A stretch of DNA of 64,000 nt from a virus. The position numbers and the translations under genes were made by a program. The stretch lies in the IMG/VR virus record IMGVR_UViG_3300042445_001604, positions 19,367 through 83,366 of that record, one strand, 5' to 3'. Under the pieces are notes generated by a model, which was not told the origin of the DNA, did not search any database, and worked only from the letters and a program-made list of their open reading frames with translations. Of this stretch, positions 1-64,000 are shown in pieces. Every line of letters begins with the position of its first letter. Within the stretch, counting starts at the first letter, position 1.

Positions 1-1721
1 AGAATTCGACCCATTTGCCCAAAAAACTCTAGCATCGGCTTGACGTTCTCATTGACCGCTGCAAAGTAGTCTTTGAGGCCAGAACCGTTGACCCCGTCAC
101 GCAAATCATTGGCTGCACGGAGGCCGTCCGTGAGCCAGACAACCATCTCTCGGCCCGGAGAACCGTCCCCAAGGTTGGCTCCAATAATCTGACCAATTAG
201 TCGGAATACTTCACCAAAGTACGCACCAAATTCGGCAGCAGCGTCTCCAGCAGTTTGGAAAAACTGAGCGAGACTTCCATCCTTGTCTAGGTCTTTGAGA
301 TAGTTGTTGAAGTTCTCAAAACCCTCCACAATCCAGTTGACAAATCGCTCCGCAACAGGAGCAGCCGCGTTCATTAGGCGGATAAAAATTTGCGTCAAAA
401 GACCAAATGCTTCAGCCAATGGCCCAAGAAGTCTTGCTGAGTTTTCAAAGAATATACTAATAAGTTCTATTCCTTCAGCAGACGCCAAGAAATCAGCAAC
501 TCGCACTGCAGCAACTCCCAAGGCACCGCCAATTTTTGCCAGACCGTCTCCAATAGTTGGCAAGACCTTTGTAGCAAAAGTATTAATGGCACCGCTCAGT
601 AGGGGCAAGAATGCAGCAGCCACCTGCTCTTGTACTGCCTCAAATAGTGGCTTAAGTTTGAAGACTTCTTTAACAAACTCTTTTTGAGACTTAGTGAGAC
701 CCTCAAATGGGTCAGCCCCGCCCCCTGCTGTAGCGCTCTTGCGAGCCTCAGCAAGTGCTCGCTCTGCCTCGAGTTGTGCGCGGAGCCCATCACGGACTGT
801 GCGGGCAAGGTCTGCTTCTGCTTCAGCCAATTCACGGCGAGCATCGATGACATCTTGAGTTCCCTCGACGCCACTCTCTACGTACCGCTCTTGCTCGGCA
901 GCAATGTCTGCGTTGGCATCTAGCGCCTGACGATACTGCAGTTCTGCTTGGGCGAACGCAAGTTCTGCCTCACGGCGGATACGCGAGTTTGGCGGGAGGT
1001 CCTGCACGCGGGCGAGTTCTTCTCTAGCCCGTTCAAGGTCAAGCGCTGCGCCACGCTCAGCGAGGGCTGCACGCTCGGCTTCAAAACCTAGTTGCTGGAG
1101 TTCTTCTCGACCAGCCTCGAGTGCGTCATTTAGATTGAGTTGTGCGTCGGTAATTCGGTTGTTAGCATTGATAATTGATTCATTGTTTTGCTCGATGACC
1201 TGCGCAAGACGTTCCTGTGCTCGGCGGATTGCGTCAGTTGCCTTGGCAGCGCCACCACCACCCTTGCCCATTGCGCCAAGGGCCTGCATTACCCCACCTA
1301 GGGCAATCTTGGCAGACAGCATTGCCAGTCCCATTGCACTCAGTACGTTACCAAGAACAATCAGAGACGAACCAGCAGCACCAGCAGCGCCCACAATAGA
1401 CACCAGAGACCCGATGAAGGCAGAGATTGCCCCCACTAGACCAGAAATCATTGGACCCAAAACAAAACCTGTCTTGGTCAGTTTCTGCCACGTCTCCCGA
1501 GCACGTTCCGCTTCAGGATACATTTTTCTAAGACCGTCAGCCAATTTACCGACAGAGTTGTTGGCACCAGACTTGTTGAATCCCTGAGAGAACCTCTCTC
1601 CCAGATTCTTACCAGCCCGGCTCCCGATAGCATCAAGTCCGCCGAATCCGTCGCTAATATCCTTACGCACTTTATTTGTTATAGCACGTACTATAATGCT
1701 GGCTTCGCCTACAACAGCCAC
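1..1721 (-). CDS. Tape measure protein, N-terminal part (cut by window edge)
   Basis: N-terminal 573 residues of a tail tape measure protein, which sets tail length and is ejected through the tail. Visible are an amphipathic start, a Gly/Ala-rich hydrophobic stretch near residues 70-130, a long Glu/Ala/Arg coiled coil (about 145-280) and then further hydrophobic segments, the usual tape measure layout. I chose the GTG at 1721 because AGAAGG lies about ten bases upstream and the reading frame starts just after the stop of the tail chaperone ORF. The gene order (chaperones, then tape measure) supports the call. The C-terminus lies beyond base 1. Confidence 0.9.
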   Translation of the reverse strand, partial: MAVVGEASIIVRAITNKVRKDISDGFGGLDAIGSRAGKNLGERFSQGFNKSGANNSVGKLADGLRKMYPEAERARETWQKLTKTGFVLGPMISGLVGAISAFIGSLVSIVGAAGAAGSSLIVLGNVLSAMGLAMLSAKIALGGVMQALGAMGKGGGGAAKATDAIRRAQERLAQVIEQNNESIINANNRITDAQLNLNDALEAGREELQQLGFEAERAALAERGAALDLERAREELARVQDLPPNSRIRREAELAFAQAELQYRQALDANADIAAEQERYVESGVEGTQDVIDARRELAEAEADLARTVRDGLRAQLEAERALAEARKSATAGGGADPFEGLTKSQKEFVKEVFKLKPLFEAVQEQVAAAFLPLLSGAINTFATKVLPTIGDGLAKIGGALGVAAVRVADFLASAEGIELISIFFENSARLLGPLAEAFGLLTQIFIRLMNAAAPVAERFVNWIVEGFENFNNYLKDLDKDGSLAQFFQTAGDAAAEFGAYFGEVFRLIGQIIGANLGDGSPGREMVVWLTDGLRAANDLRDGVNGSGLKDYFAAVNENVKPMLEFFGQMGRI

Positions 1722-1734
1722 GACAACTACCCTT

Positions 1735-2199
1735 CTATCCTAGGGGTGCGTCAAGAACCCCGCCAAAGGGTTTAGGACTGCTTGGGTCGAAGTCGGTCGG
1801 GGGAACGTAGCCCTTTGTGGGAGGCTTGAGCGGGTCAACAGGAGTTAGGTCTTCGAACGGCTCATCCAGTGAGTCTGCTCCAGAGATGCCACCAGAGTAT
1901 GAACCACTGGCACCAGAACTTTGTGCTACTCGAAAATACCTGTACGAACGACCGTACATGTCGGAGTACATCTTTTTTCGGAATCCTTCGCGCGTCTGAA
2001 GATGCTCTTGGCTCACGAAAACAGAGTCTTCTTCGAAGATGTAGTGGATAACGTCTAGCATATCGCTGTACTCCATCTCCTTCAAATTTAGTCCGTGTAT
2101 GAGGGCTTTACCGTTGACGTAAGGCCAGAGGTCAATTGCCCAAGTTAAGAGGCCTCTGGCTGCTGTTCCGGGCGTGACGAATACTCTCCCATGAGCCAC
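1735..2199 (-). CDS. Tail assembly chaperone, frameshift-product ORF
   Basis: ORF in the -1 frame relative to the 113-residue chaperone that it overlaps by about 55 bases. It lies directly upstream of the tape measure, where phage lambda G/GT-type chaperones sit. The first Met (2199) has no clear ribosome site, so this part is probably made as a C-terminal extension by -1 frameshifting. The C-terminal third is rich in Pro, Gly and Ser. A CCCGGAA heptamer in the overlap is a possible but non-canonical slip site. Confidence 0.7.
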   Translation of the reverse strand: MAHGRVFVTPGTAARGLLTWAIDLWPYVNGKALIHGLNLKEMEYSDMLDVIHYIFEEDSVFVSQEHLQTREGFRKKMYSDMYGRSYRYFRVAQSSGASGSYSGGISGADSLDEPFEDLTPVDPLKPPTKGYVPPTDFDPSSPKPFGGVLDAPLG

Positions 2200-2486
2200 C
2201 CAACAATTTCGCTGAGGGTCTCGACTGTGACGACGCGGTCAGGGTCATTTGTTAGTTCTTCGAATCGGTCAAAACTTTCCTTTACAAGGACGTTCTGAAA
2301 GAACTCGTTAATCATCTTTGCAGCAGCAGCAGGGTCATCGCTTGATGCGTCAACAGCCATGTTGAGCATTGCCTTGCCTTGAAGTTGAGGACGGCACTGA
2401 AACTCTTCTCCGTGAATACGGAACGCAATCGGCTCATCGCTGTTGAGTCCAGTTCCCTTGCCAAAATCTTTAAATCGAGCGACCAT
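2145..2486 (-). CDS. Tail assembly chaperone
   Basis: 113-residue protein, acidic towards the C-terminus, directly before the frameshift ORF and tape measure. Position, size and overlap fit the first chaperone (G-like), which coats the tape measure during tail assembly. ATG at 2486 follows an AAGGAGACAAAAC leader. Confidence 0.75.
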   Translation of the reverse strand: MVARFKDFGKGTGLNSDEPIAFRIHGEEFQCRPQLQGKAMLNMAVDASSDDPAAAAKMINEFFQNVLVKESFDRFEELTNDPDRVVTVETLSEIVGWLMGEYSSRPEQQPEAS

Positions 2487-2559
2487 TGTTTTGTCTCCTT
2501 GTTGTATTCGTTAAATGTGACTTACGTCTTGTATACATTCTACCCCATAAAGCATTCAA

Positions 2560-2964
2560 CTATCCCCTAAAGTGGATGAGTTGAGCACTAAGATACGGGT
2601 TAGGTTTTGTTCCTGGGTGCATCACAGAGTTTCTAAAAATAACAACTCCGCGTTGCTGGAAGCGAAGGGCCTTACCTTCGTTTGGCACAATTATGTGGGG
2701 CCGAGTTCCTTGATGATGCATGAGGGCGTGGGGGGCACTGGCTTTTAGACCAGCGTACTGACCAGTAGCATTTCTCAAGTGATACCAAGAAATACTTTTT
2801 TGTAGTCTACCCGTGCGGACACCAACCATCCGCCTAGCACCAGTAAGCGCTGGGATTCTTTTACTTTCTATGTGTCTCCACAGACCACCATTTGGCTTGT
2901 TAAGTTCTACCTCAACATTTCTTGCTATAGCGCTGGTATTTATGTTGAGCGACACGCTAAACAT
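2560..2964 (-). CDS. HK97 gp10-like tail completion protein
   Basis: 134 residues. The segment around residues 45-75 (VGVRTGRLQKSISW) and the C-terminal MHPGTKPNPYL are typical of HK97 gp10-family neck/tail completion proteins. The start overlaps the upstream stop (TAATG), so the two are translationally coupled. It sits between the tail terminator-like gene and the chaperones, as expected. Confidence 0.75.
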   Translation of the reverse strand: MFSVSLNINTSAIARNVEVELNKPNGGLWRHIESKRIPALTGARRMVGVRTGRLQKSISWYHLRNATGQYAGLKASAPHALMHHQGTRPHIIVPNEGKALRFQQRGVVIFRNSVMHPGTKPNPYLSAQLIHFRG

Positions 2965-3473
2965 TAGGGGACCGCCATTGTTATTTCAAGAGTTGATGTT
3001 TGGAATCCGCCCTCAGGGCCCTCAGCAGCGAGAGTGGCAATGACGCCAAGCCCGTAACCTGTCTCGTCCCAGACATCGAGGTCGTTGATGGACTGCATCA
3101 GAACCCAAGAATCGACAGCGGCGATTTCAGATGACGCCGAGATAGAATCTCCTGTCGGAGCGCGACCATTTACCCCAACTGTGGGGACCTCTCGTGAAAT
3201 AGAGATGCTTAGGGTCGCACTACGTGGGTTGTTGCATCGACGTGGCTCAGTTGCTTGGTCCCCAGGGGAGCCCAAGTACATCTGAAGAAAAGAAACAACA
3301 AGTTGCTCACAGTCAATTGCAGGCTGTCCAATCATCCAGTATTGACGCTTCGGGAGTGGCACACCGTATGATTCAAACACAGTAACGACTCGAGCGAGGA
3401 CGGCATCCAACATAACCTTCAGGTCAAGAGCGCCCTCGTCGATGTCATAGTCTCCGAGTTTGACGTAAGACAT
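2964..3473 (-). CDS. Probable tail terminator / neck protein
   Basis: 169 residues. The region containing QLVVSFLQMYLG and a later acidic beta-rich segment resembles small tail terminator proteins that cap the tail tube. No diagnostic motif is certain, and the call rests largely on its position between connector and gp10-like genes. Confidence 0.55.
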   Translation of the reverse strand: MSYVKLGDYDIDEGALDLKVMLDAVLARVVTVFESYGVPLPKRQYWMIGQPAIDCEQLVVSFLQMYLGSPGDQATEPRRCNNPRSATLSISISREVPTVGVNGRAPTGDSISASSEIAAVDSWVLMQSINDLDVWDETGYGLGVIATLAAEGPEGGFQTSTLEITMAVP

Positions 3474-3475
3474 TA

Positions 3476-3634
3476 TTACGCCTCGTCTGCTACCTCAACC
3501 TCGGCCTCAACGACCTCGGCTACGGGTTCAAAAAATCGCGGAGCAACCTTCTCAGGTGCAAACCTTTGGGGTGCAACAGGAGTGGCGGGTTTTGCGTTGG
3601 GCATGTCACCAGAGGTGAAGTTTGTCATAGCCAT
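3476..3634 (-). CDS. Small structural-region protein, 52 aa
   Basis: Short ORF between the connector and the tail terminator-like gene. The N-terminal half is Pro/Ala rich. The C-terminal half is acidic (repeated EV, EVEV). A TTAGGA site lies eight bases before ATG 3634. The stop is separated from the next ATG by only two bases. Function not recognised; possibly a minor head or assembly factor. Confidence 0.6.
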   Translation of the reverse strand: MAMTNFTSGDMPNAKPATPVAPQRFAPEKVAPRFFEPVAEVVEAEVEVADEA

Positions 3635-3648
3635 GTGTTTTTCCTAAC

Positions 3649-4713
3649 TTATGAAAGTGAAATCTGGAGGTTTCCAGAAGCCAATGATACTAGTGTACCG
3701 TTCTTCTCTGCATACAAGTCCCATACGCCTGGGTCTACTGCACGCAAGACGTTATAGGCGTCTACGTAGTTGATAGTCACCCCAATTGTCTGAGCACCAG
3801 TGTTGAGAACCACCTGAGAAGAGGGGATATTCGCTGAAACAGTTTCACTCCAGTTATAGACAGTGACGCTCAGGGTCCAACCCGCTTCAGAGAGCAGAAA
3901 TGCCCCACCGACGCTTGCAAGCGGGAGTGTGACAGAGTCAGAACCACCTGCAGGAATCTCGAGGTCGAGCGATGACGTGGCGAATTTTAAGGGCTTCGGA
4001 TTGTACCGACGACCCCTTGGAACGTCTACAGAGAAGACTCGTGACCGCTGAGAGGCCTTTGCGGGGTTGGCAGTCTTGAGGAACAAATCGACCTCGTAGA
4101 CACCAGTTTTGATGTCATCAATGAAGTCTTGGGAATCCAAGAGGGTGTACGAAACTCCCTGACGAGAGATTGATGTAACGCGTCGGGGCAGAGCACAATC
4201 CTCATCGCCAGCCCAGAGTTTCGCGAACTCACGAGCCAACGTCCGCGCAGCCATACGACCAGCAACGGGCGGGGGAGTTCCGTACGAGTATGTAATTTCT
4301 ACGTTGTAAGGGTTCCACAGCGTTGCGTTGTAGAACTGAATCGTAGAGTTGTCAACAAGGACATAGTCACTGGGAGAAATAACGGTTCCGTTGTCGAGAC
4401 GAACAGTGTGAATTTCCGTCACAGGGCGGGCACGAAGTCGAATACGCGCCTCAGGCGACGTCCACTCCTGTGCGTAAAGCATGACATTTCGAACCTCGCC
4501 CTTGTACAGCGTGGCAATGTTGGTCTTAGTCGAAAGGCCTGGAAGAGTTCCAATAGTGTTTCGGATGTAGCGTTCAGTAGTCGTCCCAGTACCAAAGTAC
4601 TTACGACCAGACATTGCCCACAACAGGTACGACGCAACTCGGCATGCCTCTTCGGCATACTCAGAGTTAGACATGTCGCCAAGTTCACTTGGCTGAACCC
4701 ATAATGCGGTCAT
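3649..4713 (-). CDS. Head-tail connector with C-terminal beta domain
   Basis: 354 residues. Residues 1-200 look like a head-tail adaptor of the gp6/gp15 kind: helical start, a beta segment with RPVTEIHTVRLDNG, and a helical end MAARTLAREFAKLWAGD. Residues 240-354 form a separate beta-rich region with repeated Thr/Ser/Val strands, probably an Ig-like surface domain. It lies between the major tail protein and the tail completion genes. The start has AGGATGTAGC upstream. Adaptor role is inferred from position and fold-like pattern. Confidence 0.65.
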   Translation of the reverse strand: MTALWVQPSELGDMSNSEYAEEACRVASYLLWAMSGRKYFGTGTTTERYIRNTIGTLPGLSTKTNIATLYKGEVRNVMLYAQEWTSPEARIRLRARPVTEIHTVRLDNGTVISPSDYVLVDNSTIQFYNATLWNPYNVEITYSYGTPPPVAGRMAARTLAREFAKLWAGDEDCALPRRVTSISRQGVSYTLLDSQDFIDDIKTGVYEVDLFLKTANPAKASQRSRVFSVDVPRGRRYNPKPLKFATSSLDLEIPAGGSDSVTLPLASVGGAFLLSEAGWTLSVTVYNWSETVSANIPSSQVVLNTGAQTIGVTINYVDAYNVLRAVDPGVWDLYAEKNGTLVSLASGNLQISLS

Positions 4714-4738
4714 GCTACATCCTGTCTATAAAGTGAAC

Positions 4739-4776
4739 GGTGGTGCGCCCATGAGAAGTCCCACAGACGCACCACC
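4739..4776 (-). terminator. Strong hairpin after major tail protein gene
   Basis: Perfect nine-base arms (GGTGGTGCG / CGCACCACC) downstream of the major tail protein stop. No T-run follows, so it may protect the 3' end or attenuate rather than fully terminate. Confidence 0.55.
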
Positions 4777-4788
4777 TTGGAGGTCCGA

Positions 4789-5856
4789 TTAGGAGGTCGG
4801 GTCTTCCACGGAGTTGATGATGTAATCGATGGGGTTGTCAGCGTTGTACTCGAGGTTACCGGGTACGTTGAAGTCATCGTTGAGGTTGACATCGTCCGCG
4901 TCAGGCAATGCGAGCGTTGCGACCTCGACGTACTGACGTGCAGCGGCAGCCAGACCAGAAGCAGGCGCGTTCGAGGAGATTATGCTTCCCGAACGAGCGA
5001 AACTGAAGGTGTCGGTGGTTACCTGAGTGATGGTCTGAACACCATTGAGGGCAGCGTTGCAACCAGAAACGGTAACAACCTGTCCAACCTTGAATCCGTG
5101 TGCAGCAGAGGTGAGCGTACCCAAAATCGCGGTTGCAGCCTCGTTAGAGACAGTTTTCGTCGAAGCATCGTACCACTGGTAGAAGCCCTTGACTCCAGTA
5201 GGTGCCCAGTCCGAACGAGCGTACGAATAGGGGCGCTCTGAAGCAACAGGGAATTCCCAGCGTCCGTCGAGTCCGTCTCCGAACAACGAGTTTCCGAGTC
5301 CGTAGCCTTCGAAGGTGTTGGCGAGCATGCCGTTTTCGATAACACGGTCACCCGACTGACGCATCTTGACGTACGGGAAGACCCAGTGGAAGTAGGGGTT
5401 GTCCTCGTCCTTCTTGCCACCCTTGATGGCGAACGACCAAGCCTCAATGGCAACACCGTTACCAGCAGGGTCGTCTCCAACGCCGGGCGAAGCCCAACCA
5501 ATCGAGAGGGTCGAAGCAGCCGAGTTGGCAAGCGACGAACCGTAGTTCTTGCGGAGCAAGAGACCACCCGAGAGAAGGTTGGTGAGTTCGGGGTCGGGCT
5601 CACAGATGGCGAGTTCCATCGTGATTCGCTTGAGTGTGTCAGGGGCCTTGTAAGAAACACAGATGGCTCCATTAGCGCTCTTTTCCGTCATCTCGTCGCC
5701 CTCTTCATATTCGGGGGTAAACGAGAGACGCATGAATGCCGAGGTGACATACGAGTCACCAGGGTTGTTCAGCAGTGCACCAGTCGAGTCAAGGCGGGTA
5801 ACGCGAATTGACACACCCTGAATGCTGGCTGCATATTCCTGAGTTGCAGTAGCCAT
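4789..5856 (-). CDS. Major tail protein (tube)
   Basis: 355 residues. The N-terminal 200 residues have the strand-rich pattern of siphovirus tube proteins, with RLSFTPEYEEGDEMTEKSANG early and PYVKMRQSGDRVIENGMLA near residue 165. Residues 240-300 hold an extra small beta domain with the signature SAAHGFKVGQVVTVSGC, also found inside the neighbouring 365-residue capsid-type protein. A terminator-like hairpin follows the gene, consistent with a high-abundance product. Confidence 0.85.
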   Translation of the reverse strand: MATATQEYAASIQGVSIRVTRLDSTGALLNNPGDSYVTSAFMRLSFTPEYEEGDEMTEKSANGAICVSYKAPDTLKRITMELAICEPDPELTNLLSGGLLLRKNYGSSLANSAASTLSIGWASPGVGDDPAGNGVAIEAWSFAIKGGKKDEDNPYFHWVFPYVKMRQSGDRVIENGMLANTFEGYGLGNSLFGDGLDGRWEFPVASERPYSYARSDWAPTGVKGFYQWYDASTKTVSNEAATAILGTLTSAAHGFKVGQVVTVSGCNAALNGVQTITQVTTDTFSFARSGSIISSNAPASGLAAAARQYVEVATLALPDADDVNLNDDFNVPGNLEYNADNPIDYIINSVEDPTS

Positions 5857-5882
5857 TTAGACTATCTCCTTAGTTGTTGTGG

Positions 5883-6980
5883 TTATGCCGTCAGGTCTAC
5901 CCGGACAGCGAGGTGTATTGAGGTGTCAAAGTAAACCGCTGCGGGGCGGATTGCCTTTAGTCTCATGTCATTCTGGTTACCTGCCACGTCATAAGCCTGT
6001 GACAAGTTATCGTTGACGACATCAACATCACCAAGATAAGTCTTGACAGTGCCAGTGGCGTACATCCATTTGCTGTCGTCATCGCCCATCATCTGGATAA
6101 ATCCAGTGACCGACTCTGACGAAGCGTTAGTGAGACCCGAAATTGTGATGGTTACCGTGTCGGCGTCGATTCTGGTTACAACAGAAGTTCCGACAAGGTC
6201 ATCCTCAGAAATGTTTGCCCCAGTAACACTAAACTTCACTACATCACCGTTGACAAGTCCGTGAGCACTCGCGGTGTTGATTGTGAGGGTGTTGCCACCT
6301 GTGATAGCAGCCGTGGAGGTGGCAATGCGCGGTCCATCTCCCGAGTATCCACTACCAACAATGACAGGAGTTCCGCCCATTGTCTGGAGGTGGTCCTTGT
6401 CTTTGTTGTGGAACAGCATGTTTGAGTTGCTCGACAAGAGTGCCATGACGTCGCGCGTCATGTGGATGATTCCCTGCTCTCCACCGTGTGAAGTAGTTGC
6501 AATCGTGTGCTCTAGAAGTGCCAGTGCCCGCTTTGGCGAAAGCGCTGTACCTGAGTTGAGAACCGAAGCAGTGGAGCCGATAAGTGCTTTGTTGTCCTCA
6601 GACTGAGCGATACGAACATCGCCGTTCCACAACTCGCGCTCCATTGCTTTTTGAGTAACGCCCTCTAATTGACGCTTGAGACGAGCAATTCGGTCAAGTC
6701 CTAAAAATCCAAGTCCAGAGCGAACTTCGTCGATTTCGATGAAGAACGGCTTGATTTCGTCGTAATAGTTGACAGTGGCATTGTTTACAAGAACATAACT
6801 ATTGGTGTCTGTGTCGTCCCAGTTAGTGAGGGTGTCAACAGTTGTTTCATATTCCTGAGAAAATCCTCTAATCCAGCGGTCTTCGTCAGCCGAGTTTTCG
6901 GGCTTGACGACAGCAAGCAAACCAAAAGCGGAGGGCACGATAGCGGGTGCCTCTACAACGCCATTATTTGGGAAAGCCAT
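5883..6980 (-). CDS. Capsid-type structural protein (second HK97-like candidate)
   Basis: 365 residues. Features resembling HK97-fold capsid proteins are an N-terminal arm, a helix with RLKRQLEGVTQKAMERELWNG, an IHMTRDVMALL segment, GGTPVIVGSGY, and a C-terminal strand region ending SIHLAVRVDLTA. Residues 219-295 are an inserted beta domain with SAHGLVNGDVVKF, like that in the major tail protein. It sits immediately downstream of the major capsid gene. It could be a second capsid protein, a vertex protein or a head-completion protein. Confidence 0.6.
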   Translation of the reverse strand: MAFPNNGVVEAPAIVPSAFGLLAVVKPENSADEDRWIRGFSQEYETTVDTLTNWDDTDTNSYVLVNNATVNYYDEIKPFFIEIDEVRSGLGFLGLDRIARLKRQLEGVTQKAMERELWNGDVRIAQSEDNKALIGSTASVLNSGTALSPKRALALLEHTIATTSHGGEQGIIHMTRDVMALLSSNSNMLFHNKDKDHLQTMGGTPVIVGSGYSGDGPRIATSTAAITGGNTLTINTASAHGLVNGDVVKFSVTGANISEDDLVGTSVVTRIDADTVTITISGLTNASSESVTGFIQMMGDDDSKWMYATGTVKTYLGDVDVVNDNLSQAYDVAGNQNDMRLKAIRPAAVYFDTSIHLAVRVDLTA

Positions 6981-7018
6981 GTGATGAATCCTTAAAGTTT
7001 AGGTTTTGTCCTGTAGCA

Positions 7019-7044
7019 GGGGTGACCTCCGAAGAGGCCACCCC
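7019..7044 (-). terminator. Hairpin after major capsid gene
   Basis: Eleven-base arms with one mismatch and a TTCG tetraloop when read on the minus strand, just downstream of the capsid stop. There is no T-run. It probably protects the capsid mRNA 3' end or partially terminates. Confidence 0.6.
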
Positions 7045-7067
7045 CGCTGACGAGGGTTATCGAACTA

Positions 7068-8987
7068 TTAGAGTTCGATGGTTGCTGCTGCGGTTCCACC
7101 AGTGGTGTCGCGGAGGGCTGCTGCCGCACCGTTGACGCTGATGGTCGAGGTGATGGCGAGAGACTCGACACCAACCTTTGCGACGCCTTCGAAGGTTTCA
7201 ACGAACATCTTGTAGTCGTTGGTTCCGACGAGGGTCGAGTCGCGGATGATACCGAGGTCCAGCGTTCCACCGTCGAGGAACAAGAAGGTTCCTTCGGCGA
7301 ACAGGTACCACGTGAACGAGTTTGCGAACCCAGTGAGTGCTGCTGCACCCTGCGAGGCGTAAACACCGAGGTCGAGCGACGGAATCAGGTCGATGTTTGC
7401 CTGAGCGACGAAACCGTCGATTTCAGAGTTCGAGATTCCGAGGTTCGAGTCACCGGGCATGTTCAGGATGAGGTCAGCCGACATAGCGTCGTAAACCCAT
7501 GCAGGAACAATTGCCTTCAACTGAGTGTCAGCCGCGATGCGGTGACGCGAACGGTATCCTGCTGCTGCACGGCGCAACTGAACGAGGAAGTCGCGACCAA
7601 AACCGATGAGGTTGGTGGTCGTAACAGCCGTCGAAGCGGTTCCGATTGCGGAGGTGAGGTTCTGCTCAGCCTCACGTGCGTGCTGGATGAGTCCGAGTTC
7701 GTTGTGACGAGCAAGGAGTTCCGGGTACGCACGAGTGAACAGGTTACCGAACTGCATCTGGAGGGTCACAGCGTCAGTGTTAGCCGTGGTCTCCGTAGCA
7801 GCCGAAACCGTGAGGCTCGCCTTGGTGTCGCTTGACGGAGTGATGTCCGTCGCGTTGCTCCAGATTCCAACCGCGTTCGCGTAAGACGAAAGCACGGGCG
7901 GAACGACGAAGCGGATACCGCCACGGTCTGCCTGGAAACGGGGGAGAGCGTCACGCACGGGGCGGACGTTCGTACCGAGACCAAAGACGTCGTACTTCAC
8001 CTGGAAAGGCGTAGCGTGTCCACCCGATGCAACGAGTGCTTCGGCTCCGACGACGTTCTGAATCTTGGCGAGGTTGGCTTCGGCGTCTGTGGTCAGAACG
8101 CGGTCTTCCGGGTAAGACGTTGAGAACGATGCCACGATGTGCTGTTCTCCGTCTCCTCCATTAACGCGACGGAGGGTGTGGAGACGCTTCTCCATTGCCT
8201 CGGCTACGCCGTGGAGGTCTTTGATGGTGCTGCCAGCCGTGTAACCGGGGATGTCAGCGCCAGCCGTGATTGCCACGGATGCGAACGCAACTTCCTCGGC
8301 GACGGGACGACGGTCAGCGGGAGCCTCGAAGGCACCTTCTGCTGCGGCGGTCACTGTTGCCTCTTCCTGCGCCTCTTCGGACGCAATTTCTTGGGGGGTT
8401 TCTTGAATTGATGCTTCTGCTTCTGCAGGAGCGTCTTCGGCTTCTCCGTCTTCAGGGTCTGCTGAAGCGACAACAGCGTCATCCGCTGCCTCTACTTCTG
8501 CTTCTCCATCTTCGGGGTCACCAGAGTTTGATGCTTCGGCGAGTTCGTCAACTTCGACCGACGCTTCGGCTACTGCCTCTTCGTCAACCGATGCCTCGGA
8601 CTCGTCCTCTGCCTCAATGGAAGTCTCGTCGACCGAATACTTGGTCATCTCGTCTTCCTTTGCTTCGTCAGCCATCGGAGCCTTTTCGGCATCCTCGGCT
8701 TCCTCTGCTGGCACAACTTCTTCGCTAGGCATGTCTTCACCCTTGACGCGCATTGCAGCCTCGGCTGCTTGCTGGGTGAGTTCTACTGCCATCGTCTCAC
8801 GACGTGTCATTTCGCCACGAACCGTGTCGAGCATGTCTGCGAGTTCAGTCATGGCAGCAACATTGTCCGAAGTCTGCTCTTCCGATGCATACCTGTCGAA
8901 CTCAGCGACCATGTTGTCTGCCAGTTCGGTGATTGCTTCATCACCGAGTTCTGCCAGTTGGTCTAACTGTGATTTGATGCTGTCCAC
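7068..8987 (-). CDS. Major capsid protein with fused N-terminal scaffold/delta domain
   Basis: 639 residues. Residues 1-100 are helical, and about 100-215 are a very acidic Glu/Asp/Ala low-complexity tract, like a scaffolding domain fused in front of the shell domain. From about 225 onwards the HK97-type shell follows, with FGLGTNVRPVRDALPRF, YPELLARHNELGLIQ, the helix TSAIGTASTAVTTTNLIGFG, and a C-terminal strand set with TWYLFAEGTFLFLDGG. The protease in the 2216-residue neighbour presumably removes the N-terminal part. GTG start at 8987 with GGAGG six bases upstream. Confidence 0.9.
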   Translation of the reverse strand: MDSIKSQLDQLAELGDEAITELADNMVAEFDRYASEEQTSDNVAAMTELADMLDTVRGEMTRRETMAVELTQQAAEAAMRVKGEDMPSEEVVPAEEAEDAEKAPMADEAKEDEMTKYSVDETSIEAEDESEASVDEEAVAEASVEVDELAEASNSGDPEDGEAEVEAADDAVVASADPEDGEAEDAPAEAEASIQETPQEIASEEAQEEATVTAAAEGAFEAPADRRPVAEEVAFASVAITAGADIPGYTAGSTIKDLHGVAEAMEKRLHTLRRVNGGDGEQHIVASFSTSYPEDRVLTTDAEANLAKIQNVVGAEALVASGGHATPFQVKYDVFGLGTNVRPVRDALPRFQADRGGIRFVVPPVLSSYANAVGIWSNATDITPSSDTKASLTVSAATETTANTDAVTLQMQFGNLFTRAYPELLARHNELGLIQHAREAEQNLTSAIGTASTAVTTTNLIGFGRDFLVQLRRAAAGYRSRHRIAADTQLKAIVPAWVYDAMSADLILNMPGDSNLGISNSEIDGFVAQANIDLIPSLDLGVYASQGAAALTGFANSFTWYLFAEGTFLFLDGGTLDLGIIRDSTLVGTNDYKMFVETFEGVAKVGVESLAITSTISVNGAAAALRDTTGGTAAATIEL

Positions 8988-9109
8988 TGTACCTCCTCTA
9001 GGCCAGTTGGGGTATTGAATACCAATACCTTATGGATAGTCTGAGGTAAAGGGACTGGCACAAATAGATTATGCAAGGCACTCCACCCAGAGTCTATATT
9101 ACACTACTT

Positions 9110-12100
9110 TTAGGTCAACAATCGCAGAAGTCGGTTGAATTGAGACGAAACTTCCCCTTGGTTGTACACGTCACTTCCTGACATGAAACCTCGGAGTTCC
9201 TTCGTTGCAATGTCGGCTTCTTCTTTGCCAATCTTGTCCTCGACACGAGTGATGAGGTCTTTTGCAAGACTCTTCAACGTGGCGGGGAGGTCGCTAAATC
9301 GCACTTTGGTCGCTTGGTTCTCAAACGGAAGTGGAAGGTTAGCAATCGTCCTACCCAACTCAGTAGTTGTGGCACGAACATTTTCAACCGACTTGGCGTT
9401 GAGTGCGCCAGAGTCGAGCCTGTCGATAGTGTTGATGAGGTCAGACGCGGACTTGACAGCCCCCGCATAGTTACCAACATTACCGATAAGATTTTCTGCT
9501 TCTGCAATCTTGTCAATGACATCTTGGTTACCAGAAGTACCAAGGTCCTGCCTCAACCGAGCAAGCACGAGACGGAATCGACCCTGAACGTCGCGAGGCT
9601 GAGTCTTACCGGGAACATACTTCCCGTCCTCACCCATTGGAGTGCCCTCTACCTCGACGTTGACTTCACCGCTAGGTGCAACAATCTCTTGTCCTTCGGC
9701 GGGAGCCTTTGCTTCGTTCTGAGGAGCCTGAGTTTGCGGTGCAGGAGCGGGCGTAGGCTGGTCAACTTCAGAAATTGCACGGTCAATAGCCTGTCCTGGA
9801 ACAGGAACAACCTTCTTCACCAACTTCTCAAGTTCAGCATCGACGGACGAAGCGAAAGCCTCAAACTCCTCGTTGCTTAGTTCAAGCGGGAGTTGCGAGG
9901 TCGCAATCCCGCTAGATGCTTTTTTTGGGTCGGTCTCCGAAACTGCTCCGAGATTATCAAACTCCGCGAGTTTCTCCCGCATTCGGTCCAAGTCAGCAGA
10001 CGCAGTCATTGCCTTCTTAATCCATGTCTCAGGAATGAGGTCTGGCTTCTTGAGGGAGCGTGCACGCTTGATGATGTGCTTCTTGACCTCACCGCGCTCA
10101 GAGTCCTTAGCGCGACCGAATGCCTTGATGGCGTTCTTCAGGTCACCCTCGTTACGAATCGGGTACGCACCATCAGGAAGGGCTTCACCCTTCTTGGCGA
10201 GATTCTTTCGCTGCGCGGGCGAGAACTCAGCAAACTGCATGACAGCGTCGAAAGACTCGACGAGTTCGTCAGTGGATTCAACACTGGCAACAATTGCTTC
10301 GAGAACACCACTCTTGTTGAGGTCTGCGAATACGGTCTCGTACACCATGTAGGCGTCCTGACCATCTTGGTACTCGTGACCCTCAGAGTAAGCCTCTTCG
10401 TAGTGAGGAGCAATAGCAACCATCAACTGCCACTGCCATCTCTGGTGGGCTTCAATACGCCCCGCAATAAGGTCGGCAAGACCCTGCTGGTTGCTCGAGT
10501 TGGCAACGTCAAAAGCCATCTTCATCTTGTCGATGATGATGCCGTTTCCAATGCTGAGGTCGTAGGACATGGTCTGGCACATGGCGTCCTTGAGAGGACG
10601 GTTTTCAATGTCAGTGTTGTTGGCAAAGTCTTCGATGTCGAACGGAGCAACGTGACCAAGAACCCGAATTCCTTCGGCAATGGGGTCCGCAGACGCGCTA
10701 ACATCTTCGTAAATCTTTCCAAAGAGACGGTGGTACTCAGGGAAGTTTGCACCCTCGACATTCCAGTGGTGTCCCTGAGCGCGGTGTGCAAAAGCGACGA
10801 CATCTGCAAGCAAGTCCTTGAGGGTGTCAGCAAGTGCAATGTTTCCGTGCGAGTAAGAGTTGCTTTCGCTTTCCTGAACATATGAATAGTTGAACTCTGC
10901 ACCCTTGACGCGAGCAGTCAGTTCCGAAATCTTGTCCGAAAGAGTCAACTTCTCCAACTTAGCGATACGCGAGTTGAGGTCCGCCATTGGGTCAGCCTTC
11001 ATACGAGCGAGAGTGGCCGCACCCGCCGCTACCAATGCGGTAACCTGACCCGACGCAACCATAGCGCGGGCAATGGGGAATCCGGGGACGTTAACTTGGC
11101 AGACAGCAACGAGTTCAAGTGAACCACCGATAGGACGCCAGTCACCAGACGGTGCCGAAGCACGGAGGGTGCGGATTTGCTCAGGCTGAACTCCGGGGCG
11201 AAGTGCTCCAGCAACCCAAATTCCAAATCGGTCCTCACCAGCGTGAACGTCAGCAACGGCGCTCGCGGTGTCGTCGTAGTGCTTGACTGCGTCAGCAGCA
11301 CTTGCATAGAGAGAAGCGTGTCCACCAGCAAGCGTCAACTGTCCCACAGGAATATCTGCACCTTCAGCGGTACGGCAAACACCAGTGTGAAAGTAGCCAT
11401 ACTTGCTCTTGCTACGCGGGGGCTTTACACCGTTCGAGAGACCGATGTGACTAGTTGACCACGAAGCAATGTGCCCAAAGACACGTCCCTCATCATCAAC
11501 AGTAAGTGGGGTTGCCTTGCCAAGTTTCGGGTCCGTGAACCAGTCCTTGGGAGGCGAAACGGGGATAGCACTCGCAACAAGACCGCACGCCATGATGGCT
11601 GCAGCATCTTGTGGGTCTACCTCATCGGTGTAAATACCGTCTTGCATGATTTGCTCCTCTGGGGCGAATTCGTCCCCGTTGTCTGGCATGTAAATTTTGC
11701 ACTCTTGGAATGCAGGCTTTGGTACTATTGTAACAGCCATTACACGTGCCTTATTTATGTTGATACGGCTCTTCTTGATTTTTTTCTTGCCACTATCTTT
11801 AGCAGCGGCTTCTTTGTCTTCATCTTCTTCCGCCTCGAAGCGGTCCATGTCCGCTGAGACGCCACTGATGAATCCGTTACGGACGAGGCGTTCTGCTTCG
11901 CGCCCATATGCTCCAGTGTCGAACACACCGAAGGCATTTCCAATACCGCCCTCTACGCGTTCCATGTGGTCAATACGACCGACAACTACTGAGCCGTCGT
12001 GACCGTCACCAGTCTTGTACTGCCACAAAAGCGGAAGTGGGAGTTCGCGAAGTTCAATAGCACCCTTCGTGAACATACGTCCGTCTCCAGACTCCATTCC

Positions 12101-15100
12101 CTCAGGGATTACGAGAGGAATGTAGAAGCGTGCGCCCCCACTCATTTGACCGCCAGCAACAAGCGTGCTTGCCTCACCCTTTGACGACTTAGGGTGGCTT
12201 GCAGGAAGCAGGTCGTTGTCAGTCGTGTACTTCTTGTTCTTGGGCGAACCAGACTTGAGAAGGTGCAGGTAGGCGTTGACACGGGCCATTGCCCACGAGT
12301 TGCGGTTCTGGTCGGGGCGGTGGCTGGTCGAGAATGCTCCAGCACCACGGCGATAAACTGCCTTAAGAGTGGTGATGCTGGTCTTACGTCCAGTGTCAGC
12401 CTTCTTGTTGTGCTCCGTGACCTTCTTGCTGAGCGACTTCTCGATGGCGTCGGTGAAAGTTACACCCTTACCAGTGCCAGCAGAGCCCTTTTTGTTCTTG
12501 TCGGAACCCTTGATGCGGTCCTTCTTGGGGGCTGGCTTTGAGCCTGCAGTAGCAGTAACTCCCATGCTCTTATAGACCTTGGCCTTGATGGTCATTTCCC
12601 CACCTATGCGACGCGCAACTGAGCGGTGGTGTCCATCGATAATCTCAGGCTCTCCGTCTTCGTCAATCCAAACCTTGATTGGCTTGTCTGAGTTGAGAAC
12701 TTCTTCTACTCGCCTCATGTTAACCGTGCTCTGAGTAGGAACAAGGTCAGACAACGCAATCTCGTCTTCGTAGTCTTCCTCGGCCTCGTCGGCGTAGTCT
12801 TTGACACTTTCTGGGAGGTCATAAGCAGGCTTAGCAAAGAACTCATCGACACCGACATTTACGTCATCGCCAACCTGATAAGTTGCACCTGCTGTAATAG
12901 GTCCACCAACAGCCCATGCGTTGCAGGTACGTGAGGCGGCGCACTTGAAGTCGAGTGCTTCGCAATAGCCGAGTTCTGCCTGAGAGATTGCAGCGTCTGC
13001 ATCAATCTCCTGAGACCCGCCCTGCTCAATACCCGTGGAGATGCAGTCCAGCATTTGCGGAGTGCGAATAAAGAAGACGCAGTTACCGCAGACGCTCTTT
13101 TTTGCTTCTTCCGAAGAAGTCTTCCACTTGTCTGCTTTTTCCTGCCAGAAGTCATCATTCGGCTCCATCGGGTTGAGGGGGCCGTAACCGACGTTATCAA
13201 TAGCGTTCTGACGGTTCTTGAGGTTGAGTTCAATGTTCTGCGTGGCAGGAGGACATGTTTCCCCGTCGACTGCTGCAGTCAAAGGCATGTCCTCGAGGAG
13301 GAGGTCGGTCTCAGGGCTGTACCCAAGGTCAGTGTTGGTCCGACCAGCAATAAAGTTCACCTTGTCGATGGCATCCTGACGACGAGCGCTGAGAACCATC
13401 AGAGTGTTGATTTCATCCGAATCACGGAGAACATCAGCACTGAACATACGACCGTCGACCTCTTGGTACGAAAGTTCGCGGTTACGCTTGTCTCCGGGCC
13501 ACATGCCGTTCATTTCCTTGTGACGGAGAGCACAGTAACCCTTTGAGCGAGCACCGAGATATTTCTTGAGGTTGCGGACACAGCGAGTCCAGTCACCAGG
13601 AGTTCCCCAGCGAATCTTAAGACCACCCTTGCCGACAGTCCAGTACTTGCGAAGTTCTTCAGCATTGCCCTTGTTACGGTCAAGACCGCCCGCTGCTACC
13701 AGAGCCGAGAAGTCATACTTCTCACCAAGAAGAACTGCAACAGCAAAGTCGAGGCTGTAACCAGATGCGGTAACAGGTACTTCTTCCTTTGCACTCTCGC
13801 CAGTCTCCTGCGACATGTCAACCTGCTTGAGAACGTCGTTGAGGACGGTCTCGTCAAGCGGAACAACGGGGGGAGGTGTAGCCGAGTTGAGGTCAGAAAG
13901 AGTCTGCACATCCTTAACCCACGCTCCCTGCTGACGAGTCCACACCATTGGAGCAGTCGACTTCGAATTCTCAGGAATAAGAACCGACAACTGCATAACA
14001 GCACGGGGGTCATCAGGAGAGACAATAGCCATATAGATAGGCTGAACATCCGTGGTTTCGGGAGTGAGTTCTACGGCTTGGTCACCAGCAGAAGTAATCG
14101 GGTTGTACCAGATTGAACCATTTCCGCCAGAAGCCCTGTCCTGCTTCTTCAGCCAGTTCTTAAGAAGTGGGTGCTTATAGGCGTCAACAGAAAGTTTCTG
14201 TCCAGCAGCCTTCTCCAACTTCCGACCAGCAGGGCCGACGTCAGTAGAACTTGACGGAGTACGAGAATCTACTGGAGCAGTTGGAGCATAGTCCCTGAAC
14301 TGTGCACGCTGAGAAGAAACCCACGAAGGCCAATCAGCGAGCATGTTATGCAAGTCAGCAGGAGTAAGTGCAGGAAGAGTCCCTGGCAGTTGAGCAATCG
14401 GTCGCCCCATCGGGGTACGAGGCTCGCCAACAATTCCAGAAAGGTCAAGCGGGTTGTACGTGTCGGGAAGAGGAGTGGGAGTAGTTGGGTAGACGTCCTG
14501 TCGTGGTTCGCGCACCTGTTGTCCAGCAACTCGAACAGTGCTTCCGTCGTCAAGTTTGACATTGACAGTTCCAGTGGCACGGTCTGTGCTGGTGATGTTT
14601 CCCTGCTTGGAGTTATCTCCGCCCACGGCAACGCGGTCACCAGTCTTTGCAAACTGCCCCGAAGCGTTACGAACCTGACTTTGAGCAGCCTTGGCGCGTT
14701 CTTCGGGAGTGTACTCGGCATTAGCCTTAGTGGTGTCACCAGCAGCAGTCATCGCAAGGTTGACAATGTTCCAGTCAATCTCGGGAAGAGCGTCCATCGC
14801 CATACGGGCTTCTTCTTCGCCATCGTCAAGGTCTTCGACGGAAACAGTGCGGAACGGGTCCTCTTGGAAAAGAGCAGCAATGGTGATTGCAGATTCTGGG
14901 TCAATTGTGACGTGAGTCTTCTCGACATAGTCGTCTGCCCCGTCAAGGTCAGTGTCACGAGCCCAAATATCTGCGTGCATGCTACCGAGGTCATCCCACG
15001 AGCCGTTGTCCCACACGTAGACGTTTCCGTCATCGTCAATCTTGTAGAGACGGTCGATTCCCGAGCCGTCAAGACGGACACGAGCAATAAAGTCAGGGGC

Positions 15101-15760
15101 GTACACATCGTCACGACCGAAGTCGTTGATGTCGCCAACATACTGGTCGTTGTACGCCTGTGCGTCAGGGACAGCCTCGTATGTGGGAAGTGTGTAGCCG
15201 TCAGCAGTAATCGCCTTCTTATTTTCAGACTCGACAATTGCGGACGCCCAACGCTGACCAGCGTCGCCACCCCACAGAGCCCATGCGATACGTCCGTTCG
15301 AGGGGAAGCCGTCTTCCTTCGGGCTCCAGCCCTTACCCTTCTTGTCAACTTCGTGACGAGGGAAATACTTAGCAATGTGACGAACCTTCTCGAGGCCAAT
15401 CTGTCCACCCTTAGCAAGAGTGCGAGCAGAGTTGAGGCCAACAGGCGTCCCACCACGGTTATTCTTCTTGCGCCATTCAAGAGCCTTCTTGGCTTCAGAC
15501 TGGACGCCAGACGGGATAGTGTACTTGCGACCTGATGACGCTATAACACCAATATCCAACATAGAGAGAGACGCTTCAGCAAGTTCTACCGCCGAATCGG
15601 GAACTGGAATGTCGTGCTCAGAAATGCTCCAAGATTGTTCTGAAGACAACACATCAGTGCGCCCAGTCTTGAGGACCATGTTCAGAGCAGGGTCAATGAT
15701 GGCACCATTGCGCTCATCAGCGAAGAAAAGAAGGCTTCCGTTGCTTCCTACGTATTCCAC
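9110..15760 (-). CDS. Giant capsid maturation protein: prohead protease fused to Dps-like and several capsid-associated domains
   Basis: 2216 residues. Recognisable parts in order: a capsid-associated helical module (about 80-190); a module with KIRWGTPGDWTRCVRN and NGMWPGD (715-757); a Cys-rich module like high-potential iron-sulfur proteins (871-950); a ParB-like segment with IIDGHHRSVARR (1005-1065); a module with LKAVYRRGAGAFS (1105-1187); a U35/S78-type prohead protease (1205-1360, likely His1265 and Ser1302); its usual companion domain (1405-1560); a Dps/ferritin-like domain (1640-1810) with GHHWNVEG and downstream His, Asp and Glu ligands; a basic module with ALPDGAYPI (1848-1920); and a helical C-terminus. 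GTG start. Domain identities are from motif recognition only. It likely matures the capsid, with several modules packaged in the head. Confidence 0.8.
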   Translation of the reverse strand: MEYVGSNGSLLFFADERNGAIIDPALNMVLKTGRTDVLSSEQSWSISEHDIPVPDSAVELAEASLSMLDIGVIASSGRKYTIPSGVQSEAKKALEWRKKNNRGGTPVGLNSARTLAKGGQIGLEKVRHIAKYFPRHEVDKKGKGWSPKEDGFPSNGRIAWALWGGDAGQRWASAIVESENKKAITADGYTLPTYEAVPDAQAYNDQYVGDINDFGRDDVYAPDFIARVRLDGSGIDRLYKIDDDGNVYVWDNGSWDDLGSMHADIWARDTDLDGADDYVEKTHVTIDPESAITIAALFQEDPFRTVSVEDLDDGEEEARMAMDALPEIDWNIVNLAMTAAGDTTKANAEYTPEERAKAAQSQVRNASGQFAKTGDRVAVGGDNSKQGNITSTDRATGTVNVKLDDGSTVRVAGQQVREPRQDVYPTTPTPLPDTYNPLDLSGIVGEPRTPMGRPIAQLPGTLPALTPADLHNMLADWPSWVSSQRAQFRDYAPTAPVDSRTPSSSTDVGPAGRKLEKAAGQKLSVDAYKHPLLKNWLKKQDRASGGNGSIWYNPITSAGDQAVELTPETTDVQPIYMAIVSPDDPRAVMQLSVLIPENSKSTAPMVWTRQQGAWVKDVQTLSDLNSATPPPVVPLDETVLNDVLKQVDMSQETGESAKEEVPVTASGYSLDFAVAVLLGEKYDFSALVAAGGLDRNKGNAEELRKYWTVGKGGLKIRWGTPGDWTRCVRNLKKYLGARSKGYCALRHKEMNGMWPGDKRNRELSYQEVDGRMFSADVLRDSDEINTLMVLSARRQDAIDKVNFIAGRTNTDLGYSPETDLLLEDMPLTAAVDGETCPPATQNIELNLKNRQNAIDNVGYGPLNPMEPNDDFWQEKADKWKTSSEEAKKSVCGNCVFFIRTPQMLDCISTGIEQGGSQEIDADAAISQAELGYCEALDFKCAASRTCNAWAVGGPITAGATYQVGDDVNVGVDEFFAKPAYDLPESVKDYADEAEEDYEDEIALSDLVPTQSTVNMRRVEEVLNSDKPIKVWIDEDGEPEIIDGHHRSVARRIGGEMTIKAKVYKSMGVTATAGSKPAPKKDRIKGSDKNKKGSAGTGKGVTFTDAIEKSLSKKVTEHNKKADTGRKTSITTLKAVYRRGAGAFSTSHRPDQNRNSWAMARVNAYLHLLKSGSPKNKKYTTDNDLLPASHPKSSKGEASTLVAGGQMSGGARFYIPLVIPEGMESGDGRMFTKGAIELRELPLPLLWQYKTGDGHDGSVVVGRIDHMERVEGGIGNAFGVFDTGAYGREAERLVRNGFISGVSADMDRFEAEEDEDKEAAAKDSGKKKIKKSRININKARVMAVTIVPKPAFQECKIYMPDNGDEFAPEEQIMQDGIYTDEVDPQDAAAIMACGLVASAIPVSPPKDWFTDPKLGKATPLTVDDEGRVFGHIASWSTSHIGLSNGVKPPRSKSKYGYFHTGVCRTAEGADIPVGQLTLAGGHASLYASAADAVKHYDDTASAVADVHAGEDRFGIWVAGALRPGVQPEQIRTLRASAPSGDWRPIGGSLELVAVCQVNVPGFPIARAMVASGQVTALVAAGAATLARMKADPMADLNSRIAKLEKLTLSDKISELTARVKGAEFNYSYVQESESNSYSHGNIALADTLKDLLADVVAFAHRAQGHHWNVEGANFPEYHRLFGKIYEDVSASADPIAEGIRVLGHVAPFDIEDFANNTDIENRPLKDAMCQTMSYDLSIGNGIIIDKMKMAFDVANSSNQQGLADLIAGRIEAHQRWQWQLMVAIAPHYEEAYSEGHEYQDGQDAYMVYETVFADLNKSGVLEAIVASVESTDELVESFDAVMQFAEFSPAQRKNLAKKGEALPDGAYPIRNEGDLKNAIKAFGRAKDSERGEVKKHIIKRARSLKKPDLIPETWIKKAMTASADLDRMREKLAEFDNLGAVSETDPKKASSGIATSQLPLELSNEEFEAFASSVDAELEKLVKKVVPVPGQAIDRAISEVDQPTPAPAPQTQAPQNEAKAPAEGQEIVAPSGEVNVEVEGTPMGEDGKYVPGKTQPRDVQGRFRLVLARLRQDLGTSGNQDVIDKIAEAENLIGNVGNYAGAVKSASDLINTIDRLDSGALNAKSVENVRATTTELGRTIANLPLPFENQATKVRFSDLPATLKSLAKDLITRVEDKIGKEEADIATKELRGFMSGSDVYNQGEVSSQFNRLLRLLT

Positions 15761-15766
15761 GATGAC

Positions 15767-16402
15767 CTACTCTACGGGGGTTACGTAGTCGGAAATTTCC
15801 TCAGCCGTGAGGTTCTTCTGGTCAAACATGTTGACCAGTTCCTCTGCGGTTTCAGGGTTCACCATGTGTGGTGTAGTCAAGTCAAAAGAGGAGTCACCTG
15901 GAGAAATAGCAAGCCAAACACCACCGACGCGCTTGTAGTTGCCAAACTCATTCATATACATGAGTCCGACGACATTGTCGTCATCATTCGTGAGGGCGTA
16001 GAACTGCTCTCCGCCGTCTTTGAAATAGTTAGCCATTGACTGTTCTCTTTCTTCCTTGGTGAGGTGGTTCTCTGGACTAATCAGAGCCTTGACGGCCTGA
16101 ACAGGCAACGAGATACCGTATTGTGATAAAGCAATCCCATCTTCTTCGAAGACAGGACGAATAGTGTAGTCACCCTCAGAAGTTGAGAATGACATCTTTT
16201 CTATGATACTACGCTCTGCGAAAGTAGGACTCTCGAATACGAGGTCTTCTCCGTCAGGAATAGCGACAGCAATGTCAGAAGTACCCGACGGAACATATGC
16301 GTAAAGAATCGGAGTTGCTTTTCCGTCGTCAGACTTACCAAGCATTCCGATGCTTGGATAGACGAGGCGTCCTTCAGGGCGCTGAGCCACCGTGTTCTCC
16401 AT
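15767..16402 (-). CDS. Hypothetical protein, 211 aa, head region
   Basis: Acidic soluble protein with no recognised domain, lying between the two giant head genes. Contains FYALTNDDDNVVGLMYMNEF near residue 140. Its stop is six bases before the 2216-residue gene. A weak ribosome site precedes the ATG. Probably a head-associated or assembly protein, from position only. Confidence 0.65.
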   Translation of the reverse strand: MENTVAQRPEGRLVYPSIGMLGKSDDGKATPILYAYVPSGTSDIAVAIPDGEDLVFESPTFAERSIIEKMSFSTSEGDYTIRPVFEEDGIALSQYGISLPVQAVKALISPENHLTKEEREQSMANYFKDGGEQFYALTNDDDNVVGLMYMNEFGNYKRVGGVWLAISPGDSSFDLTTPHMVNPETAEELVNMFDQKNLTAEEISDYVTPVE

Positions 16403-16424
16403 TCGCTACAAGTACTCTTTTATT

Positions 16425-16799
16425 CTACCGTACTATTTCATCGCCGTCATCGACCAAATCGGGTTCTTCCCCAAGTCCCATCTGCTCAAGAGTGGGAACT
16501 TCTCCGTTGTAGACAACGTCAGAGTCCTCGAACAAAACTGAGATAGCCCACACCAAGGTGTAGATATCTTGAGTTGTTGCGGGAAGGAAGGGACCTTCAG
16601 GGGCCGCACTGATAGTAGTTCGGTCAGGAGCAGCGTAGTAGATGAACTTATCGAGCGCATCAATAGTATCCTGAACTGTCTCGCCCTCCTTGGGGATAAG
16701 CGATTCGGCTTTGGGGTCCCATGTAAAAGTATTACCGTCGACAGTAATATCTACTGGCTCGGTATATTCTTTTTCTAGGTCTTCGTTTTCAATGTCCAT
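16425..16799 (-). CDS. Hypothetical acidic protein, 124 aa
   Basis: Strongly acidic small protein at the downstream end of the 2249-residue gene. A TATAATC sequence sits directly before the ATG and may be a promoter element or chance. No domain recognised. Confidence 0.6.
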   Translation of the reverse strand: MDIENEDLEKEYTEPVDITVDGNTFTWDPKAESLIPKEGETVQDTIDALDKFIYYAAPDRTTISAAPEGPFLPATTQDIYTLVWAISVLFEDSDVVYNGEVPTLEQMGLGEEPDLVDDGDEIVR

Positions 16800-16823
16800 G
16801 ATTATAGGTTACACTCCATCTGC

Positions 16824-19800
16824 TTATCCGATTACGTCTGCACTGGGAATCTCAGTGGTCATGGACGAGTCCGTGTACCACTTGCCAGTTGCCATGTCAA
16901 AGAACAGGTCCTCTGCCATGTACTTCTTGTTCTCTGACTTTGAACCAAGACCTTGAGTCGGGCTCCAATCAGAGAGAAGAAGGAGAAGTCCCATACCGAA
17001 GTGCTTGACCTGCTCGTCGAACTGCTCTACGGGACGACCATAGGTTTTAGCGTTCTTGATTTCGTCAGTCATTTCCTTATCGGTGTACCACTTACCAGTT
17101 GACTCATTTTGGAAAAGCGCCGAGGAATTAGCAGCAAAGGCTCTTCCGTTATACTTGCTGGCGTACACAACCATTCCGTCTCCAACAGATGATTGCCCAT
17201 TGTGTCCAAAGATATCCTGCATAACCATCGTGGCAACTTCGGAGTACTTGTTGTTTGGCGAGAAGAAGTTCTCTGCGTCAGAAAACAGACCTCTTTCGCC
17301 GTACTGCTTGAGCAGGTAGTTAGACACAAAACCGTTTACTGTGTTAAATCCTTTTTCCTTACCGACACGGGTGCTACCAGTCGCACTTGCAAGTTGAGGC
17401 AAAACATCGCTTCCGTCCTTGTCCGTTGAGACAAGGCGGTCGTAGAGCCAAGCGTGCTCAAGTTGCGCCACGTTGGGGCTAACTTCTTGGATGACATGCC
17501 ACAACTCGTGAAGGAATACGTCAGTGTACGGATTTTCGTAGGCACTCTGGAACTGTATGCCTCCCTGTGAGCGACCGTGCTCTCTAGAGACGGCAATCTT
17601 GTAGTGTCCAGAGTACTTTCTCATGTTCCCTCGGCCCTTAGTCGGAGCGACCACTAGTTGCATCTTATTGTTCTGCATAATCTCTGCCAACTGAAGAAGA
17701 ATTGCTCGAGGAACTCGGTTAAAGGCTTCCTGGATTGCTTTGCCCATTTCGCCTCTCTCAGTAATAGAAGACCCACCGTATGAAGAGCGAATTCCAAGAG
17801 CAGACATTGACACATTGTCAAACTCGACTCCGAGTTCTTTCAGAGTGTCAACTGTTGCCTTGTCGTGGGCAATTTTACTGTCTTTGAAGAACTTCTTAAG
17901 TACCTCGCGGTGCGCTTCGAGTTGCTCTTTGGCTTTCTTCTTAGTGCGAAGCATTTCTTCTACTTTTTGTTTAATCTCGGGACTATTCGCCATTGCGTAG
18001 ATAAGAGCAGCGCCGTCTCTCGACCAAGGACTCAAGAGGTCACCAAAGTCTGGTGCATCTGATGTCAGCGTCTCTCCAAGCCCACGAATTTTTTTGTAGT
18101 CTACGTTGAAATTTTCATCGACGTATCCATCGCCAGCCATCTTCTTGATAATCAGTTGAATGTCTTCTTCGGTATAACCAAAGTTAGTGGCGTTTCCTAA
18201 ACTAAAACTAGATATCTCTTTGAGTCGGTCAGCCTCTTTCGTGATAGCGGCCTCTGCTTTTGAAACATCTTCGTAGGTTTCGATTCCTTGATAGCCACGC
18301 TGACGCAGTTCATCGACAACACGTTGCTGTGCAAGTCCCCATGCCTCGGAGCCAAACTCCATCATCTGGTCCTTGAGAGCACTAGCCTCTTCGGTAGGCT
18401 TCGTACCTTTGTAGGTCCTATTTGTACCAATCTTGACATCCGCAGGGTTACTGTTTGCAGGGAGTCTCTTTCTATCATCCTGCTTGAGGCCATATGAGCC
18501 TAAGTTCATAGTGGATGCTGTTTGAGCCACTCTGCCCGCCAGTGAGTTATCACCAGCGGATTTGGTAGTCTCTTCAGTTCCGTCAGTCTGCGAAGCAACA
18601 ATAGCCGCTGCGTCGGCAAGTCCGCCCAGTACCTGAGCGGCGTCGGGGTTTCCGTTGCGCTCTTCCTCTTCCGCGACAACACGAGCAAGTTCAGCCGCTT
18701 GGTCAATAGGCTTTGCAGGGGTGCGGTCAGGCGAGTTACGGAGTTCCTGAATAATGTCAGCAACTTCCTCCCTCGAGTAGACACCTGACATGTCCTTGCC
18801 ATCCATGACACCGAGGTAATAGTTCATCAAACCTGAGTTGCCACTTACGCTGGCATCCTTGGTTGCGAGAAGTTCAAGAATCTCGTTCAACTGTGCAGGC
18901 GTTGCACTATTTTCAGGGTACTCAGGGTAAATCAAAACTGGAATTGTCTCGTTCGGTGTGGATACCGTGTACGCAGCATTCTCAACCGTATATGTTCCAT
19001 CGGTCTGGCGAACAGCAACCGTGTTCTGGACAAGCAACCCATCAGAACTAACTTGGACAGGTGCAATAACAGGGGCGACTGTCAACGTCAAATCTTCAGT
19101 GAACAGCGAAATAAAATCGCCAGGAACTACTTCAGAAGGTCGCTTTTGTACTGTCTCTCCCGCTACGCCAAGAGGCTTCTCAGGAATAACAGTTCCGTCA
19201 GGAAGAACAAGGTCAGAGTTCTCGTCTCGCTGGGCGGTCTGACGCTCAGGCTTGACTGCAGGCGCGAGGGGTGGAAGAGGTTGAGGAAGCAACTCTTGGG
19301 CATCGATACCATCAGCATCTGTGCCGTATCCAGCGCGGGGGTCAGTGTACCCATCCTTATACTTCACTCGCTCGGAGCCATCAGTACCAGTAGCGGTCTC
19401 AATCAAACGGTTGTTACGAGTAGTGGTGATTTGGAATCGTCCATCCTCCCACTGAACCATGATGTAGTCCGTGTAGCGGTAACCACCATTAGCGTCGACA
19501 TATCCAAGACGCTTGACAACCTTACCGCGACGCCTAATGTCGACCTTGAAACTAGGAACATAATCAACGGTATCGCCAACCTCCAGCGGAGTCCGCTGGT
19601 CAAACGAGATGCCCTCGCCATGAGAGTCAAGAGCCTGCTGATTTGAAATTTGAGCGTCATAGGCCGACGCAACTGCGTATAGGTAGTCAATGTCAATTCC
19701 AAGGTTTAAATCCTTGAACATTGCACCCTCGTTTAGACGCTTAACAGCCTTCCCCATCCACACATCATCGTGGCGGTACTTTCCGAGGTAGCGGAAGATT

Positions 19801-22800
19801 TCGCGCATAACCAAGTCACTCGCACGGTTGACTTCCTGAGTCGACGACGGTGATGCACCGAGGAGTCCAAGAACGCTTGCCGTCGTGTTGCGGTCAAGTT
19901 GGAGGTCCTTAGAGTGAGTGTAGTACCCAAGGTCTTCGTCAAACTCATCCGTCTTCATACGAATCTTGGTGGCACCAGACCTAAACCAAGCAACAGGCCC
20001 ACCAGTCTTGAAGAACGAGTGGTGGAACTTAGTCATCTCACGGCGGTAAGTGCGGAATGCTCCCAAAGCCGACTGGTTCATACGACCAGCACGAGAAGAC
20101 TGAACTTTGCCAGTCTTAGTGTTCGTGATGCGGACATAGGTGTAGTAGTACTCGTTGGGAGTCTTTGTGACGACTACCTCAAACTTATACTTAGTTCCCT
20201 TGTCCTTACCAGACTTAGATGTGTACTCGTGAGTCTCGGTGACAAGTTCGTCTTCAGAGCGACGCTCCGAGTTCGGGAAGAGTTCCTGCATCTTGTCCAA
20301 GACGTCAAAGACGACACCCTCCTTCTGAAGTTTGAGCATCTTCTTGAGGTCACCATAAGTGATGTGACGCCAGCGAGAAACCTCAGCAGCATCTTCTGGC
20401 GACAAGGCATCGTCTTGCGGGGTATTGAACGAGAAAGCATTCTTAGCCTCATCGATTAGGTCTCCAGAGTCATCGTACCCAAAGCCGTCGGTGATGTAGA
20501 TAAGTTCGTCTTTATCGACGTTACTGCCACGTTCCATGTAGCGAATCATTTCGCTGGAGTCTTTACCCTTGTTGAGACGCTTGTTGTTCAGAGGCTTAGA
20601 GGTGTCGTACCACTTGCCGTCCTCGTCAAGAATAAACTCCTGCATGACACCAAACTCATCCAAGAAACGAATGTGGTTGTACTCAGATGAACCCGAAATG
20701 ATAACATCACGCCAGTCACTGCGATAGCCAGTCTCGAGGTCTACAACATCTTCGCCCATCTCGTCGGCGATTTTCTTCTTCGCGTCATCGTTGCCCTTGA
20801 ACCCATCATCGACGGAGTCCATGTCAACACCCTTGTCAACAAGGCGCTTGCGGAAGTCAGCAAGAGGAATTTCGACAATGCTAGAACCAAGAGCCTCGGG
20901 CGAACCAAAGTTCTCCAGTGAAACTACGACGTTCTCTCGACCATTCTGGATGGCTTCAGTGTAGAGGTCAACAAGTTCTTCTTGGCTAGTACCCGCAACG
21001 AATGCGCTCAGTGCTTCCTCGGCGGTAGCAGGCTTGGCGTTGTCAGTTCCCTCACGGGTAACGTCAGGGTTCTGAGCGCGGTAAGCGTTGAGAGCGTCTA
21101 CGTTAGAAGTGTTGCCGTTCTTTGCGTCCAACTGACCAGCAATGAAGAGGTCAGTGTCAAAACCACGGCTCGACAGAGCAACAACCAAAACGCGAGTCGA
21201 GTAGTTTTTGCCACCAATGATGACAGACTTCTTGCCATTCTTGATTGCATCAGCGAGAGCGTCCTGCAAGTCGGTTTCGGAAACCCCGTCAAGGCTCTTC
21301 GCACGGCGAAGTTCAGTGGCTGAAGGGAGAGAGTTGAGGTTGTATGAACCCAGCATTAGTTCGGGAGCAGGAGCAATCTCCGTGACCGTCTCAGCGGGAG
21401 TCTTCTGTTGGTTGATTTGAGACTGAATCTCGTTGCGGATGCCATCAATGCTTCCGCCGTCATAGACGCCCGCGTAGTAGTACTCCTTGCCATTCTCGTC
21501 GACGAACGAGATTGACCACTTGAGACCGCCATCCTCTCCATCAAGGGCATCAAAAATTTGCACAGAGTATTGGACATTTCCGTTTTCCCAGACGTTGTCG
21601 GGGTAGTTGAGAAGTTCATCAAGACGGTCCATGTGGACATCTTCGAGAAGTTGCTCAGGAGACGTTACATTTGCTTCGGGCTCTTCGGGAGAGGCGTCAG
21701 CATCAATCTCACCCTGCAGTTGGTCACGAACCAAATCGCGGGCAGTGAGACCCTTGTCGCGGTCACCCATACCAATGAACATGCCATCAGAAGTTAGCGG
21801 GAAACTAAGGTTGTACTCTTTCAGGTTGCCTTCAGAGTCTGTGTACTCAATACCAATGTTGATGGTATCGCCCTCGTCAGCATCCTCAATGACATAAGCA
21901 GAAACTCGGACGTTCCCAAACGTGGCACTATTCTCAAAACCCTGCTCAGCAAAAAGGGCGATAGTGTCAAAAATGTCGCCTTCGAGAAGTTGGTTGGGGT
22001 CAGTAATGCCCTCTCCGCCATCTTCAGGTGCGGGGGTTGTGGGAGGTGTGGGGGGCTGATTGTCGCCACCGTCACTATCCGAGAGAGAGCGGATTTCCGC
22101 GATGGCATCGTCCATCTCATCCTTGGGGAAGTAGCGAGCCGAGTTATCTCCGTCGAGAATAGACTGGTACAACTTATCGCGGACAAGGCCAACAGGAAGG
22201 TCGCCGTTCTCGTTAACGAGTTTTGCGCGAAGCAGGTCAGCAATTTCTTGAGTCTGCTCGACAGTTCCATTGCCTTCGGGGCTAGGCTCTGCTGACGGGT
22301 TGTCAAAATGCTGTTCGTTGGTCTGCGTGTTCTTCCATGCGTGCAACTGACGAACAAAGTTTGCCTTACCCATACGGTTTCCAGGCAGAAGTTGCTGAGC
22401 ATCAATTTCAGTCCCGAGGGGAAGGTCATTCAGGATGTTGCGCGAAACGCGGTTTCCGTCTGCGTCGCGGAAGGTGACGTCTCCTTCAAGACCGAAGGGG
22501 TTCTCGCTAGTCGGAGCAGGGGTAACTACCTCTTCTACAACGGGAGTCTCGGTGGGGGGAGTTACTTCTTCTGTGGCAGGAATCTCTGCAACAGGAGCGG
22601 TAGCCTCAGCCTTGCTGGGGTCACGGATAAAGTCAGGATTCTCGAACTGGTCCTCGTGCTCGTCAATGCGGAGTTCCCACTCGTCGCTAACGAGGTCGTA
22701 GCGAGCGCGAGTGGCTTCATCCATACCTGAAGTCCTGCCACCGAAGACGCGCTCAAACTGAGCAACCTCTTTACCGAGGTCTTTGTTCGACATACCAGCA

Positions 22801-23573
22801 GGGTCAGCCTTAGGGGCCTCGGGAGTTGCGTCGGTCGGAAGTGTGGCTACAGGGGCTTTGTTAGCGAGGTCGCGTGCACGAGAGAGTTGTGCATCCGTCA
22901 TAGTCTCTCTGTCAAAATCTGTGGGGACATAGTCCTTACGCGTCATGTCAATAGCGTGGACAGCCTTCATCGCCTCGCCAAGGTCATCTACCGACTGGAC
23001 AGTGTTCTGGGGGTCGATGTTGTCGACTACGTCATATCCGCCAAATTCGTTCGGCTCAATCGTGATGTCGCCATCCTCAGAGATGAACGCACCATCAATG
23101 TCAGGGTGCTCCATAAAGTCTGGCGGAATTTCCTGAAACTCGAGGTCTTCAATGTTGGGGAAGTTGCCAAAAGAACTTGGGTTCTTAAGGTCAATGCCCT
23201 TACTGGCAAGATAATCTCCCGGCAAAACAGCCTGGACACTGGACGACTTAGTGCCCATGTCCGAAGCAAGATTAACTGGGTAACGATAGAAACCTTCGGG
23301 CACACTGCCGTCTTCGGAATTGACATGGAACCAACCCATGTTCTCGCCACGGTCAGAACCACCAACAAAGCGCGAGAACGTAGCAACAGGAATACCATTC
23401 TGGCGCATGACAAGTCGCATGAGACCAAACATGAAAGCAAACTTGCCCTCGTCATCACGACGCTGAAGACGGGCACGAGCCGAACGAGCAGCGAACGAGT
23501 TACCACCCGAATACGCGCTCGCAAGGATTGCGTTCAAGCGGGCGGTGAGGTCTGTGTTATCGCGGTTGTCCAT
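16824..23573 (-). CDS. Giant head-associated protein with C-terminal HELWH metallopeptidase motif
   Basis: 2249 residues. The N-terminal 120 residues contain RRDDEGKFAFMFG, a module common in actinophage minor head fusions. Two related acidic repeats follow near residues 520-750 (PNQLLEGDIFD and SPEQLLEDVHMD starts). A basic beta module with RRRGKVVKRLGYV lies near 1390. Residues 2022-2026 are HELWH, with a possible third zinc ligand Glu in KYSEVATM about 90 residues later. The C-terminus carries two copies of a TGKWYTD motif about 70 residues apart. Roles could include delivered enzyme, internal head protein or wall-active factor. Location beside the portal suggests virion packaging. Confidence 0.75.
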   Translation of the reverse strand: MDNRDNTDLTARLNAILASAYSGGNSFAARSARARLQRRDDEGKFAFMFGLMRLVMRQNGIPVATFSRFVGGSDRGENMGWFHVNSEDGSVPEGFYRYPVNLASDMGTKSSSVQAVLPGDYLASKGIDLKNPSSFGNFPNIEDLEFQEIPPDFMEHPDIDGAFISEDGDITIEPNEFGGYDVVDNIDPQNTVQSVDDLGEAMKAVHAIDMTRKDYVPTDFDRETMTDAQLSRARDLANKAPVATLPTDATPEAPKADPAGMSNKDLGKEVAQFERVFGGRTSGMDEATRARYDLVSDEWELRIDEHEDQFENPDFIRDPSKAEATAPVAEIPATEEVTPPTETPVVEEVVTPAPTSENPFGLEGDVTFRDADGNRVSRNILNDLPLGTEIDAQQLLPGNRMGKANFVRQLHAWKNTQTNEQHFDNPSAEPSPEGNGTVEQTQEIADLLRAKLVNENGDLPVGLVRDKLYQSILDGDNSARYFPKDEMDDAIAEIRSLSDSDGGDNQPPTPPTTPAPEDGGEGITDPNQLLEGDIFDTIALFAEQGFENSATFGNVRVSAYVIEDADEGDTINIGIEYTDSEGNLKEYNLSFPLTSDGMFIGMGDRDKGLTARDLVRDQLQGEIDADASPEEPEANVTSPEQLLEDVHMDRLDELLNYPDNVWENGNVQYSVQIFDALDGEDGGLKWSISFVDENGKEYYYAGVYDGGSIDGIRNEIQSQINQQKTPAETVTEIAPAPELMLGSYNLNSLPSATELRRAKSLDGVSETDLQDALADAIKNGKKSVIIGGKNYSTRVLVVALSSRGFDTDLFIAGQLDAKNGNTSNVDALNAYRAQNPDVTREGTDNAKPATAEEALSAFVAGTSQEELVDLYTEAIQNGRENVVVSLENFGSPEALGSSIVEIPLADFRKRLVDKGVDMDSVDDGFKGNDDAKKKIADEMGEDVVDLETGYRSDWRDVIISGSSEYNHIRFLDEFGVMQEFILDEDGKWYDTSKPLNNKRLNKGKDSSEMIRYMERGSNVDKDELIYITDGFGYDDSGDLIDEAKNAFSFNTPQDDALSPEDAAEVSRWRHITYGDLKKMLKLQKEGVVFDVLDKMQELFPNSERRSEDELVTETHEYTSKSGKDKGTKYKFEVVVTKTPNEYYYTYVRITNTKTGKVQSSRAGRMNQSALGAFRTYRREMTKFHHSFFKTGGPVAWFRSGATKIRMKTDEFDEDLGYYTHSKDLQLDRNTTASVLGLLGASPSSTQEVNRASDLVMREIFRYLGKYRHDDVWMGKAVKRLNEGAMFKDLNLGIDIDYLYAVASAYDAQISNQQALDSHGEGISFDQRTPLEVGDTVDYVPSFKVDIRRRGKVVKRLGYVDANGGYRYTDYIMVQWEDGRFQITTTRNNRLIETATGTDGSERVKYKDGYTDPRAGYGTDADGIDAQELLPQPLPPLAPAVKPERQTAQRDENSDLVLPDGTVIPEKPLGVAGETVQKRPSEVVPGDFISLFTEDLTLTVAPVIAPVQVSSDGLLVQNTVAVRQTDGTYTVENAAYTVSTPNETIPVLIYPEYPENSATPAQLNEILELLATKDASVSGNSGLMNYYLGVMDGKDMSGVYSREEVADIIQELRNSPDRTPAKPIDQAAELARVVAEEEERNGNPDAAQVLGGLADAAAIVASQTDGTEETTKSAGDNSLAGRVAQTASTMNLGSYGLKQDDRKRLPANSNPADVKIGTNRTYKGTKPTEEASALKDQMMEFGSEAWGLAQQRVVDELRQRGYQGIETYEDVSKAEAAITKEADRLKEISSFSLGNATNFGYTEEDIQLIIKKMAGDGYVDENFNVDYKKIRGLGETLTSDAPDFGDLLSPWSRDGAALIYAMANSPEIKQKVEEMLRTKKKAKEQLEAHREVLKKFFKDSKIAHDKATVDTLKELGVEFDNVSMSALGIRSSYGGSSITERGEMGKAIQEAFNRVPRAILLQLAEIMQNNKMQLVVAPTKGRGNMRKYSGHYKIAVSREHGRSQGGIQFQSAYENPYTDVFLHELWHVIQEVSPNVAQLEHAWLYDRLVSTDKDGSDVLPQLASATGSTRVGKEKGFNTVNGFVSNYLLKQYGERGLFSDAENFFSPNNKYSEVATMVMQDIFGHNGQSSVGDGMVVYASKYNGRAFAANSSALFQNESTGKWYTDKEMTDEIKNAKTYGRPVEQFDEQVKHFGMGLLLLLSDWSPTQGLGSKSENKKYMAEDLFFDMATGKWYTDSSMTTEIPSADVIG

Positions 23574-23632
23574 GTTTTCTTTCTCCGTGAGTGGTAAGTC
23601 TAAATCTCTGGATAGTATATCAGTTAGAGTTG

Positions 23633-24157
23633 TTATACGATGCGGGCAAGTACGTCAGGAGCGCTGGCTCGGAGACGCACTACGGCGAACTTGTATTCGG
23701 CAGAAGCAGGGTCGTTAGCAAGAACCGACGCAACCAAAGCCTTGGTTTGGGGATTGGCATTGAGGGTTCCAGCCTCCCAAGCAGCACGTTCTTCGACATA
23801 TGCCGACGCCGTCAGGGCCTCGTCAGTGTTCGGAAGAAGGGGGTGCCCGAGGGGGAGCAGGTCAATGTGGGGAGTAGTCGCATTGTTCTGGGTAGCCACG
23901 GACAAGAAGTTCTCAACTGCTCGGATAATGCCGAAAGTAGCCGACTTTTTGTCCTGCCCAACGCGAGCGTTGTTCTCGCGGATAACAACCTCGCGGACGG
24001 CATACGGCAAAACGTGACGGGCAGGAGCAACCTGCGAGTTGGCGCTGGCAGTAAGGGCGAGTGCGTACTCAGTGAGAGACGGGGTACGACCCAAAGAAAT
24101 GCGCTTAAGTTGTACGGGCCCGTTGTCAATAAGAGCGTTCAGGTCATCTTCATACAT
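23633..24157 (-). CDS. Hypothetical protein, 174 aa, portal-proximal
   Basis: Ala-rich, mainly helical predicted protein between portal-side genes. The start is three bases after the upstream stop, so it is coupled. No recognised domain; possibly a minor head protein. Confidence 0.65.
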   Translation of the reverse strand: MYEDDLNALIDNGPVQLKRISLGRTPSLTEYALALTASANSQVAPARHVLPYAVREVVIRENNARVGQDKKSATFGIIRAVENFLSVATQNNATTPHIDLLPLGHPLLPNTDEALTASAYVEERAAWEAGTLNANPQTKALVASVLANDPASAEYKFAVVRLRASAPDVLARIV

Positions 24158-24159
24158 AG

Positions 24160-24657
24160 TTAGTTACCCTTCTTGGGGAGCAGGTCGGCATCATGTGCGC
24201 TGTACAGGTCGACAGCGAGTGAGCGGGTGCGCTCAAATGGGTTGTCGTTCTCGCGGACGGCGCGGAGCCATGTCGCACGGAACGCGGGAATGACCTCAAA
24301 GCCAAGACCAGCGTAAGCAGTGATAGCAAAGATAGCATGCTCAGGGGTCACATAAAAAGACTCATCTTTGACGGTGATGTTCGTCCCAGCAGACACAGCA
24401 CCAGCAGTAAGAGTCTGCAAGTCCATGTCCTCGTTACTGCGGGACTTGAGGTGGTCGAGAACACGAGTCATCGCCGTCTCGTGAATCGAGAGCGAGTCAG
24501 AGCCCTTGCTCGACGCAGCGCCTCGGTAGTAGACGGTCTTGAGTTCCGACAGCGAGCAGTCGCGGGCATAGTCGCCAGCCTTACTACGACGGGCAAGAGA
24601 GACGAGTTCTTCCTCGGTGGTCGAAGAAAAATGAAGTCGGCGTGATGGTATTGACAT
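24160..24657 (-). CDS. Hypothetical protein sharing a module with the capsid maturation protein
   Basis: 165 residues. The segment LSELKTVYYRGAAS followed by a helix resembles the LKAVYRRGAGAFS module at residues 1131-1145 of the 2216-residue protein, suggesting the same domain exists free and fused. The start overlaps the portal stop. Probably a head protein; function unknown. Confidence 0.65.
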   Translation of the reverse strand: MSIPSRRLHFSSTTEEELVSLARRSKAGDYARDCSLSELKTVYYRGAASSKGSDSLSIHETAMTRVLDHLKSRSNEDMDLQTLTAGAVSAGTNITVKDESFYVTPEHAIFAITAYAGLGFEVIPAFRATWLRAVRENDNPFERTRSLAVDLYSAHDADLLPKKGN

Positions 24658-26339
24658 TACTGTGGCTCCGCTAATGGAATAGGTGGTGCGTCGGTCGGGG
24701 GTGCTGCAGACGGGGTAATAGGTTCGGGGGTGGGCTCAGGCGCAGGAGTTGCCTCTTCGGCAGGAGCAGGAGTTGCCTCCCCGCCAGCGAGGGCATCTGC
24801 AATCTCGGGCGTAATCGGTGCAGGCGAGTTAGCCTGCTGTGAGGCGCGGGCTGCTTGGAACAACTCAGGGGCAATCGTGTTGAGCAGAGCCTCAGAAAGT
24901 TCAGGCGTAATGGCTCCACGCTGGAACAAAAGGCGCAAGGCGATTTCCGTAGGCTCAGGAGCATCAGCATCCGAGAAGCCGTGAGTACGACGCCACGTGT
25001 CCAAGGAGATTGCCATTTTCTCGAACCCAGAGTCAGCATCAGCAGCGCGGTCATTGCGAGTTGAGATGGCGCTGGGGTCAAACCAGACGACAATGCGCTG
25101 AACATCTGCTTCCTCGTAGCCGATGGACTTCAGATACGGACGAAGATAAACGACAGTCAGAGCATCGGAGATGAGGAGGAGAAGGGGTTCGATGTGCGCC
25201 TTGTAGAGACTCTCATCAATCTGTACGGCGTTCGAGTAGCGGACGTTGGCAAGGCCAGTGACAATGTCTTTGGGGACATCGAGTCCCTGAAGGATGCGCT
25301 CGAGAACACGGTCAGCACGCTGAGCAAGAGCAGGGTCGAAAGAACGCTCAAATTTAAATTGCTTGATTTTATCGCCAAGTTCAGCAGGTCCTCGAATAAT
25401 CAGTGGTACAACGGCGGAAGCGGATGATTCGTCGCTGATGGGGGTCGTCATCGCGTCGATGAGTTGGTCTTCGAACTCATCCTCGGCAGACTCAGGAGTG
25501 TTGACGATATCGTCAGCGGGGTCGAACGGGTAGTCGGGGTCGGCTGCTGCGGAAGTAGACAGTCCGTCAGGAAGATAGAGAGCACCAGCGTTGAGACGCG
25601 AGCGAGCCGTAGCGCGGAAGGTACGGTTCAGAAGGAGGAGTTCATCGCAGAGGTCGAGCAGACCCTTAAGGCTGGACTCGGCGTCCTCCGAGTAACGGGG
25701 GTGGCTACGCCAGATGCGACCAACGAACGCAGTGTTCGGAAGTTTGATAACGCCCTTCTTGCTGGCGTTTGACGAAGCAGCCTGTGCGAGGTCTGCACGA
25801 GGAACGATGGTGACGTTACCCCGCTGGTCGACGGTAAGTTCGTCAGTCGAACGGATATCCCAACTTTCAGGAAGACCAGTTCCAATAAGTTCGGGACGCT
25901 GAACGAGGTAGCACTCACCCGTGACGTTGAGGTTGAGGGCAGCGTCGCGGAGAAGTCCCGCCTGTCCGCCGTATGCGGAGTTGAGACGCTCAAGTGCACG
26001 CTCGGCAGCGCTGGAAAGTTGTGGCTCAACGGTGCTGGAGTTCCTGATGGGGACAGGAGCCTCGGCGGGGTCGTCGATTACAGCAGTGTAAAGACGAACA
26101 CGAGAGACAACAGAAGCGACGAGGTTGAATGCATATTTGATTTCGCCGATGGCGTCGTAATACTCCCACGCCTCGCCCTGCCACTTGTTAGCATAGGCAG
26201 AACGGCGGTCCCGAAACTGCTCCATTTCCCTCTTGTCATCGATGCGAAGAGTAGATGCAGCAGCGGTAAGCGGTCGCGGAATAGAGTACAAAGGGGTGAT
26301 TGTAGGGATGAACCCCTCACCCTTACGGAATACAGCCAT
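24657..26339 (-). CDS. Portal protein
   Basis: 560 residues. The dodecameric portal forms the DNA entry channel. Typical features: an N-terminal amphipathic region with IGEIKYAFNLVASVVSRVRL, the GECYLVQRP strand, the LDVPKDIVTGLANVRYSNA segment near residue 370 followed by the clip/stem helices, and a Pro/Ala-rich tail of about 60 residues. Size and position upstream of the head genes support the call. The terminase lies 5 kb away across a block of rightward small genes, which is unusual. Confidence 0.88.
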   Translation of the reverse strand: MAVFRKGEGFIPTITPLYSIPRPLTAAASTLRIDDKREMEQFRDRRSAYANKWQGEAWEYYDAIGEIKYAFNLVASVVSRVRLYTAVIDDPAEAPVPIRNSSTVEPQLSSAAERALERLNSAYGGQAGLLRDAALNLNVTGECYLVQRPELIGTGLPESWDIRSTDELTVDQRGNVTIVPRADLAQAASSNASKKGVIKLPNTAFVGRIWRSHPRYSEDAESSLKGLLDLCDELLLLNRTFRATARSRLNAGALYLPDGLSTSAAADPDYPFDPADDIVNTPESAEDEFEDQLIDAMTTPISDESSASAVVPLIIRGPAELGDKIKQFKFERSFDPALAQRADRVLERILQGLDVPKDIVTGLANVRYSNAVQIDESLYKAHIEPLLLLISDALTVVYLRPYLKSIGYEEADVQRIVVWFDPSAISTRNDRAADADSGFEKMAISLDTWRRTHGFSDADAPEPTEIALRLLFQRGAITPELSEALLNTIAPELFQAARASQQANSPAPITPEIADALAGGEATPAPAEEATPAPEPTPEPITPSAAPPTDAPPIPLAEPQ

Positions 26340-26354
26340 TGAACCGCTTTCGTC

Positions 26355-26645
26355 TTAGTTGTCGAGTTTTGCGCTGATGTAGCCAGTGACGGCAGATAGT
26401 GCAAGCACGCACGCGACAGGTAAAGTTACCGTTGGTACTATTGTATAGCATATAAATATGAATGTTCCCGCGTACATGCTCAAACAGTAGTAGCAGGTGA
26501 ACAGATAGCCGAACTGGGTGCTCGGTGAGACCTTCGAGAAGAACCAGTTTCGGGGTGCGTCGAGTAGACGGTCTTCGATGAGAAGTCGACAAATTCGGTA
26601 AGTCGCCAGCGCAAGAATGACGAACTCAAACAGTGAGGGAATCAT
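26355..26645 (-). CDS. DUF1360-like small membrane protein
   Basis: 96 residues with a hydrophobic start (SLFEFVILALATYRICRLL), a Cys pair in FTCYYCLSMYAG, and two further membrane segments. This matches the DUF1360 family often found near phage structural or lysis genes. I chose ATG 26645 because GGAGG lies five bases upstream; a longer in-frame extension overlaps the previous gene in another frame. Role in membrane/lysis is possible but unproven. Confidence 0.75.
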   Translation of the reverse strand: MIPSLFEFVILALATYRICRLLIEDRLLDAPRNWFFSKVSPSTQFGYLFTCYYCLSMYAGTFIFICYTIVPTVTLPVACVLALSAVTGYISAKLDN

Positions 26646-26979
26646 ACGGCCTCCAAGTTCGAAGTCGTGAACCACAACCACACGAGTTGTCCTTGCGGAA
26701 AGAAAAACGCTTCCCTTGAACCGTCGTGACAGTGTAGTCGTCACCCTTGGTTGCAGAGCCGTGGAATGTGGTGGGGCTGATTTCCTCTTTGAAGACGAGA
26801 GACGGCCCGTGCGGAGAGTCTTGAGCAATAAGAATGTGCGTATCAGTGACGACGATGCGAACAGAATTCATACGGCGGACGGACGGATGATTCGGGGTCG
26901 AGTTCGAGGTGATGGGCTCTCGATAGTCCGAACCAGCAAGAACAAACAAGGCGGGAAAAACGTCGCACTTTACTTTCAT
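26626..26979 (-). CDS. Hypothetical protein, 117 aa
   Basis: ATG overlaps the stop of the upstream regulator (ATGA), indicating coupling. Beta-rich, ending with CGCGSRLRTWRPYDSL. No family recognised with certainty. Confidence 0.65.
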   Translation of the reverse strand: MKVKCDVFPALFVLAGSDYREPITSNSTPNHPSVRRMNSVRIVVTDTHILIAQDSPHGPSLVFKEEISPTTFHGSATKGDDYTVTTVQGKRFSFRKDNSCGCGSRLRTWRPYDSLTV

Positions 26980-27491
26980 TTGGCTACCTTACCAAGACGC
27001 TTCGCCATTGCGCGATAAGTGACGCCAGTCGCGTCGGCGAGTTCCTGAACCGTCACACCGTCGGCGTGGAGTTCTTTAGTCAGGTCAGTCAGCCAGAGGT
27101 TAGCAAGACGCGCTGGATGGTTGGGAGACATCTTTGAACGGAAAGTCTTAGCGTGCGGGCCGAGTGTCTGTAGTTTGTCGCGGTCCTCCTCAGAGATACC
27201 TGGCGAAACGGGACGCTTGGGGATGTACGTCTCGGGAGTCACGAGGGTCGGCGACGGAGGAGTATGTTCAAGGACGTCGGGACGGCTGTAAAGATGAGCC
27301 CGCTCGACCCACGTACGGACGGTCGAACGGGGACGAGGATGCGGGAGGGCTTCCCCGATGGAGCGGAGGGGCCAACCTGCCTGATAGAGGACGAGGCAAC
27401 GTACATCTATATCGCGTTGGTCCTTGAGGGTACGCAGGAACTCCACCTCTGGGAGGGGGATAGATTGTCCTCTGGCTGGCCTGCGAGTCAT
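26976..27491 (-). CDS. Helix-turn-helix regulator at head of the structural operon
   Basis: 171 residues. Two predicted helix-turn-helix segments: AGWPLRSIGEALPHPRPRST near the N-terminus and VTVQELADATGVTYRAMAKR near the C-terminus. The two-HTH layout resembles the proteins at 34946 and 62215. No ribosome site precedes ATG 27491, but TATACT ends exactly six bases upstream, so the mRNA is probably leaderless. First gene of the long leftward structural transcript, so it may regulate it. Confidence 0.75.
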   Translation of the reverse strand: MTRRPARGQSIPLPEVEFLRTLKDQRDIDVRCLVLYQAGWPLRSIGEALPHPRPRSTVRTWVERAHLYSRPDVLEHTPPSPTLVTPETYIPKRPVSPGISEEDRDKLQTLGPHAKTFRSKMSPNHPARLANLWLTDLTKELHADGVTVQELADATGVTYRAMAKRLGKVAK

Positions 27492-27497
27492 TGTTTT

Positions 27498-27503
27498 AGT
27501 ATA
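27498..27503 (-). promoter_or_regulatory. Leaderless -10 element of the structural operon
   Basis: TATACT with exactly six bases to the ATG at 27491, the spacing seen at the other leaderless starts in this window. No good -35 is visible. Confidence 0.55.
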
Positions 27504-27540
27504 CACCGGGACTAGTTATGTACTGTGGAGAAGTTGTAGT

Positions 27541-27690
27541 ACCTTAAGGAATTTTGGATTTGACCCCGGAGTAGGCACCGGGGGGTCCGGGCCTGCAGCC
27601 CAATTGGTTTCCTAAAAAAGTGGCCGCCTATGCCAACACCAACGCAATTCCAAAACGCAATTCGCAACGCGAAAAAAATAATTATTCACG
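27541..27690. other. Non-coding spacer with GC hairpin
   Basis: Contains CCCCGG/CCGGGG arms and GC-rich short inverted sequences, then an AT run (AAAAAAATAATTATT). No gene seen. A packaging or replication site is possible but nothing identifies one. Confidence 0.4.
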
Positions 27691-27697
27691 CGAATTA

Positions 27698-28290
27698 CTG
27701 ACAGCCAGCCAGCGATTACACTCACGCGACTAGCCAGCCAGCCCACTAGGCAGACAGCCCACTAGCCAACGCCTAGTGACAGCCAGCCCACCAGCCAGCG
27801 AGACAGAGTAGCCCACGACAGCCAGCCCATTACAGCCCATTACAGCCCACTAGACAGCCAGCCAGCCCACGACAGCCCACTAGCCCACGACAGCCCGTCA
27901 CAGCCCCGCCTAGCCCCGTTTACGACCGCCAGCCACGACAGCCCACGACAGCCCCAGAATAGGCACACCGCACGATTACGATAGCCAGCCACGACAGCCC
28001 GCCTACGCCTACGACCGACAGCCCCAGCCACCCGCCAGCCACCCGCTACCGTCACGCGACAGCCAGCCCACGACAGCCAGCCCCAACGCTCTCGCAACGC
28101 TCACGCGATAATGACAACGACAGCCCGACCACCACGACAGACAGACCACGCGACCGACCGACACAGATACAGACAGACCACCCACGACCACCAGACAGAC
28201 CGCGCAAAAACTTACCCGCACCCGCGCCGATACCCGCGCCCGACAGCCAGCCCGCGCCCGCACGGCAAGGCGCGACACGCCCGAGATAAA
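27698..28290. repeat. CAGCC-rich, T-poor non-coding tract
   Basis: About 600 bases built from variations of CAGCC, GACAGCCC and CCCACGA, with roughly thirty CAGCC units, changing near 28120 to CAGACAGACCAC-like units. The plus strand is almost depleted of T. ORFs on the minus strand merely translate the repeat (recurring GLSWA) and lack ribosome sites. It lies at the divergence point of the leftward structural operon and the rightward small genes. Confidence 0.75.
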
Positions 28291-28376
28291 AAATAGTTTG
28301 TAATGTCAGCGGTATGGTGTATGTTAGGTACTACCGAGTTAGTCAACCGACATACTCACCAAACAAAGGAAACAAA

Positions 28377-28673
28377 ATGACGAACACCACCGTCCTCAAC
28401 GCCGAAGCCCAGCGGGCAGTATCGGCACTCGAAACCGCCCGCAAGATGGTTGCCGAAGCCAAGCGTATCGAAGACGCGGCAAAGGCAGTCCTCAACGAAG
28501 CACTCACCGAAGCCAACGCAACGCACGGCACGGACAGCAACGGCACGGTTCTCGTGGAGCGCGTGACCAGCACGAACACCTCGTTCGACCGCAAGACCCT
28601 CGAAGCGCTTTACAAGGAAGCATTCGACGCCACCATTCGCGTTACGACCTACACCAAACTCGTCACCAAGTAA
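28377..28673 (+). CDS. Small protein resembling exonuclease C-terminal tail module, copy 1
   Basis: 98 residues: an N-terminal Ala/Glu/Lys helix of about 45 residues, then a beta segment and a C-terminus TYTKLVTK. It is paralogous to 39583 and 42101 (helix, then RVT(S/V) strand, LKxAxxxLY-like helix, then VLVT end). The pattern recalls the C-terminal tail of YqaJ-type phage exonucleases, but no catalytic domain is present. Own promoter (TTGTAA, TATGTT) and AAAGGA six bases before the ATG. Confidence 0.75.
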   Translation: MTNTTVLNAEAQRAVSALETARKMVAEAKRIEDAAKAVLNEALTEANATHGTDSNGTVLVERVTSTNTSFDRKTLEALYKEAFDATIRVTTYTKLVTK

Positions 28674-28680
28674 CGCCACC

Positions 28681-28702
28681 GCCCGCCCCGCAAGGGGCGG
28701 GC
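28681..28702 (+). terminator. Hairpin after 28377 gene
   Basis: Nine-base arms GCCCGCCCC / GGGGCGGGC with a GCAA loop; no T-run. Confidence 0.5.
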
Positions 28703-28935
28703 AACCCCAAGCCCACACCGCCACGACCTAGCCCCGAAGCCCCCCGCCAGCCCACCAGCCAGCGGGGGGTTTCGCGTTGCCCGCCCCAGCCACCGACACC
28801 AGCCCGCCACGACACCGCGCACACCGACCGCGTACGCCCGCGCACCGCGCACCGCGCCCCGCCACGCGCCCGCCACGCGCCCACGCCCGCCGACCCCGAA
28901 ACGCGCCCGACCGACCGCGCACACACCCGCGCCCC
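28703..28935. other. C-rich intergenic stretch
   Basis: No gene. Holds a second GC hairpin near 28742-28770 followed by TTTCG, then a CG/CA-rich, T-poor stretch similar in composition to 27698-28290. Confidence 0.5.
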
Positions 28936-28954
28936 AAAGTATATGTTTTTTGAG
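28936..28954 (+). repeat. 19-bp intergenic element, copy 1
   Basis: AAAGTATATGTTTTTTGAG; about 40 bases upstream of the -35 of the next gene. Confidence 0.85.
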
Positions 28955-29061
28955 CGACCGCGCCCACCACCCGCGCAACCACCGCGCTACTTGCGAATGT
29001 CCGCGCTATGGTGTAGACTGATTACATCAGCAAGACACCACGAACAAAGGACACAAACAAA

Positions 29062-29235
29062 ATGAGCACCACCCCCACCTACACCGTCTGGTCAAGCGGA
29101 ACTCTCGCGCAGACCAACGCGGAAACCGAAGTTTACTTTTTCCGTTTCGATTGGGTGAATGTCTGGGCGACCAACGCAGACACCGCTAGGGCAATTGTTC
29201 TCCAACTTATGGAAGACGAATTCGCAAAGCGCTAA
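29062..29235 (+). CDS. Small protein, 57 aa, paralogue of 38616
   Basis: Contains YFFRFDWVNVWATNADTA, closely matching FFRFGWVDVWATDGDTA in the leftward gene at 38616. Own promoter (TTGCGA, 17 bases, TAGACT), AAAGGA leader and a strong terminator. Function unknown. Confidence 0.75.
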   Translation: MSTTPTYTVWSSGTLAQTNAETEVYFFRFDWVNVWATNADTARAIVLQLMEDEFAKR

Positions 29236-29247
29236 CGCGCCACGCGG

Positions 29248-29275
29248 GCGGGCGGGGAAACCCGCCCGCTTTCGC
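29248..29275 (+). terminator. Intrinsic terminator of 29062 gene
   Basis: Nine-base GC arms, GAAA loop, then TTTCGCGT. Confidence 0.7.
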
Positions 29276-29377
29276 GTACCCGCCCACGACACGCCCGACA
29301 CTCTCACCGCTTGACTTTTGTTTGATACCGTGATAGACTTGCGATAGCAAGTCACCACAACGAAAGGACAAACCAGA

Positions 29378-29509
29378 ATGAACGTCATTCTCACCGCCAC
29401 CTACACGGACGGCACAGTCGAAACATTCACCACCAAGCGCGGACAGCACTACCGCCTAGTCCAAGCACTACGCAACGCGGGCGCGACCGTCACGGGCGTA
29501 CTCGCCTAG
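29378..29509 (+). CDS. Small protein, 43 aa
   Basis: Beta-type start NVILTATYTDGTVETF then a helix with YRLVQALRNAGA. GAAAGGA leader and own promoter with TAGACT-type -10. Not recognised. Confidence 0.7.
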   Translation: MNVILTATYTDGTVETFTTKRGQHYRLVQALRNAGATVTGVLA

Positions 29510-29524
29510 CACACGCACCACGCA

Positions 29525-29558
29525 ACGCCCGCCGAGAGATTGGCGGGCGTTTTGCGTT
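29525..29558 (+). terminator. Intrinsic terminator of 29378 gene
   Basis: ACGCCCGCC / GGCGGGCGT arms followed by TTTGCGTTT. Confidence 0.75.
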
Positions 29559-29590
29559 TCCCGTCCGCGCACCCGTGCCCGCCGACCACG

Positions 29591-29609
29591 CTCAAAAAAG
29601 GTGTACTTT
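29591..29609 (-). repeat. 19-bp intergenic element, copy 2
   Basis: Reads AAAGTACACCTTTTTTGAG on the minus strand; 32 bases before the next -35. Confidence 0.85.
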
Positions 29610-29704
29610 CCCCGCGCCCACCCGCCGACGTCGTGGATACTTGACAAACGCCCGCGCTACTGGTATGATGATGTCATCAGCAACACCAAACAAGGAGATA
29701 CAAA

Positions 29705-29902
29705 ATGACCAGCACCCCCGCCACCGTTCTCGGTTCGGTTATGATTACCGCCGTCCTCGCGAACGGTATGCCCGTGAAAATGGTTCAGCACGTCGGTAAC
29801 GAAAACGTGCTTGACGACTACCGCGAGATGTACGCTACTCTCGTCGCGCTTGGCAAGTACCAGAGCGCCACCGTCGAAGCATACGGCTACCGCAACGCCT
29901 AA
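29705..29902 (+). CDS. Small protein, 65 aa
   Basis: Own consensus promoter (TTGACA, 17 bases, TATGAT) and AAGGAG leader. Mixed alpha/beta pattern with a central DDYREMYATLVALGKY helix. Not recognised. Confidence 0.75.
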   Translation: MTSTPATVLGSVMITAVLANGMPVKMVQHVGNENVLDDYREMYATLVALGKYQSATVEAYGYRNA

Positions 29903-29915
29903 CACGCGCCACACG

Positions 29916-29949
29916 AACGCCCCGCCGAAACGCGGGGCGTTCGCTTTTG
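29916..29949 (+). terminator. Intrinsic terminator of 29705 gene
   Basis: Ten-base perfect arms, then TCGCTTTTG. Confidence 0.75.
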
Positions 29950-30048
29950 TCCGCGACACGCCAACACCGTAAGCACTTGCGAATGTCTGCCGTCTATGGT
30001 ATACTAAAAGTAAGAAGCAACACCACACCAAACAAAGGACAAAACGAA

Positions 30049-30186
30049 ATGACCACCGTCACCGCCAACTTTGGAAACCGCACCGAGAGCGTAGACGTCC
30101 CCGACGCCTACATTGACGACGTGATTGACGACTACTTTGCGAATGGCGCGATTACCGTCACGACCAACAGCGACGCACTCGTCTAA
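30049..30186 (+). CDS. Small acidic protein, 45 aa
   Basis: Own promoter (TTGCGA and TATACT), AAAGGA leader, terminator. Acidic middle DAYIDDVIDDYF. Not recognised. Confidence 0.7.
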   Translation: MTTVTANFGNRTESVDVPDAYIDDVIDDYFANGAITVTTNSDALV

Positions 30187-30198
30187 CGCCCGCCAGCG

Positions 30199-30233
30199 AC
30201 GCCCCCGCCGAAACGCGGGGGCGTTGTCGTTTG
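30199..30233 (+). terminator. Intrinsic terminator of 30049 gene
   Basis: ACGCCCCCGC / GCGGGGGCGT arms then TGTCGTTTG. Confidence 0.7.
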
Positions 30234-30271
30234 CGCTCATCGCGACCGCGCAACACCCGCGCCCCGCGTTG

Positions 30272-30290
30272 CTCAAAAAACATATACTTT
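30272..30290 (-). repeat. 19-bp intergenic element, copy 3
   Basis: Reads AAAGTATATGTTTTTTGAG on the minus strand. Confidence 0.85.
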
Positions 30291-30393
30291 TGCCCGCGCA
30301 CCGCGAGCGCCCCGCGACACGATAAAACGGTACGACTTGCGAAAATAAATAATCCCTGGTAGAGTGGTGGTACACCACGACGAAAGGAACACA

Positions 30394-30666
30394 ATGACAA
30401 ACGCCGAACTAAAACGAGAAATTCGCACGGAACTCAAACGCGCTGGCGAATGGGTATCCAAAAGTTCTACCACCGCAGTACGCAGTTTTCACAACGCAAC
30501 TAGCGGGTGGAACATTAGCGAGTTTGCTGGGAATGTCCAACTCAACTATGTTCGAAACGGAATGGGCGCGACAACGCAGGACGACTTGGCGCGAGCGTTT
30601 GCTATTCTCGCAAACGCTGGGCTAGGCGTAGAGATTAGGGACAACCGAGTGTTTGTGTCCGCATAA
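30394..30666 (+). CDS. Small protein, 90 aa
   Basis: Basic N-terminal helix (ELKREIRTELKRAGEWV), then a beta segment and a helix LARAFAILANAGLGVEI. Start set by GAAAGGA before ATG 30394. Own promoter (TTGCGA, TAGAGT). Possibly nucleic-acid binding, but no family recognised. Confidence 0.75.
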   Translation: MTNAELKREIRTELKRAGEWVSKSSTTAVRSFHNATSGWNISEFAGNVQLNYVRNGMGATTQDDLARAFAILANAGLGVEIRDNRVFVSA

Positions 30667-30678
30667 GCAATCGTCAAA

Positions 30679-30718
30679 CCGAGCGGGCGGGGAGAAATCC
30701 CCGTCCGTTTTCTTTTTG
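30679..30718 (+). terminator. Intrinsic terminator of 30394 gene
   Basis: GAGCGGGCGGGGAGAAATCC hairpin followed by GTTTTCTTTTT. Confidence 0.7.
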
Positions 30719-30752
30719 CGTAACCGCGCACCCCCCGCGCCCGCCGACCACG

Positions 30753-30771
30753 CTCAAAAAAGGTATACTTT
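30753..30771 (-). repeat. 19-bp intergenic element, copy 4
   Basis: Reads AAAGTATACCTTTTTTGAG on the minus strand. Confidence 0.85.
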
Positions 30772-30874
30772 TTCGACCCCGCCCCACCGCGACCGTCACG
30801 ATTAGGTTGTGTCGGCAGTAGATGATATACTTGACACAACGCGGGAAACCGCCTAACCAAAGGACACAAACGAA

Positions 30875-31168
30875 ATGACCACCACATACCCCACACGCGT
30901 AATGGACACCCCTACGCTTCTCAACCAAATCGGGCAGATGAACTTCCTAGCCATCTCTGGCGGGCGTATTGCCTACGACAACAACAACGGCGTTATCTTG
31001 CCCGTATCGAACGGCTACATTGTCCGTATCGTCCTCGCTGGAAACGACACCTACCGAGTAACGCGCGAATACAAGCGTGGCACTTACACCGTCAAGCGCG
31101 AGTGGACAGATGTTTACTGTGACGAAATCGGGGAAATCGCGTATCTCGCTTCTTGCTTCCGCGACTAA
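30875..31168 (+). CDS. Small protein, 97 aa
   Basis: Beta-rich with repeated Tyr/Arg strands (YIVRIVLAGNDTYRVTREYK). AAAGGA leader; TATACT -10 with a weak -35. Last gene of the rightward block, convergent with the terminase. Not recognised. Confidence 0.7.
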   Translation: MTTTYPTRVMDTPTLLNQIGQMNFLAISGGRIAYDNNNGVILPVSNGYIVRIVLAGNDTYRVTREYKRGTYTVKREWTDVYCDEIGEIAYLASCFRD

Positions 31169-31181
31169 AAATCAAAACGCA

Positions 31182-31218
31182 AACGCCCGCGCTAACCACG
31201 CGGGCGTTCTGCTTTTAC
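31182..31218 (+). terminator. Intrinsic terminator of 30875 gene
   Basis: AACGCCCGCG / CGCGGGCGTT arms, then CTGCTTTTA. Confidence 0.75.
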
Positions 31219-31238
31219 CCGCGCAACCGCGAGCGCCG

Positions 31239-31257
31239 AAAGTATATGTTTTTTGAG
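31239..31257 (+). repeat. 19-bp intergenic element, copy 5
   Basis: AAAGTATATGTTTTTTGAG, squeezed between convergent 30875 gene and terminase stop at 31261. Confidence 0.85.
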
Positions 31258-31260
31258 TGA

Positions 31261-32670
31261 CTACCGCGAGCCGAAAATACGCCCGCCCGTACGCCCACCG
31301 CGTCCGAGCGTAATGCGCCGTCCCGCGACAGACTTAGCCGTAATGTTCCCGCCCAAAAACCCAGCGGGTGGTTTGATGAGCAACGCCGTGAGCGCGTGAA
31401 CGAGCGCGTCCACGCGGTCTGGGGATTTTCCCTCGCCCGGTATCCACGACGTCATTTGACTTTCTAGTTCCGCGAGAAACCCTATGTGATGTACGCGCCC
31501 TTGTTCGTAGGCGAGCGTAATCGGTTCTGCCCTCAACGCTTTTCCGTACTTCGAGTGAACTTCCAACACTTGGATTGTCGGGTCGATTGTTTGGATTGCG
31601 TTACGCACTAACGCCCCACCTTGATTGACTTCTGCGACGACGGGGCAACCCCACTTGCGAGCCATTGCCACAACCCGTTCTGCCCACACCGTAGGCGAGC
31701 CAAGCACCGAAGCGTCCTCAATTACCCACGATTGACGTTTGTATAGGTCGCGTTCACCCGTGCTTGCGACGACGACGATACCGCACTCATCACGGGGATT
31801 TTCAGCAACCGACGGGTCTACGCCGATTACGCGCAACGGTACTGATGACGGCATACCGTTTTGACGATTGTTTTCGATTAGTTCGTCCGTCCACAACGCG
31901 CCCTCAACCGCGTCCAACATTTCACCGTAAAGTTCTTGACGGGCTAACCGCGTACCTTCGTAAACGCCCGTGATTGCGTCTATGTATGATGACGACAAGT
32001 TGCCCGCGTTATCCATTGTTGAGCCACGCGATACCCAGATTTTTCCTGTCTTGTCCGCTTCGCCCAACAAGTCATATAAAAGTTTTACGCGCTTCGGCGT
32101 TGTTGTTGCCAAGATTTGTGGATTGCTTCCGAGTCGAGTAGCGACGCGCAAGTTATCCCACGACGACATTCCCGCTGCGTCTGGCGTCTGACGCCACGCT
32201 GCAACTTCGTCTGCCCACGAGTAGTTTGCTTGGACACCACGCAAGGAGTCTGGTTCATCTGCCGTGCCGAGCAACGCGACGTTTCCGTTTGGCCAGGTCA
32301 GACGGCGCTTCGACGGTTCATACAACGGCATCTCCGACGGCGGGGATACACTCATAATTCCCGAATCGCCCTCAACCAAAACGTCACGCACGTCCGCTGC
32401 GGTACGAGCAACTAAAAGGAAACGCAACTTTCCCTCTGATGTTACTCGCGCTTTTTCGCGTACCCATTCAGCAGCCGAGCGCGTCTTACCCGCGCCACGT
32501 CCTGCGAGAAACAAACCAACATTCCACGACGAATCTTTCGGCGGGATTTGTTCGGGTCGTCCCCAAAAGTCCCACGCCCATAGTAAGTTGTCTGGGTCTA
32601 TGCCCGCCATTGCTTCGGCGCGTTCTGCTTCGGGGAGTGCCGCTACGATTTGCGCGAGTGATTGTGCCAT
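31261..32670 (-). CDS. terL: Terminase large subunit
   Basis: 469 residues. The packaging motor ATPase and nuclease. Walker A LAGRGAGKTRSAAEW at about 55-69, Walker B YSWADE ending near residue 155, coupling motif ATTTPKR near 195. The C-terminal RNase H-like nuclease starts with VIGVDPS near 283 and has SPDRVDALVHAL near 430. Full length for the family. Transcribed leftward but separated from the portal by a rightward block of small genes. No small terminase is adjacent. Confidence 0.95.
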   Translation of the reverse strand: MAQSLAQIVAALPEAERAEAMAGIDPDNLLWAWDFWGRPEQIPPKDSSWNVGLFLAGRGAGKTRSAAEWVREKARVTSEGKLRFLLVARTAADVRDVLVEGDSGIMSVSPPSEMPLYEPSKRRLTWPNGNVALLGTADEPDSLRGVQANYSWADEVAAWRQTPDAAGMSSWDNLRVATRLGSNPQILATTTPKRVKLLYDLLGEADKTGKIWVSRGSTMDNAGNLSSSYIDAITGVYEGTRLARQELYGEMLDAVEGALWTDELIENNRQNGMPSSVPLRVIGVDPSVAENPRDECGIVVVASTGERDLYKRQSWVIEDASVLGSPTVWAERVVAMARKWGCPVVAEVNQGGALVRNAIQTIDPTIQVLEVHSKYGKALRAEPITLAYEQGRVHHIGFLAELESQMTSWIPGEGKSPDRVDALVHALTALLIKPPAGFLGGNITAKSVAGRRITLGRGGRTGGRIFGSR

Positions 32671-32685
32671 TTACTCATCATACCA

Positions 32686-32704
32686 CTCAAAAAACCTATA
32701 CTTC
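32686..32704 (-). repeat. 19-bp intergenic element, copy 6
   Basis: Variant: GAAGTATAGGTTTTTTGAG on the minus strand, 16 bases upstream of terL start. Confidence 0.75.
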
Positions 32705-32767
32705 TGGCAACCGCCTGCCGAGCAAAAGAAAAACCCCCCGCCCGTAGGCGAGGGGCTGGGGGAAGAC

Positions 32768-32935
32768 TTAGTAGTCTTCGCGCGGGTCGTACCCGCCTGC
32801 CCCACGCGCCACATTGTGGCACGGAAGACAGCGTTCCACGGGGTCGCCCGCGTGGAAGAACAGCACGGGGGAAAAGTCCCCGCATGCCTCGCACTCGCGC
32901 TCGCGAGTGAAGGGGTTTTCGTCAAGGTCGAACAC
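32768..32935 (-). CDS. Small zinc-finger protein, 55 aa
   Basis: Two CxxC pairs (CEACGDF and CLPCHNVARG) separated by about 19 residues, a zinc-ribbon/HNH-like knuckle without obvious nuclease residues. GTG start at 32935 chosen because GAAAGGA lies eight bases upstream; no ATG fits. A GC hairpin with T-run follows the stop. Confidence 0.7.
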   Translation of the reverse strand: MFDLDENPFTRERECEACGDFSPVLFFHAGDPVERCLPCHNVARGAGGYDPREDY

Positions 32936-33024
32936 GAGAAAATCCTTTCGGTTGGTGGAACACCAGACTAACACACATCACACACAAAGTCAAGTCCCGA
33001 CGCACCGCGTAGCCCCCCGCGCTG

Positions 33025-33043
33025 AAAGTATATGTTTTTTGAG
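33025..33043 (+). repeat. 19-bp intergenic element, copy 7
   Basis: AAAGTATATGTTTTTTGAG. Confidence 0.85.
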
Positions 33044-33109
33044 TAGCCACCCCGAAGTCCGCCCCAAAAGGAAAACCCCCCGCTTCCGCGAGGGGCTTCC
33101 GTGTCCGCG

Positions 33110-33361
33110 TTACCGCGAGCGACGAGCGTAGCGAGGGGCGCGATAAGTTACCGCGTTCCAAGCGAACAGAATTACCGAGATGGTCAGCGCACCGATTGCT
33201 TCTGCGAGCGCCATACCGCCGACATAGAACTCAAAACTTTCGCCGTACTTGATTGCGTCGGTGATGAGAATGAGCGAGATAAATCCCGCAACGCCCAGAA
33301 AGAAAAGGGCGACGCCCGCGCGTACTTTCCGCGCGGAGTTGGTGTTGGTGGTGTTTGTCAT
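33110..33361 (-). CDS. Small membrane protein, leaderless
   Basis: 83 residues with two membrane helices (GVALFFLGVAGFISLILI and AEAIGALTISVILFAW) and a basic C-terminus. No ribosome site; TATACT lies exactly six bases before the ATG and a TTGACA -35 lies inside the end of the upstream gene. Probably an inner-membrane host-takeover protein. Confidence 0.75.
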   Translation of the reverse strand: MTNTTNTNSARKVRAGVALFFLGVAGFISLILITDAIKYGESFEFYVGGMALAEAIGALTISVILFAWNAVTYRAPRYARRSR

Positions 33362-33397
33362 AGGACTAGTATATCACTTTGTCCAGCGCAATGTCAA
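33362..33397 (-). promoter_or_regulatory. Leaderless promoter of 33110 gene
   Basis: TTGACA, 18 bases, TATACT, six bases, ATG. The -35 overlaps the coding end of the 33366 gene. Confidence 0.75.
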
Positions 33398-33557
33398 ATG
33401 GTTCGAAGCCGAGCGCGTTGCCAATTTCGATACCGTTTGTGCGAGCGTAAATGCGAGCATTCACGAGCGAGTTCGACGTGATTTTCACCGTGTCGTATTC
33501 GAGTGCCGTCACGCCGAGCGCTTCGAACTCGAATGTGTATGCGTTGTTATTTGTCAT
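33366..33557 (-). CDS. Small protein, 63 aa, leaderless
   Basis: Begins TNNNAYTFEFEALG. No ribosome site before ATG 33557, but a perfect promoter places the transcript start at the ATG. Alpha/beta, not recognised. Confidence 0.7.
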   Translation of the reverse strand: MTNNNAYTFEFEALGVTALEYDTVKITSNSLVNARIYARTNGIEIGNALGFEPFDIALDKVIY

Positions 33558-33592
33558 ACACCCACTATACCAAGTAACGTAGCGTTTGTCAA
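33558..33592 (-). promoter_or_regulatory. Leaderless promoter of 33366 gene
   Basis: TTGACA, 17 bases, TATAGT, six bases, ATG. The clearest leaderless start in the window. Confidence 0.85.
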
Positions 33593-33629
33593 GTCGCAAG
33601 ATGAGCGTGTCGCCAACCCCCGCCCGCTA

Positions 33630-33648
33630 CTCAAAAAACATATACTTT
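33630..33648 (-). repeat. 19-bp intergenic element, copy 8
   Basis: Reads AAAGTATATGTTTTTTGAG on the minus strand. Confidence 0.85.
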
Positions 33649-33714
33649 CCCCGACGCCCGTCGCAGGAAACACGGAAGCCCCCCACCCAAAGGTGAGGGG
33701 CTTCTTTGCGAGGA

Positions 33715-33819
33715 CTACTCGCCGTAGTAGCCGTAGTCCTCGTCCGTGCCAAACCCCGCGCTGGCGAGCGCGTCGGCGTCCGCCCAAGCGTCGTCGCCGT
33801 CGTAGTCGTCAAAGTCCAT
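33715..33819 (-). CDS. Acidic microprotein, 34 aa
   Basis: Asp/Tyr/Gly-rich (MDFDDYDGDDAWADADALAS). Own promoter (TTGACT, 17 bases, TAGACT), GAAAGGGGGG leader and a terminator. Its extreme acidity recalls DNA-mimic proteins, but that is speculation. Confidence 0.65.
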   Translation of the reverse strand: MDFDDYDGDDAWADADALASAGFGTDEDYGYYGE

Positions 33820-33913
33820 TGTCCCCCCCTTTCGTCGTTGCCACCAGTCTACCCCATAGCACCGACAAAGTCAAGCAACGACACACCGAGCGAGGCTCAT
33901 CACCCGCGCACGG

Positions 33914-33932
33914 AAAGTACACCTTTTTTGAG
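33914..33932 (+). repeat. 19-bp intergenic element, copy 9
   Basis: AAAGTACACCTTTTTTGAG. Confidence 0.85.
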
Positions 33933-33993
33933 CCACGCCCCGCGCACAGCAAAACGCCCGCCGTTTCCAGCGGGCGCTTGCGAGAGGCGGGCG

Positions 33994-34446
33994 TTACACC
34001 CGCGAGGCGCACACCGGGCCGATACCCGCGCTAACCGACTTCGGGTCGGTGAGGAACGCGCTACACACACAGCAGATACCCGTTTCCACGCCCCACGCTT
34101 TCGCTTCGTCAAGGGTCATACGGTCGTCAGCGGTGATGAGGCGCATTGCGCCCTGCTCGAAAACGAACGTGTTGTTCGCCCAGTCGAGTTTCTTGGCGTA
34201 GAGGCGTCCGCTCTCACGCGAACGCTGAATGCGGTAAATGTCGCCGTTTGCGAGGCGGTACATTCCGAGTTCGAGTTCGACGAACGAAACCCGCGAGGCG
34301 GGCTTGGGCATTGCGAGCAAAAACTCAATGAGTTCGCTCGCTTCGCGGACGGTCAAGCCAGCCGACTTGCGCTCGGCAAGGTCGTACTCGCGCTCACTCG
34401 CGAGCGAGGTGAGGAACGAAATTTGCTTGGGAGTTGCGGGGTTCAT
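33994..34446 (-). CDS. Zinc-knuckle protein with C-terminal GIGPVC motif
   Basis: 150 residues. The C-terminus GICCVCSAFLTDPKSVSAGI with a following GPVCA is a zinc knuckle typical of the phage DUF6011 group. The N-terminus carries TPKQISFLTSLASERE, a helical motif seen in such proteins. Own promoter (TTGCGT, TAGACT), AAAGGACACAAG leader, terminator at about 33945-33985. Likely nucleic-acid or protein binding; no enzymatic motif. Confidence 0.75.
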   Translation of the reverse strand: MNPATPKQISFLTSLASEREYDLAERKSAGLTVREASELIEFLLAMPKPASRVSFVELELGMYRLANGDIYRIQRSRESGRLYAKKLDWANNTFVFEQGAMRLITADDRMTLDEAKAWGVETGICCVCSAFLTDPKSVSAGIGPVCASRV

Positions 34447-34573
34447 CTTGTGTCCTTTCGGTGGTGGGTGCTTCGTGCTTCCAGTCTAACACACACCTAC
34501 GACAAACGCAAGTCACGACACACATTCGGCGTTTCCGCGAGCGCCGACGGCGCACCCGCGCTCGCCCCGCGCG

Positions 34574-34592
34574 AAAGTATATGTTTTTTGAG
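34574..34592 (+). repeat. 19-bp intergenic element, copy 10
   Basis: AAAGTATATGTTTTTTGAG. Confidence 0.85.
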
Positions 34593-34647
34593 CCAGCGGG
34601 GAAAAGAAAAACCCCCGCGCAAGGAGAATACGCGGGGGGCTTTCTTT

Positions 34648-34758
34648 TTAGAGTTGGATACGCTCTCCCGTGATGATGTTCACCACGACCGCACCCGGCC
34701 CGAACGCTGCTTCCATTTCGTAGCGTTCCTCGTCAGAGATTTCGCGCTTGTCGCTCAT
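34648..34758 (-). CDS. Microprotein, 36 aa
   Basis: Starts MSDKREISDEERYEMEAAFG, then a beta segment. Consensus promoter (TTGACA, 17, TAGACT), GAAAGGGACGAG leader, terminator. Not recognised. Confidence 0.65.
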   Translation of the reverse strand: MSDKREISDEERYEMEAAFGPGAVVVNIITGERIQL

Positions 34759-34945
34759 TTCTCGTCCCTTTCTCTTTTGATTTGTTATCACTAGTCTACA
34801 CTATCTGTTTTGATTTGTCAAGTCAGACCGCACATTGTCTTTGTCAATGTATAAAGTGTGTCGCGCTAGATTTTTAGTACTGTTAGTGATACAATGCTAG
34901 ACCGCAAAAAGAAAACCCCCGCATAGCGGGGGCTTCTTTGTCAGG

Positions 34946-35473
34946 TTATGACTTTGATTTCAGCACTTGGTATGAGCCACCGTCGCCGTTCAGTTGGGGC
35001 ATATACCCGTACCGAGCCAGACGGAAACGGATACTCGCGGGCGTTACGCCCAACCGCTTTGCCAGACGATAAATTGTCACGCCCTCGACCGTCCGAGCGT
35101 GGTTGAGTAGTCGTGAAAACTCCTCGCCCTCTGCCCGAAACGCGGGAGATTTTCCGCGCACTTGGGAAGCGAGTGGACGCAATTCACGCAACCGCGCAAG
35201 TGTGTCCGCGTTCGGCTCGGTGTAAACGGGCTTCATCTTTTCGGCAACGACGGGCGGAAGCGGGATTTCGTCGAACACAATTCCAACGGTGTTTACCGTC
35301 GCAATTTGTCGTACTCGTTCCCGCGTAATTCCCGTTGCTTCGGATATGGACTGTAATGTCCAACCCGCGTTTCGTAGTGCTGTGATGTAATCGTTTCGTT
35401 CGTTGATACCTAGCGTTGTGAACTTTTCGTGGACTTCGCTAGGCAAGGTTAGGTTTGTTTTGCGAAACCGCAT
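34946..35473 (-). CDS. Helix-turn-helix regulator with two HTH segments
   Basis: 175 residues. First HTH WTLQSISEATGITRERVRQI resembles sigma region 4-type motifs. Second HTH near the C-terminus VTIYRLAKRLGVTPASIRFR. N-terminal LTLPSEVHEKFTTLGI recalls small ribbon-helix regulators. Start at 35473 set by GAAAGGACACAAGC. Own promoter (TTGACT, 17, TAGGCT). Same two-HTH design as 26976 and 62215. Candidate binder of a phage operator. Confidence 0.75.
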   Translation of the reverse strand: MRFRKTNLTLPSEVHEKFTTLGINERNDYITALRNAGWTLQSISEATGITRERVRQIATVNTVGIVFDEIPLPPVVAEKMKPVYTEPNADTLARLRELRPLASQVRGKSPAFRAEGEEFSRLLNHARTVEGVTIYRLAKRLGVTPASIRFRLARYGYMPQLNGDGGSYQVLKSKS

Positions 35474-35570
35474 TGCTTGTGTCCTTTCGTTGATTATTAG
35501 TATTGACTTCACTAGCCTAACACGACCAAATAAAAAAGTCAAGCCCGCCACGCGCAACCGCACGACGGAC

Positions 35571-35599
35571 TTGACTTTTGTTAGAGACTATGCTAGAAT
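35571..35599 (+). promoter_or_regulatory. Rightward promoter antisense to 35588 gene
   Basis: TTGACT, exactly 17 bases, TAGAAT on the plus strand, overlapping the last codons of the leftward gene. No rightward ORF with a ribosome site follows, so an antisense RNA is the likely product. Confidence 0.55.
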
Positions 35600-36013
35600 T
35601 AGTTTGACTGTCCTGTCCCCAGCGAAAAGGGATTTTAGAAACTCTGCGTCGATTTCTCCGTCGCCCAACTTCTTATCGGCACGATACGCTTTCACCGCGT
35701 TGAGTGTCAATGCTTCGTAATAACCGGGCTTTGCTTGACGGACAATTTCGTAGCCCAAGTCAAACAAACGACGCTGAACTTGCCAAACCGACATTGACGT
35801 TTTGCTTTTTTTGTTCTCGAAAATAATGTTGCGCTCTAAAACTTCGACAAGTTCCGACGGCGCACTTTCCGCAGGACTTGTGACAGCAATTTCCTCGGCG
35901 GGTGTCGGCGCGATTTCTTCCTCGACTACCGCGAACATTTTGTCTTCGTCGGAAAGTACATCTTTTTTGAGTGACGACGGCGTGGTCGGCACGGGAGTTT
36001 TCTCATCTGACAT
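35588..36013 (-). CDS. Protein with peptidoglycan-binding-like C-terminus
   Basis: 141 residues. N-terminal 60 residues are Glu/Pro-rich linker. The C-terminal 65 residues (VQRRLFDLGYEIV, LTLNAVKAYRADKKLG, EFLKSLFAG) match the PG_binding_1 pattern. Start at ATG 36013 with AAAGGAATAAC. No promoter seen, probably co-transcribed with 36016. One copy of the 19-bp element lies inside the coding sequence (35953-35971). Confidence 0.65.
   Translation of the reverse strand: MSDEKTPVPTTPSSLKKDVLSDEDKMFAVVEEEIAPTPAEEIAVTSPAESAPSELVEVLERNIIFENKKSKTSMSVWQVQRRLFDLGYEIVRQAKPGYYEALTLNAVKAYRADKKLGDGEIDAEFLKSLFAGDRTVKLILA
35953..35971 (+). repeat. 19-bp element, copy 11, inside a gene
   Basis: AAAGTACATCTTTTTTGAG; the opposite strand encodes SLKKDVLS in the 35588 protein. 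The only intragenic copy. Confidence 0.8.
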
Positions 36014-36015
36014 TG

Positions 36016-36186
36016 TTATTCCTTTTGTGAGAGTACGGAGAGAGTAATGCTTCCAAGTCCCAAGACAACCGCAAGTCCCGTCATTGACGGAATAAAGATT
36101 GCTGTGGAGATGGCGACGACAATCAAGACAACCGAAATTACGGAAAGCCACGAGATGTCGCGGAGAATGATAAGTAGTCTGTTCAT
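36016..36186 (-). CDS. Small membrane protein, 56 aa, leaderless
   Basis: Two hydrophobic helices (SVISVVLIVVAISTAIFI and LAVVLGLGSITLSVL). ATG 36186 lies six bases after TACGAT; -35 TTGTTA. No ribosome site. Its stop is two bases before the 35588 gene start. Confidence 0.7.
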   Translation of the reverse strand: MNRLLIILRDISWLSVISVVLIVVAISTAIFIPSMTGLAVVLGLGSITLSVLSQKE

Positions 36187-36220
36187 TCTGCTATCGTACC
36201 ACAATTACTTTGTGTAACAA
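36187..36220 (-). promoter_or_regulatory. Leaderless promoter of 36016 gene
   Basis: TTGTTA, 16 bases, TACGAT, six bases, ATG. Confidence 0.65.
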
Positions 36221-36229
36221 CGGCGCGTG

Positions 36230-36424
36230 TTACTCGTCGCGCAAAGCACGGCGCAACTTTGCCCCGCGTGTCCGCGCTCGGCGTTCACCCGCGTTGGCGT
36301 GTGTTCCTGCGCCGTTCCCGCGAGAACGCTCAACGATTACGGCGTTGAGTTCACGCGCGTGGGCGTTGCGAACAGACAAGTTCGCCATACCCAAGACGGG
36401 CTTTTGCTTTTTGTTCTTTGCCAT
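36230..36424 (-). CDS. Small highly basic protein, 64 aa
   Basis: Lys/Arg-rich throughout (AKNKKQKPVLG start; GERRARTRGAKLRR end), consistent with nucleic-acid binding. Own promoter (TTGACA, 17, TATACT), GAAAGGAAACG leader. Confidence 0.65.
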   Translation of the reverse strand: MAKNKKQKPVLGMANLSVRNAHARELNAVIVERSRGNGAGTHANAGERRARTRGAKLRRALRDE

Positions 36425-36518
36425 TTCGTTTCCTTTCTCGTGGCGTAGTTACAGTATACCATTTGGCTACTGCGTTGTCAAGTAAGAAAGGGGCGAGATT
36501 TCTCTCGCCCCCGACTTG

Positions 36519-36614
36519 TTAGTCATTCCAAGCGTGGCCCGGAAACGCTTGCTTCATTTCGCGTTCCCAGCAAGGGAAGCACTTTCCCTCGTCGTTGTGT
36601 TCGCAGTTCGTCAT
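36519..36614 (-). CDS. Microprotein, 31 aa, Cys-containing
   Basis: MTNCEHNDEGKCFPCWERE has a CxxC-type cluster (C4, C12, C15) that may bind metal. Own promoter (TTGACA, 17, TAGACT) and AAAGGACACGC leader. Confidence 0.6.
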   Translation of the reverse strand: MTNCEHNDEGKCFPCWEREMKQAFPGHAWND

Positions 36615-36699
36615 TGCGTGTCCTTTCGTTGTGGTGTACCACCAGTCTACTACATACCTACGACATTGTCAAGTACCGACGGCGCACCCGCGCTGGGGG

Positions 36700-36718
36700 A
36701 AAGTATATGTTTTTTGAG
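36700..36718 (+). repeat. 19-bp intergenic element, copy 12
   Basis: AAAGTATATGTTTTTTGAG, just beyond the terminator of the ncRNA unit. Confidence 0.85.
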
Positions 36719-36727
36719 TACGGCGCG

Positions 36728-36893
36728 AAAAAAGAAACGCGAGAGATTTTTCTCCCGCGTTCCGATTTGTCAAGTTTAGGGTGAGCATTTGTTTCGAGCA
36801 GACGCACATACTCAGGTGCGGAGAGCCGTCTGTTATGTTGCTAAACTGTTCGGCTCTCTTACAGTTTAGGGTGGTAGCCCACACTTTGGCTAC
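36728..36893 (-). ncRNA. Putative structured ncRNA with H-type pseudoknot
   Basis: A complete transcription unit without a convincing ORF. Promoter at 36900-36928. The predicted 166-nt transcript starts with hairpin 36874-36893 (GTAGCC/GGCTAC). A pseudoknot follows: CTAAACTGT (36841-36849) pairs with ACAGTTTAG (36861-36869), and GAGAGCCG (36821-36828) pairs with CGGCTCTC (36851-36858), so the two perfect stems interleave. A small stem (CGCAC 36803-36807 / GTGCG 36816-36820) and a terminator hairpin with T-run (36728-36760) complete it. CCCTAAAC occurs twice. No known ncRNA family recognised. Confidence 0.7.
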
Positions 36894-36899
36894 ATCTAA

Positions 36900-36928
36900 A
36901 TACTAGCACACGGCAATCCAAATGTCAA
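36900..36928 (-). promoter_or_regulatory. Promoter of the putative ncRNA
   Basis: TTGACA, 17 bases, TAGTAT. It starts transcription about at the base of the first hairpin. Confidence 0.8.
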
Positions 36929-36929
36929 G

Positions 36930-37217
36930 TTAGGACATTGGTGGTGTCGTCGTCAAGTCGTAGTTTCGGAAACGGACTTCGTGCGCGAACAACATCACTT
37001 CGGGATTTACGGTGGAGATAGTCGCAATCTCAACTATGTCGCCCTGAACCATATGCTTCACGACTTCCCGTGACAACGCTCGTGCTGGCGCGACAAAAAA
37101 CTTCCGCCCCTTTTCGTCCGCCATAAAGAATGAACCGACGAACCCAATGGTCATTGGATTTCGTAGCACTCGCCCCGCGAGTATGCTGGTCTTTTGGTCT
37201 GCTGAGTATTTTGCCAT
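36930..37217 (-). CDS. Hypothetical protein, 95 aa, leaderless
   Basis: Beta-rich (small barrel-like pattern: TIGFVGSFFMADEKGRKFFV, MVQGDIVEIATIST, EVMLFAHEVRFRNYDL). Could be an OB/Sm-like fold but no family is assigned. ATG 37217 lies six bases after TACCGT with TTGACA 17 bases further upstream and no ribosome site. Confidence 0.7.
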   Translation of the reverse strand: MAKYSADQKTSILAGRVLRNPMTIGFVGSFFMADEKGRKFFVAPARALSREVVKHMVQGDIVEIATISTVNPEVMLFAHEVRFRNYDLTTTPPMS

Positions 37218-37252
37218 ACCCCGACGGTACAACATCACCCGCGCATTGTCAA
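37218..37252 (-). promoter_or_regulatory. Leaderless promoter of 36930 gene
   Basis: TTGACA, 17 bases, TACCGT, six bases, ATG. Confidence 0.75.
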
Positions 37253-37263
37253 GCCCCGCGTTA

Positions 37264-37282
37264 CTCAAAAAAACTATACTTT
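37264..37282 (-). repeat. 19-bp intergenic element, copy 13
   Basis: Reads AAAGTATAGTTTTTTTGAG on the minus strand. Confidence 0.8.
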
Positions 37283-37336
37283 TGATTTCCCGGCCAAAAA
37301 AGAAACGGGGGACTTTCGCCCCCCGCCCTTTCCTTT

Positions 37337-37552
37337 TTACTCGTCGATTTCGATACCGTTAGCGACGGCGATTTCGTTGAGCCACGCGAGCGCGTCCTGC
37401 CGAGCGCGAAGTCCTCGTCCGAAGTCCTCGCCCGTAAGACGCTTGACGACCGAGAGTGCGGGTTCACGGGTGAGCGTCATACGCGACGTGTCCCACGTCT
37501 TGATTTCGATTTTGAGTGCTTGGCGCATTAGCACCAATTGGATTTCGTTCAT
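37337..37552 (-). CDS. Hypothetical protein, 71 aa
   Basis: Mostly helical. Start set by GAAAGGAAGTGAA before ATG 37552. Own promoter (TTGACA, 17, TATACT). Not recognised. Confidence 0.7.
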   Translation of the reverse strand: MNEIQLVLMRQALKIEIKTWDTSRMTLTREPALSVVKRLTGEDFGRGLRARQDALAWLNEIAVANGIEIDE

Positions 37553-37663
37553 TTCACTTCCTTTCGTCGTGGTGTCTTGCTTTGTAGTTTCAGTATACAC
37601 CCCACCACCGACATTGTCAAGTCCTGACGAAAAAATCTTTTCTGACATAATCCCAAAAATCCA

Positions 37664-37682
37664 AAAGTATACCTTTTTTGAG
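37664..37682 (+). repeat. 19-bp intergenic element, copy 14
   Basis: AAAGTATACCTTTTTTGAG. Confidence 0.85.
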
Positions 37683-37744
37683 CAACTGCCGACCGCGCAC
37701 GGGAAACCCGCCCGCGCTCTCGCGTGGGCGGGCGACCGCGCCGA

Positions 37745-37978
37745 TTAGGAGAGAGCGTCTGCTCGCTCGTGGAAAATCTCGGAGTGTGCGTCCATTGACT
37801 TCTTGATAATGGCGTCCACCGTGGCGATAACCGTCTGGACTTCGTCCTCGGAGAGCGTACGGTACTGGGCGGTGAACAGCGCGTTCATCATAGCCGACCG
37901 CGCGTCCGAAGCGCCGAAACCGTGCCCGAGAGCGTACATCATATTCCCGTGGCGGATAGTGTTGTCGAGAGTGTTCAT
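37745..37978 (-). CDS. Hypothetical helical protein, 77 aa
   Basis: Contains RTLSEDEVQTVIATVDAIIK. Own promoter (TTGACA, 17, TAAGAT), AAAGGACACAAA leader. Not recognised. Confidence 0.7.
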   Translation of the reverse strand: MNTLDNTIRHGNMMYALGHGFGASDARSAMMNALFTAQYRTLSEDEVQTVIATVDAIIKKSMDAHSEIFHERADALS

Positions 37979-38089
37979 TTTGTGTCCTTTGTTTGTGGTG
38001 ACTTGATACTCTCATCTTACCGGGCACCTACGACATTGTCAAGTCCATAGCCAAAAGAAAAAGCGGGGACATTTCTGCCCCCGCTAGTC

Positions 38090-38416
38090 CTAGCCCGCGT
38101 AGTTCACGCCGTAGTGCGCGTGGACGGCGTCGGGGAAACGGTTGTCCCGTAGGTACTGCTGACCGTCCGTCGTGAGCGTCACGTCAAGATACTGACCGCA
38201 ATCGCACGCCGTCGGGGAGTCGGACTCGATTTCTCCGAAGTGGTCGGAGTGAGCGTAAGCACCGCTCTCGTGTTCCGCCGTGAACGACGGGTACTCGAAG
38301 TGGAGTCCGTTTTCGGTGGCGTACTCGCGAGCGCATTTCTCGCACGCGATGGCGATGAAGTCGCCCGCCCCGTCACCGATTACCCACGGTTCCGTGATGA
38401 AAAGAATGTTGTCCAT
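38090..38416 (-). CDS. Zinc-binding hypothetical protein, 108 aa
   Basis: CEKCAREYA near residue 28 and CDCGQYLDV near 77 form two metal-binding pairs; His-rich acidic middle. Start at 38416 chosen by AAAGGGGAACAG. The in-frame extension to 38971 crosses another gene's region and is not real. Own promoter (TTGCGC, 17, TAAAGT). Confidence 0.7.
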   Translation of the reverse strand: MDNILFITEPWVIGDGAGDFIAIACEKCAREYATENGLHFEYPSFTAEHESGAYAHSDHFGEIESDSPTACDCGQYLDVTLTTDGQQYLRDNRFPDAVHAHYGVNYAG

Positions 38417-38543
38417 TCTGTTCCCCTTTTCTTTGTAGTTATCAAGTCCAGCAATTGCTGGTAGTAACCACTTTACACTAGTTCGACCAAAAGCGCAATA
38501 CCAAAAATTCTCGGGCGTGTCACCCGCGCACCTACCGCGCACA

Positions 38544-38562
38544 AAAGTACACCTTTTTTGAG
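38544..38562 (+). repeat. 19-bp intergenic element, copy 15
   Basis: AAAGTACACCTTTTTTGAG. Confidence 0.85.
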
Positions 38563-38615
38563 CGCACCGCGATAGGCGGGCGGGGCTTGCGCCCGCACCC
38601 GCCCGACCGCCCGCG

Positions 38616-38792
38616 TTAGCGGGTGACGGTCGCGCTGTCCAGCAATCGGCGAACAATCGCTTCAGCGGTGTCGCCGTCCGTTGCCCAGACGTCAACCCAG
38701 CCGAAACGGAAAAAGCGCAATGACGACATAGCGTCAATCTGCGCGATAGTGTTGTTCGACCAGATGACATATTCGGGAATGGTGTTGTCCAT
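38616..38792 (-). CDS. Small protein, 58 aa, paralogue of 29062
   Basis: Shares the FFRF-W-VWAT-DTA core with the rightward gene at 29062 and the same length. Own promoter (TTGACA, 17, TATACT), AAAGGACACAAA leader. Function unknown; the duplication on opposite strands suggests a modular cassette. Confidence 0.7.
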   Translation of the reverse strand: MDNTIPEYVIWSNNTIAQIDAMSSLRFFRFGWVDVWATDGDTAEAIVRRLLDSATVTR

Positions 38793-38918
38793 TTTGTGTC
38801 CTTTGTTTGTGGTGACTTGCTTACAGTATGAGTATACCGCGTGTGTTTGTGTTTGTCAAGTTGTGGGGAGAGAGTGCGGGCGGGGAGATTATTCTCACCC
38901 GCCCGCGTAGCCACCACG

Positions 38919-39134
38919 CTACATCTTGATTGCGTAGACCTTCGTCTGACGCGCGTACCGAATAAGCGCAACCTTTACGCCTAGTTCGATTGAGTCCGAC
39001 TTGTTCGTCGCTTGTCCGTGTCCTGCCAGACCTTGTACGATAAAGTCCTTGTCCTCGTCCCAAGCCTTCTGAACTTCTGCTTGTGACTTGTAGTCGCGCC
39101 CGTAGGCGGGGACTAGATTTATTGTCGTGAACAT
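38919..39134 (-). CDS. Hypothetical protein, 71 aa
   Basis: Contains YKSQAEVQKAWDEDKDFIVQ, a pattern seen in small phage proteins of unknown role. Own promoter (TTGACA, 17, TAGACT). Confidence 0.65.
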   Translation of the reverse strand: MFTTINLVPAYGRDYKSQAEVQKAWDEDKDFIVQGLAGHGQATNKSDSIELGVKVALIRYARQTKVYAIKM

Positions 39135-39209
39135 TATGTTCCCTTCGTCGTGTGGTGTTTGGTATTTAGTTGTAGGTACAGTCTAGCGCATACTGCTCGA
39201 CTTGTCAAG

Positions 39210-39356
39210 TCAAGCGGGGAGTAAGTCCTCGAACGGGACGACCGCAAAATACGACTTGTCCCAATAGACCAGAGCCGTACCTGCGCTCGCGTCCTCAACT
39301 ACTTCTCCTACTGCCGTGAACGGGACGAGTCCCGTGTCGCCTATGTAGATGACCAT
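39210..39356 (-). CDS. Small protein, 48 aa
   Basis: Beta-rich, ending YFAVVPFEDLLPA. Own promoter (TTGACT, 17, TAGAGT), GAAGGGAAACAC leader. Not recognised. Confidence 0.65.
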   Translation of the reverse strand: MVIYIGDTGLVPFTAVGEVVEDASAGTALVYWDKSYFAVVPFEDLLPA

Positions 39357-39466
39357 TGTGTTTCCCTTCGTCGTGTGGTGTGACTTGCTACTGCCACTCT
39401 ACTCTGACCGCAATCAAAAGTCAAGCGTCGCTGACGCGGGCGTGTCGTCACCGCGCACCGCGCTCG

Positions 39467-39485
39467 CTCAAAAAACCTATACTTT
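39467..39485 (-). repeat. 19-bp intergenic element, copy 16
   Basis: Reads AAAGTATAGGTTTTTTGAG on the minus strand. Confidence 0.85.
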
Positions 39486-39582
39486 TGGACGGCGCAAGAG
39501 AATCCCCCGCGCGGACAAAGGGGAAACAAAACCGCGCGGGGGAAGTTTGGGGAGAGGGGACTTTCGTCCCCCCTCGGACGGC

Positions 39583-39870
39583 TTACGCCGTGACGAGAAC
39601 CGTGAAGTTCGTCGTCTTGGCGAGCGCGTTGTAAAGGTCGGCGTCGGCGTCCTTGAGGTCGCTTGCGCTGACGGTGACGCGCGTGCGCTCGCTCACCTTG
39701 AGGACGGTGACGCCCGCGAGGGTCGCAACCGTGGCGTCGCCGAGAATCTGGCGGATACGCGCCTCGGCGTCCTTCTTGGCGTTCTCCGCGTCGCGGATAA
39801 CCGCCTTGGCGTCCTCGAAGTCCTTGAGGGCTTTTGCGCCCTCGAGGTCGAGGGAGATGGTGTTCGTCAT
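39583..39870 (-). CDS. Small protein resembling exonuclease tail module, copy 2
   Basis: 95 residues: helix AKAVIRDAENAKKDAEARIR, strand VTVLKVSERTRVTVSA, then DLKDADADLYNALAKTTNFT and VLVTA. Clear paralogue of 42101 and 28377. The order strand, LK-x-DLY helix, then strand recalls the C-terminal tail of YqaJ-type exonucleases. Own promoter (TTGACA, 17, TATACT), GAAAGGCAC leader. Confidence 0.75.
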   Translation of the reverse strand: MTNTISLDLEGAKALKDFEDAKAVIRDAENAKKDAEARIRQILGDATVATLAGVTVLKVSERTRVTVSASDLKDADADLYNALAKTTNFTVLVTA

Positions 39871-40037
39871 TGTGGTAGTGCCTTTCGTTTGAGGGAGAGC
39901 CAATCTCGCCCTGTGATATCAGTATACATACGACCACGGACATTGTCAAGTCGAAACGCAAAAAACTTTTTTTATTTTTGACTTGACTTTGTCCGAGGAC
40001 TATGATACACTTATGGAACAACGACGAAAGGGAAAAA

Positions 40038-40145
40038 ATGAATTGCTCAACCTGCGAGAAGTCGCTCGAAACCGAAAACCACGAGCCTTGCGCTAATCTC
40101 CGATTTGCGCTCGCCATTCTCCAAGTTCCACTCCCCCGACGATAA
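40038..40145 (+). CDS. Microprotein, 35 aa, isolated rightward gene
   Basis: MNCSTCEKSLETENHEPCAN holds a CxxC plus a third Cys. Own rightward promoter (TTGACT, 17 bases, TACACT at about 39981-40010) and GAAAGGG leader. The only rightward gene inside the 32.7-61.5 kb leftward region. Confidence 0.65.
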   Translation: MNCSTCEKSLETENHEPCANLRFALAILQVPLPRR

Positions 40146-40207
40146 GGACGGCGCGAGCGGGCGGGCTTCGGCTCGCTCGCTTTCCCGCGCCCGCGCTCGG
40201 CGCGACA

Positions 40208-40226
40208 AAAGTACACCTTTTTTGAG
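40208..40226 (+). repeat. 19-bp intergenic element, copy 17
   Basis: AAAGTACACCTTTTTTGAG. Confidence 0.85.
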
Positions 40227-40295
40227 CGAGTGCCCGCGCCCGCGAGCGGAAACGCGAAACGCCCGCACCTTTCGGCACGGGCGTCGCGTCGTCGG

Positions 40296-40481
40296 CTACT
40301 GAACGAACCAAGTCCCGACTTTGTTGCCATTCTCGTCCCGCGTCGTCCCGCCGATAATCGTCGAGCCGGGCGTGATGGAGAAATTGGCGACGGACTCCGC
40401 GACGCGCCGAATGGCGTCCGCGAGGTCGTGCTCGTCTTTCATTGCGTCATTCCCGAGGGAGATGGTGAGTTCGAACTTCAT
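40296..40481 (-). CDS. Hypothetical protein, 61 aa
   Basis: Starts MKFELTISLGNDAMKDEHDL, then a helix DAIRRVAESV and a beta hairpin ending WFVQ. Own promoter (TTGTGT, 17, TACAAT). Common small actinophage type of unknown role. Confidence 0.7.
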   Translation of the reverse strand: MKFELTISLGNDAMKDEHDLADAIRRVAESVANFSITPGSTIIGGTTRDENGNKVGTWFVQ

Positions 40482-40570
40482 TGTCTTACCTTTCGTCGTT
40501 GTGGTGTGTTGCTGTCTAACCATTGTAACACAGAGCGCGGACAAACACAAGTCTGCCCGCGCTCGGTGTG

Positions 40571-40768
40571 TCAAACGTCAGTCGAGTAGTCGAAAGACTG
40601 TTCGTGCGCTACGCCACAGTAGATACATTCCTCAACCGACGCGAGAGCGAATCCGCGCGGAAAGTATGTGTGAAGTGCGACCTGCGGGAAATAGTCATTC
40701 TCGTCCTCGGCGCACGCGCTAAAGATGAATTCCATTTCGTCTTGGTGAAGTGGCTCGTTGTTGTCCAT
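40571..40768 (-). CDS. Small acidic protein with CxxC, 65 aa
   Basis: CIYCGVAHEQS near the C-terminus; acidic N-terminus. Own promoter (TTGCGA, 17, TAGAGT). Possibly metal-binding. Confidence 0.65.
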   Translation of the reverse strand: MDNNEPLHQDEMEFIFSACAEDENDYFPQVALHTYFPRGFALASVEECIYCGVAHEQSFDYSTDV

Positions 40769-40873
40769 TGTGTTGCCTTTCGTCGTTGTGGTGTAGTACC
40801 ACTCTACCAGGGACTACCGACATTCGCAAGTCTGCCGAGCGTCGGCGCGTCGCCCCGCGCCCGCCAGCGGGCG

Positions 40874-40892
40874 AAAGTATACCTTTTTTGAG
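40874..40892 (+). repeat. 19-bp intergenic element, copy 18
   Basis: AAAGTATACCTTTTTTGAG. Confidence 0.85.
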
Positions 40893-40962
40893 CGGGTGTC
40901 GGCGCGTGGCGGGCGACGGCGCGAGAAACGCGAGCGCGAGTTTCCCCGCGCCCGCGCGTCCC

Positions 40963-41379
40963 CTATTCCGCGTCCTCGTTGTTCGCGTCGAGCGTGAAAG
41001 TGAATACTCCCGTGCCCGTCGGCTCGTCGTGCGACCACCGCACGGCAGTCAGCGCAGTCCCGTCGAAACGGTATTCGATACGGTATTCCCCGTTGATAGT
41101 CATAGCCGAGTGAATATCCCGCGCCGATACCGACGCCCAGCCCGCGCGTCGTTGCCAGCCCATTCCCGTACCGTCAATACGGATAGTCGTCGCGTCGTCC
41201 GCGCCGATTACCGCGAGCCACGGCTTGTAGGCGTTCTCGATGAAGTCGTCCCACGCCGTGTCGTAGCACCCGAAACACTCCGTGCCGTCTGACGGGCGAA
41301 ACTCGCCAGTTTCCTCGTCGTAAATTTCACACTCGCACTCTGTGGTGAGTGTGACTGTGGTGAGCGTTGTTTCAGTCAT
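40963..41379 (-). CDS. Hypothetical protein, 138 aa
   Basis: Early Cys/Glu-rich segment (TECECEIYDEETGEF, CFGCYDTAWDDFIEN) and a beta-rich C-terminus. Start at 41379 after AAAGGAAAGACAG. Own promoter (TTGCGC, 17, TATACT) overlapping the end of the 41433 gene. Confidence 0.7.
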   Translation of the reverse strand: MTETTLTTVTLTTECECEIYDEETGEFRPSDGTECFGCYDTAWDDFIENAYKPWLAVIGADDATTIRIDGTGMGWQRRAGWASVSARDIHSAMTINGEYRIEYRFDGTALTAVRWSHDEPTGTGVFTFTLDANNEDAE

Positions 41380-41432
41380 TCTGTCTTTCCTTTCGTCGTG
41401 TGGTGGTGCGTTGTCTTGCCAGTATAGCACAA

Positions 41433-41642
41433 TTACTTTCCGAGCGCAAGTCGCGCGTCCAATTTTGTTTCGATTAGTTTCAGCGTGAGAGCGTCCGCGC
41501 GTCCAGCGTCCGCGTAGGCGTATCCGCGTGAAGTGTCGTGCGCTTGGTGGATTACCGCACGATAAGTCCCGCCGACCTTGCCGAGATAGCGAACAACATA
41601 GTCCGCGCCCCTGTATGAGATAGTGACTTTGTGGTGTTTCAT
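41433..41642 (-). CDS. Hypothetical protein, 69 aa
   Basis: Beta-type N-terminus KVTISYRGADYVVRYLGKVG, then a helix. Weak -35, TACAAT -10. Not recognised. Confidence 0.65.
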   Translation of the reverse strand: MKHHKVTISYRGADYVVRYLGKVGGTYRAVIHQAHDTSRGYAYADAGRADALTLKLIETKLDARLALGK

Positions 41643-41742
41643 TGTCTTTCCTTTCGTTGTGTCTTGCGTGTATCTCCATTGTAGCGACGACCACGGACAC
41701 GAAACTAAATTGCCCGCGCGTCGTCCCGCGCGTCCCGCGCCA

Positions 41743-41761
41743 CTCAAAAAACCTATACTTT
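41743..41761 (-). repeat. 19-bp intergenic element, copy 19
   Basis: Reads AAAGTATAGGTTTTTTGAG on the minus strand. Confidence 0.85.
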
Positions 41762-41814
41762 CACCGCGCACGGCAGAAGCCCCACCCTTTCGGGTGAGGC
41801 GACCGCGCGAGGCG

Positions 41815-41994
41815 TTAGACCAGCGTCTGTGGCGCGACCGAGAAGTTCTCGATAAGGAATTCGTAGGCGCGAGCGCGACCCTCTGACCACTCTGCCATTA
41901 CGACCATACCGAGTTCCGCGTACCGCGCGGATTTGGTGCGGTTATCCTCTGCCATTTCTTTCAGAAGTGATAGGGGTACGGAGACCATTTCCAT
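41815..41994 (-). CDS. Hypothetical helical protein, 59 aa
   Basis: Start MEMVSVPLSLLKEMAEDNRT with AAAGGATACACA upstream. Own promoter (TTGACA, 17, TAGACT). Resembles small helical phage proteins; role unknown. Confidence 0.65.
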   Translation of the reverse strand: MEMVSVPLSLLKEMAEDNRTKSARYAELGMVVMAEWSEGRARAYEFLIENFSVAPQTLV

Positions 41995-42100
41995 TGTGTA
42001 TCCTTTCGTCGTGGTGTCGTTCATAAGTTCAGTCTAGCGCATTGTCCGCGCGTTGTCAAGTTGGGGAGAGAGGGCGCGTTTCCGCGCCCCCTCTGACCGC

Positions 42101-42394
42101 TTACGCGGTGACGAGGACGGTGAAGTCCGTGACCTTTGCGAGGCGGTTGTAGAGTGCTTCGTCCGCTTCTTTGACCGCGCTGGCGGTAATCGAAACGCGT
42201 GTCCGTGCGCTTACGCGAACGGCGGTGATGCCCGCAATCGTGCCAGCGGTAGCCGTGCCGAGAGCCTCGCGGATAACTGCTTCCGCTTCGGTCTTGACTG
42301 CTTCCGCTTCGCGGATAACGCGCTTCGCTTCCTCGAAGCGGTGGAGTGCGCTGACCGCTTCTAGGTCGAACGCGACGGTGGTCGTGGTGTCCAT
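42101..42394 (-). CDS. Small protein resembling exonuclease tail module, copy 3
   Basis: 97 residues. Closest relative of 39583: AKRVIREAEAVKTEAEAVIR helix, RVSARTRVSITA strand, KEADEALYNRLAKVTDFT, VLVTA end. Even the leader (GAGATTGGCTCTCCCTCAAC) before both starts is conserved, indicating duplication of the whole cassette. Own promoter (TTGACA, 17, TAAACT). Confidence 0.75.
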   Translation of the reverse strand: MDTTTTVAFDLEAVSALHRFEEAKRVIREAEAVKTEAEAVIREALGTATAGTIAGITAVRVSARTRVSITASAVKEADEALYNRLAKVTDFTVLVTA

Positions 42395-42560
42395 TCTGTA
42401 TTTCCTTTCGTTGAGGGAGAGCCAATCTCGCCCTATGTCATTGAGTTTAGCGTATGTCGTTTTGTTTGTCAAGTCCATTCGCAAACTTTCTTTATTGAGT
42501 TATGTCGAAAGTCTATCCGCGACCACGGACACGAAACTCGACCGCGCACGGCGACGGCGA

Positions 42561-42579
42561 AAAGTATACCTTTTTTGAG
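42561..42579 (+). repeat. 19-bp intergenic element, copy 20
   Basis: AAAGTATACCTTTTTTGAG. Confidence 0.85.
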
Positions 42580-42642
42580 CGACCGCACGGCGCGGAAAAC
42601 GACGAACGCCCTGCCCTTTCGAGCAGAGCGTCCGCGCGTTGG

Positions 42643-42993
42643 TTAGGAGAGCGGTGCGCCAGCGTAGAGCAAGTCCGCGACCAATTCCGCGACCTGCTCG
42701 TCAGTCAGACCGAGAGTTTCGCCGTCGTCGTCCGCGCCACCCGTGATGATAGCGTTTCCGACGATTACATCTACCGCGCCGAACGCCGATACGAATAACC
42801 GAGTTGCGAGAACATTCGGCGCAAGTCCGTCGAGTTTCCCTTCCTCGTTTACCCAGAGCGTCAGACCGCTCGGAAGCGATACCGCTTCAATCATTCCGCC
42901 GACCGCACGAGAGAGCGTCGCGTATGACACAAACTCGTCCGTGTCCTGCTCGACCTCGACAGTGCTGTCGGTGGTCAGTACTACTGCTTTCAC
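42643..42993 (-). CDS. Hypothetical protein, 116 aa, GTG start
   Basis: Beta-rich N-terminus (KAVVLTTDSTVEVEQ) resembling phage DUF3846-type proteins, acidic C-terminus with EQVAELVADLLY. GTG 42993 follows GAAAGGAAACAAA; no ATG fits. Own promoter (TTGACA, 17, TATACT). Family guess is tentative. Confidence 0.7.
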   Translation of the reverse strand: MKAVVLTTDSTVEVEQDTDEFVSYATLSRAVGGMIEAVSLPSGLTLWVNEEGKLDGLAPNVLATRLFVSAFGAVDVIVGNAIITGGADDDGETLGLTDEQVAELVADLLYAGAPLS

Positions 42994-43095
42994 TTTGTTT
43001 CCTTTCGTCGTGTGTTTGTCCTGCCCTATCAGTATAGCGACTATCTCGCCACTTGTCAAGTCTGACCGCACGATAGTTTTGCGGGCGCGTCGCCA

Positions 43096-43114
43096 CTCAA
43101 AAAACCTATACTTT
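43096..43114 (-). repeat. 19-bp intergenic element, copy 21
   Basis: Reads AAAGTATAGGTTTTTTGAG on the minus strand. Confidence 0.85.
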
Positions 43115-43163
43115 CGAGCGACGAAAAAAGGACGGGCGCTTTCGCGCCCGCCCCCGTCACCCG

Positions 43164-43301
43164 TTAGAGAAACTCAATCGGGTCGCGGTCCTCGAAAATA
43201 TCTTCGAGTTCCGAGAGCGAAAACCCGTCAGAGTTTTCCCAGAAGTCCGAGAGTGCTTCGCGGATACGGTCGCCCTGCTCGTCGGTCGTGTGCTTGTCCA
43301 T
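43164..43301 (-). CDS. Acidic microprotein, 45 aa
   Basis: MDKHTTDEQGDRIREALSDF, then ELEDIFEDRDP. Own promoter (TTGACA, 17, TAAGGT), AAAGGAC leader. Not recognised. Confidence 0.65.
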   Translation of the reverse strand: MDKHTTDEQGDRIREALSDFWENSDGFSLSELEDIFEDRDPIEFL

Positions 43302-43343
43302 TGTGTCACCGTCCTTTCGTCGTGTCGTGGTGTACTACCCACC

Positions 43344-43616
43344 TTACACTATGACGGTCGGTCTGTCAAGTTCACCCGTCAAGTGGTCGAGTTCGGTCAT
43401 CACCACGCCAGCACGGGCGAGTATCTGCCCGACGGTCACACCTAACGCGCTCGCCACCCGTTCGAGTAGTTCGCTGGACATTTCCTTTTTTCCGTGCTCG
43501 ACGTTGTTCAGGTGTCCGACGGCAACGTGAGCGAGCGACGCCACCGTTACTCCGTAGAGTTGTTGCTCGGTTCGCATTTCGCGTATCGTGTACCCGACGG
43601 CTTCTCTCATCAGCAT
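43344..43616 (-). CDS. XRE-family DNA-binding protein
   Basis: 90 residues with a full HTH_3 domain: REMRTEQQLYGVTVASLA, the recognition region VAVGHLNNVEHGKKEMSSEL, and LERVASALGVTVGQIL. Last gene of a four-gene operon starting at 44467. ATG 43616 or 43610; no strong ribosome site, probably coupled to the upstream stop five bases before. A candidate immunity or early repressor, though no integrase is seen here. Confidence 0.75.
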   Translation of the reverse strand: MLMREAVGYTIREMRTEQQLYGVTVASLAHVAVGHLNNVEHGKKEMSSELLERVASALGVTVGQILARAGVVMTELDHLTGELDRPTVIV

Positions 43617-43620
43617 ACGG

Positions 43621-43917
43621 TTACAATACCACGCGGTCGAGTGCGTCGTCGAAGAAGTCCTCGGCGAGTCCTGAGAAGGCGCTCGCCGTTGTGCTGAAAG
43701 AGTAGACGGCTCGGTCGGTCGAGTCGAGTACGCACTTGGCGAGTACCGCGCTTCGCGCAATCGCGTCGGGCAGACTGGCGTACCATTCGTCCCACGCGTT
43801 CACCACGCCGTCGTCCCACGCCAAACGGTAGCCGTTCTCACCGTCGTCGAGTTCGGTAATCGTCACCCGCGCGTCGTCCACGGGGAAGTCAATCAGAAGT
43901 TGCTCGTCGTATCCCAT
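43621..43917 (-). CDS. Hypothetical protein, 98 aa
   Basis: Acidic, aromatic-rich (YRLAWDDGVVNAWDEWYASL). Start overlaps the previous stop (TAATG). Operon member with the XRE protein. Confidence 0.7.
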   Translation of the reverse strand: MGYDEQLLIDFPVDDARVTITELDDGENGYRLAWDDGVVNAWDEWYASLPDAIARSAVLAKCVLDSTDRAVYSFSTTASAFSGLAEDFFDDALDRVVL

Positions 43918-44330
43918 TACTCGCCGTCCTTCCAAAGGTCGCCGTCCGCGCCGTAATGTTTCCAAAGCACCTCGGCTTGGGCAATCGCTTCGTCGAGTTC
44001 GTGAAAGACTTCGTTCAGGTCTTGGTCGCCGTCCTTGCGAGAGCAAACCTCAAACCACGGGTTGTTGTCCCAAATGAAGTAGTCCTCGCCCTTGTCCGCG
44101 AACGCTTGGAGTTCCGCGTCCGTGTTGATACCGAAGTCCCGCAGGTCGTCGGTGTACCGCACGACCGAGTATTCGTCGTCAGTTGATTTGCGAATGTTGA
44201 TTCGCATTTCACCATTCCGCGCGACATAGAAGCGCGGGTCGGGGAGAGTGCTGTCTTGCCAAACGATTTCGTAGTCGCTCGACCAAGTGTAGAAGCAAGC
44301 GTCTTGCTCGTACTGCTTGACTTCACTCAT
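43917..44330 (-). CDS. Hypothetical protein, 137 aa
   Basis: Beta-rich with Trp/Tyr (FYTWSSDYEIVWQDST) and a C-terminal helix ELDEAIAQAEVLWKHYG. Overlaps both neighbours by coupled stop/start codons. Not recognised. Confidence 0.7.
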   Translation of the reverse strand: MSEVKQYEQDACFYTWSSDYEIVWQDSTLPDPRFYVARNGEMRINIRKSTDDEYSVVRYTDDLRDFGINTDAELQAFADKGEDYFIWDNNPWFEVCSRKDGDQDLNEVFHELDEAIAQAEVLWKHYGADGDLWKDGE

Positions 44331-44467
44331 TAGTCCACCTCGCAGAAGTGGTTTGCCATTGAGATTTCGAGTTCCTCGGAAGTCGCGCCCTTGTCGTCCT
44401 TGCCACAGTTGTCGCAAGTCACCGCGTAGGTCACGCCCTCTGTCGGAGTGTGTGGGTTTAGTTCCAT
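44330..44467 (-). CDS. Small zinc-ribbon-like protein, 45 aa
   Basis: VTCDNCGKDDKGATSEE with a later Cys; first gene of the XRE operon. Own promoter (TTGCGT, 17, TACAAT), GAAAGGAAACACA leader. Confidence 0.7.
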   Translation of the reverse strand: MELNPHTPTEGVTYAVTCDNCGKDDKGATSEELEISMANHFCEVD

Positions 44468-44546
44468 TGTGTTTCCTTTCGTCGTTTGTTTTTCCATTGT
44501 AGCAGGAAAGGGGACGGGACGCAAATCGCGCCCCGCCCCGCGTGTC

Positions 44547-44984
44547 TTACACGAACATCATTGAGGTTACGAGCGTGTCCTCTTTGTGGTCGTTGTGGTA
44601 CGAGGTCGTGGACTTCGAGAAGTCAACCTCGATACACCGCGCGTCAGTCAAGTTCCACTCCCACGCAATCCCGTAGCGGGTCAGCGCGGAGATGACGAGT
44701 TCGCCGTACACGGAGAGAGTTCCGTCGTCCGCGACCAAGCCGTCGTGGTTGAAGAAAACGGTACGCGCTTCGTGGTAGTCGTTTCCCGACTTGTGGTAAG
44801 CGTCGTCGCCCGAGATGTTCACGGACTGTCCCTGACCGCCGAACGACCAAATCGTGGCGGGGTTGGTGTGCTCACCGAGGTCGGCGCACGAACGGCAACA
44901 CGATACGACATTTCGTCGAACGCGAACGCCACCTGCGCGGAGTTCCTTGCTGAACTGCTTGACTCGAGTTTCGAGGTTTTCCAT
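44547..44984 (-). CDS. Hypothetical protein, 145 aa, Cys-containing
   Basis: CCRSCADLGEH near residue 29 may bind metal; the rest is beta-rich with an acidic C-terminus. This matches small phage DUF6891-like proteins in appearance only. Start at 44984 after GAAAGGAAACAAA. Promoter TTGACA, 18, TACAAT. Confidence 0.65.
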   Translation of the reverse strand: MENLETRVKQFSKELRAGGVRVRRNVVSCCRSCADLGEHTNPATIWSFGGQGQSVNISGDDAYHKSGNDYHEARTVFFNHDGLVADDGTLSVYGELVISALTRYGIAWEWNLTDARCIEVDFSKSTTSYHNDHKEDTLVTSMMFV

Positions 44985-45071
44985 TTTGTTTCCTTTCGTC
45001 GTGTGTCTTGCTGTTCTTTTATTGTAGCACAGGTGACGGACATTTGTCAAGTCCGCCACCCGCGCGTGTCG

Positions 45072-45236
45072 CTAGACGATTTCGTCCGCGTAGTCAATCG
45101 TGAACTCTCCACCAACCGCGTCGAACTCGTCCATTGACATTCCACGAGCAATCTCAATCGCTTCGTCTGGGTCGTTGGCTTCGACAGTTGTGTTGTAGTT
45201 CACAATCCGCGTTGCTGTGATTTCGTACTTTGCCAT
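45072..45236 (-). CDS. Small protein, 54 aa
   Basis: KYEITATRIVNYNTTVEAND followed by DEAIEIARG; a short beta-beta-alpha pattern common in phage. Own promoter (TTGACT, 16, TATACT), GAAAGGAAGCCAC leader. Confidence 0.65.
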   Translation of the reverse strand: MAKYEITATRIVNYNTTVEANDPDEAIEIARGMSMDEFDAVGGEFTIDYADEIV

Positions 45237-45320
45237 TGTGGCTTCCTTTCGTCGTTGTAGTCAGTATAGCAGTTATCCCCGACAAGTCAAATTCATTTTG
45301 CTCGGCGCGTCGTGGTCGAA

Positions 45321-45339
45321 AAAGTATACCTTTTTTGAG
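45321..45339 (+). repeat. 19-bp intergenic element, copy 22
   Basis: AAAGTATACCTTTTTTGAG. The next copy is 3.7 kb away. Confidence 0.85.
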
Positions 45340-45386
45340 CGAGGCGCGAACGGGCGAAGCGGGCTTCCGCCCGCCCCGCGCGTTGG

Positions 45387-45746
45387 CTATCGGTTCATCT
45401 CGAAAGACGGGTCGCACTTGTAGCAGTACGCTTCGTACCCGTCGCGGTCAATCGGCTTCCCGCAGTCGTCGCAGAGGATACCAGCGGTGAACGGTTCTAC
45501 CGCGCTTTTCATCTGGACGGCTTCCACCCAGTCGGCTTCGACGGTCTGCTCGGAGAAGCACGACGGGCAGAGAAGTCGTCCGTCGTCGGTCAGCGTTTGC
45601 TCGCCAAAGAAGTTCGCGCAGTCCACGCAGTCAAAGATGAATACGAGGTTCTTGCGCTCGCCGTCTTTAAGTTCGGTCTGGTACTGAAACCAGTCCGTGT
45701 CGCAGGTCACGCAGTCGAAGTTGTTCCAGTCGTGTTGGTGTGTCAT
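45387..45746 (-). CDS. Multi-zinc-ribbon protein, 119 aa
   Basis: At least four CxxC pairs: CVTCDTDW (residue 12), CVDCANFF (40), CPSCFSEQ (60), CDDCGKPI (92) and CYKCDP (108), indicating two or more zinc ribbons. Such proteins bind nucleic acid or host proteins. Promoter TTGACA, 17, TATGAT. Confidence 0.75.
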   Translation of the reverse strand: MTHQHDWNNFDCVTCDTDWFQYQTELKDGERKNLVFIFDCVDCANFFGEQTLTDDGRLLCPSCFSEQTVEADWVEAVQMKSAVEPFTAGILCDDCGKPIDRDGYEAYCYKCDPSFEMNR

Positions 45747-45836
45747 TGTGCTTCCTTTCGTCGTGTGTTTGTGTTGCTATCTCTCTATCATAGCCACGAG
45801 AGGCGAGGTTGTCAAGTCCTCGCCCCTCGCGTGTCG

Positions 45837-46205
45837 CTATGCCCAGACGATAGTTGCGTTCTGAACGCCGTCCTTTGTGAACCGCCACATCTCGCCGTCC
45901 TCGCCACGGAACGACATTGCGCTATCGCCTATCGCGTGACGGAGAATGGTGTGGAGAAACACTTCGGTAATCGTGTGCCACTTGCTGTCGAAAGCGTTGA
46001 GAACGAACTCGTCGCTGTCGTACATAAAGTCGAACCCCCTCGCCAATACTTCCTGTTCGAGGTCAGTCGGAATGTCCACCGACCACATAGCCATTTCCGA
46101 GTTGTTGTGCTCCTCGTATGTCTTGGCGAGGTCGGCAAGTACCGCTTCTTTTTGGTCGGTGGGGATAATGATGTTCCCCTCGTGATGAACTGCGTAGTAA
46201 CCCAT
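45837..46205 (-). CDS. Hypothetical protein, 122 aa
   Basis: Layout resembles the 48574 protein (aromatic start, AVLADLAK helix, and an end with GEDGEMWRFTKDG), so the two may be distant paralogues. Promoter TTGACT, 17, TACCAT. Confidence 0.7.
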   Translation of the reverse strand: MGYYAVHHEGNIIIPTDQKEAVLADLAKTYEEHNNSEMAMWSVDIPTDLEQEVLARGFDFMYDSDEFVLNAFDSKWHTITEVFLHTILRHAIGDSAMSFRGEDGEMWRFTKDGVQNATIVWA

Positions 46206-46291
46206 TGTGTATCCTTTCGTCGTTTGTTTGGTGCTGTCTGACTATGGTAGCACGATTGGGCGCGGAAGTCAAACTCCCACGCCCCACCGTG

Positions 46292-46828
46292 TTATCCGTC
46301 CTCGCCCAGAGCCTCGTCGCGCAAGCGAATGTGCTCGGCTAGGTCGTCGGGGTCAATGTCGGTTGTGTACCCACACTCGTCGCACGATACCGTTTCGGCT
46401 TCGAGGTTCACCGTGCCCATAGTTCCCTCGTGCTGGCAGGTGACGGTGAGAGGCGGGTTGAGGTATCGGTTCGCAATGGCGCTCGCCGTACCAGCGCGTT
46501 GCTCGTCGGTTGCGTTCTCGACCTCTGCCCAGTCCTCGTCCGTCCACTCGCTCGTGTCAATGACTTCGAGGTTTTGTGCCGTGCCGAATGAACCGTCGGT
46601 GGCGAAATAGGTGCTCGCCCGTTCGGGTATGAGAAGGTGTCCCAGTTTCGCGCTGACGCGACTATCGAACTCGTCCTCGCCGTCACCGTCGGGGCGTACC
46701 CACTCCTCGCTGTCGTTGTCCCACCACGACGCCGTGCCAATGCGTGACATTAGCAGTTCGTCGTCCACCCAGAAGTTGCCGTTCTCGGTGTCGTAAAAGA
46801 CCGTGAAGTAAATCTGCTTGCTCGCCAT
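46292..46828 (-). CDS. Hypothetical protein with C-terminal zinc pair, 178 aa
   Basis: Acidic, Trp-rich N-terminal half. The C-terminus has CQHEGTMG and CDECGYTTDID, a C-H/CxxC metal site. Third gene of the 47156-46292 operon; start three bases after the upstream stop. Confidence 0.7.
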   Translation of the reverse strand: MASKQIYFTVFYDTENGNFWVDDELLMSRIGTASWWDNDSEEWVRPDGDGEDEFDSRVSAKLGHLLIPERASTYFATDGSFGTAQNLEVIDTSEWTDEDWAEVENATDEQRAGTASAIANRYLNPPLTVTCQHEGTMGTVNLEAETVSCDECGYTTDIDPDDLAEHIRLRDEALGEDG

Positions 46829-46830
46829 TG

Positions 46831-47007
46831 TTACTTCTCCTCTGCTTTGTATTCGTCAAGGAAACGGAGAACGAAAAGGTATGCTTCCTCTGCGCCCTTT
46901 GCGTATGAGTAGTCAAGACCGTCGCCGTCAAGGTCGGTGTCCTGTTGTTCCGTAGCAAAGATATCTGCTTGTCGCGTGAGAAAGTCACGCAGTTCTTGTT
47001 CATTCAT
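46831..47007 (-). CDS. Small acidic protein, 58 aa
   Basis: Contains DTDLDGDGLDYSY, an EF-hand-like acidic loop, and a C-terminal helix. Operon member. Calcium binding is speculative. Confidence 0.65.
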   Translation of the reverse strand: MNEQELRDFLTRQADIFATEQQDTDLDGDGLDYSYAKGAEEAYLFVLRFLDEYKAEEK

Positions 47008-47009
47008 TG

Positions 47010-47156
47010 TTACTGTCCTTCCGTGAGTTGGTTGTAGATGTTCTCGAACGCCTCGCGCGCAAACTGGTCGGGGTCGTTCTCGTCGAGGAACTGACCAATA
47101 AAGCCAGTCAGAATGTCCGCGTGGATTTCGGGGACGGTGATGTTGATGTTATTCAT
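47010..47156 (-). CDS. Small acidic protein, 48 aa
   Basis: INITVPEIHADILTGFIGQF; first gene of a three-gene operon with promoter TTGACA, 17, TATGAT and GAAAGGAAAGCAA leader. Confidence 0.65.
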   Translation of the reverse strand: MNNINITVPEIHADILTGFIGQFLDENDPDQFAREAFENIYNQLTEGQ

Positions 47157-47236
47157 TTGCTTTCCTTTCGTCGTTTGGATAGTTCTATCATAGCGAACGC
47201 GAGGGCGAATGTCAAGTCCGCCCCCGCGTGTTGCCA

Positions 47237-47560
47237 TTAGGTCAAGTCGGACTTGGTGCTGTACGCCCACATAGCGCCGACCTGTGCTTCCAAGAAGTCA
47301 CGCGCCAAACTCTCAATCGCGTCACGGAAGTCGGCAAGCCCATTGTTTGCCCACGCGCCCCACACAGTAATGCTGTCGTTGTCAATAGCGTCTGCGAGCG
47401 TGTAGTAGTCCTTTTCCAGCACCTCGTCAATGCGCTCGTGGATAGCGTCCCAGCCAGCGGACGGGTCGCTGAACAACTGACCAAGAGCGTAGCCCTGTGA
47501 AAGTTCCGTGTAGAAACTCTGCTGTTCAGGTGTGAGTGTGTTCCAGAAATCGTAATTCAT
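47237..47560 (-). CDS. Hypothetical protein, 107 aa
   Basis: Helical, Trp- and acid-rich (NYDFWNTLTPEQQSFYTEL). Start at 47560 after GAAAGGATACAAA. Promoter TTGACT, 17, TATTAT. Confidence 0.7.
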   Translation of the reverse strand: MNYDFWNTLTPEQQSFYTELSQGYALGQLFSDPSAGWDAIHERIDEVLEKDYYTLADAIDNDSITVWGAWANNGLADFRDAIESLARDFLEAQVGAMWAYSTKSDLT

Positions 47561-47637
47561 TTTGTATCCTTTCGTCGTTTGTGTTTTTATAATAGCAGGT
47601 TTGGGTGGCGAAGTCAAATCCTCGCCACCCGCGCCTG

Positions 47638-48123
47638 TTACCAACTTGCTTGATACTCGAAGTCCCAGCCCTCTAACTTGGGGTTGGAGAGGATTTTTCC
47701 GAGAGCCTCGCGGGTCTGCTCCAAGTCCTTCCAGTACCACTCGTCAATCTCTGTCGAGCCGAAGAAGAACCCACCCTGCGGAGGCAGGAGGTCGGGGTCG
47801 CGCTCTGTGAGAGTTTCGTGAACCAAGTCGCGCAGTTCCACCAACTTCTCGCGGGACACCCACATTGGTCGGCAGTCGTCCTCGCCGTCCGCGCAGTTGT
47901 CCACGAACCACTGGTGAACCGAGTTCACCTTGCGCCAGTAGGCAATCGTAACTTCGACACTCCCAAACGGAACTTCGTCCCGAATGTCAGAGAGTTCCAG
48001 TCCAGCGAACTCCAACAGTTTGGCGAACTCTGGGTTCTCCTCCTGATAGAACTCGCCATTGCGTTGTCCATAGTTTTTCCCCGAAACGCCTTTGGAGGCT
48101 CGGAGGTATTGGTCTAGTCCCAC
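47638..48123 (-). CDS. Conserved phage hypothetical protein, 161 aa
   Basis: The pattern GLDQYLRA, YWRKVNSVHQWFVDNC, and GFFFGSTEIDEWYW is a recognisable conserved phage family of unknown function found in many tailed phages. Promoter TTGACA, 17, TATTGT; GAAAGGAAATGA leader. Confidence 0.8.
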   Translation of the reverse strand: MGLDQYLRASKGVSGKNYGQRNGEFYQEENPEFAKLLEFAGLELSDIRDEVPFGSVEVTIAYWRKVNSVHQWFVDNCADGEDDCRPMWVSREKLVELRDLVHETLTERDPDLLPPQGGFFFGSTEIDEWYWKDLEQTREALGKILSNPKLEGWDFEYQASW

Positions 48124-48211
48124 TTCATTTCCTTTCGTCGTTTGTTGTTGGTGCGGAGTGCTACCGCATTAGTTTTACAATAGCACCCCGCGTTGGGAAT
48201 GTCAAGTCCGA

Positions 48212-48487
48212 TTACTCGAACTTGTCACCCTCGATTTCCGTGTGTTCCCGAACAAGGTAAAAATCGTGTTCCTCGTTCTTGGGGTCGAACGCGCGTTGGA
48301 ACTCTGCTTCATCTTGGAAGTAGAACCAAATGCGCTGGTCGAAGTCCTCGTCCTCTACCATTTTCTCGTAGAGGTCGGGGTCGTTGAGAATGACAACTTG
48401 TGCCATTGTGTCACCGGGAATGTAGCCCGAAGCGGGATTGACTTCATCTCGCCATTCGTAGTCCACCCAAGTTACTCGTTCAGACAT
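48212..48487 (-). CDS. Hypothetical acidic protein, 91 aa
   Basis: Alpha/beta, acidic (DPDLYEKMVEDEDFDQRIWF). Start at 48487 set by GAAAGGAAACACA. Promoter TTGACT, 17, TACAAT. Confidence 0.7.
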   Translation of the reverse strand: MSERVTWVDYEWRDEVNPASGYIPGDTMAQVVILNDPDLYEKMVEDEDFDQRIWFYFQDEAEFQRAFDPKNEEHDFYLVREHTEIEGDKFE

Positions 48488-48573
48488 TGTGTTTCCTTTC
48501 GTCGTGTTTGTCATAGTGCCATTGTAGCAACAATGCGGGGAGAAGTCAAATCCAACTTCTCCCCGCGTGTCGC

Positions 48574-48987
48574 CTAGTAGGTTGCGGGCGTGATGTTGTC
48601 GCCCAAGAACGAGAAGTGCTCAACGAAATCGTTGATACTGATGAACCTGCCCTCGCCCTTGTTGTTGTAGGCAGTTGCCTCACCATTCAGGTAGCGATAC
48701 TTCTCCGAACCAATGTTGAGAATGACAGCCACCCAGCCATCTGCGAGGTGCTTCTGAAAGAACTCCCCCCACTCGACTTCGGGTTCGTCTGTATCGTCGT
48801 CCGCGCTCCACGCGAACCAGTCAATTCCGTCGCCGTCCTCGTTGTCCATAAATCCGAACAGCGTCTGTCCGTCGTCAGTCTTGCTTCGGAGGAGTTCGAC
48901 ATTGCACTTCGCAATGTCCGCGAGGAATGCTTCCTCGTCCTTGACGGCGAAGTAGTTAGTTCGCCCCTGTGCAATGTAATTTGCCAT
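48574..48987 (-). CDS. Hypothetical protein, 137 aa
   Basis: Starts ANYIAQGRTNYFAVKDEEAF; C-terminus EKYRYLNGEATAYNNKGE. This type recurs in phage accessory regions and resembles the 45837 gene. Promoter TTGACA, 17, TATATT. Confidence 0.7.
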   Translation of the reverse strand: MANYIAQGRTNYFAVKDEEAFLADIAKCNVELLRSKTDDGQTLFGFMDNEDGDGIDWFAWSADDDTDEPEVEWGEFFQKHLADGWVAVILNIGSEKYRYLNGEATAYNNKGEGRFISINDFVEHFSFLGDNITPATY

Positions 48988-49082
48988 TGCGTTTCCTTTC
49001 GTCGTTTGTCAGTGGTATTCAGTTGTAGAACCAATATAGCAAATATATCTCTGCTTGTCAACTTGTGTCCGCGAGCGCCGTA

Positions 49083-49101
49083 CTCAAAAAACATACACTT
49101 T
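49083..49101 (-). repeat. 19-bp intergenic element, copy 23 (last)
   Basis: Reads AAAGTGTATGTTTTTTGAG on the minus strand, with one unusual base. It lies past the terminator of the 49213 unit. Confidence 0.75.
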
Positions 49102-49107
49102 TGCAAA

Positions 49108-49139
49108 AAAGTGGCGGGACTCCCGCAATGGGAATCCCG
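49108..49139 (-). terminator. Terminator downstream of the tRNA-like element
   Basis: GGCGGGATTCCC / GGGAGTCCCGCC arms followed by ACTTTTTTG on the minus strand. Confidence 0.65.
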
Positions 49140-49162
49140 CCGAGCCACGACGAAATGGCAAG

Positions 49163-49205
49163 TGGTGCTGAGGGAATCGAACCCTCCTACGCTCCAAGAG
49201 CACCT
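49163..49205 (-). other. tRNA-like minihelix (T-arm plus acceptor-like stem)
   Basis: On the minus strand: AGGTGCT, twelve bases, GAGGG, TTCGATT, CCCTC, AGCACCA. The T-arm (5-bp stem, 7-base loop) matches the universal tRNA consensus, and AGGTGCT pairs with AGCACCA in six of seven positions. D-arm and anticodon arm are missing, so this is not a functional tRNA. It lies seven bases after the stop of the 49213 gene. It may be a tRNA relic, an attachment-site fragment, or an RNA-processing mimic. Confidence 0.6.
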
Positions 49206-49212
49206 GTGTCCG

Positions 49213-49470
49213 TTAGGCGAACAATTCCTGTCGAGCGGTTGGGTCTACGGGCTTTCCGTAGTTTCCGAGGAATCCGAATCCTGCTCCGTTTCCCTCCTCG
49301 TCTTTCGAGAGAATGAGGTAGGTACCGTCGGTGAACTCGACAACCACGCCGATTTCTCCTGCGTACCACATCATCTCGTCGAGTTCTCGGTTGCTCATTG
49401 AGCGAATCGAGGCGACGGTCTTTCCAACCAGTGAACCGAACTCGCGGTCCACGTATCCTTGCTTGTCCAT
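49213..49470 (-). CDS. Hypothetical protein, 85 aa
   Basis: Pattern YAGEIGVVVEFTDGTYLILSKDE is a small beta domain. Start set by GAAAGGAAAAAG before ATG 49470. Promoter TTGACA, 17, TATGCT. The transcript ends with the tRNA-like element. Confidence 0.7.
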   Translation of the reverse strand: MDKQGYVDREFGSLVGKTVASIRSMSNRELDEMMWYAGEIGVVVEFTDGTYLILSKDEEGNGAGFGFLGNYGKPVDPTARQELFA

Positions 49471-49555
49471 CTTTTTCCTTTCGTCGTGCGTCGTTGTTGA
49501 TAGCATAGGGGCTGGCCCTCCGTTTGTCAAATCGACTCGCGGAGGGCGCTCGCCG

Positions 49556-49753
49556 TTACGCTACGGTGACCCAATCCATCGTGACGGAGAGGAGGTTGTC
49601 GTAGTCCGCCGACATTGCTTCGGTGCGGTACTTCGAGATTTCCTCTGCGGGCACGCCGTTGTTCTTGAGTGCTTTCTGGACGGACGCGATGATACCGAAT
49701 GCGTTCCCATCCTTGCCCGTCAACTGGACGGTGATGTTGTCGTACTTTGCCAT
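49556..49753 (-). CDS. Conserved small phage protein, 65 aa
   Basis: ITVQLTGKDGNAFGIIASVQ, then ADYDNLLSVTM: a recognisable small family seen in many bacteriophages, function unknown. Downstream of 49755 in the same transcript; GAAAGGAAATAGC leader. Confidence 0.75.
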   Translation of the reverse strand: MAKYDNITVQLTGKDGNAFGIIASVQKALKNNGVPAEEISKYRTEAMSADYDNLLSVTMDWVTVA

Positions 49754-49754
49754 G

Positions 49755-49859
49755 CTATTTCCTTTCGTCCTCGGGTTCCCGTACAGTCACGGTTCCCGTT
49801 TCGATATCGATGTGGGTCACGGTGATACCCATGCTCAGTGCGAAGTCGGTCATGTTCAT
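49755..49859 (-). CDS. Microprotein, 34 aa
   Basis: MNMTDFALSMGITVTHIDIE. Own promoter (TTGACA, 17, TATACT) and GAAAGGAAATAGC leader. Its last codons form the ribosome site of 49556. Confidence 0.6.
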   Translation of the reverse strand: MNMTDFALSMGITVTHIDIETGTVTVREPEDERK

Positions 49860-49918
49860 GCTATTTCCTTTCGTCGATTTGTCTTGCTCTGCCAGTATAG
49901 CGGTTTACCCTACCGTTG

Positions 49919-50215
49919 TCAAATCGAACTTCTCGGCTTCTTGAGGAGTCCCGATGCGCGTGCGGAATCAACCCTCTTTTTGATTGTGGTTCGCGGAACA
50001 TTGAAGTGCTCGGCGAGGACTTTGTCGGTGTGGTAAACCCCGAACCTATGAGCCATCAAGTACAGGTCGGTCACTTCCTCTTTCTTGGTTCTGTATGTCT
50101 GGGCTGGTCGGTTGTTGAGGTAGTGAATGAACAAGTCCTTTCGGGCTTGCGCCGTCAACATCTCGCGTGTGGAGGAGTCCTCGAGAATGAGTTCTACGAG
50201 TTTCGCTTTGTTCAT
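49919..50215 (-). CDS. Helix-turn-helix DNA-binding protein, 98 aa
   Basis: C-terminal HTH: HTDKVLAEHFNVPRTTIKKR followed by a basic tail. N-terminus is helical. Last gene of the operon starting at 50690; start seven bases after the upstream stop. Likely regulator. Confidence 0.7.
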   Translation of the reverse strand: MNKAKLVELILEDSSTREMLTAQARKDLFIHYLNNRPAQTYRTKKEEVTDLYLMAHRFGVYHTDKVLAEHFNVPRTTIKKRVDSARASGLLKKPRSSI

Positions 50216-50221
50216 CGTCGG

Positions 50222-50380
50222 TCACCCCACCTGCATCAGTGCGTCGCAGAGTCCACAGTCGTAGGAGTCACCCACGCCACCGTTGTCCTTCTCGAACGTG
50301 ACGTGCACCCACCGTTCAATCGGGTGGGCACAGTCAACGTCGTCGGGGAGGAGGAGCGTACGGCGCTCGCCGTTACTCAT
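50222..50380 (-). CDS. Small zinc-binding-type protein, 52 aa
   Basis: A Cys-x-His (DCAHP) and a CGLC pair near the C-terminus suggest a small zinc site. Overlaps the upstream gene by eight bases. Confidence 0.65.
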   Translation of the reverse strand: MSNGERRTLLLPDDVDCAHPIERWVHVTFEKDNGGVGDSYDCGLCDALMQVG

Positions 50381-50690
50381 CGTCGAACCCCTGAGGAATC
50401 AGGTTGAGGAATCCCTCGTTTGGGTCGCCGTCTACGGTGTGAACCGCGTGGACGAATCGGAGTCCGCACGATTCCTCGTACCACTCCTGCACCTGCTCGA
50501 GCATGGCGTATGCATCCATATCGCTCGCCGAGATGAGGGGGTCGTAACCGTACTCCGCCATCTGCGCCATCTGAGCGTCGTCCATCAGGATGTAGATTTT
50601 GTGGCATCCGTCGAACGCGATACCGCGTGCGTCGCAGAGTGCTGACTCTACTGCACCCCAGCCAGTCTGGCCCTTGAGTTTCAGTTCCAT
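50373..50690 (-). CDS. Hypothetical protein, 105 aa
   Basis: Pattern MDDAQMAQMAEYGYDPLISA and ML(E)QVQEWYEESCGL is seen in small phage proteins of unknown role. First gene of a three-gene operon; promoter TTGACA, 17, TATACT. Confidence 0.7.
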   Translation of the reverse strand: MELKLKGQTGWGAVESALCDARGIAFDGCHKIYILMDDAQMAQMAEYGYDPLISASDMDAYAMLEQVQEWYEESCGLRFVHAVHTVDGDPNEGFLNLIPQGFDDE

Positions 50691-50781
50691 TTTGTTTCCT
50701 TTCGTCGGTTTGTCATTTGGTCTTGCTCCATCAGTATAGCGACTATGTCATACCGTGTCAAGTCCATTCGGAAAAAAGAAT

Positions 50782-50829
50782 CCGACCCACTGGCGACAAG
50801 AGTTTAGGACGACAAGACCAGTGGGTCGG
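50782..50829 (-). terminator. Terminator of the VWA gene
   Basis: Perfect 12-base arms (CCGACCCACTGG / CCAGTGGGTCGG) with a 24-base loop, then ATTCTTTTTTCC on the minus strand. Confidence 0.75.
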
Positions 50830-50834
50830 AAGTG

Positions 50835-52637
50835 TTACTGGGCGTTCACCCTCGAGAGTGCTCGGATGGCTGCTTGCCCAATCAGGTCGGTTGCCTTGGT
50901 CACGTCCATCTCCTCGACCACGACGAGTTCGGCGGAGGTTCCAGCGCAGATATGCTTGGCTCCAGTTCCGTAGTATCCGTAGTTCGCGCTCTCGGTCAGC
51001 CACACAACACCCACGCCGTTGTCGGTCATACGCTTGACCCACTCCTTGGCTTTCGGGGTTTCGTTGTCGGTGTAGATACCGTCAGACACGACGACCATAA
51101 GCCTCGCCCCTGAACCGCCAGTGAGGTTCATCGCTCCGTTCAGAGCGCTCGCCGCCTCGTTGAACTTCTCGGTTCCATCGGGTGCGGTGTAGACGGCTAC
51201 CTCGGAGAGGTGCTGGCCGGGCTTGAGCGTAGCGAACACACTCTCGCCGTAGTAGACCATCGCTGCTCGCCCTTGAATCCGTCGGACTGCCTCGGAGAGT
51301 ACCCACGCCGTGGAGGCCATCGGTTCCATCGCTCCGCTCATTGAGCCAGAGATATCCACCATGACACCGACCTTGAGTGTCGGGTCGTCCGTGTGCTTGC
51401 GGATGGTGCGACGCCACGGCTCAACGGTAGCGTGCACGCCATTCTCTTTCATGGCTCGGTTCTGAATCAGCGCTCGAGTGCGGAGGCGACCGGGAGGCGT
51501 GACTGCCGTACCGCGAATCTCAACGCGGTCACGGTACTTCGCTTTGTCGAGGAGGCCACCCAACTTCACAGCGGCGGTGCGCTCAGCGGAGTTCGGCGCT
51601 CGCCGTTCGCGGAGTTTCGAGGAGGTCTTGCCACCGACACCGGGTCCAGTCGTGGAGAACGTCTTGTCCGCGCTCGTCTTGTCGCGTGCCTCGGACTTGG
51701 CGCTCGCCGAACGTGCCTCGACCTGCTCCTTGTATTCCTCGGTGGTCTGCTGGTCGTCGAGTTCGTCTGACACCGCGATGGCAGTGTTGCCCTCGTCCTC
51801 TTTCATGGCGTCAATAATGCCCTGAACGATTTCGTCATAGCGTGAGCCTTTACCGCCCTCGCCCTCGCCCGAACCATCCTCGTCCTCGTCACCCTCTTGC
51901 TTGTGCTTGAGAATGAGAGCCTCCCACTGGCGAGCCAGTTCGTAGGCCTGCTCAGTTTCGTGTGAGGCGAGCAACTGGAACTGGAGCCAGACCTCGCGGA
52001 ACTCCTGAATGACGTCCTCGGAGAGAGCCTCAATGAGTGCCTCGCGATAGGTGCTCGCGTCTGCCTCGTCGAGTACGCCAGCGTCAACGCGAGCGAGAAT
52101 CAGACCCATCGACTGAGCGAGGAATCGAATCGTGGAGCCCTCGAAGTTCTCAGCCTGCACGTCACCAATCGCAATCCCGATGGCGGAGGCGCGGAGGAAG
52201 TTCTTGAAGTGTGGGAACGTGTCGACACCGAGGCGTTCGATACGACCCTCCTCGAGGAGGTGAAGTGCCTTGTACTCGTTCAGGGTCAGAGTGTCGAGTG
52301 CCTTTTGCAAATCCCACTTCGTGAACCGCGCGTGCATGGCCTCGTGGAAAATCGCGCCAGTGGCAATCGGGTATGAGAACTGGGTTCGGCGCTTGCGGAT
52401 ATCGCCGACCATCTCGGGCGTAGCCAGAGGGCCGAACGCAATCTTGGTATTGACTTCAACCTCGGCGCGGATGGGGTCGAACAGCGCTGCTACGCCTTGG
52501 TCCATCGAGGCACTGCTGTCCACGTAGGCAACAATGTCTGAGCGCCCTGCCCACTCGTTGGCGAGTTGTCCAGTCCATGCGCTCATGGGGAGCCACTCGG
52601 GCTCGTTGTTCCTTGAGAGTTCTGATGTTAAGTGCAT
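50835..52637 (-). CDS. VWA-domain protein with HExxH motif (CobT/CoxE-like)
   Basis: 600 residues. HEAMH at 98-102 with LLEEGRIE about 27 residues later gives a zinc metallopeptidase-like site. An acidic linker lies near 250-265. From about 422 a von Willebrand A domain has a MIDAS motif DISGS at 428-432. A MoxR-type ATPase lies directly downstream, the standard partner of VWA proteins in chaperone-like complexes. Similar pairs are known in large actinophages, often annotated CobT-like, with unknown role. Start at 52637 with AGGAGTAACACA; promoter TTGACA, 17, TACACT. Confidence 0.85.
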   Translation of the reverse strand: MHLTSELSRNNEPEWLPMSAWTGQLANEWAGRSDIVAYVDSSASMDQGVAALFDPIRAEVEVNTKIAFGPLATPEMVGDIRKRRTQFSYPIATGAIFHEAMHARFTKWDLQKALDTLTLNEYKALHLLEEGRIERLGVDTFPHFKNFLRASAIGIAIGDVQAENFEGSTIRFLAQSMGLILARVDAGVLDEADASTYREALIEALSEDVIQEFREVWLQFQLLASHETEQAYELARQWEALILKHKQEGDEDEDGSGEGEGGKGSRYDEIVQGIIDAMKEDEGNTAIAVSDELDDQQTTEEYKEQVEARSASAKSEARDKTSADKTFSTTGPGVGGKTSSKLRERRAPNSAERTAAVKLGGLLDKAKYRDRVEIRGTAVTPPGRLRTRALIQNRAMKENGVHATVEPWRRTIRKHTDDPTLKVGVMVDISGSMSGAMEPMASTAWVLSEAVRRIQGRAAMVYYGESVFATLKPGQHLSEVAVYTAPDGTEKFNEAASALNGAMNLTGGSGARLMVVVSDGIYTDNETPKAKEWVKRMTDNGVGVVWLTESANYGYYGTGAKHICAGTSAELVVVEEMDVTKATDLIGQAAIRALSRVNAQ

Positions 52638-52726
52638 TGTGTTACTCCTGTCGTTTGTCGTTTGTTGTCCTAATACAGAGTGTAGCACCCCTGCCAACCT
52701 GTGTCAAGTCAGCAGGGGTGCGTGTC

Positions 52727-53791
52727 TCAAATCTTGGCTGGGAGCACTGCCTCACCAAGAACGCGCTGGAGCACCTCGGCGACCAGCGGACGGTCCATCT
52801 CGGGAGCGGACGCCATCAGGTTCGCTACTGCGAAACTCGTGCCGAACGACTTCTCGAGGTCACGGAACGCGAGGAGTTCGCGGAACTGAGGAGCCCACAT
52901 GGCCTCACCAGTCACGACCTTTTTCGCGAGGTTCTGCGCTGCGGTGACAATCATCGCAGGCACACCCAACTTCTTGGCGAGCGCCCAGTCAGTTGTCATC
53001 TCGACCTGAATCCCGAAACGCGAGAGGAGTGCCTCGGAGAGGCGAACACCAGGTGCGTTGGGGTTGGTCGCGCCGACAACGTAGAATCCATCGACTGCCT
53101 TGACAACTCCGCGCTCGGGGTTCGCAGTGACTGCGTACTCCTTGCGACCATCCATCAGACCATAGACGATGGACATGACCTTGGGGTCAATCAGACCGAC
53201 CTCGTCAATGAGGAGAGGCTTACCCTCCATCGCTGCTTTGAGGAGAGGTCCATCCTCCCAACGGAATCCCGAGCCAGTGTCGACATAGGAGCCAACGAGG
53301 TCAGCGACCTCAGTGTCACCCGAACCGAGAATGGTGTAGAGGTCGTCACCGAACGCAGCCTCGACGAGTGCAGTCTTGCCACAGCCGGGTGCGCCATAGA
53401 ACAGTGAGTACTGTCCGAGGTCACGAGCCTTGCGGAGAACTGCAACGTCAGTGTGCTCACCCCAAGGGCGTGAGTAGTAAAGGTCGCCATTCGGGCGAGC
53501 GTACGAAGTTTCGCTCTCGCCGATAGTGACGGAAGTTGCAGTCATGGGCTTGCGCTCTTTCGTAGTTCCAGTCGAGCGACCACGAGCAGTGGTAGCCGAA
53601 GTGCGGAATGGGGCAAGGAACTCGCGAGCCTCCGAGGAGTACCCAGTTGCGAGAGCAGTGGTGAGAATGAGAGCAGTGTTGCGCTGACTTCCCTCCATAC
53701 CTATTGTAGCGTCAATCGAACTGTCCGAGAGGAGATTGAGGCCCTTTTCAGATATCGACATTGCCAGTTTGATGTTGTCGTAGTTTGTCAT
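52727..53791 (-). CDS. MoxR-type AAA+ ATPase
   Basis: 354 residues. Walker A GAPGCGKTALVEAAF at 133-147, Walker B LLIDE near 193-197, followed by sensor GATNPNAPG and an arginine-rich LSEALLSRFGIQ. Start at 53791, 15 bases after the 53806 gene, so they probably share a transcript. Works with the VWA protein, presumably remodelling a protein or inserting a cofactor; the target is unknown. Confidence 0.9.
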   Translation of the reverse strand: MTNYDNIKLAMSISEKGLNLLSDSSIDATIGMEGSQRNTALILTTALATGYSSEAREFLAPFRTSATTARGRSTGTTKERKPMTATSVTIGESETSYARPNGDLYYSRPWGEHTDVAVLRKARDLGQYSLFYGAPGCGKTALVEAAFGDDLYTILGSGDTEVADLVGSYVDTGSGFRWEDGPLLKAAMEGKPLLIDEVGLIDPKVMSIVYGLMDGRKEYAVTANPERGVVKAVDGFYVVGATNPNAPGVRLSEALLSRFGIQVEMTTDWALAKKLGVPAMIVTAAQNLAKKVVTGEAMWAPQFRELLAFRDLEKSFGTSFAVANLMASAPEMDRPLVAEVLQRVLGEAVLPAKI

Positions 53792-53805
53792 TGTGGTGTC
53801 CTTTC

Positions 53806-54333
53806 TCAGATACCGATTGATTTGTAAGTTCCAGCGGAGGCAGGAACAGTGGTGACTGCAGGTGCAGGCCATTCGTATGCGTGCTCAGGGTAGCCAGCCT
53901 CAAGGCGTGCTCGCTGAATTCGGCGGAGGAGTGCTTGAGGTGCCTTGCCAGCGAATGCCTCGATGGCGTCTGCCTCAGTGAGGTCCGCGAGGACCAGAGG
54001 AACTGCTCGGACGTTATTGCTTGCAACCGCGTCCTCGAAGTGCTTGAGGAGCGCGAAGTAGCCCATTGCCTTGGAGGCCATGTCCATCACACCATTGATG
54101 GTGGTGACGTCCACGTCCGCAGGGGTGTGAGGTCCGCGATAGATACGCCACTGCTTACGAGGCGAGTGGTTTGCAATCCATCGCTGAACGAGAAGTGGTC
54201 GTGACCACTCGTCGGCGACCTTGATAGCAGGAATGAGAATCTGCTGTTTGGTCCACGCGTTGTCCTTGTACTCGAGGAGCACTGCAGTTGCGAGCGCCTC
54301 CCGAGCCTTGGCGATTTCGGATGGGTGTGTCAT
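53806..54333 (-). CDS. Hypothetical protein, 175 aa, MoxR operon
   Basis: Helical, Ala-rich, with QWRIYRGPHTPADVDVTTIN in the middle. First gene of the MoxR transcript (promoter TTGCAT, 17, TACCTT; GAAAGGAAACAAC leader). Possible regulator or substrate adaptor of the ATPase, by position only. Confidence 0.65.
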   Translation of the reverse strand: MTHPSEIAKAREALATAVLLEYKDNAWTKQQILIPAIKVADEWSRPLLVQRWIANHSPRKQWRIYRGPHTPADVDVTTINGVMDMASKAMGYFALLKHFEDAVASNNVRAVPLVLADLTEADAIEAFAGKAPQALLRRIQRARLEAGYPEHAYEWPAPAVTTVPASAGTYKSIGI

Positions 54334-54429
54334 GTTGTTTCCTTTCGTTGTTTGTCGTTGGTGTTGCTTGTAAATAAAAGGTAGCACAGAACTTTCGATA
54401 ATGCAAATCCATATGGGAAGTCGGCGTGT

Positions 54430-54648
54430 CTATCTTTCCTTGAAGTTCAAGAGCGGTGTGATGCAGAGTCCACATACATGCTGAAGTTCATCTGCCTCAT
54501 TCAGGATAGTAGCGTACGGATAATATAATGTCAAGTTGCATGTGGCGCATCGGTCTTCAAGGACATCGGGCTGTTCGAGTCCACCGTTCATATACATCTG
54601 ACGCTCGTGAGGTTCACGAACGTAGAAGAGTTCAAAAGTTTCTATCAT
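54430..54648 (-). CDS. Small zinc-ribbon protein, 72 aa
   Basis: CATCNLTLYY and CGLCITPL give a CxxC-x-CxxC ribbon. No ribosome site; TAAGTT ends six bases before ATG 54648, so it may be leaderless with a weak -35. Confidence 0.7.
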   Translation of the reverse strand: MIETFELFYVREPHERQMYMNGGLEQPDVLEDRCATCNLTLYYPYATILNEADELQHVCGLCITPLLNFKER

Positions 54649-54665
54649 ACGTAGAACTTACCATA

Positions 54666-54698
54666 TAAAAAGAAAGGGACCCCCGTTGAGAGGGTCCC
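54666..54698 (-). terminator. Intrinsic terminator of 54713 gene
   Basis: GGGACCC / GGGTCCC arms followed by TTTCTTTTT on the minus strand. Confidence 0.8.
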
Positions 54699-54712
54699 GT
54701 TCTTGTGCTCGG

Positions 54713-54964
54713 TTAGATGAGGTCGTTGTACGTCTTCGTCAAGTGGAAGTGCGAGGGGTCGACATCGCATCGGTAGATGCGGATGTACTTCGTACTCAGT
54801 TGTCCCACCAGACTCTTCCGTGCTGCGGACTCGGAAAGGAACAGGGCTTTACCCGTTCCCTCGCATCTCGGGTTTGCACCCGGTGATGACTTCTCCAACC
54901 ACGCACCAGCAGGAAGGGCAGGCCCGCGCTTACGACCGTGACGACGTTTCTTATTACTTGGCAT
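54713..54964 (-). CDS. Small basic protein, 83 aa
   Basis: Lys/Arg-rich N-terminus (NKKRRHGRKRG). The C-terminal IYRCDVDPSHFHLT with a preceding Cys may form a C-C-H-H zinc site. Overlaps the 54954 gene by a coupled start. Confidence 0.65.
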   Translation of the reverse strand: MPSNKKRRHGRKRGPALPAGAWLEKSSPGANPRCEGTGKALFLSESAARKSLVGQLSTKYIRIYRCDVDPSHFHLTKTYNDLI

Positions 54965-55421
54965 CGCTCGCCGTTGCCCTTCGTCGAGCGTAACGCTTCA
55001 CGTTATCAACCAACTCGTCTTGTGACTTCAGAGCCTTGCCCTCTTCGTACTTTGTTACGTAGTCTTCAGGTGTTGATGCGGTGTAGAGCCCAAGAAGGGT
55101 TTCGTCCCTCTTTGCTCGCCGTCGGTCTGCCATGCGAATCTTTCCCTCAAGAGTTTTGATTTCCTTCTCAAGGTCGCGAGTCCCCATCGTAAGTCTAAGA
55201 ATCTCGCGGTTCAGATTGCTGTTGGCACCCTTCATCATTTCGTAATCGATGAGGTACTGCTCGTCGACCCTCGGTTTGAGCGGGGGTTGTCCAAAGGGGT
55301 TGGCAAGTGCCCACTGTCCCCCGCCTCGTTTGTGTCCGAGGTAGTAGGCCAGCGTGTGCGATGAGACAAAGAGTCCCACCACGGTGAAGATGATTCCAGT
55401 CCATCCAACTATTTCTACCAT
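54954..55421 (-). CDS. Membrane-anchored coiled-coil protein (spanin/lysis-type candidate)
   Basis: 155 residues. One N-terminal membrane helix (IIFTVVGLFVSSHTLAYYLG), then a Pro-rich link and a coiled coil (NLNREILRLTMGTRDLEKEI). The layout resembles Rz-type or holin-associated proteins, and it lies beside the CHAP-like lysin. Promoter TTGACA, 17, TATCGT. A role in lysis is inferred. Confidence 0.6.
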   Translation of the reverse strand: MVEIVGWTGIIFTVVGLFVSSHTLAYYLGHKRGGGQWALANPFGQPPLKPRVDEQYLIDYEMMKGANSNLNREILRLTMGTRDLEKEIKTLEGKIRMADRRRAKRDETLLGLYTASTPEDYVTKYEEGKALKSQDELVDNVKRYARRRATASDAK

Positions 55422-55469
55422 GTCAGCGTCCTTTCGTTTTGTGTTGACGGGGACACGATAGCACGCCGT

Positions 55470-56225
55470 TTAGCGGATGTCAAATAGTTGGTCTAATGAC
55501 GGTGAGTCGGGCTGGCCCGTTGCTTGGGGACCGTAACCGATGTGCCGCTGCCACTTCGCATATGCGCTTCGAGTGTGAGCATCAAAAACTCCCCTTCGAG
55601 CATCACGAAGGCCAACCTTTATTGAAAGTTGAATTTGAATCTCGGCTACTTCACTGAACGATTGGTTAGTAAGAGATGCGTTGACTTTGGCGATGTACTC
55701 AGATGCACGGTCAGGAGTATATGTGAAGTTGAGTTTCATGTCGGTGCTGCGTGCTTTGTGCGCTGGACGGGCGAAGGCAAGAACATCCGTTATATAACGA
55801 ACACGCTCATAGACTCCGTCTTTATCGCGGGAACCACGAGGCAGGCCAGAGTCGGTTTGCGCTTCGACCGCTTTGAAGGAACGGTTCAACTTCCAATTTG
55901 TTGTGTCGGTGATGAGCCCAACATGTGGTTGTCCCAGTGTGTCCTCGGTTGGGAATGCGTAGAAGACGACATCCCCCTTCTTCGGTTTGCGGAAGAGTCG
56001 GTTGCGTTGTACGAAGTACGAAAGTGCGGAAGGCGTATATGCGAAGGAGGGGACATCAAGGCTCGCCGTTGAATCGAGGAAGACGACGTCGAGGAAGGAA
56101 CCAGCCCATGTCTGGTTTGGCAGGCCGACTCGGTTACCGTAGACGGAGTTACGGTTGGACTGCGCGACGTACCCGATGTGACGGCTCGCCGTCTCAACGG
56201 TTAGGTGTCGGTCGCGTTTAGTCAT
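55470..56225 (-). CDS. CHAP-like cell-wall protein with peptidoglycan-binding C-terminus
   Basis: 251 residues. Residues 1-140 follow the CHAP/NlpC layout: QTWAGSFLDVVF at 38-49, GDVVFYAFP at 84-92, and HVGLITD at 101-107. The usual nucleophile Cys after Trp40 is Ala, so catalysis by the normal mechanism is doubtful. Residues 180-245 look like a peptidoglycan-binding repeat (IQIQLSIKVGLRDARRGVFD). Endolysin or a binding remnant. It forms a lysis-like block with 54954 and 57571. Confidence 0.65.
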   Translation of the reverse strand: MTKRDRHLTVETASRHIGYVAQSNRNSVYGNRVGLPNQTWAGSFLDVVFLDSTASLDVPSFAYTPSALSYFVQRNRLFRKPKKGDVVFYAFPTEDTLGQPHVGLITDTTNWKLNRSFKAVEAQTDSGLPRGSRDKDGVYERVRYITDVLAFARPAHKARSTDMKLNFTYTPDRASEYIAKVNASLTNQSFSEVAEIQIQLSIKVGLRDARRGVFDAHTRSAYAKWQRHIGYGPQATGQPDSPSLDQLFDIR

Positions 56226-56409
56226 GGGAGTTCTTAATCATAATGCGAAGTGACATCAGAATATGTTCGGCTTGGAAGGCGATGCGTGTTGACTCGGTTA
56301 GTTGTTCACGGTTCTGTGAGTTTGTTATAGCACGTTGGCACGCCGTTAGATGCTCGTGGGCCAAGAGCACGATGTCGTGGATGTTGAGGTTGGTATCTAA
56401 GTTGTTCAT
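56218..56409 (-). CDS. Small helical protein, 63 aa
   Basis: All-helix pattern (IVLLAHEHLTACQRAITNSQ). Overlaps both neighbours by coupled ATGA junctions. Not recognised. Confidence 0.65.
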   Translation of the reverse strand: MNNLDTNLNIHDIVLLAHEHLTACQRAITNSQNREQLTESTRIAFQAEHILMSLRIMIKNSHD

Positions 56410-57317
56410 GGACGGTCATCTTCCTGTACGACTTCCGCCGCAACTATGTTCGAATCCTCGGGGGAAGGCTCGCCGTCTTCGTCGTCCTCTACCCTCGCCG
56501 TTGTCTCGAGAATCTCAAGAGAACGAGCACCCTCGGCTAGTTTACGTAGACGGTCTGCAATGAGGATGGCTGCGGAGGCAGGGTCAGCGGTTAGGTTCGC
56601 ATCAATTTCAAAACCAGCACGCACGCCTGCACGGTCTAAGATTTCGGTGGCTGCTTTCAGACGGACCTGCTCGGAGTCAGCAGAGTCGAGAAGATACTCT
56701 ATAACATCGGCTGCGGTTACCGCTGCTTGCTGAATACGGTCGCGAGCCCGTTGAACAGACACGCCCGCAGCCATGTTCCTCGTACCGAGGTGGATACGAC
56801 ACAGGCCCGCATCGGTTGTACGGCCCGCTGACCACAGAAGGCAACGGTTACCGTCAGCCTTCACAGCGGTACAACGGCTGGGAGGGTTTTCAATCTTCGG
56901 TTTGGGATTGGTCTGAGGGTTATCTTGATACTTGACAAACTTACGAGTGGAGGCCAGCACCCACGCAGGTACGAGGTTGTCGGCTTCCTTCTCGGCAACC
57001 AAGTCCCAACCACTGAGGTAGTCGGAGTTGAAGTTCTTGGGGTCAACCAAGATAGGGGCACGGTCAAGGGCAGCCTGTTCGGCACGAGCGGACTGCATCT
57101 CCGAAGAGATAACTTCTATATTGCTAGAGAGGCTACCGTCGGAGTTGTAGACCTGACGCCACGCCATCTTGTGCTTCCGAAGAATCTTACGGTTCTCCGC
57201 AGTATCGAGACAGACGCCACGGTCAACTTCTTCGATATCAAAAGTTGATAGGTCGGGACGCAAGTTTATCGGCGTATCGACTTCGGGTAGGTCTGGCTGT
57301 TCGTCTATGTTAGACAT
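56406..57317 (-). CDS. Possible terminase small subunit / DNA-binding protein
   Basis: 303 residues. A GcrA-like Cys motif near 148-180 (RCTAVKADGNRCLLW then GLCRIHL). The C-terminal helical part RDRIQQAAVTAADVIEYLLD and RLKAATEILDRAGVRAG resembles small terminase proteins that recognise phage DNA. It is 24 kb from terL, so the role is uncertain. An alternative is a general DNA-binding regulator. Confidence 0.55.
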   Translation of the reverse strand: MSNIDEQPDLPEVDTPINLRPDLSTFDIEEVDRGVCLDTAENRKILRKHKMAWRQVYNSDGSLSSNIEVISSEMQSARAEQAALDRAPILVDPKNFNSDYLSGWDLVAEKEADNLVPAWVLASTRKFVKYQDNPQTNPKPKIENPPSRCTAVKADGNRCLLWSAGRTTDAGLCRIHLGTRNMAAGVSVQRARDRIQQAAVTAADVIEYLLDSADSEQVRLKAATEILDRAGVRAGFEIDANLTADPASAAILIADRLRKLAEGARSLEILETTARVEDDEDGEPSPEDSNIVAAEVVQEDDRP

Positions 57318-57323
57318 TGTTTG

Positions 57324-57392
57324 TTAGAACTTCCAATCGGGGCTGAAAAGTTTTTTTGCGCCTGGTGAACGACCGGGCAGGCTTTTTGCCAT
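57324..57392 (-). CDS. Possible leader peptide, 22 aa
   Basis: Very basic 22-residue ORF (MAKSLPGRSPGAKKLFSPDW) ending six bases before the 56406 gene. No ribosome site; a TATCAT -10 lies close upstream, giving a very short leader. Confidence 0.4.
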   Translation of the reverse strand: MAKSLPGRSPGAKKLFSPDWKF

Positions 57393-57473
57393 GTTTATAT
57401 AAGACTGATGATAGCACGTAATTACCAACATACGACAAAACCCCATCCGAAGATGGGGCTTGTCGGTTAGCGA

Positions 57474-57578
57474 CTAGGGCGCTATTGGTACGTAGATACT
57501 GCCAATCCAGCCGAGCAGTGCCCAGAATCCGCAGTACAGCAAAATTGCTACGGTTATGCCTTCGAGTATCTTATCCAT
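57474..57578 (-). CDS. Single-pass membrane microprotein, 34 aa
   Basis: One long hydrophobic helix (ITVAILLYCGFWALLGWIGS). ATG overlaps the end of the M23 peptidase gene by eight bases. Could be a holin-like or accessory membrane peptide. Confidence 0.6.
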   Translation of the reverse strand: MDKILEGITVAILLYCGFWALLGWIGSIYVPIAP

Positions 57579-58188
57579 CGAATCTCTTGACCTTGTTTGC
57601 TTTGAGCCACTTCTCGGGGTCAATGGCGTAGCCGTCGACGTATACCCCGAAGTGGAGGTGGTAGGCGGTTGTCGTGCCCGTTAGTCCGACCTTGCCAATC
57701 TTCTGCCCCGGTATTACGCTGTCTCCGACCTTGACGGTTTGAGAGCCTCGAATGAGGTGAGCATAGACGGTTTGAATTCCGCCCAAGTCGGGGTGACTAA
57801 TTAGCACGATGGAGCCGAGGCCACCACCATTGTCTGCTACTTCAATAACCGTTCCGTTGAATACGGCGCGGACGGTTGAACCCTTGGGCTGGAGGAAGTC
57901 AATACCTTGGTGGTTTGTCGAACATGCGTTACACGCCTTTGCTCGGTAACCAAAGTCTGACGACATTGTTTCAAATCCTGCGTCGACTGGATAGACAATC
58001 CACGTTGGTGCAAATTCTTCTTTCACAATCGGTTCTTGCCTAACGTCTTTTGCTGTCACTCTTTGAACTTGGTCCATCTCTTCAAGCATCTCCGCGTTTG
58101 CGGGTGTCGCCATCAATAGGGTTTGTAGTGTTATGAAACTCATCGCCACTACCGCGCTGTAAATTCGCTTTCTCGCACGTGCATTCAC
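57571..58188 (-). CDS. M23 (LytM-type) endopeptidase
   Basis: 205 residues from GTG 58188 (GAAAGG nine bases upstream); an earlier GTG at 58224 is possible. N-terminal hydrophobic export segment (SAVVAMSFITLQTLLMATPA) ending at a signal-peptidase-like ANA. Zinc motifs are complete: NHQGIDF and YHLHFG. Cleaves peptidoglycan cross-bridges. Export suggests a lysis or host-wall role rather than tail tip. Confidence 0.85.
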   Translation of the reverse strand: MNARARKRIYSAVVAMSFITLQTLLMATPANAEMLEEMDQVQRVTAKDVRQEPIVKEEFAPTWIVYPVDAGFETMSSDFGYRAKACNACSTNHQGIDFLQPKGSTVRAVFNGTVIEVADNGGGLGSIVLISHPDLGGIQTVYAHLIRGSQTVKVGDSVIPGQKIGKVGLTGTTTAYHLHFGVYVDGYAIDPEKWLKANKVKRFDG

Positions 58189-58363
58189 ACTGATACACCT
58201 TTCCGTTGTCCGCAGAGAGGTCACCTCGACAAGTCAAATGATAGCCAGTCATACACCAGCCACACAAATAAGTATTTACGTTTGCCGAGATAGCCTTCCC
58301 GCTATCCGTTTCCGTTGGAGTGACTTCAGTTGAAGTCGTCGTCTTTTGCTTCTGCGTTGTCAT
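58082..58363 (-). CDS. Zinc-binding protein, 93 aa
   Basis: CGWCMTGYHLTCRG then CECTC: a compact metal cluster. Overlaps the M23 gene by about 100 bases in another frame. Thr-rich N-terminus. Confidence 0.65.
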   Translation of the reverse strand: MTTQKQKTTTSTEVTPTETDSGKAISANVNTYLCGWCMTGYHLTCRGDLSADNGKVYQCECTCEKANLQRGSGDEFHNTTNPIDGDTRKRGDA

Positions 58364-58700
58364 TTGACCCGTCTTCTTTTGAGTGCATGGACTTTGCCAT
58401 CCACTGGTCTAGGGCATCTCCCAACTCCTTGAAAGTAAGTTGTTCGATTTCATCAATCTTGCGCGGGTCCATCTGGGCAAGTTTGAAAAGTTTTAGAGTC
58501 TTGAACATTTGTGCAGGACCCTCTGTTGCGAATACCGATACTACACGGGAGCCCGGCATGTCCTTGATGGATACTACTGTGCCTGAAAAGGCTTTCGTAT
58601 CAATCTCCACGAACTGCATCGCATCCTCCGCATATAACTCGGTTGTGTCCGTAGTCGGACTCGAGGGAGTCTTTTCCCCCTCTTGCTTGCGTTCTACCAC
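58326..58700 (-). CDS. Hypothetical protein, 124 aa, GTG start
   Basis: C-terminal helical part (FKELGDALDQWMAKSM) and acidic tail. GTG 58700 follows GAAAGGA; ATG 58718 is an alternative. Its promoter (TTGACA, 17, TATTCT) lies inside the 58600 gene. Possibly tail- or assembly-related, but nothing is diagnostic. Confidence 0.65.
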   Translation of the reverse strand: MVERKQEGEKTPSSPTTDTTELYAEDAMQFVEIDTKAFSGTVVSIKDMPGSRVVSVFATEGPAQMFKTLKLFKLAQMDPRKIDEIEQLTFKELGDALDQWMAKSMHSKEDGSNDNAEAKDDDFN

Positions 58701-59058
58701 TATACATCCTTTCGTCATTATCTAGGGCTACAGAATATACCCGCCCTGATACCTTGTCAAGTTGAGCACCGCACAACTCGCATTCATCTATCAATAATAC
58801 CACTTTTGCCCCAGATTCTAGGGCTTTTTGGCATGCTCCCTCGAGTGCGTGGGGATAGTCGGCACCTCTTGAAGTCCACTTAAAATACTGGAATTTGTCT
58901 GTCCAAACAACTGCTCTGGCTTCTCCTCCTGCACACTTACAGGGGTACTTTTTGACCGTTGTGAAGTCGATACACCGTGAGTATTCTGTGCCAATCAACT
59001 CGTGTTTGCCTAGTGAGTGCCCGCACGCACAGATTTCGTTGTTTGAACCTTTAGCCAC
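58600..59058 (-). CDS. Zinc-cluster protein, 152 aa, paralogue of 59051
   Basis: N-terminal CACGHSLGKHE with a later CKC, and C-terminal CELCG and CGGC. The same two-cluster design as the upstream neighbour. Start coupled to it. Confidence 0.7.
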   Translation of the reverse strand: MAKGSNNEICACGHSLGKHELIGTEYSRCIDFTTVKKYPCKCAGGEARAVVWTDKFQYFKWTSRGADYPHALEGACQKALESGAKVVLLIDECELCGAQLDKVSGRVYSVALDNDERMYSGRTQARGGKDSLESDYGHNRVICGGCDAVRGD

Positions 59059-59533
59059 CGAGACATCCCGCGCACAGCATTGCGTTGTATTGACTTGGTC
59101 GGTCTACTTGTATGCCGTTTGCCTCGAGTGCTACGGGGTGAATGTTTTCTCCAGTCCCGCACTTCCAACAGACTTTTCCTGCATCGAGCCATTCGACTGC
59201 GAATCCAGATGCCAATGACTCTGCCACTCCCAGCCACAGTGCGTGTAACTTTCCACCACCTACGGTCTTGCGTGTGAACTTGCGTGCGTTCTCTGCTACT
59301 AACACGGGAACAAAACTCTTGCACGGACATGCCATTCGTGAGGGTCGGCAATCTCCGTATCCTGCTTCTGCTGTCAGTCTGCGTGCACTATCTCGAGATA
59401 ACTCTGCGTGTGCTCCTGCGGAGTGTCCACAAATACACACTCTCTTGTCACGGGCTGAACTTCCTCCGCGCTGGTCTGCCTGTTCCAAAATTGCCTTCGC
59501 CTCTTCGGGCGTCAGGTCAAAAATGCTGTTCAT
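59051..59533 (-). CDS. Zinc-cluster protein, 160 aa, leaderless
   Basis: N-terminal CICGHSAGAHA, then CPCKSF, and C-terminal CWKCGTGEN and CAGC. Paralogue of 58600. ATG 59533 lies six bases after TATGGT with TTGATT 17 bases upstream and no ribosome site. Confidence 0.7.
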   Translation of the reverse strand: MNSIFDLTPEEAKAILEQADQRGGSSARDKRVCICGHSAGAHAELSRDSARRLTAEAGYGDCRPSRMACPCKSFVPVLVAENARKFTRKTVGGGKLHALWLGVAESLASGFAVEWLDAGKVCWKCGTGENIHPVALEANGIQVDRPSQYNAMLCAGCLGG

Positions 59534-59568
59534 ACAAAAACCATACCACACCCAGCCCCTAAAATCAA
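59534..59568 (-). promoter_or_regulatory. Leaderless promoter of 59051 gene
   Basis: TTGATT, 17 bases, TATGGT, six bases, ATG. Confidence 0.8.
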
Positions 59569-59600
59569 AATGAAACCCAAGTTAGATATGATTACAGTTT

Positions 59601-59685
59601 CCAATTCATTACTAACTTATTTCCCGCCATGTAGGCAATTTATTCCCTGGGCGGGGTGTTAGTTTTCTAGTTAGTAATGTATTGG
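59601..59685. other. Long inverted repeat, origin-like
   Basis: CCAATTCATTACTAACT (59601-59617) and its near-perfect complement (59669-59685, 16 of 17) flank an inner CCCGCC/GGCGGG pair. Could extrude as a cruciform. Confidence 0.6.
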
Positions 59686-59700
59686 ATTTGGTAATCACCG

Positions 59701-59739
59701 TTCATATTATTCATATTTATTCATATTTATTCATATCCG
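59701..59739. repeat. AT-rich 10-bp tandem repeats (iteron-like)
   Basis: Four units of TTCATATTTA type directly beside the inverted repeat, in a locally AT-rich gap without genes. Suggests an origin or partition site. Confidence 0.6.
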
Positions 59740-59803
59740 TCCGTACTGAACCAAGTACCAGTACCTCATCAAATCACTCATCCACACCCCTGAATATAGA
59801 AAG

Positions 59804-59835
59804 TTGGCCCCCCGGATTTCTCCAGAGGACCAACA
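59804..59835 (-). terminator. Imperfect hairpin downstream of 59864 gene
   Basis: GTTGGTCC ... GGCCAAC arms with three mismatches, then TTTCTATATT on the minus strand. Confidence 0.5.
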
Positions 59836-59863
59836 TGGTATTCATTTATTCAGTTACAAAGTT

Positions 59864-59968
59864 TTACTTCGACTTCGATTTCATGTTCATAGCAACTATC
59901 ATTGCCGTAATAAACGAAAACGAAATTCCAGCAAAGAGACCTACCAAGAACGACATGATGTCAAACAT
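59864..59968 (-). CDS. Membrane microprotein, 34 aa
   Basis: Hydrophobic MFDIMSFLVGLFAGISFSFI followed by a basic tail SKSK. Perfect GGAGGTGATG ribosome site. Overlaps the stop of 59961. Confidence 0.65.
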   Translation of the reverse strand: MFDIMSFLVGLFAGISFSFITAMIVAMNMKSKSK

Positions 59969-60251
59969 CTACATCACCTCCTGACGTATTTCCGAATCCG
60001 AAAGTACCCGGTAGGCGCTCTTCGGTTGACCGCTCCATCAAATACTTGAGCCATGCACTGTGTGCTGAGACCATGTTGGAGCCGTTGACAATCTCTGACA
60101 AGGCAACATCTCCAGCCTCACGCTCAATGGTAATCCAAACGCCATTACCGCCTGCAGTAGGCGTAAGAGAGTAGACTTCTTTCTCTCCGACACGTCCTAA
60201 AAGAACTACGTCGTAGCCCTCAAACTTACCGCCCATGCCCAAATCACTCAT
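59961..60251 (-). CDS. Hypothetical protein, 96 aa
   Basis: Beta-rich with GVWITIEREAGDVALSEIV. Start overlaps the end of 60244. Not recognised. Confidence 0.65.
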   Translation of the reverse strand: MSDLGMGGKFEGYDVVLLGRVGEKEVYSLTPTAGGNGVWITIEREAGDVALSEIVNGSNMVSAHSAWLKYLMERSTEERLPGTFGFGNTSGGDVDV

Positions 60252-60507
60252 TTTTTGCTCCGTTTCCTTCTTCTTCTGCCAATTCCTTGTAAAAACTGAG
60301 CATATTGGTGGTCATTTCCATCTGATAGAGCATTCCGCACTCTCCGTAGACACGTTCATACAACTTATCAAGTTCACGGGCCATCTTGAATAGAAGACTG
60401 CCATCACTTTCCCCAGTGCCAAAACGGTGACGTTCCCTTGCGATTTGATACGCGCTTTCCACGAGTGCCGCCACGCGCTCTTTCTCGGTAAGTCCGAACT
60501 CTTTCAT
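60244..60507 (-). CDS. Hypothetical helical protein, 87 aa
   Basis: Helical and acidic (LTEKERVAALVESAYQIARE). Overlaps the upstream gene by about 100 bases and the downstream one by eight. Confidence 0.65.
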   Translation of the reverse strand: MKEFGLTEKERVAALVESAYQIARERHRFGTGESDGSLLFKMARELDKLYERVYGECGMLYQMEMTTNMLSFYKELAEEEGNGAKNE

Positions 60508-60838
60508 GCACTGTCCTCACGTCGATGCCCTCAAACAATCCAACAACTACAGCAGGGGCTTTGGCTCCCGTAGCCTGTACAAATGCGTACCGTTCTACAG
60601 TATCAGCAAACAATCCGCGCCCGTTATGAGCCCCTAAGTGCGCTACAGCGGTGTCTACGTCCATTTTCCAGCCCGAATTAGAGCCAACTACCGCTGGAAC
60701 ACCAGCAGATACCCGTCGAAGGACCCCAATAATGTCTCCAAGGAGCGAATCAACCCGCGTTTCCATCTCTCCGCCGTAGGAAAACTCTATCCGACCAAGC
60801 ACGGAAACACCGCCTAAACCACCCTCGGTTGCCCACAT
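60404..60838 (-). CDS. Hypothetical protein, 144 aa, possible DNA-binding
   Basis: Ends with a basic segment (VHERVRTYRERARGGTRGKR). ATG 60838 chosen because GGTGGA lies eight bases upstream. Its promoter is flanked by two identical 19-bp repeats, suggesting autoregulation. No family recognised. Confidence 0.6.
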   Translation of the reverse strand: MWATEGGLGGVSVLGRIEFSYGGEMETRVDSLLGDIIGVLRRVSAGVPAVVGSNSGWKMDVDTAVAHLGAHNGRGLFADTVERYAFVQATGAKAPAVVVGLFEGIDVRTVHERVRTYRERARGGTRGKRVSNRKGTSPFWHWGK

Positions 60839-60859
60839 TTCGGCTATTCCACCGAAATC

Positions 60860-60955
60860 CGTAAGTTTTTGATTTCTTACGGTAATAAAAATATCGCCAA
60901 CCCAGTACTGTAAAATCAAGGGTTTTCGCCCCTGTACGTAAGTTTTTGATTTCTT
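60860..60955 (-). promoter_or_regulatory. Promoter flanked by two identical 19-bp operator-like repeats
   Basis: CGTAAGTTTTTGATTTCTT occurs at 60860-60878 and 60937-60955 in the same orientation. Between them lie TTGATT (60914-60919) and GATATT (60890-60895). One repeat falls just upstream of -35 and the other just after the predicted start. Confidence 0.7.
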
Positions 60956-60968
60956 GGGGACACTATTT

Positions 60969-61571
60969 TTAGTCTTCTGAGTCGTTTTTAGCCGTTTTGA
61001 AGACCTTGATAGCGATTTTATCGGAGGCAATTGCCAAGAGAACGGGTGCGCCACCAGAGATAACGGCACCAATAATCAACTGCAACTGGTCAGTGGCCGT
61101 CGTCACAACAAAAGTGTGGGCTACGTTGGCAAAGGTCGACACAAGAGTAAATGCGCCAATCGCCAACCATGTTCCCCAGACCTTTTCACCACGTTCACGT
61201 TCAATGAACAAGGACAAGGTGAATGCAATAATTGCCACGTCGAGCATCAGTGGCACAGCAAACTGCAAAGTCGGGTTTGGTCCGACTGCCCACTCGGCTG
61301 CTTCGTAGATACCAAAGAAGGATACGTAGAAGGATGACGCAGCCATTGTGGCAATCAGCACCAGCAGGAGGGATAGCACAAACTGGTTGTCAGCATGGAA
61401 TCTCTTGGCGCGTTTACGGTTAGTAGACGGCTTTGAGGGGAATACTGCCTGAATCGGCGTCTCGATACCAGGAATCACATTGGCGGTTCCTGTTACAGGA
61501 GCAGGCGGTGCGGGAGGAATCCATGCACCGTCTGGGGCAAAGGTAAGTTCATTTCGGTATTCATCTGTCAT
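60969..61571 (-). CDS. DUF2637-like membrane protein, leaderless
   Basis: 200 residues. Pro-rich cytoplasmic N-terminus, a basic stretch (NRKRAKRFHADN), then four membrane helices with PLMLDVAIIAFTLSLFIERE and AIGAFTLVSTFANVAHTF, the layout of actinobacterial DUF2637/Spd-type proteins linked to plasmid transfer and phages. Leaderless from TAGAAT six bases before the ATG. Function unknown. Confidence 0.75.
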   Translation of the reverse strand: MTDEYRNELTFAPDGAWIPPAPPAPVTGTANVIPGIETPIQAVFPSKPSTNRKRAKRFHADNQFVLSLLLVLIATMAASSFYVSFFGIYEAAEWAVGPNPTLQFAVPLMLDVAIIAFTLSLFIERERGEKVWGTWLAIGAFTLVSTFANVAHTFVVTTATDQLQLIIGAVISGGAPVLLAIASDKIAIKVFKTAKNDSED

Positions 61572-61622
61572 GCCTACATTCTAGCACCTGCATATCCACC
61601 GTGCAAGTGGTACAATGCAAAT
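61572..61622. promoter_or_regulatory. Bidirectional leaderless promoter region
   Basis: Leftward: TTGCAC (61601-61606), 17 bases, TAGAAT (61578-61583), six bases, ATG. Rightward: TACAAT (61611-61616), six bases, ATG at 61623, weak -35. The two promoters overlap, so they probably compete. Confidence 0.75.
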
Positions 61623-61793
61623 ATGGTTTCCTACTGCTCGAATCCCAACTGCGAAGTGCACAACGAGGACCTGTTCCGTCCTCTAGAAGTGGCACCTCTT
61701 ATTAGTTGTTGCCTGTTTATCGCCATCGGCCTCGTCATATTCGTCGCCTCCGTCGTCGGCTCGGTCATTTTCCTTATCAACACAAAGGGATAG
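61623..61793 (+). CDS. Small Cys-rich membrane protein, 56 aa, leaderless
   Basis: N-terminal CSNPNC then one long membrane helix (LFIAIGLVIFVASVVGSVIF). No ribosome site; leaderless from TACAAT. First gene of the rightward block. Confidence 0.7.
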   Translation: MVSYCSNPNCEVHNEDLFRPLEVAPLISCCLFIAIGLVIFVASVVGSVIFLINTKG

Positions 61794-61801
61794 CCACACA
61801 C

Positions 61802-61936
61802 ATGAACATGAATAGGCAATACGCCCTAGCCCTCCTGTCAGCAATTCCCTGCACGGTTCCCAAGGAGCAATGGGCTCTCATTCACGCACTCCTATATATA
61901 GGTGACCAATTGGAAAAATCTGACAACCCGACTTGA
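61802..61936 (+). CDS. Small protein, 44 aa, paralogue of 61995
   Basis: Shares ALLYIGDQ(L/I)E with the next gene, within a 21-bp identical DNA segment. Weak AAAGGG ribosome site. Confidence 0.6.
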   Translation: MNMNRQYALALLSAIPCTVPKEQWALIHALLYIGDQLEKSDNPT

Positions 61937-61994
61937 CAAAGATATTTCCACACGCTATTCTCTCTACAACGACACACAACCGAAAGGAAATACC

Positions 61995-62132
61995 GTGCCA
62001 GATAGCAGAAACAAAGAAGGGGCCTTGCGACTTATCTCAGGCTCTACCACCAGCACCGACACCCAAGCGATTGTTTTGGCTCTCCTATATATAGGTGACC
62101 AAATTGAACTCAATGGGCTCAGGGGCGAGTAG
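61995..62132 (+). CDS. Small protein, 45 aa, GTG start, paralogue of 61802
   Basis: GTG 61995 follows GAAAGGAAATACC. Promoter TTGACA, 17, TATTCT. LALLYIGDQIELNG repeats the motif of the previous gene. Confidence 0.65.
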   Translation: MPDSRNKEGALRLISGSTTSTDTQAIVLALLYIGDQIELNGLRGE

Positions 62133-62214
62133 CCCAACCCGATTTGACAAATACAATAGCAAGCGCTATCGTATAGATATAACGACAAACACTAACCCGA
62201 AAGGACACAAAACA

Positions 62215-62706
62215 ATGGCTCGTAGATTGACGCCGTTCCAACTAACACTCACCGCAGAGTACGCACCCAAAATGCGCCCCCTGCTCGCTCTTGCCACCAG
62301 GGCATACGGAGCACGCTCCACTATCAGCCCCGCACATGAGGCTTCCCGCGAATACACTCGACTTCTTGTTGAGTTCACCGAAAAGGGTGGTTCGCTTCTC
62401 AACCTCGCAAAGGAACTGAATGTTCAGTATTCGGGAATGCGTCGTCGCGTTATGGCGAACCCGCTCCCCGACCTTACTCGTGGTGCTCCCTCACGTCACA
62501 TCTCGGAGGATGTGTATGACGAGGCGGTTGAACTTATCCGCCTCGCTAAGGAGCACACTCCTAAGGCGTATCACCTTGCTCTGAAGAAGGCGTATGACGA
62601 TGGTCTTAGCCTTTTCCACATCGCACAGCGACTTGGCATGTCGAGCGCTAACCCGCTTTACTTTGGTGTGAACCGTGTCCGTCTCAACGAGGGTGAGGGT
62701 AAGTAA
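62215..62706 (+). CDS. Two-HTH DNA-binding protein, 163 aa
   Basis: Two helix-turn-helix units: GSLLNLAKELNVQYSGMRRR and LSLFHIAQRLGMSSANPLYF. The layout matches 26976 and 34946, forming a three-member family. Promoter TTGACA, 17, TATCGT; AAAGGACACAAAAC leader. First gene of a coupled operon running to the window end. Confidence 0.75.
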   Translation: MARRLTPFQLTLTAEYAPKMRPLLALATRAYGARSTISPAHEASREYTRLLVEFTEKGGSLLNLAKELNVQYSGMRRRVMANPLPDLTRGAPSRHISEDVYDEAVELIRLAKEHTPKAYHLALKKAYDDGLSLFHIAQRLGMSSANPLYFGVNRVRLNEGEGK

Positions 62707-62708
62707 CC

Positions 62709-63065
62709 ATGAGCGAACAAGCACCCCTCTTTCCAGTCTATAAGGTCATGGTGTCTTTTCCTATGCGGGTAGTAGACAACTTTGCATCCTACACTGACGA
62801 CAGTGCCACTGCCAAGAAATTGTTGGACTGTGCCAAAGCGTTTATGTCAAGAGAAGACAAAGAAGACTACATCCGCAAGAACATCACTTTTGAGTTTCTT
62901 GATGATGAAGAGACACCGACCGATGAAGAGTTGGATGACAGCGTCCTCATGTCAGCAGACTATCTTGAGTTCCTCAAGACGATGATGGATAACGGACTTA
63001 TGCCTCTGCCCCCCGGCTATACTCCCAACTCCACCCCCAAGAAAAACAAAAAGAAGAAGAAGTAG
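62709..63065 (+). CDS. Hypothetical protein with Lys-rich tail, 118 aa
   Basis: Starts two bases after the upstream stop. Acidic middle (DDEETPTDEELDDS), Pro-rich segment and a KKNKKKKK tail. Charge-segregated; function unknown. Confidence 0.7.
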   Translation: MSEQAPLFPVYKVMVSFPMRVVDNFASYTDDSATAKKLLDCAKAFMSREDKEDYIRKNITFEFLDDEETPTDEELDDSVLMSADYLEFLKTMMDNGLMPLPPGYTPNSTPKKNKKKKK

Positions 63066-63067
63066 TC

Positions 63068-63271
63068 ATGGGCGTTCAAGCACCTATCGACCCACCCAAC
63101 GAGGGTGGCTACCAAGATGGAGAGTGGGAGTGCCCCGACTGCGGGAACTTCACGGCTACCAGCGAGTGGGTGGAGATGGCTGGTCGCAACCACGCAATCA
63201 TTACCACCATCTGCAACGTCTGCGAGTACCAGAAGACTGACGAAGACTACTCGTACGGATACGACGGATGA
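63068..63271 (+). CDS. Zinc-ribbon protein, 67 aa
   Basis: CPDCGNFTATSEW and CNVCEYQKT form a clear two-knuckle ribbon. Coupled to neighbours. Likely DNA- or RNA-polymerase-interacting by analogy only. Confidence 0.75.
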   Translation: MGVQAPIDPPNEGGYQDGEWECPDCGNFTATSEWVEMAGRNHAIITTICNVCEYQKTDEDYSYGYDG

Positions 63272-63501
63272 TTCGGCGCATATTCACCGAGGAGGAAGTA
63301 TTCGACCTCGAACTCAAGGCTCATGGTCAAGTTCAGTACGACCTTGGGCTTAGCGCCGAGCGTCTGCACATCATTGCCCTGCTTGAGGAGTACTTTGACT
63401 TGACTCGTTTCTCTGTCGAAGTTGAAGGTGCATCGGAGAACAAAGAGTGGGACGCTGGCTTTCAATCAGCAATTGCACTTATCAAGGGAGAGAACAAATG
63501 A
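63268..63501 (+). CDS. Tandem small-protein family, member 1, 77 aa
   Basis: AERLHIIALLEEYF and ending AIALIKGENK. Overlaps neighbours by ATGA junctions. Family function unknown; common in actinophages. Confidence 0.7.
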   Translation: MIRRIFTEEEVFDLELKAHGQVQYDLGLSAERLHIIALLEEYFDLTRFSVEVEGASENKEWDAGFQSAIALIKGENK

Positions 63502-63665
63502 TATCTAAGTCACTCACTCCCCTCCGCCAGAAGGATATACGGACGGGCGCAGAGCAGGAGCGTAAGCGCATCCTCGCATACCTAGAAAAACTGTACGACG
63601 ACGAGTATGGGAGAACCCTGACGCTCGGCAAAGTTATTTGGCTTATCAAGGAAGAGAACAAATGA
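63498..63665 (+). CDS. Tandem small-protein family, member 2, 55 aa
   Basis: AEQERKRILAYLEKLY and ending KVIWLIKEENK. Start by ATGA overlap. Confidence 0.7.
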   Translation: MISKSLTPLRQKDIRTGAEQERKRILAYLEKLYDDEYGRTLTLGKVIWLIKEENK

Positions 63666-63907
63666 TTAAGTTTGAACACAACATGCTGGTCTTGAACAAT
63701 TCATTCTCGCAAGAGGATGTTGAACAAATCAACGACTACGCAGATTACGTTCGCAGTCAAGAGCGCGAGCGCATCATCGCACTAATCGAATCCAAGGATG
63801 AATGGCACTATGCGTTTTCAGACGTCTCTGATGTTATTGCGCTTATCAAGGGAGAGGGCAACTGGGCGGAGTCCGTTCAGGAGATGAAGAAGGATTGGCC
63901 CGAATGA
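63662..63907 (+). CDS. Tandem small-protein family, member 3, 81 aa
   Basis: SQERERIIALIESKD and VIALIKGEGN. Start by ATGA overlap. Confidence 0.7.
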   Translation: MIKFEHNMLVLNNSFSQEDVEQINDYADYVRSQERERIIALIESKDEWHYAFSDVSDVIALIKGEGNWAESVQEMKKDWPE

Positions 63908-64000
63908 GTGAGTTTACTAACGAGGGTTTTAACATTGGCTATCTGACAGGCAAACTGTCTGAGCGTGAACGCATCCTCGAACTACTCAAAGAGGAGTTCG
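63904..64000 (+). CDS. Tandem small-protein family, member 4 (cut by window edge)
   Basis: Begins SEFTNEGFNIGYLTGKLSER, then RILELLKEEF. Start by ATGA overlap; C-terminus outside the window. Confidence 0.65.
   Translation, partial: MSEFTNEGFNIGYLTGKLSERERILELLKEEF

Follow-up and report, generated by a model that had tools for sequence, protein, structure and literature searches.

The locus considered here poses the question of what a phage might make from a promoter–terminator unit in which no reading frame looks coding, and whether two interleaved stems in that unit would fold into a functional RNA. It is situated in the window, by which we mean the whole 64-kb stretch of DNA that was analyzed (bases 19367–83366 within an 83,366-base IMG/VR virus record). 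The terminase encoded at 31261–32670 on the minus strand shows 73% identity to that of the Actinomycetia phage DSL-LC01, a lake phage, and ~65% identity to those of large Microbacterium phages. Judged from its sequence, the source phage is represented by an 83-kb fragment and is kin to DSL-LC01, and its hosts are predicted to be freshwater-type actinobacteria.

A promoter-to-terminator unit in a region of small cassettes

The minus strand of the window carries virion-type genes up to ~27 kb, beyond which a region of small genes extends to ~50 kb. Between 28 and 50 kb these are organized as small cassettes, most of which possess their own promoter, and a TTGACA −35 element starts almost every one of them. 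In the cassettes other than the one under study, the promoter leads either to a GAAAGGA-type ribosome-binding site (RBS) and a start codon or to a leaderless gene: at 37252, 33592 and 33397 (all minus strand), an ATG ~6 nt past the −10 box marks apparently leaderless genes amid the RBS-led ones. The same region features a dispersed 18-bp repeat, CAAAAAA(NN)TATACTTT(T/C), with 21 copies against 0.04 expected, spread over 28935–49102 on both strands; those copies inspected closely (e.g., 36699–36716) lie between cassettes, right after a terminator. This repeat is possibly a repressor-binding (stoperator-like) site or a recombination site that aids cassette exchange. Additionally, an identical 20-nt leader, GGCGAGATTGGCTCTCCCTC, directly precedes the RBS of two similar genes (39891–39910 and 42413–42432, minus strand); its core is also found in both close relatives of the phage, and it is likely to be a cis-regulatory element.

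The unit under study lies on the minus strand and begins with a consensus promoter, comprising a TTGACA −35 element (36923–36928), a 17-bp spacer and a TAGTAT −10 element (36900–36905) with a TG upstream. It continues with a 5′ hairpin, in which GTAGCC and GGCTAC enclose AAAGTGTG (36874–36893) and which begins at the predicted transcription start, followed in order by CACC, CTAAACTGT (36861–36869), AA, GAGAGCCG (36851–36858), A, ACAGTTTAG (36841–36849), CAACATAACAGA (36829–36840), CGGCTCTC (36821–36828), ~57 nt of further sequence and an intrinsic terminator (36728–36763) with a 13-pair stem (36763–36734) and a TTTTTT run. The segments 36861–36869 and 36841–36849 are perfect complements over 9 bp (stem 1), and 36851–36858 and 36821–36828 over 8 bp (stem 2), giving the interleaved geometry of an H-type pseudoknot. 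Its first loop would comprise 2 nt (AA), the junction 1 nt (A) and the third loop the 12 nt of the A-rich segment 36829–36840, which crosses stem 1. All these elements, namely the promoter, the hairpin at the predicted start site, the two perfect interleaved stems and the terminator with its T-run, had been proposed by a sequence-only reading that did not state the strand outright, and each is present where it had been placed.

Two further features are less clear-cut. Right behind the pseudoknot lies a possible hairpin, CGCAC-CTGAGTAT-GTGCG (36803–36820), which competes with an alternative fold, in that the minimum free energy fold instead pairs 36814–36782. An 11-nt direct repeat, CACCCTAAACT, occurs once overlapping stem 1 (36863–36873) and again in the stretch ahead of the terminator (36773–36783); it is weakly significant, an equally good repeat being found in 16 of 1000 shuffles, and an extended 26-nt version was dropped, as it needs a gap. 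The unit is flanked upstream by a gene for a protein of about 101–112 aa without a family assignment (36930–37268, minus strand), which is kept beside the same slot in relatives, and downstream by a gene for a 31-aa protein (36519–36614, minus strand) that has its own promoter (36672–36644) and RBS.

The earlier reading had also claimed about 166 bases without a convincing ORF, and this holds: no frame of the ~165-nt transcript looks coding by codon usage or RBS. There is neither an RBS-led nor a leaderless start; an ATG does stand where a leaderless gene would begin, but TAG follows it immediately. No other promoter cassette in the window lacks a plausible start codon: promoter-like sites elsewhere either lead to an RBS-led or leaderless ORF or sit inside a gene. 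The latter is the case for a second promoter, at 54534, which seemed to have no ORF and was hence set aside.

Interleaved stems compared with chance and with known RNAs

In 2.56 Mb of shuffled sequence (20 shuffles of the window, both strands), two perfect stems in H-type arrangement, each of 7 bp or more, arose three times, and stems that together made up 17 bp or more arose once. When the 165-nt unit was shuffled 3000 times, interleaved stems totaling 17 bp or more never appeared, even under looser loop limits, and in 1.95 Mb of sequence, mostly from related phages, no other stem pair reached that total. As the feature was picked from a scan of 64 kb, the fair chance figure is the window-wide expectation, which is ~0.05; coincidence becomes less likely because the stems lie within the very promoter unit that lacks an ORF.

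Folding of the complete unit is more favorable than that of its shuffles (z −3.9), whereas the nested-fold z without the terminator is only −1.7, which is ordinary. Given this, and given that nested-fold energies do not score interleaving, the distinctive signal is the interleaving itself. By a simple estimate that combines ViennaRNA stacking energies with a Dirks–Pierce-type penalty, the 49-nt pseudoknot would have about −20.5 kcal/mol, compared with −13.2 for the most stable nested alternative; for the whole RNA, the corresponding estimates are −58.5 kcal/mol with the pseudoknot and −52.9 nested. Thus, the pseudoknot is predicted to be preferred over nested folds, and the 2/1/12 loop geometry with its A-rich third loop would suit an H-type fold.

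The sequence-only reading recognized no known RNA family, and Rfam searches bear this out: Rfam 15, including its pseudoknot riboswitches, tmRNA, 6S RNA and ribozymes, had no match in the window above the gathering cut-off, and on the unit at E ≤ 10 it gave matches at chance level only. Homologues of the unit were likewise not found by blastn in 50,697 phage and 72,556 plasmid records, or by pattern scans of IMG/VR (five DNA patterns) and of 84,980 species genomes (one pattern). A covariance-model search of ~90 related viral records, including DSL-LC01, also found none, with a single-sequence model that is little more sensitive than BLAST, misses distant relatives with altered stems, and has the window itself as its sole positive control. 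The pattern-scan and homology matches that were inspected proved to be coding stretches, other chance matches or, in the viral contig IMGVR_UViG_3300010268_000085, the strand complementary to the tag region of a tmRNA. That contig encodes a tRNA cluster and a tmRNA with the tag ADNSLALVA (14000–14383, minus strand). The occurrence of AACAGTTTAGCA in this tag had raised a tmRNA-like reading of the unit, which was rejected: neither ARAGORN nor Rfam detects a tmRNA in the window, and the search pattern had been chosen to include most of the letters of AACAGTTTAGCA.

Exchange of cassettes at the same slot in relatives

The unit is so far solitary, being seen in one genome, and such a one-off gene may be in decay or of recent origin. 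In the two closest relatives of the phage, L004 (IMGVR_UViG_3300032303_001548) and L003 (IMGVR_UViG_3300028394_000214), the upstream 112-aa gene is retained, the promoter keeps its position, and both the zone of the terminator and the repeat downstream (CTCAAAAAACATATACTTTC or near it) are preserved. In the same slot, L004 has a gene for a 38-aa protein and L003 one for a 39-aa protein; these are different genes with the same kind of promoter and terminator. Because the content of the slot differs among the relatives, we interpret it as a cassette site, at which the self-contained unit of the window replaced, or was replaced by, protein genes. Exchange as a unit in turn speaks for an RNA that acts in trans rather than as a leader. 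Hence, given a swapped slot, a promoter cassette that alone in the window has no ORF, and stems far above those of shuffles, the anatomy of the unit supports well the prediction of a swapped-in, stand-alone noncoding RNA gene as opposed to a cis-regulator of its neighbors.

Other units of comparable layout were seen in these phages. At 5103–5510, L004 has another promoter–terminator unit of ~380 nt without an RBS-led ORF, which is predicted to fold much more stably than its shuffles (z −3.9), shows no Rfam match and contains an open TTG frame with a weak codon score; it is possibly a second noncoding RNA cassette or a decayed gene. At 15560–15950, a related phage, L114 (IMGVR_UViG_3300032291_002123), has a tmRNA, partial in the searched stretch, and after it, on the same strand, an ORF-less promoter–terminator unit of ~235 nt.

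Candidate roles of the predicted RNA

Our leading interpretation, which we advance tentatively, is that the unit is a gene for a small, stable, structured RNA of ~165 nt that is carried in an exchangeable slot and acts in trans, with a host protein as the most likely ligand of its pseudoknot. The promoter and terminator would yield one short transcript, made during infection from a host-type promoter, as are the products of other host-takeover cassettes, with its ends capped by the 5′ and terminator hairpins. During transcription the stem 1 hairpin, with its 11-nt loop, would fold first, and the downstream arm would then pair with that loop to produce the H-type pseudoknot. This could act as a compact module for protein binding, by which a host protein, such as an RNase, a component of RNA-based defense or a translation factor, is sequestered or diverted. 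The protein-binding role is a guess, which we favor because much of the pre-terminator transcript appears to be locked in the 5′ hairpin and pseudoknot, and because no base-pairing target came to light among the phage's own initiation regions. We regard the unit as a real feature and a credible orphan phage RNA that is ordinary in kind, namely a phage small RNA.

Less probable, though still a serious contender, is a base-pairing small RNA, in which the pseudoknot and end hairpins serve only to stabilize the molecule, while base-pairing with mRNAs of the host or the phage falls to its single-stranded parts, such as the repeat copy before the terminator or the loop of the 5′ hairpin. The presence of the 11-nt repeat in two copies, one of them outside the stems, is consistent with this, as is a 14-nt perfect antisense match of AAAGTGTGGGCTAC in the 5′ hairpin within the coding sequence of a DUF2637 gene (61111–61124), which is also present in the relative G001. 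However, we estimate that ~0.1 such matches are expected by chance, the match falls in the middle of the gene, and G001 shares it although the RNA is absent there. Among the initiation regions of the phage's own genes, none pairs better with the RNA than with shuffled versions of it, 17 of 60 shuffled RNAs giving an equally good best duplex. The leader GGCGAGATTGGCTCTCCCTC was considered as a target, given its 7–9 bp pairing with the stem 1 loop, and was discarded, as its core also occurs in relatives lacking the RNA. Phage-encoded small RNAs in general, the subject of a review (PMC12197685), resemble the unit in being short promoter–terminator RNA units in phage genomes; cases taken from that review are antisense or Hfq-dependent and mostly from phages of Gram-negative hosts, and nowhere does it use the word "pseudoknot".

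Returning to the protein-binding interpretation, its most attractive special case is that the pseudoknot mimics a host type III antitoxin RNA and neutralizes the toxin, an analogy that is possible though improbable. Type III antitoxins (ToxI, CptI, TenpI) are H-type pseudoknots of 34–45 nt (PMC5086642, PMC4627078), with repeat units of 34–36 nt in ToxI and 45 nt in CptI that are arranged in tandem upstream of a terminator. In CptI, an antitoxin of solved structure, there are two duplex stems, an L1 of a single base and a long, A-rich L2 (PMC4627078); the predicted 49-nt pseudoknot of the unit, with its very short L1, long A-rich loop and partial direct repeat thereafter, bears a likeness to it. 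There is also a precedent in phage phiTE, which carries a pseudo-ToxI noncoding RNA of 1.5 repeats with a 36-nt unit and escapes by expanding these repeats (PMC3475682); like our unit, it is a phage noncoding RNA locus between protein genes, which becomes pseudoknot-forming after repeat expansion. However, whereas the phiTE repeats are ToxI-like, the RNA of the window is unlike any known antitoxin and is predicted to contain a single complete pseudoknot rather than a tandem array of pseudoknot-sized repeats, its 11-nt repeat having a 90-nt period. No toxin gene is recognized directly downstream, and Pfam and PHROGs assign none of the neighboring proteins to a toxin family; the PF13958 profile had no match in the whole contig, as was also the case in control genomes. 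Rfam detects no sequence–structure match to ToxI in the unit even at E 10. Thus, lacking the tandem array, toxin neighbor and Rfam match, the RNA is not assigned to the type III antitoxins.

Among actinobacteriophages, noncoding RNAs are also expressed from the non-RepA prophage origins of RedRock, Alma and LadyBird; in contrast to our unit, these are 0.6–0.7-kb regions beside parABS in temperate phages (PMC7157519). No ParA or ParB was found among the neighbors tested with Pfam and PHROGs, and no clear skew turn occurs at the unit.

The solitary occurrence of the unit and the differing cassette content of close relatives would also be expected if the cassette had lost its gene and two inverted repeats interleaved by accident. 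We consider such decay or chance doubtful: perfect stems unmatched in the shuffles of the unit fall within one 49-nt stretch, and the promoter and terminator around them are undamaged. The known pseudoknot riboswitches are compact and located before terminators. On account of this resemblance, a cis-acting attenuator or riboswitch could be envisaged, in which a pseudoknot aptamer and a terminator switch control the downstream 31-aa gene, all the more as the 3′ arm of stem 2 could pair with the 5′ arm of the terminator (−11.8 kcal/mol). We deem it very unlikely: the terminator hairpin is far stronger (−19.3), no riboswitch family matches, the whole unit is replaced by protein genes in relatives, and the 31-aa gene has a promoter and RBS of its own, whereas a riboswitch calls for a downstream gene without a promoter. 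The regulation of neighboring genes that the sequence-only reading had entertained is disfavored on the same grounds, the neighbors having their own promoters and the slot being exchanged as a unit. Finally, that a small protein is read from near the 5′ end, as in the leaderless ATG cassettes of this region, is scarcely credible, as the sole long open frame of the unit (GTG 36884, 71 aa) starts with a GTG without an RBS, has no stop ahead of the terminator and runs through it, and scores a codon log-odds of −0.13 against values above zero for most small genes.

In its most specific form, the protein-binding interpretation would make the unit a stand-alone pseudoknot RNA decoy that inactivates an RNA-binding host defense protein, and hence an exchangeable counter-defense cassette in actinobacterial phages, a scenario that we consider rather unlikely. 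A decoy role had likewise been raised by the sequence-only reading, and it may hold. Small accessory cassettes are where protein anti-defense genes are found, and RNAs encoded in such slots escape notice, as gene-calling programs pass over them. A clear-cut case whose fold can be tested would demonstrate that structured RNAs, too, are traded in the accessory region of these phages, and the partner of such an RNA could reveal a host RNA-binding defense.
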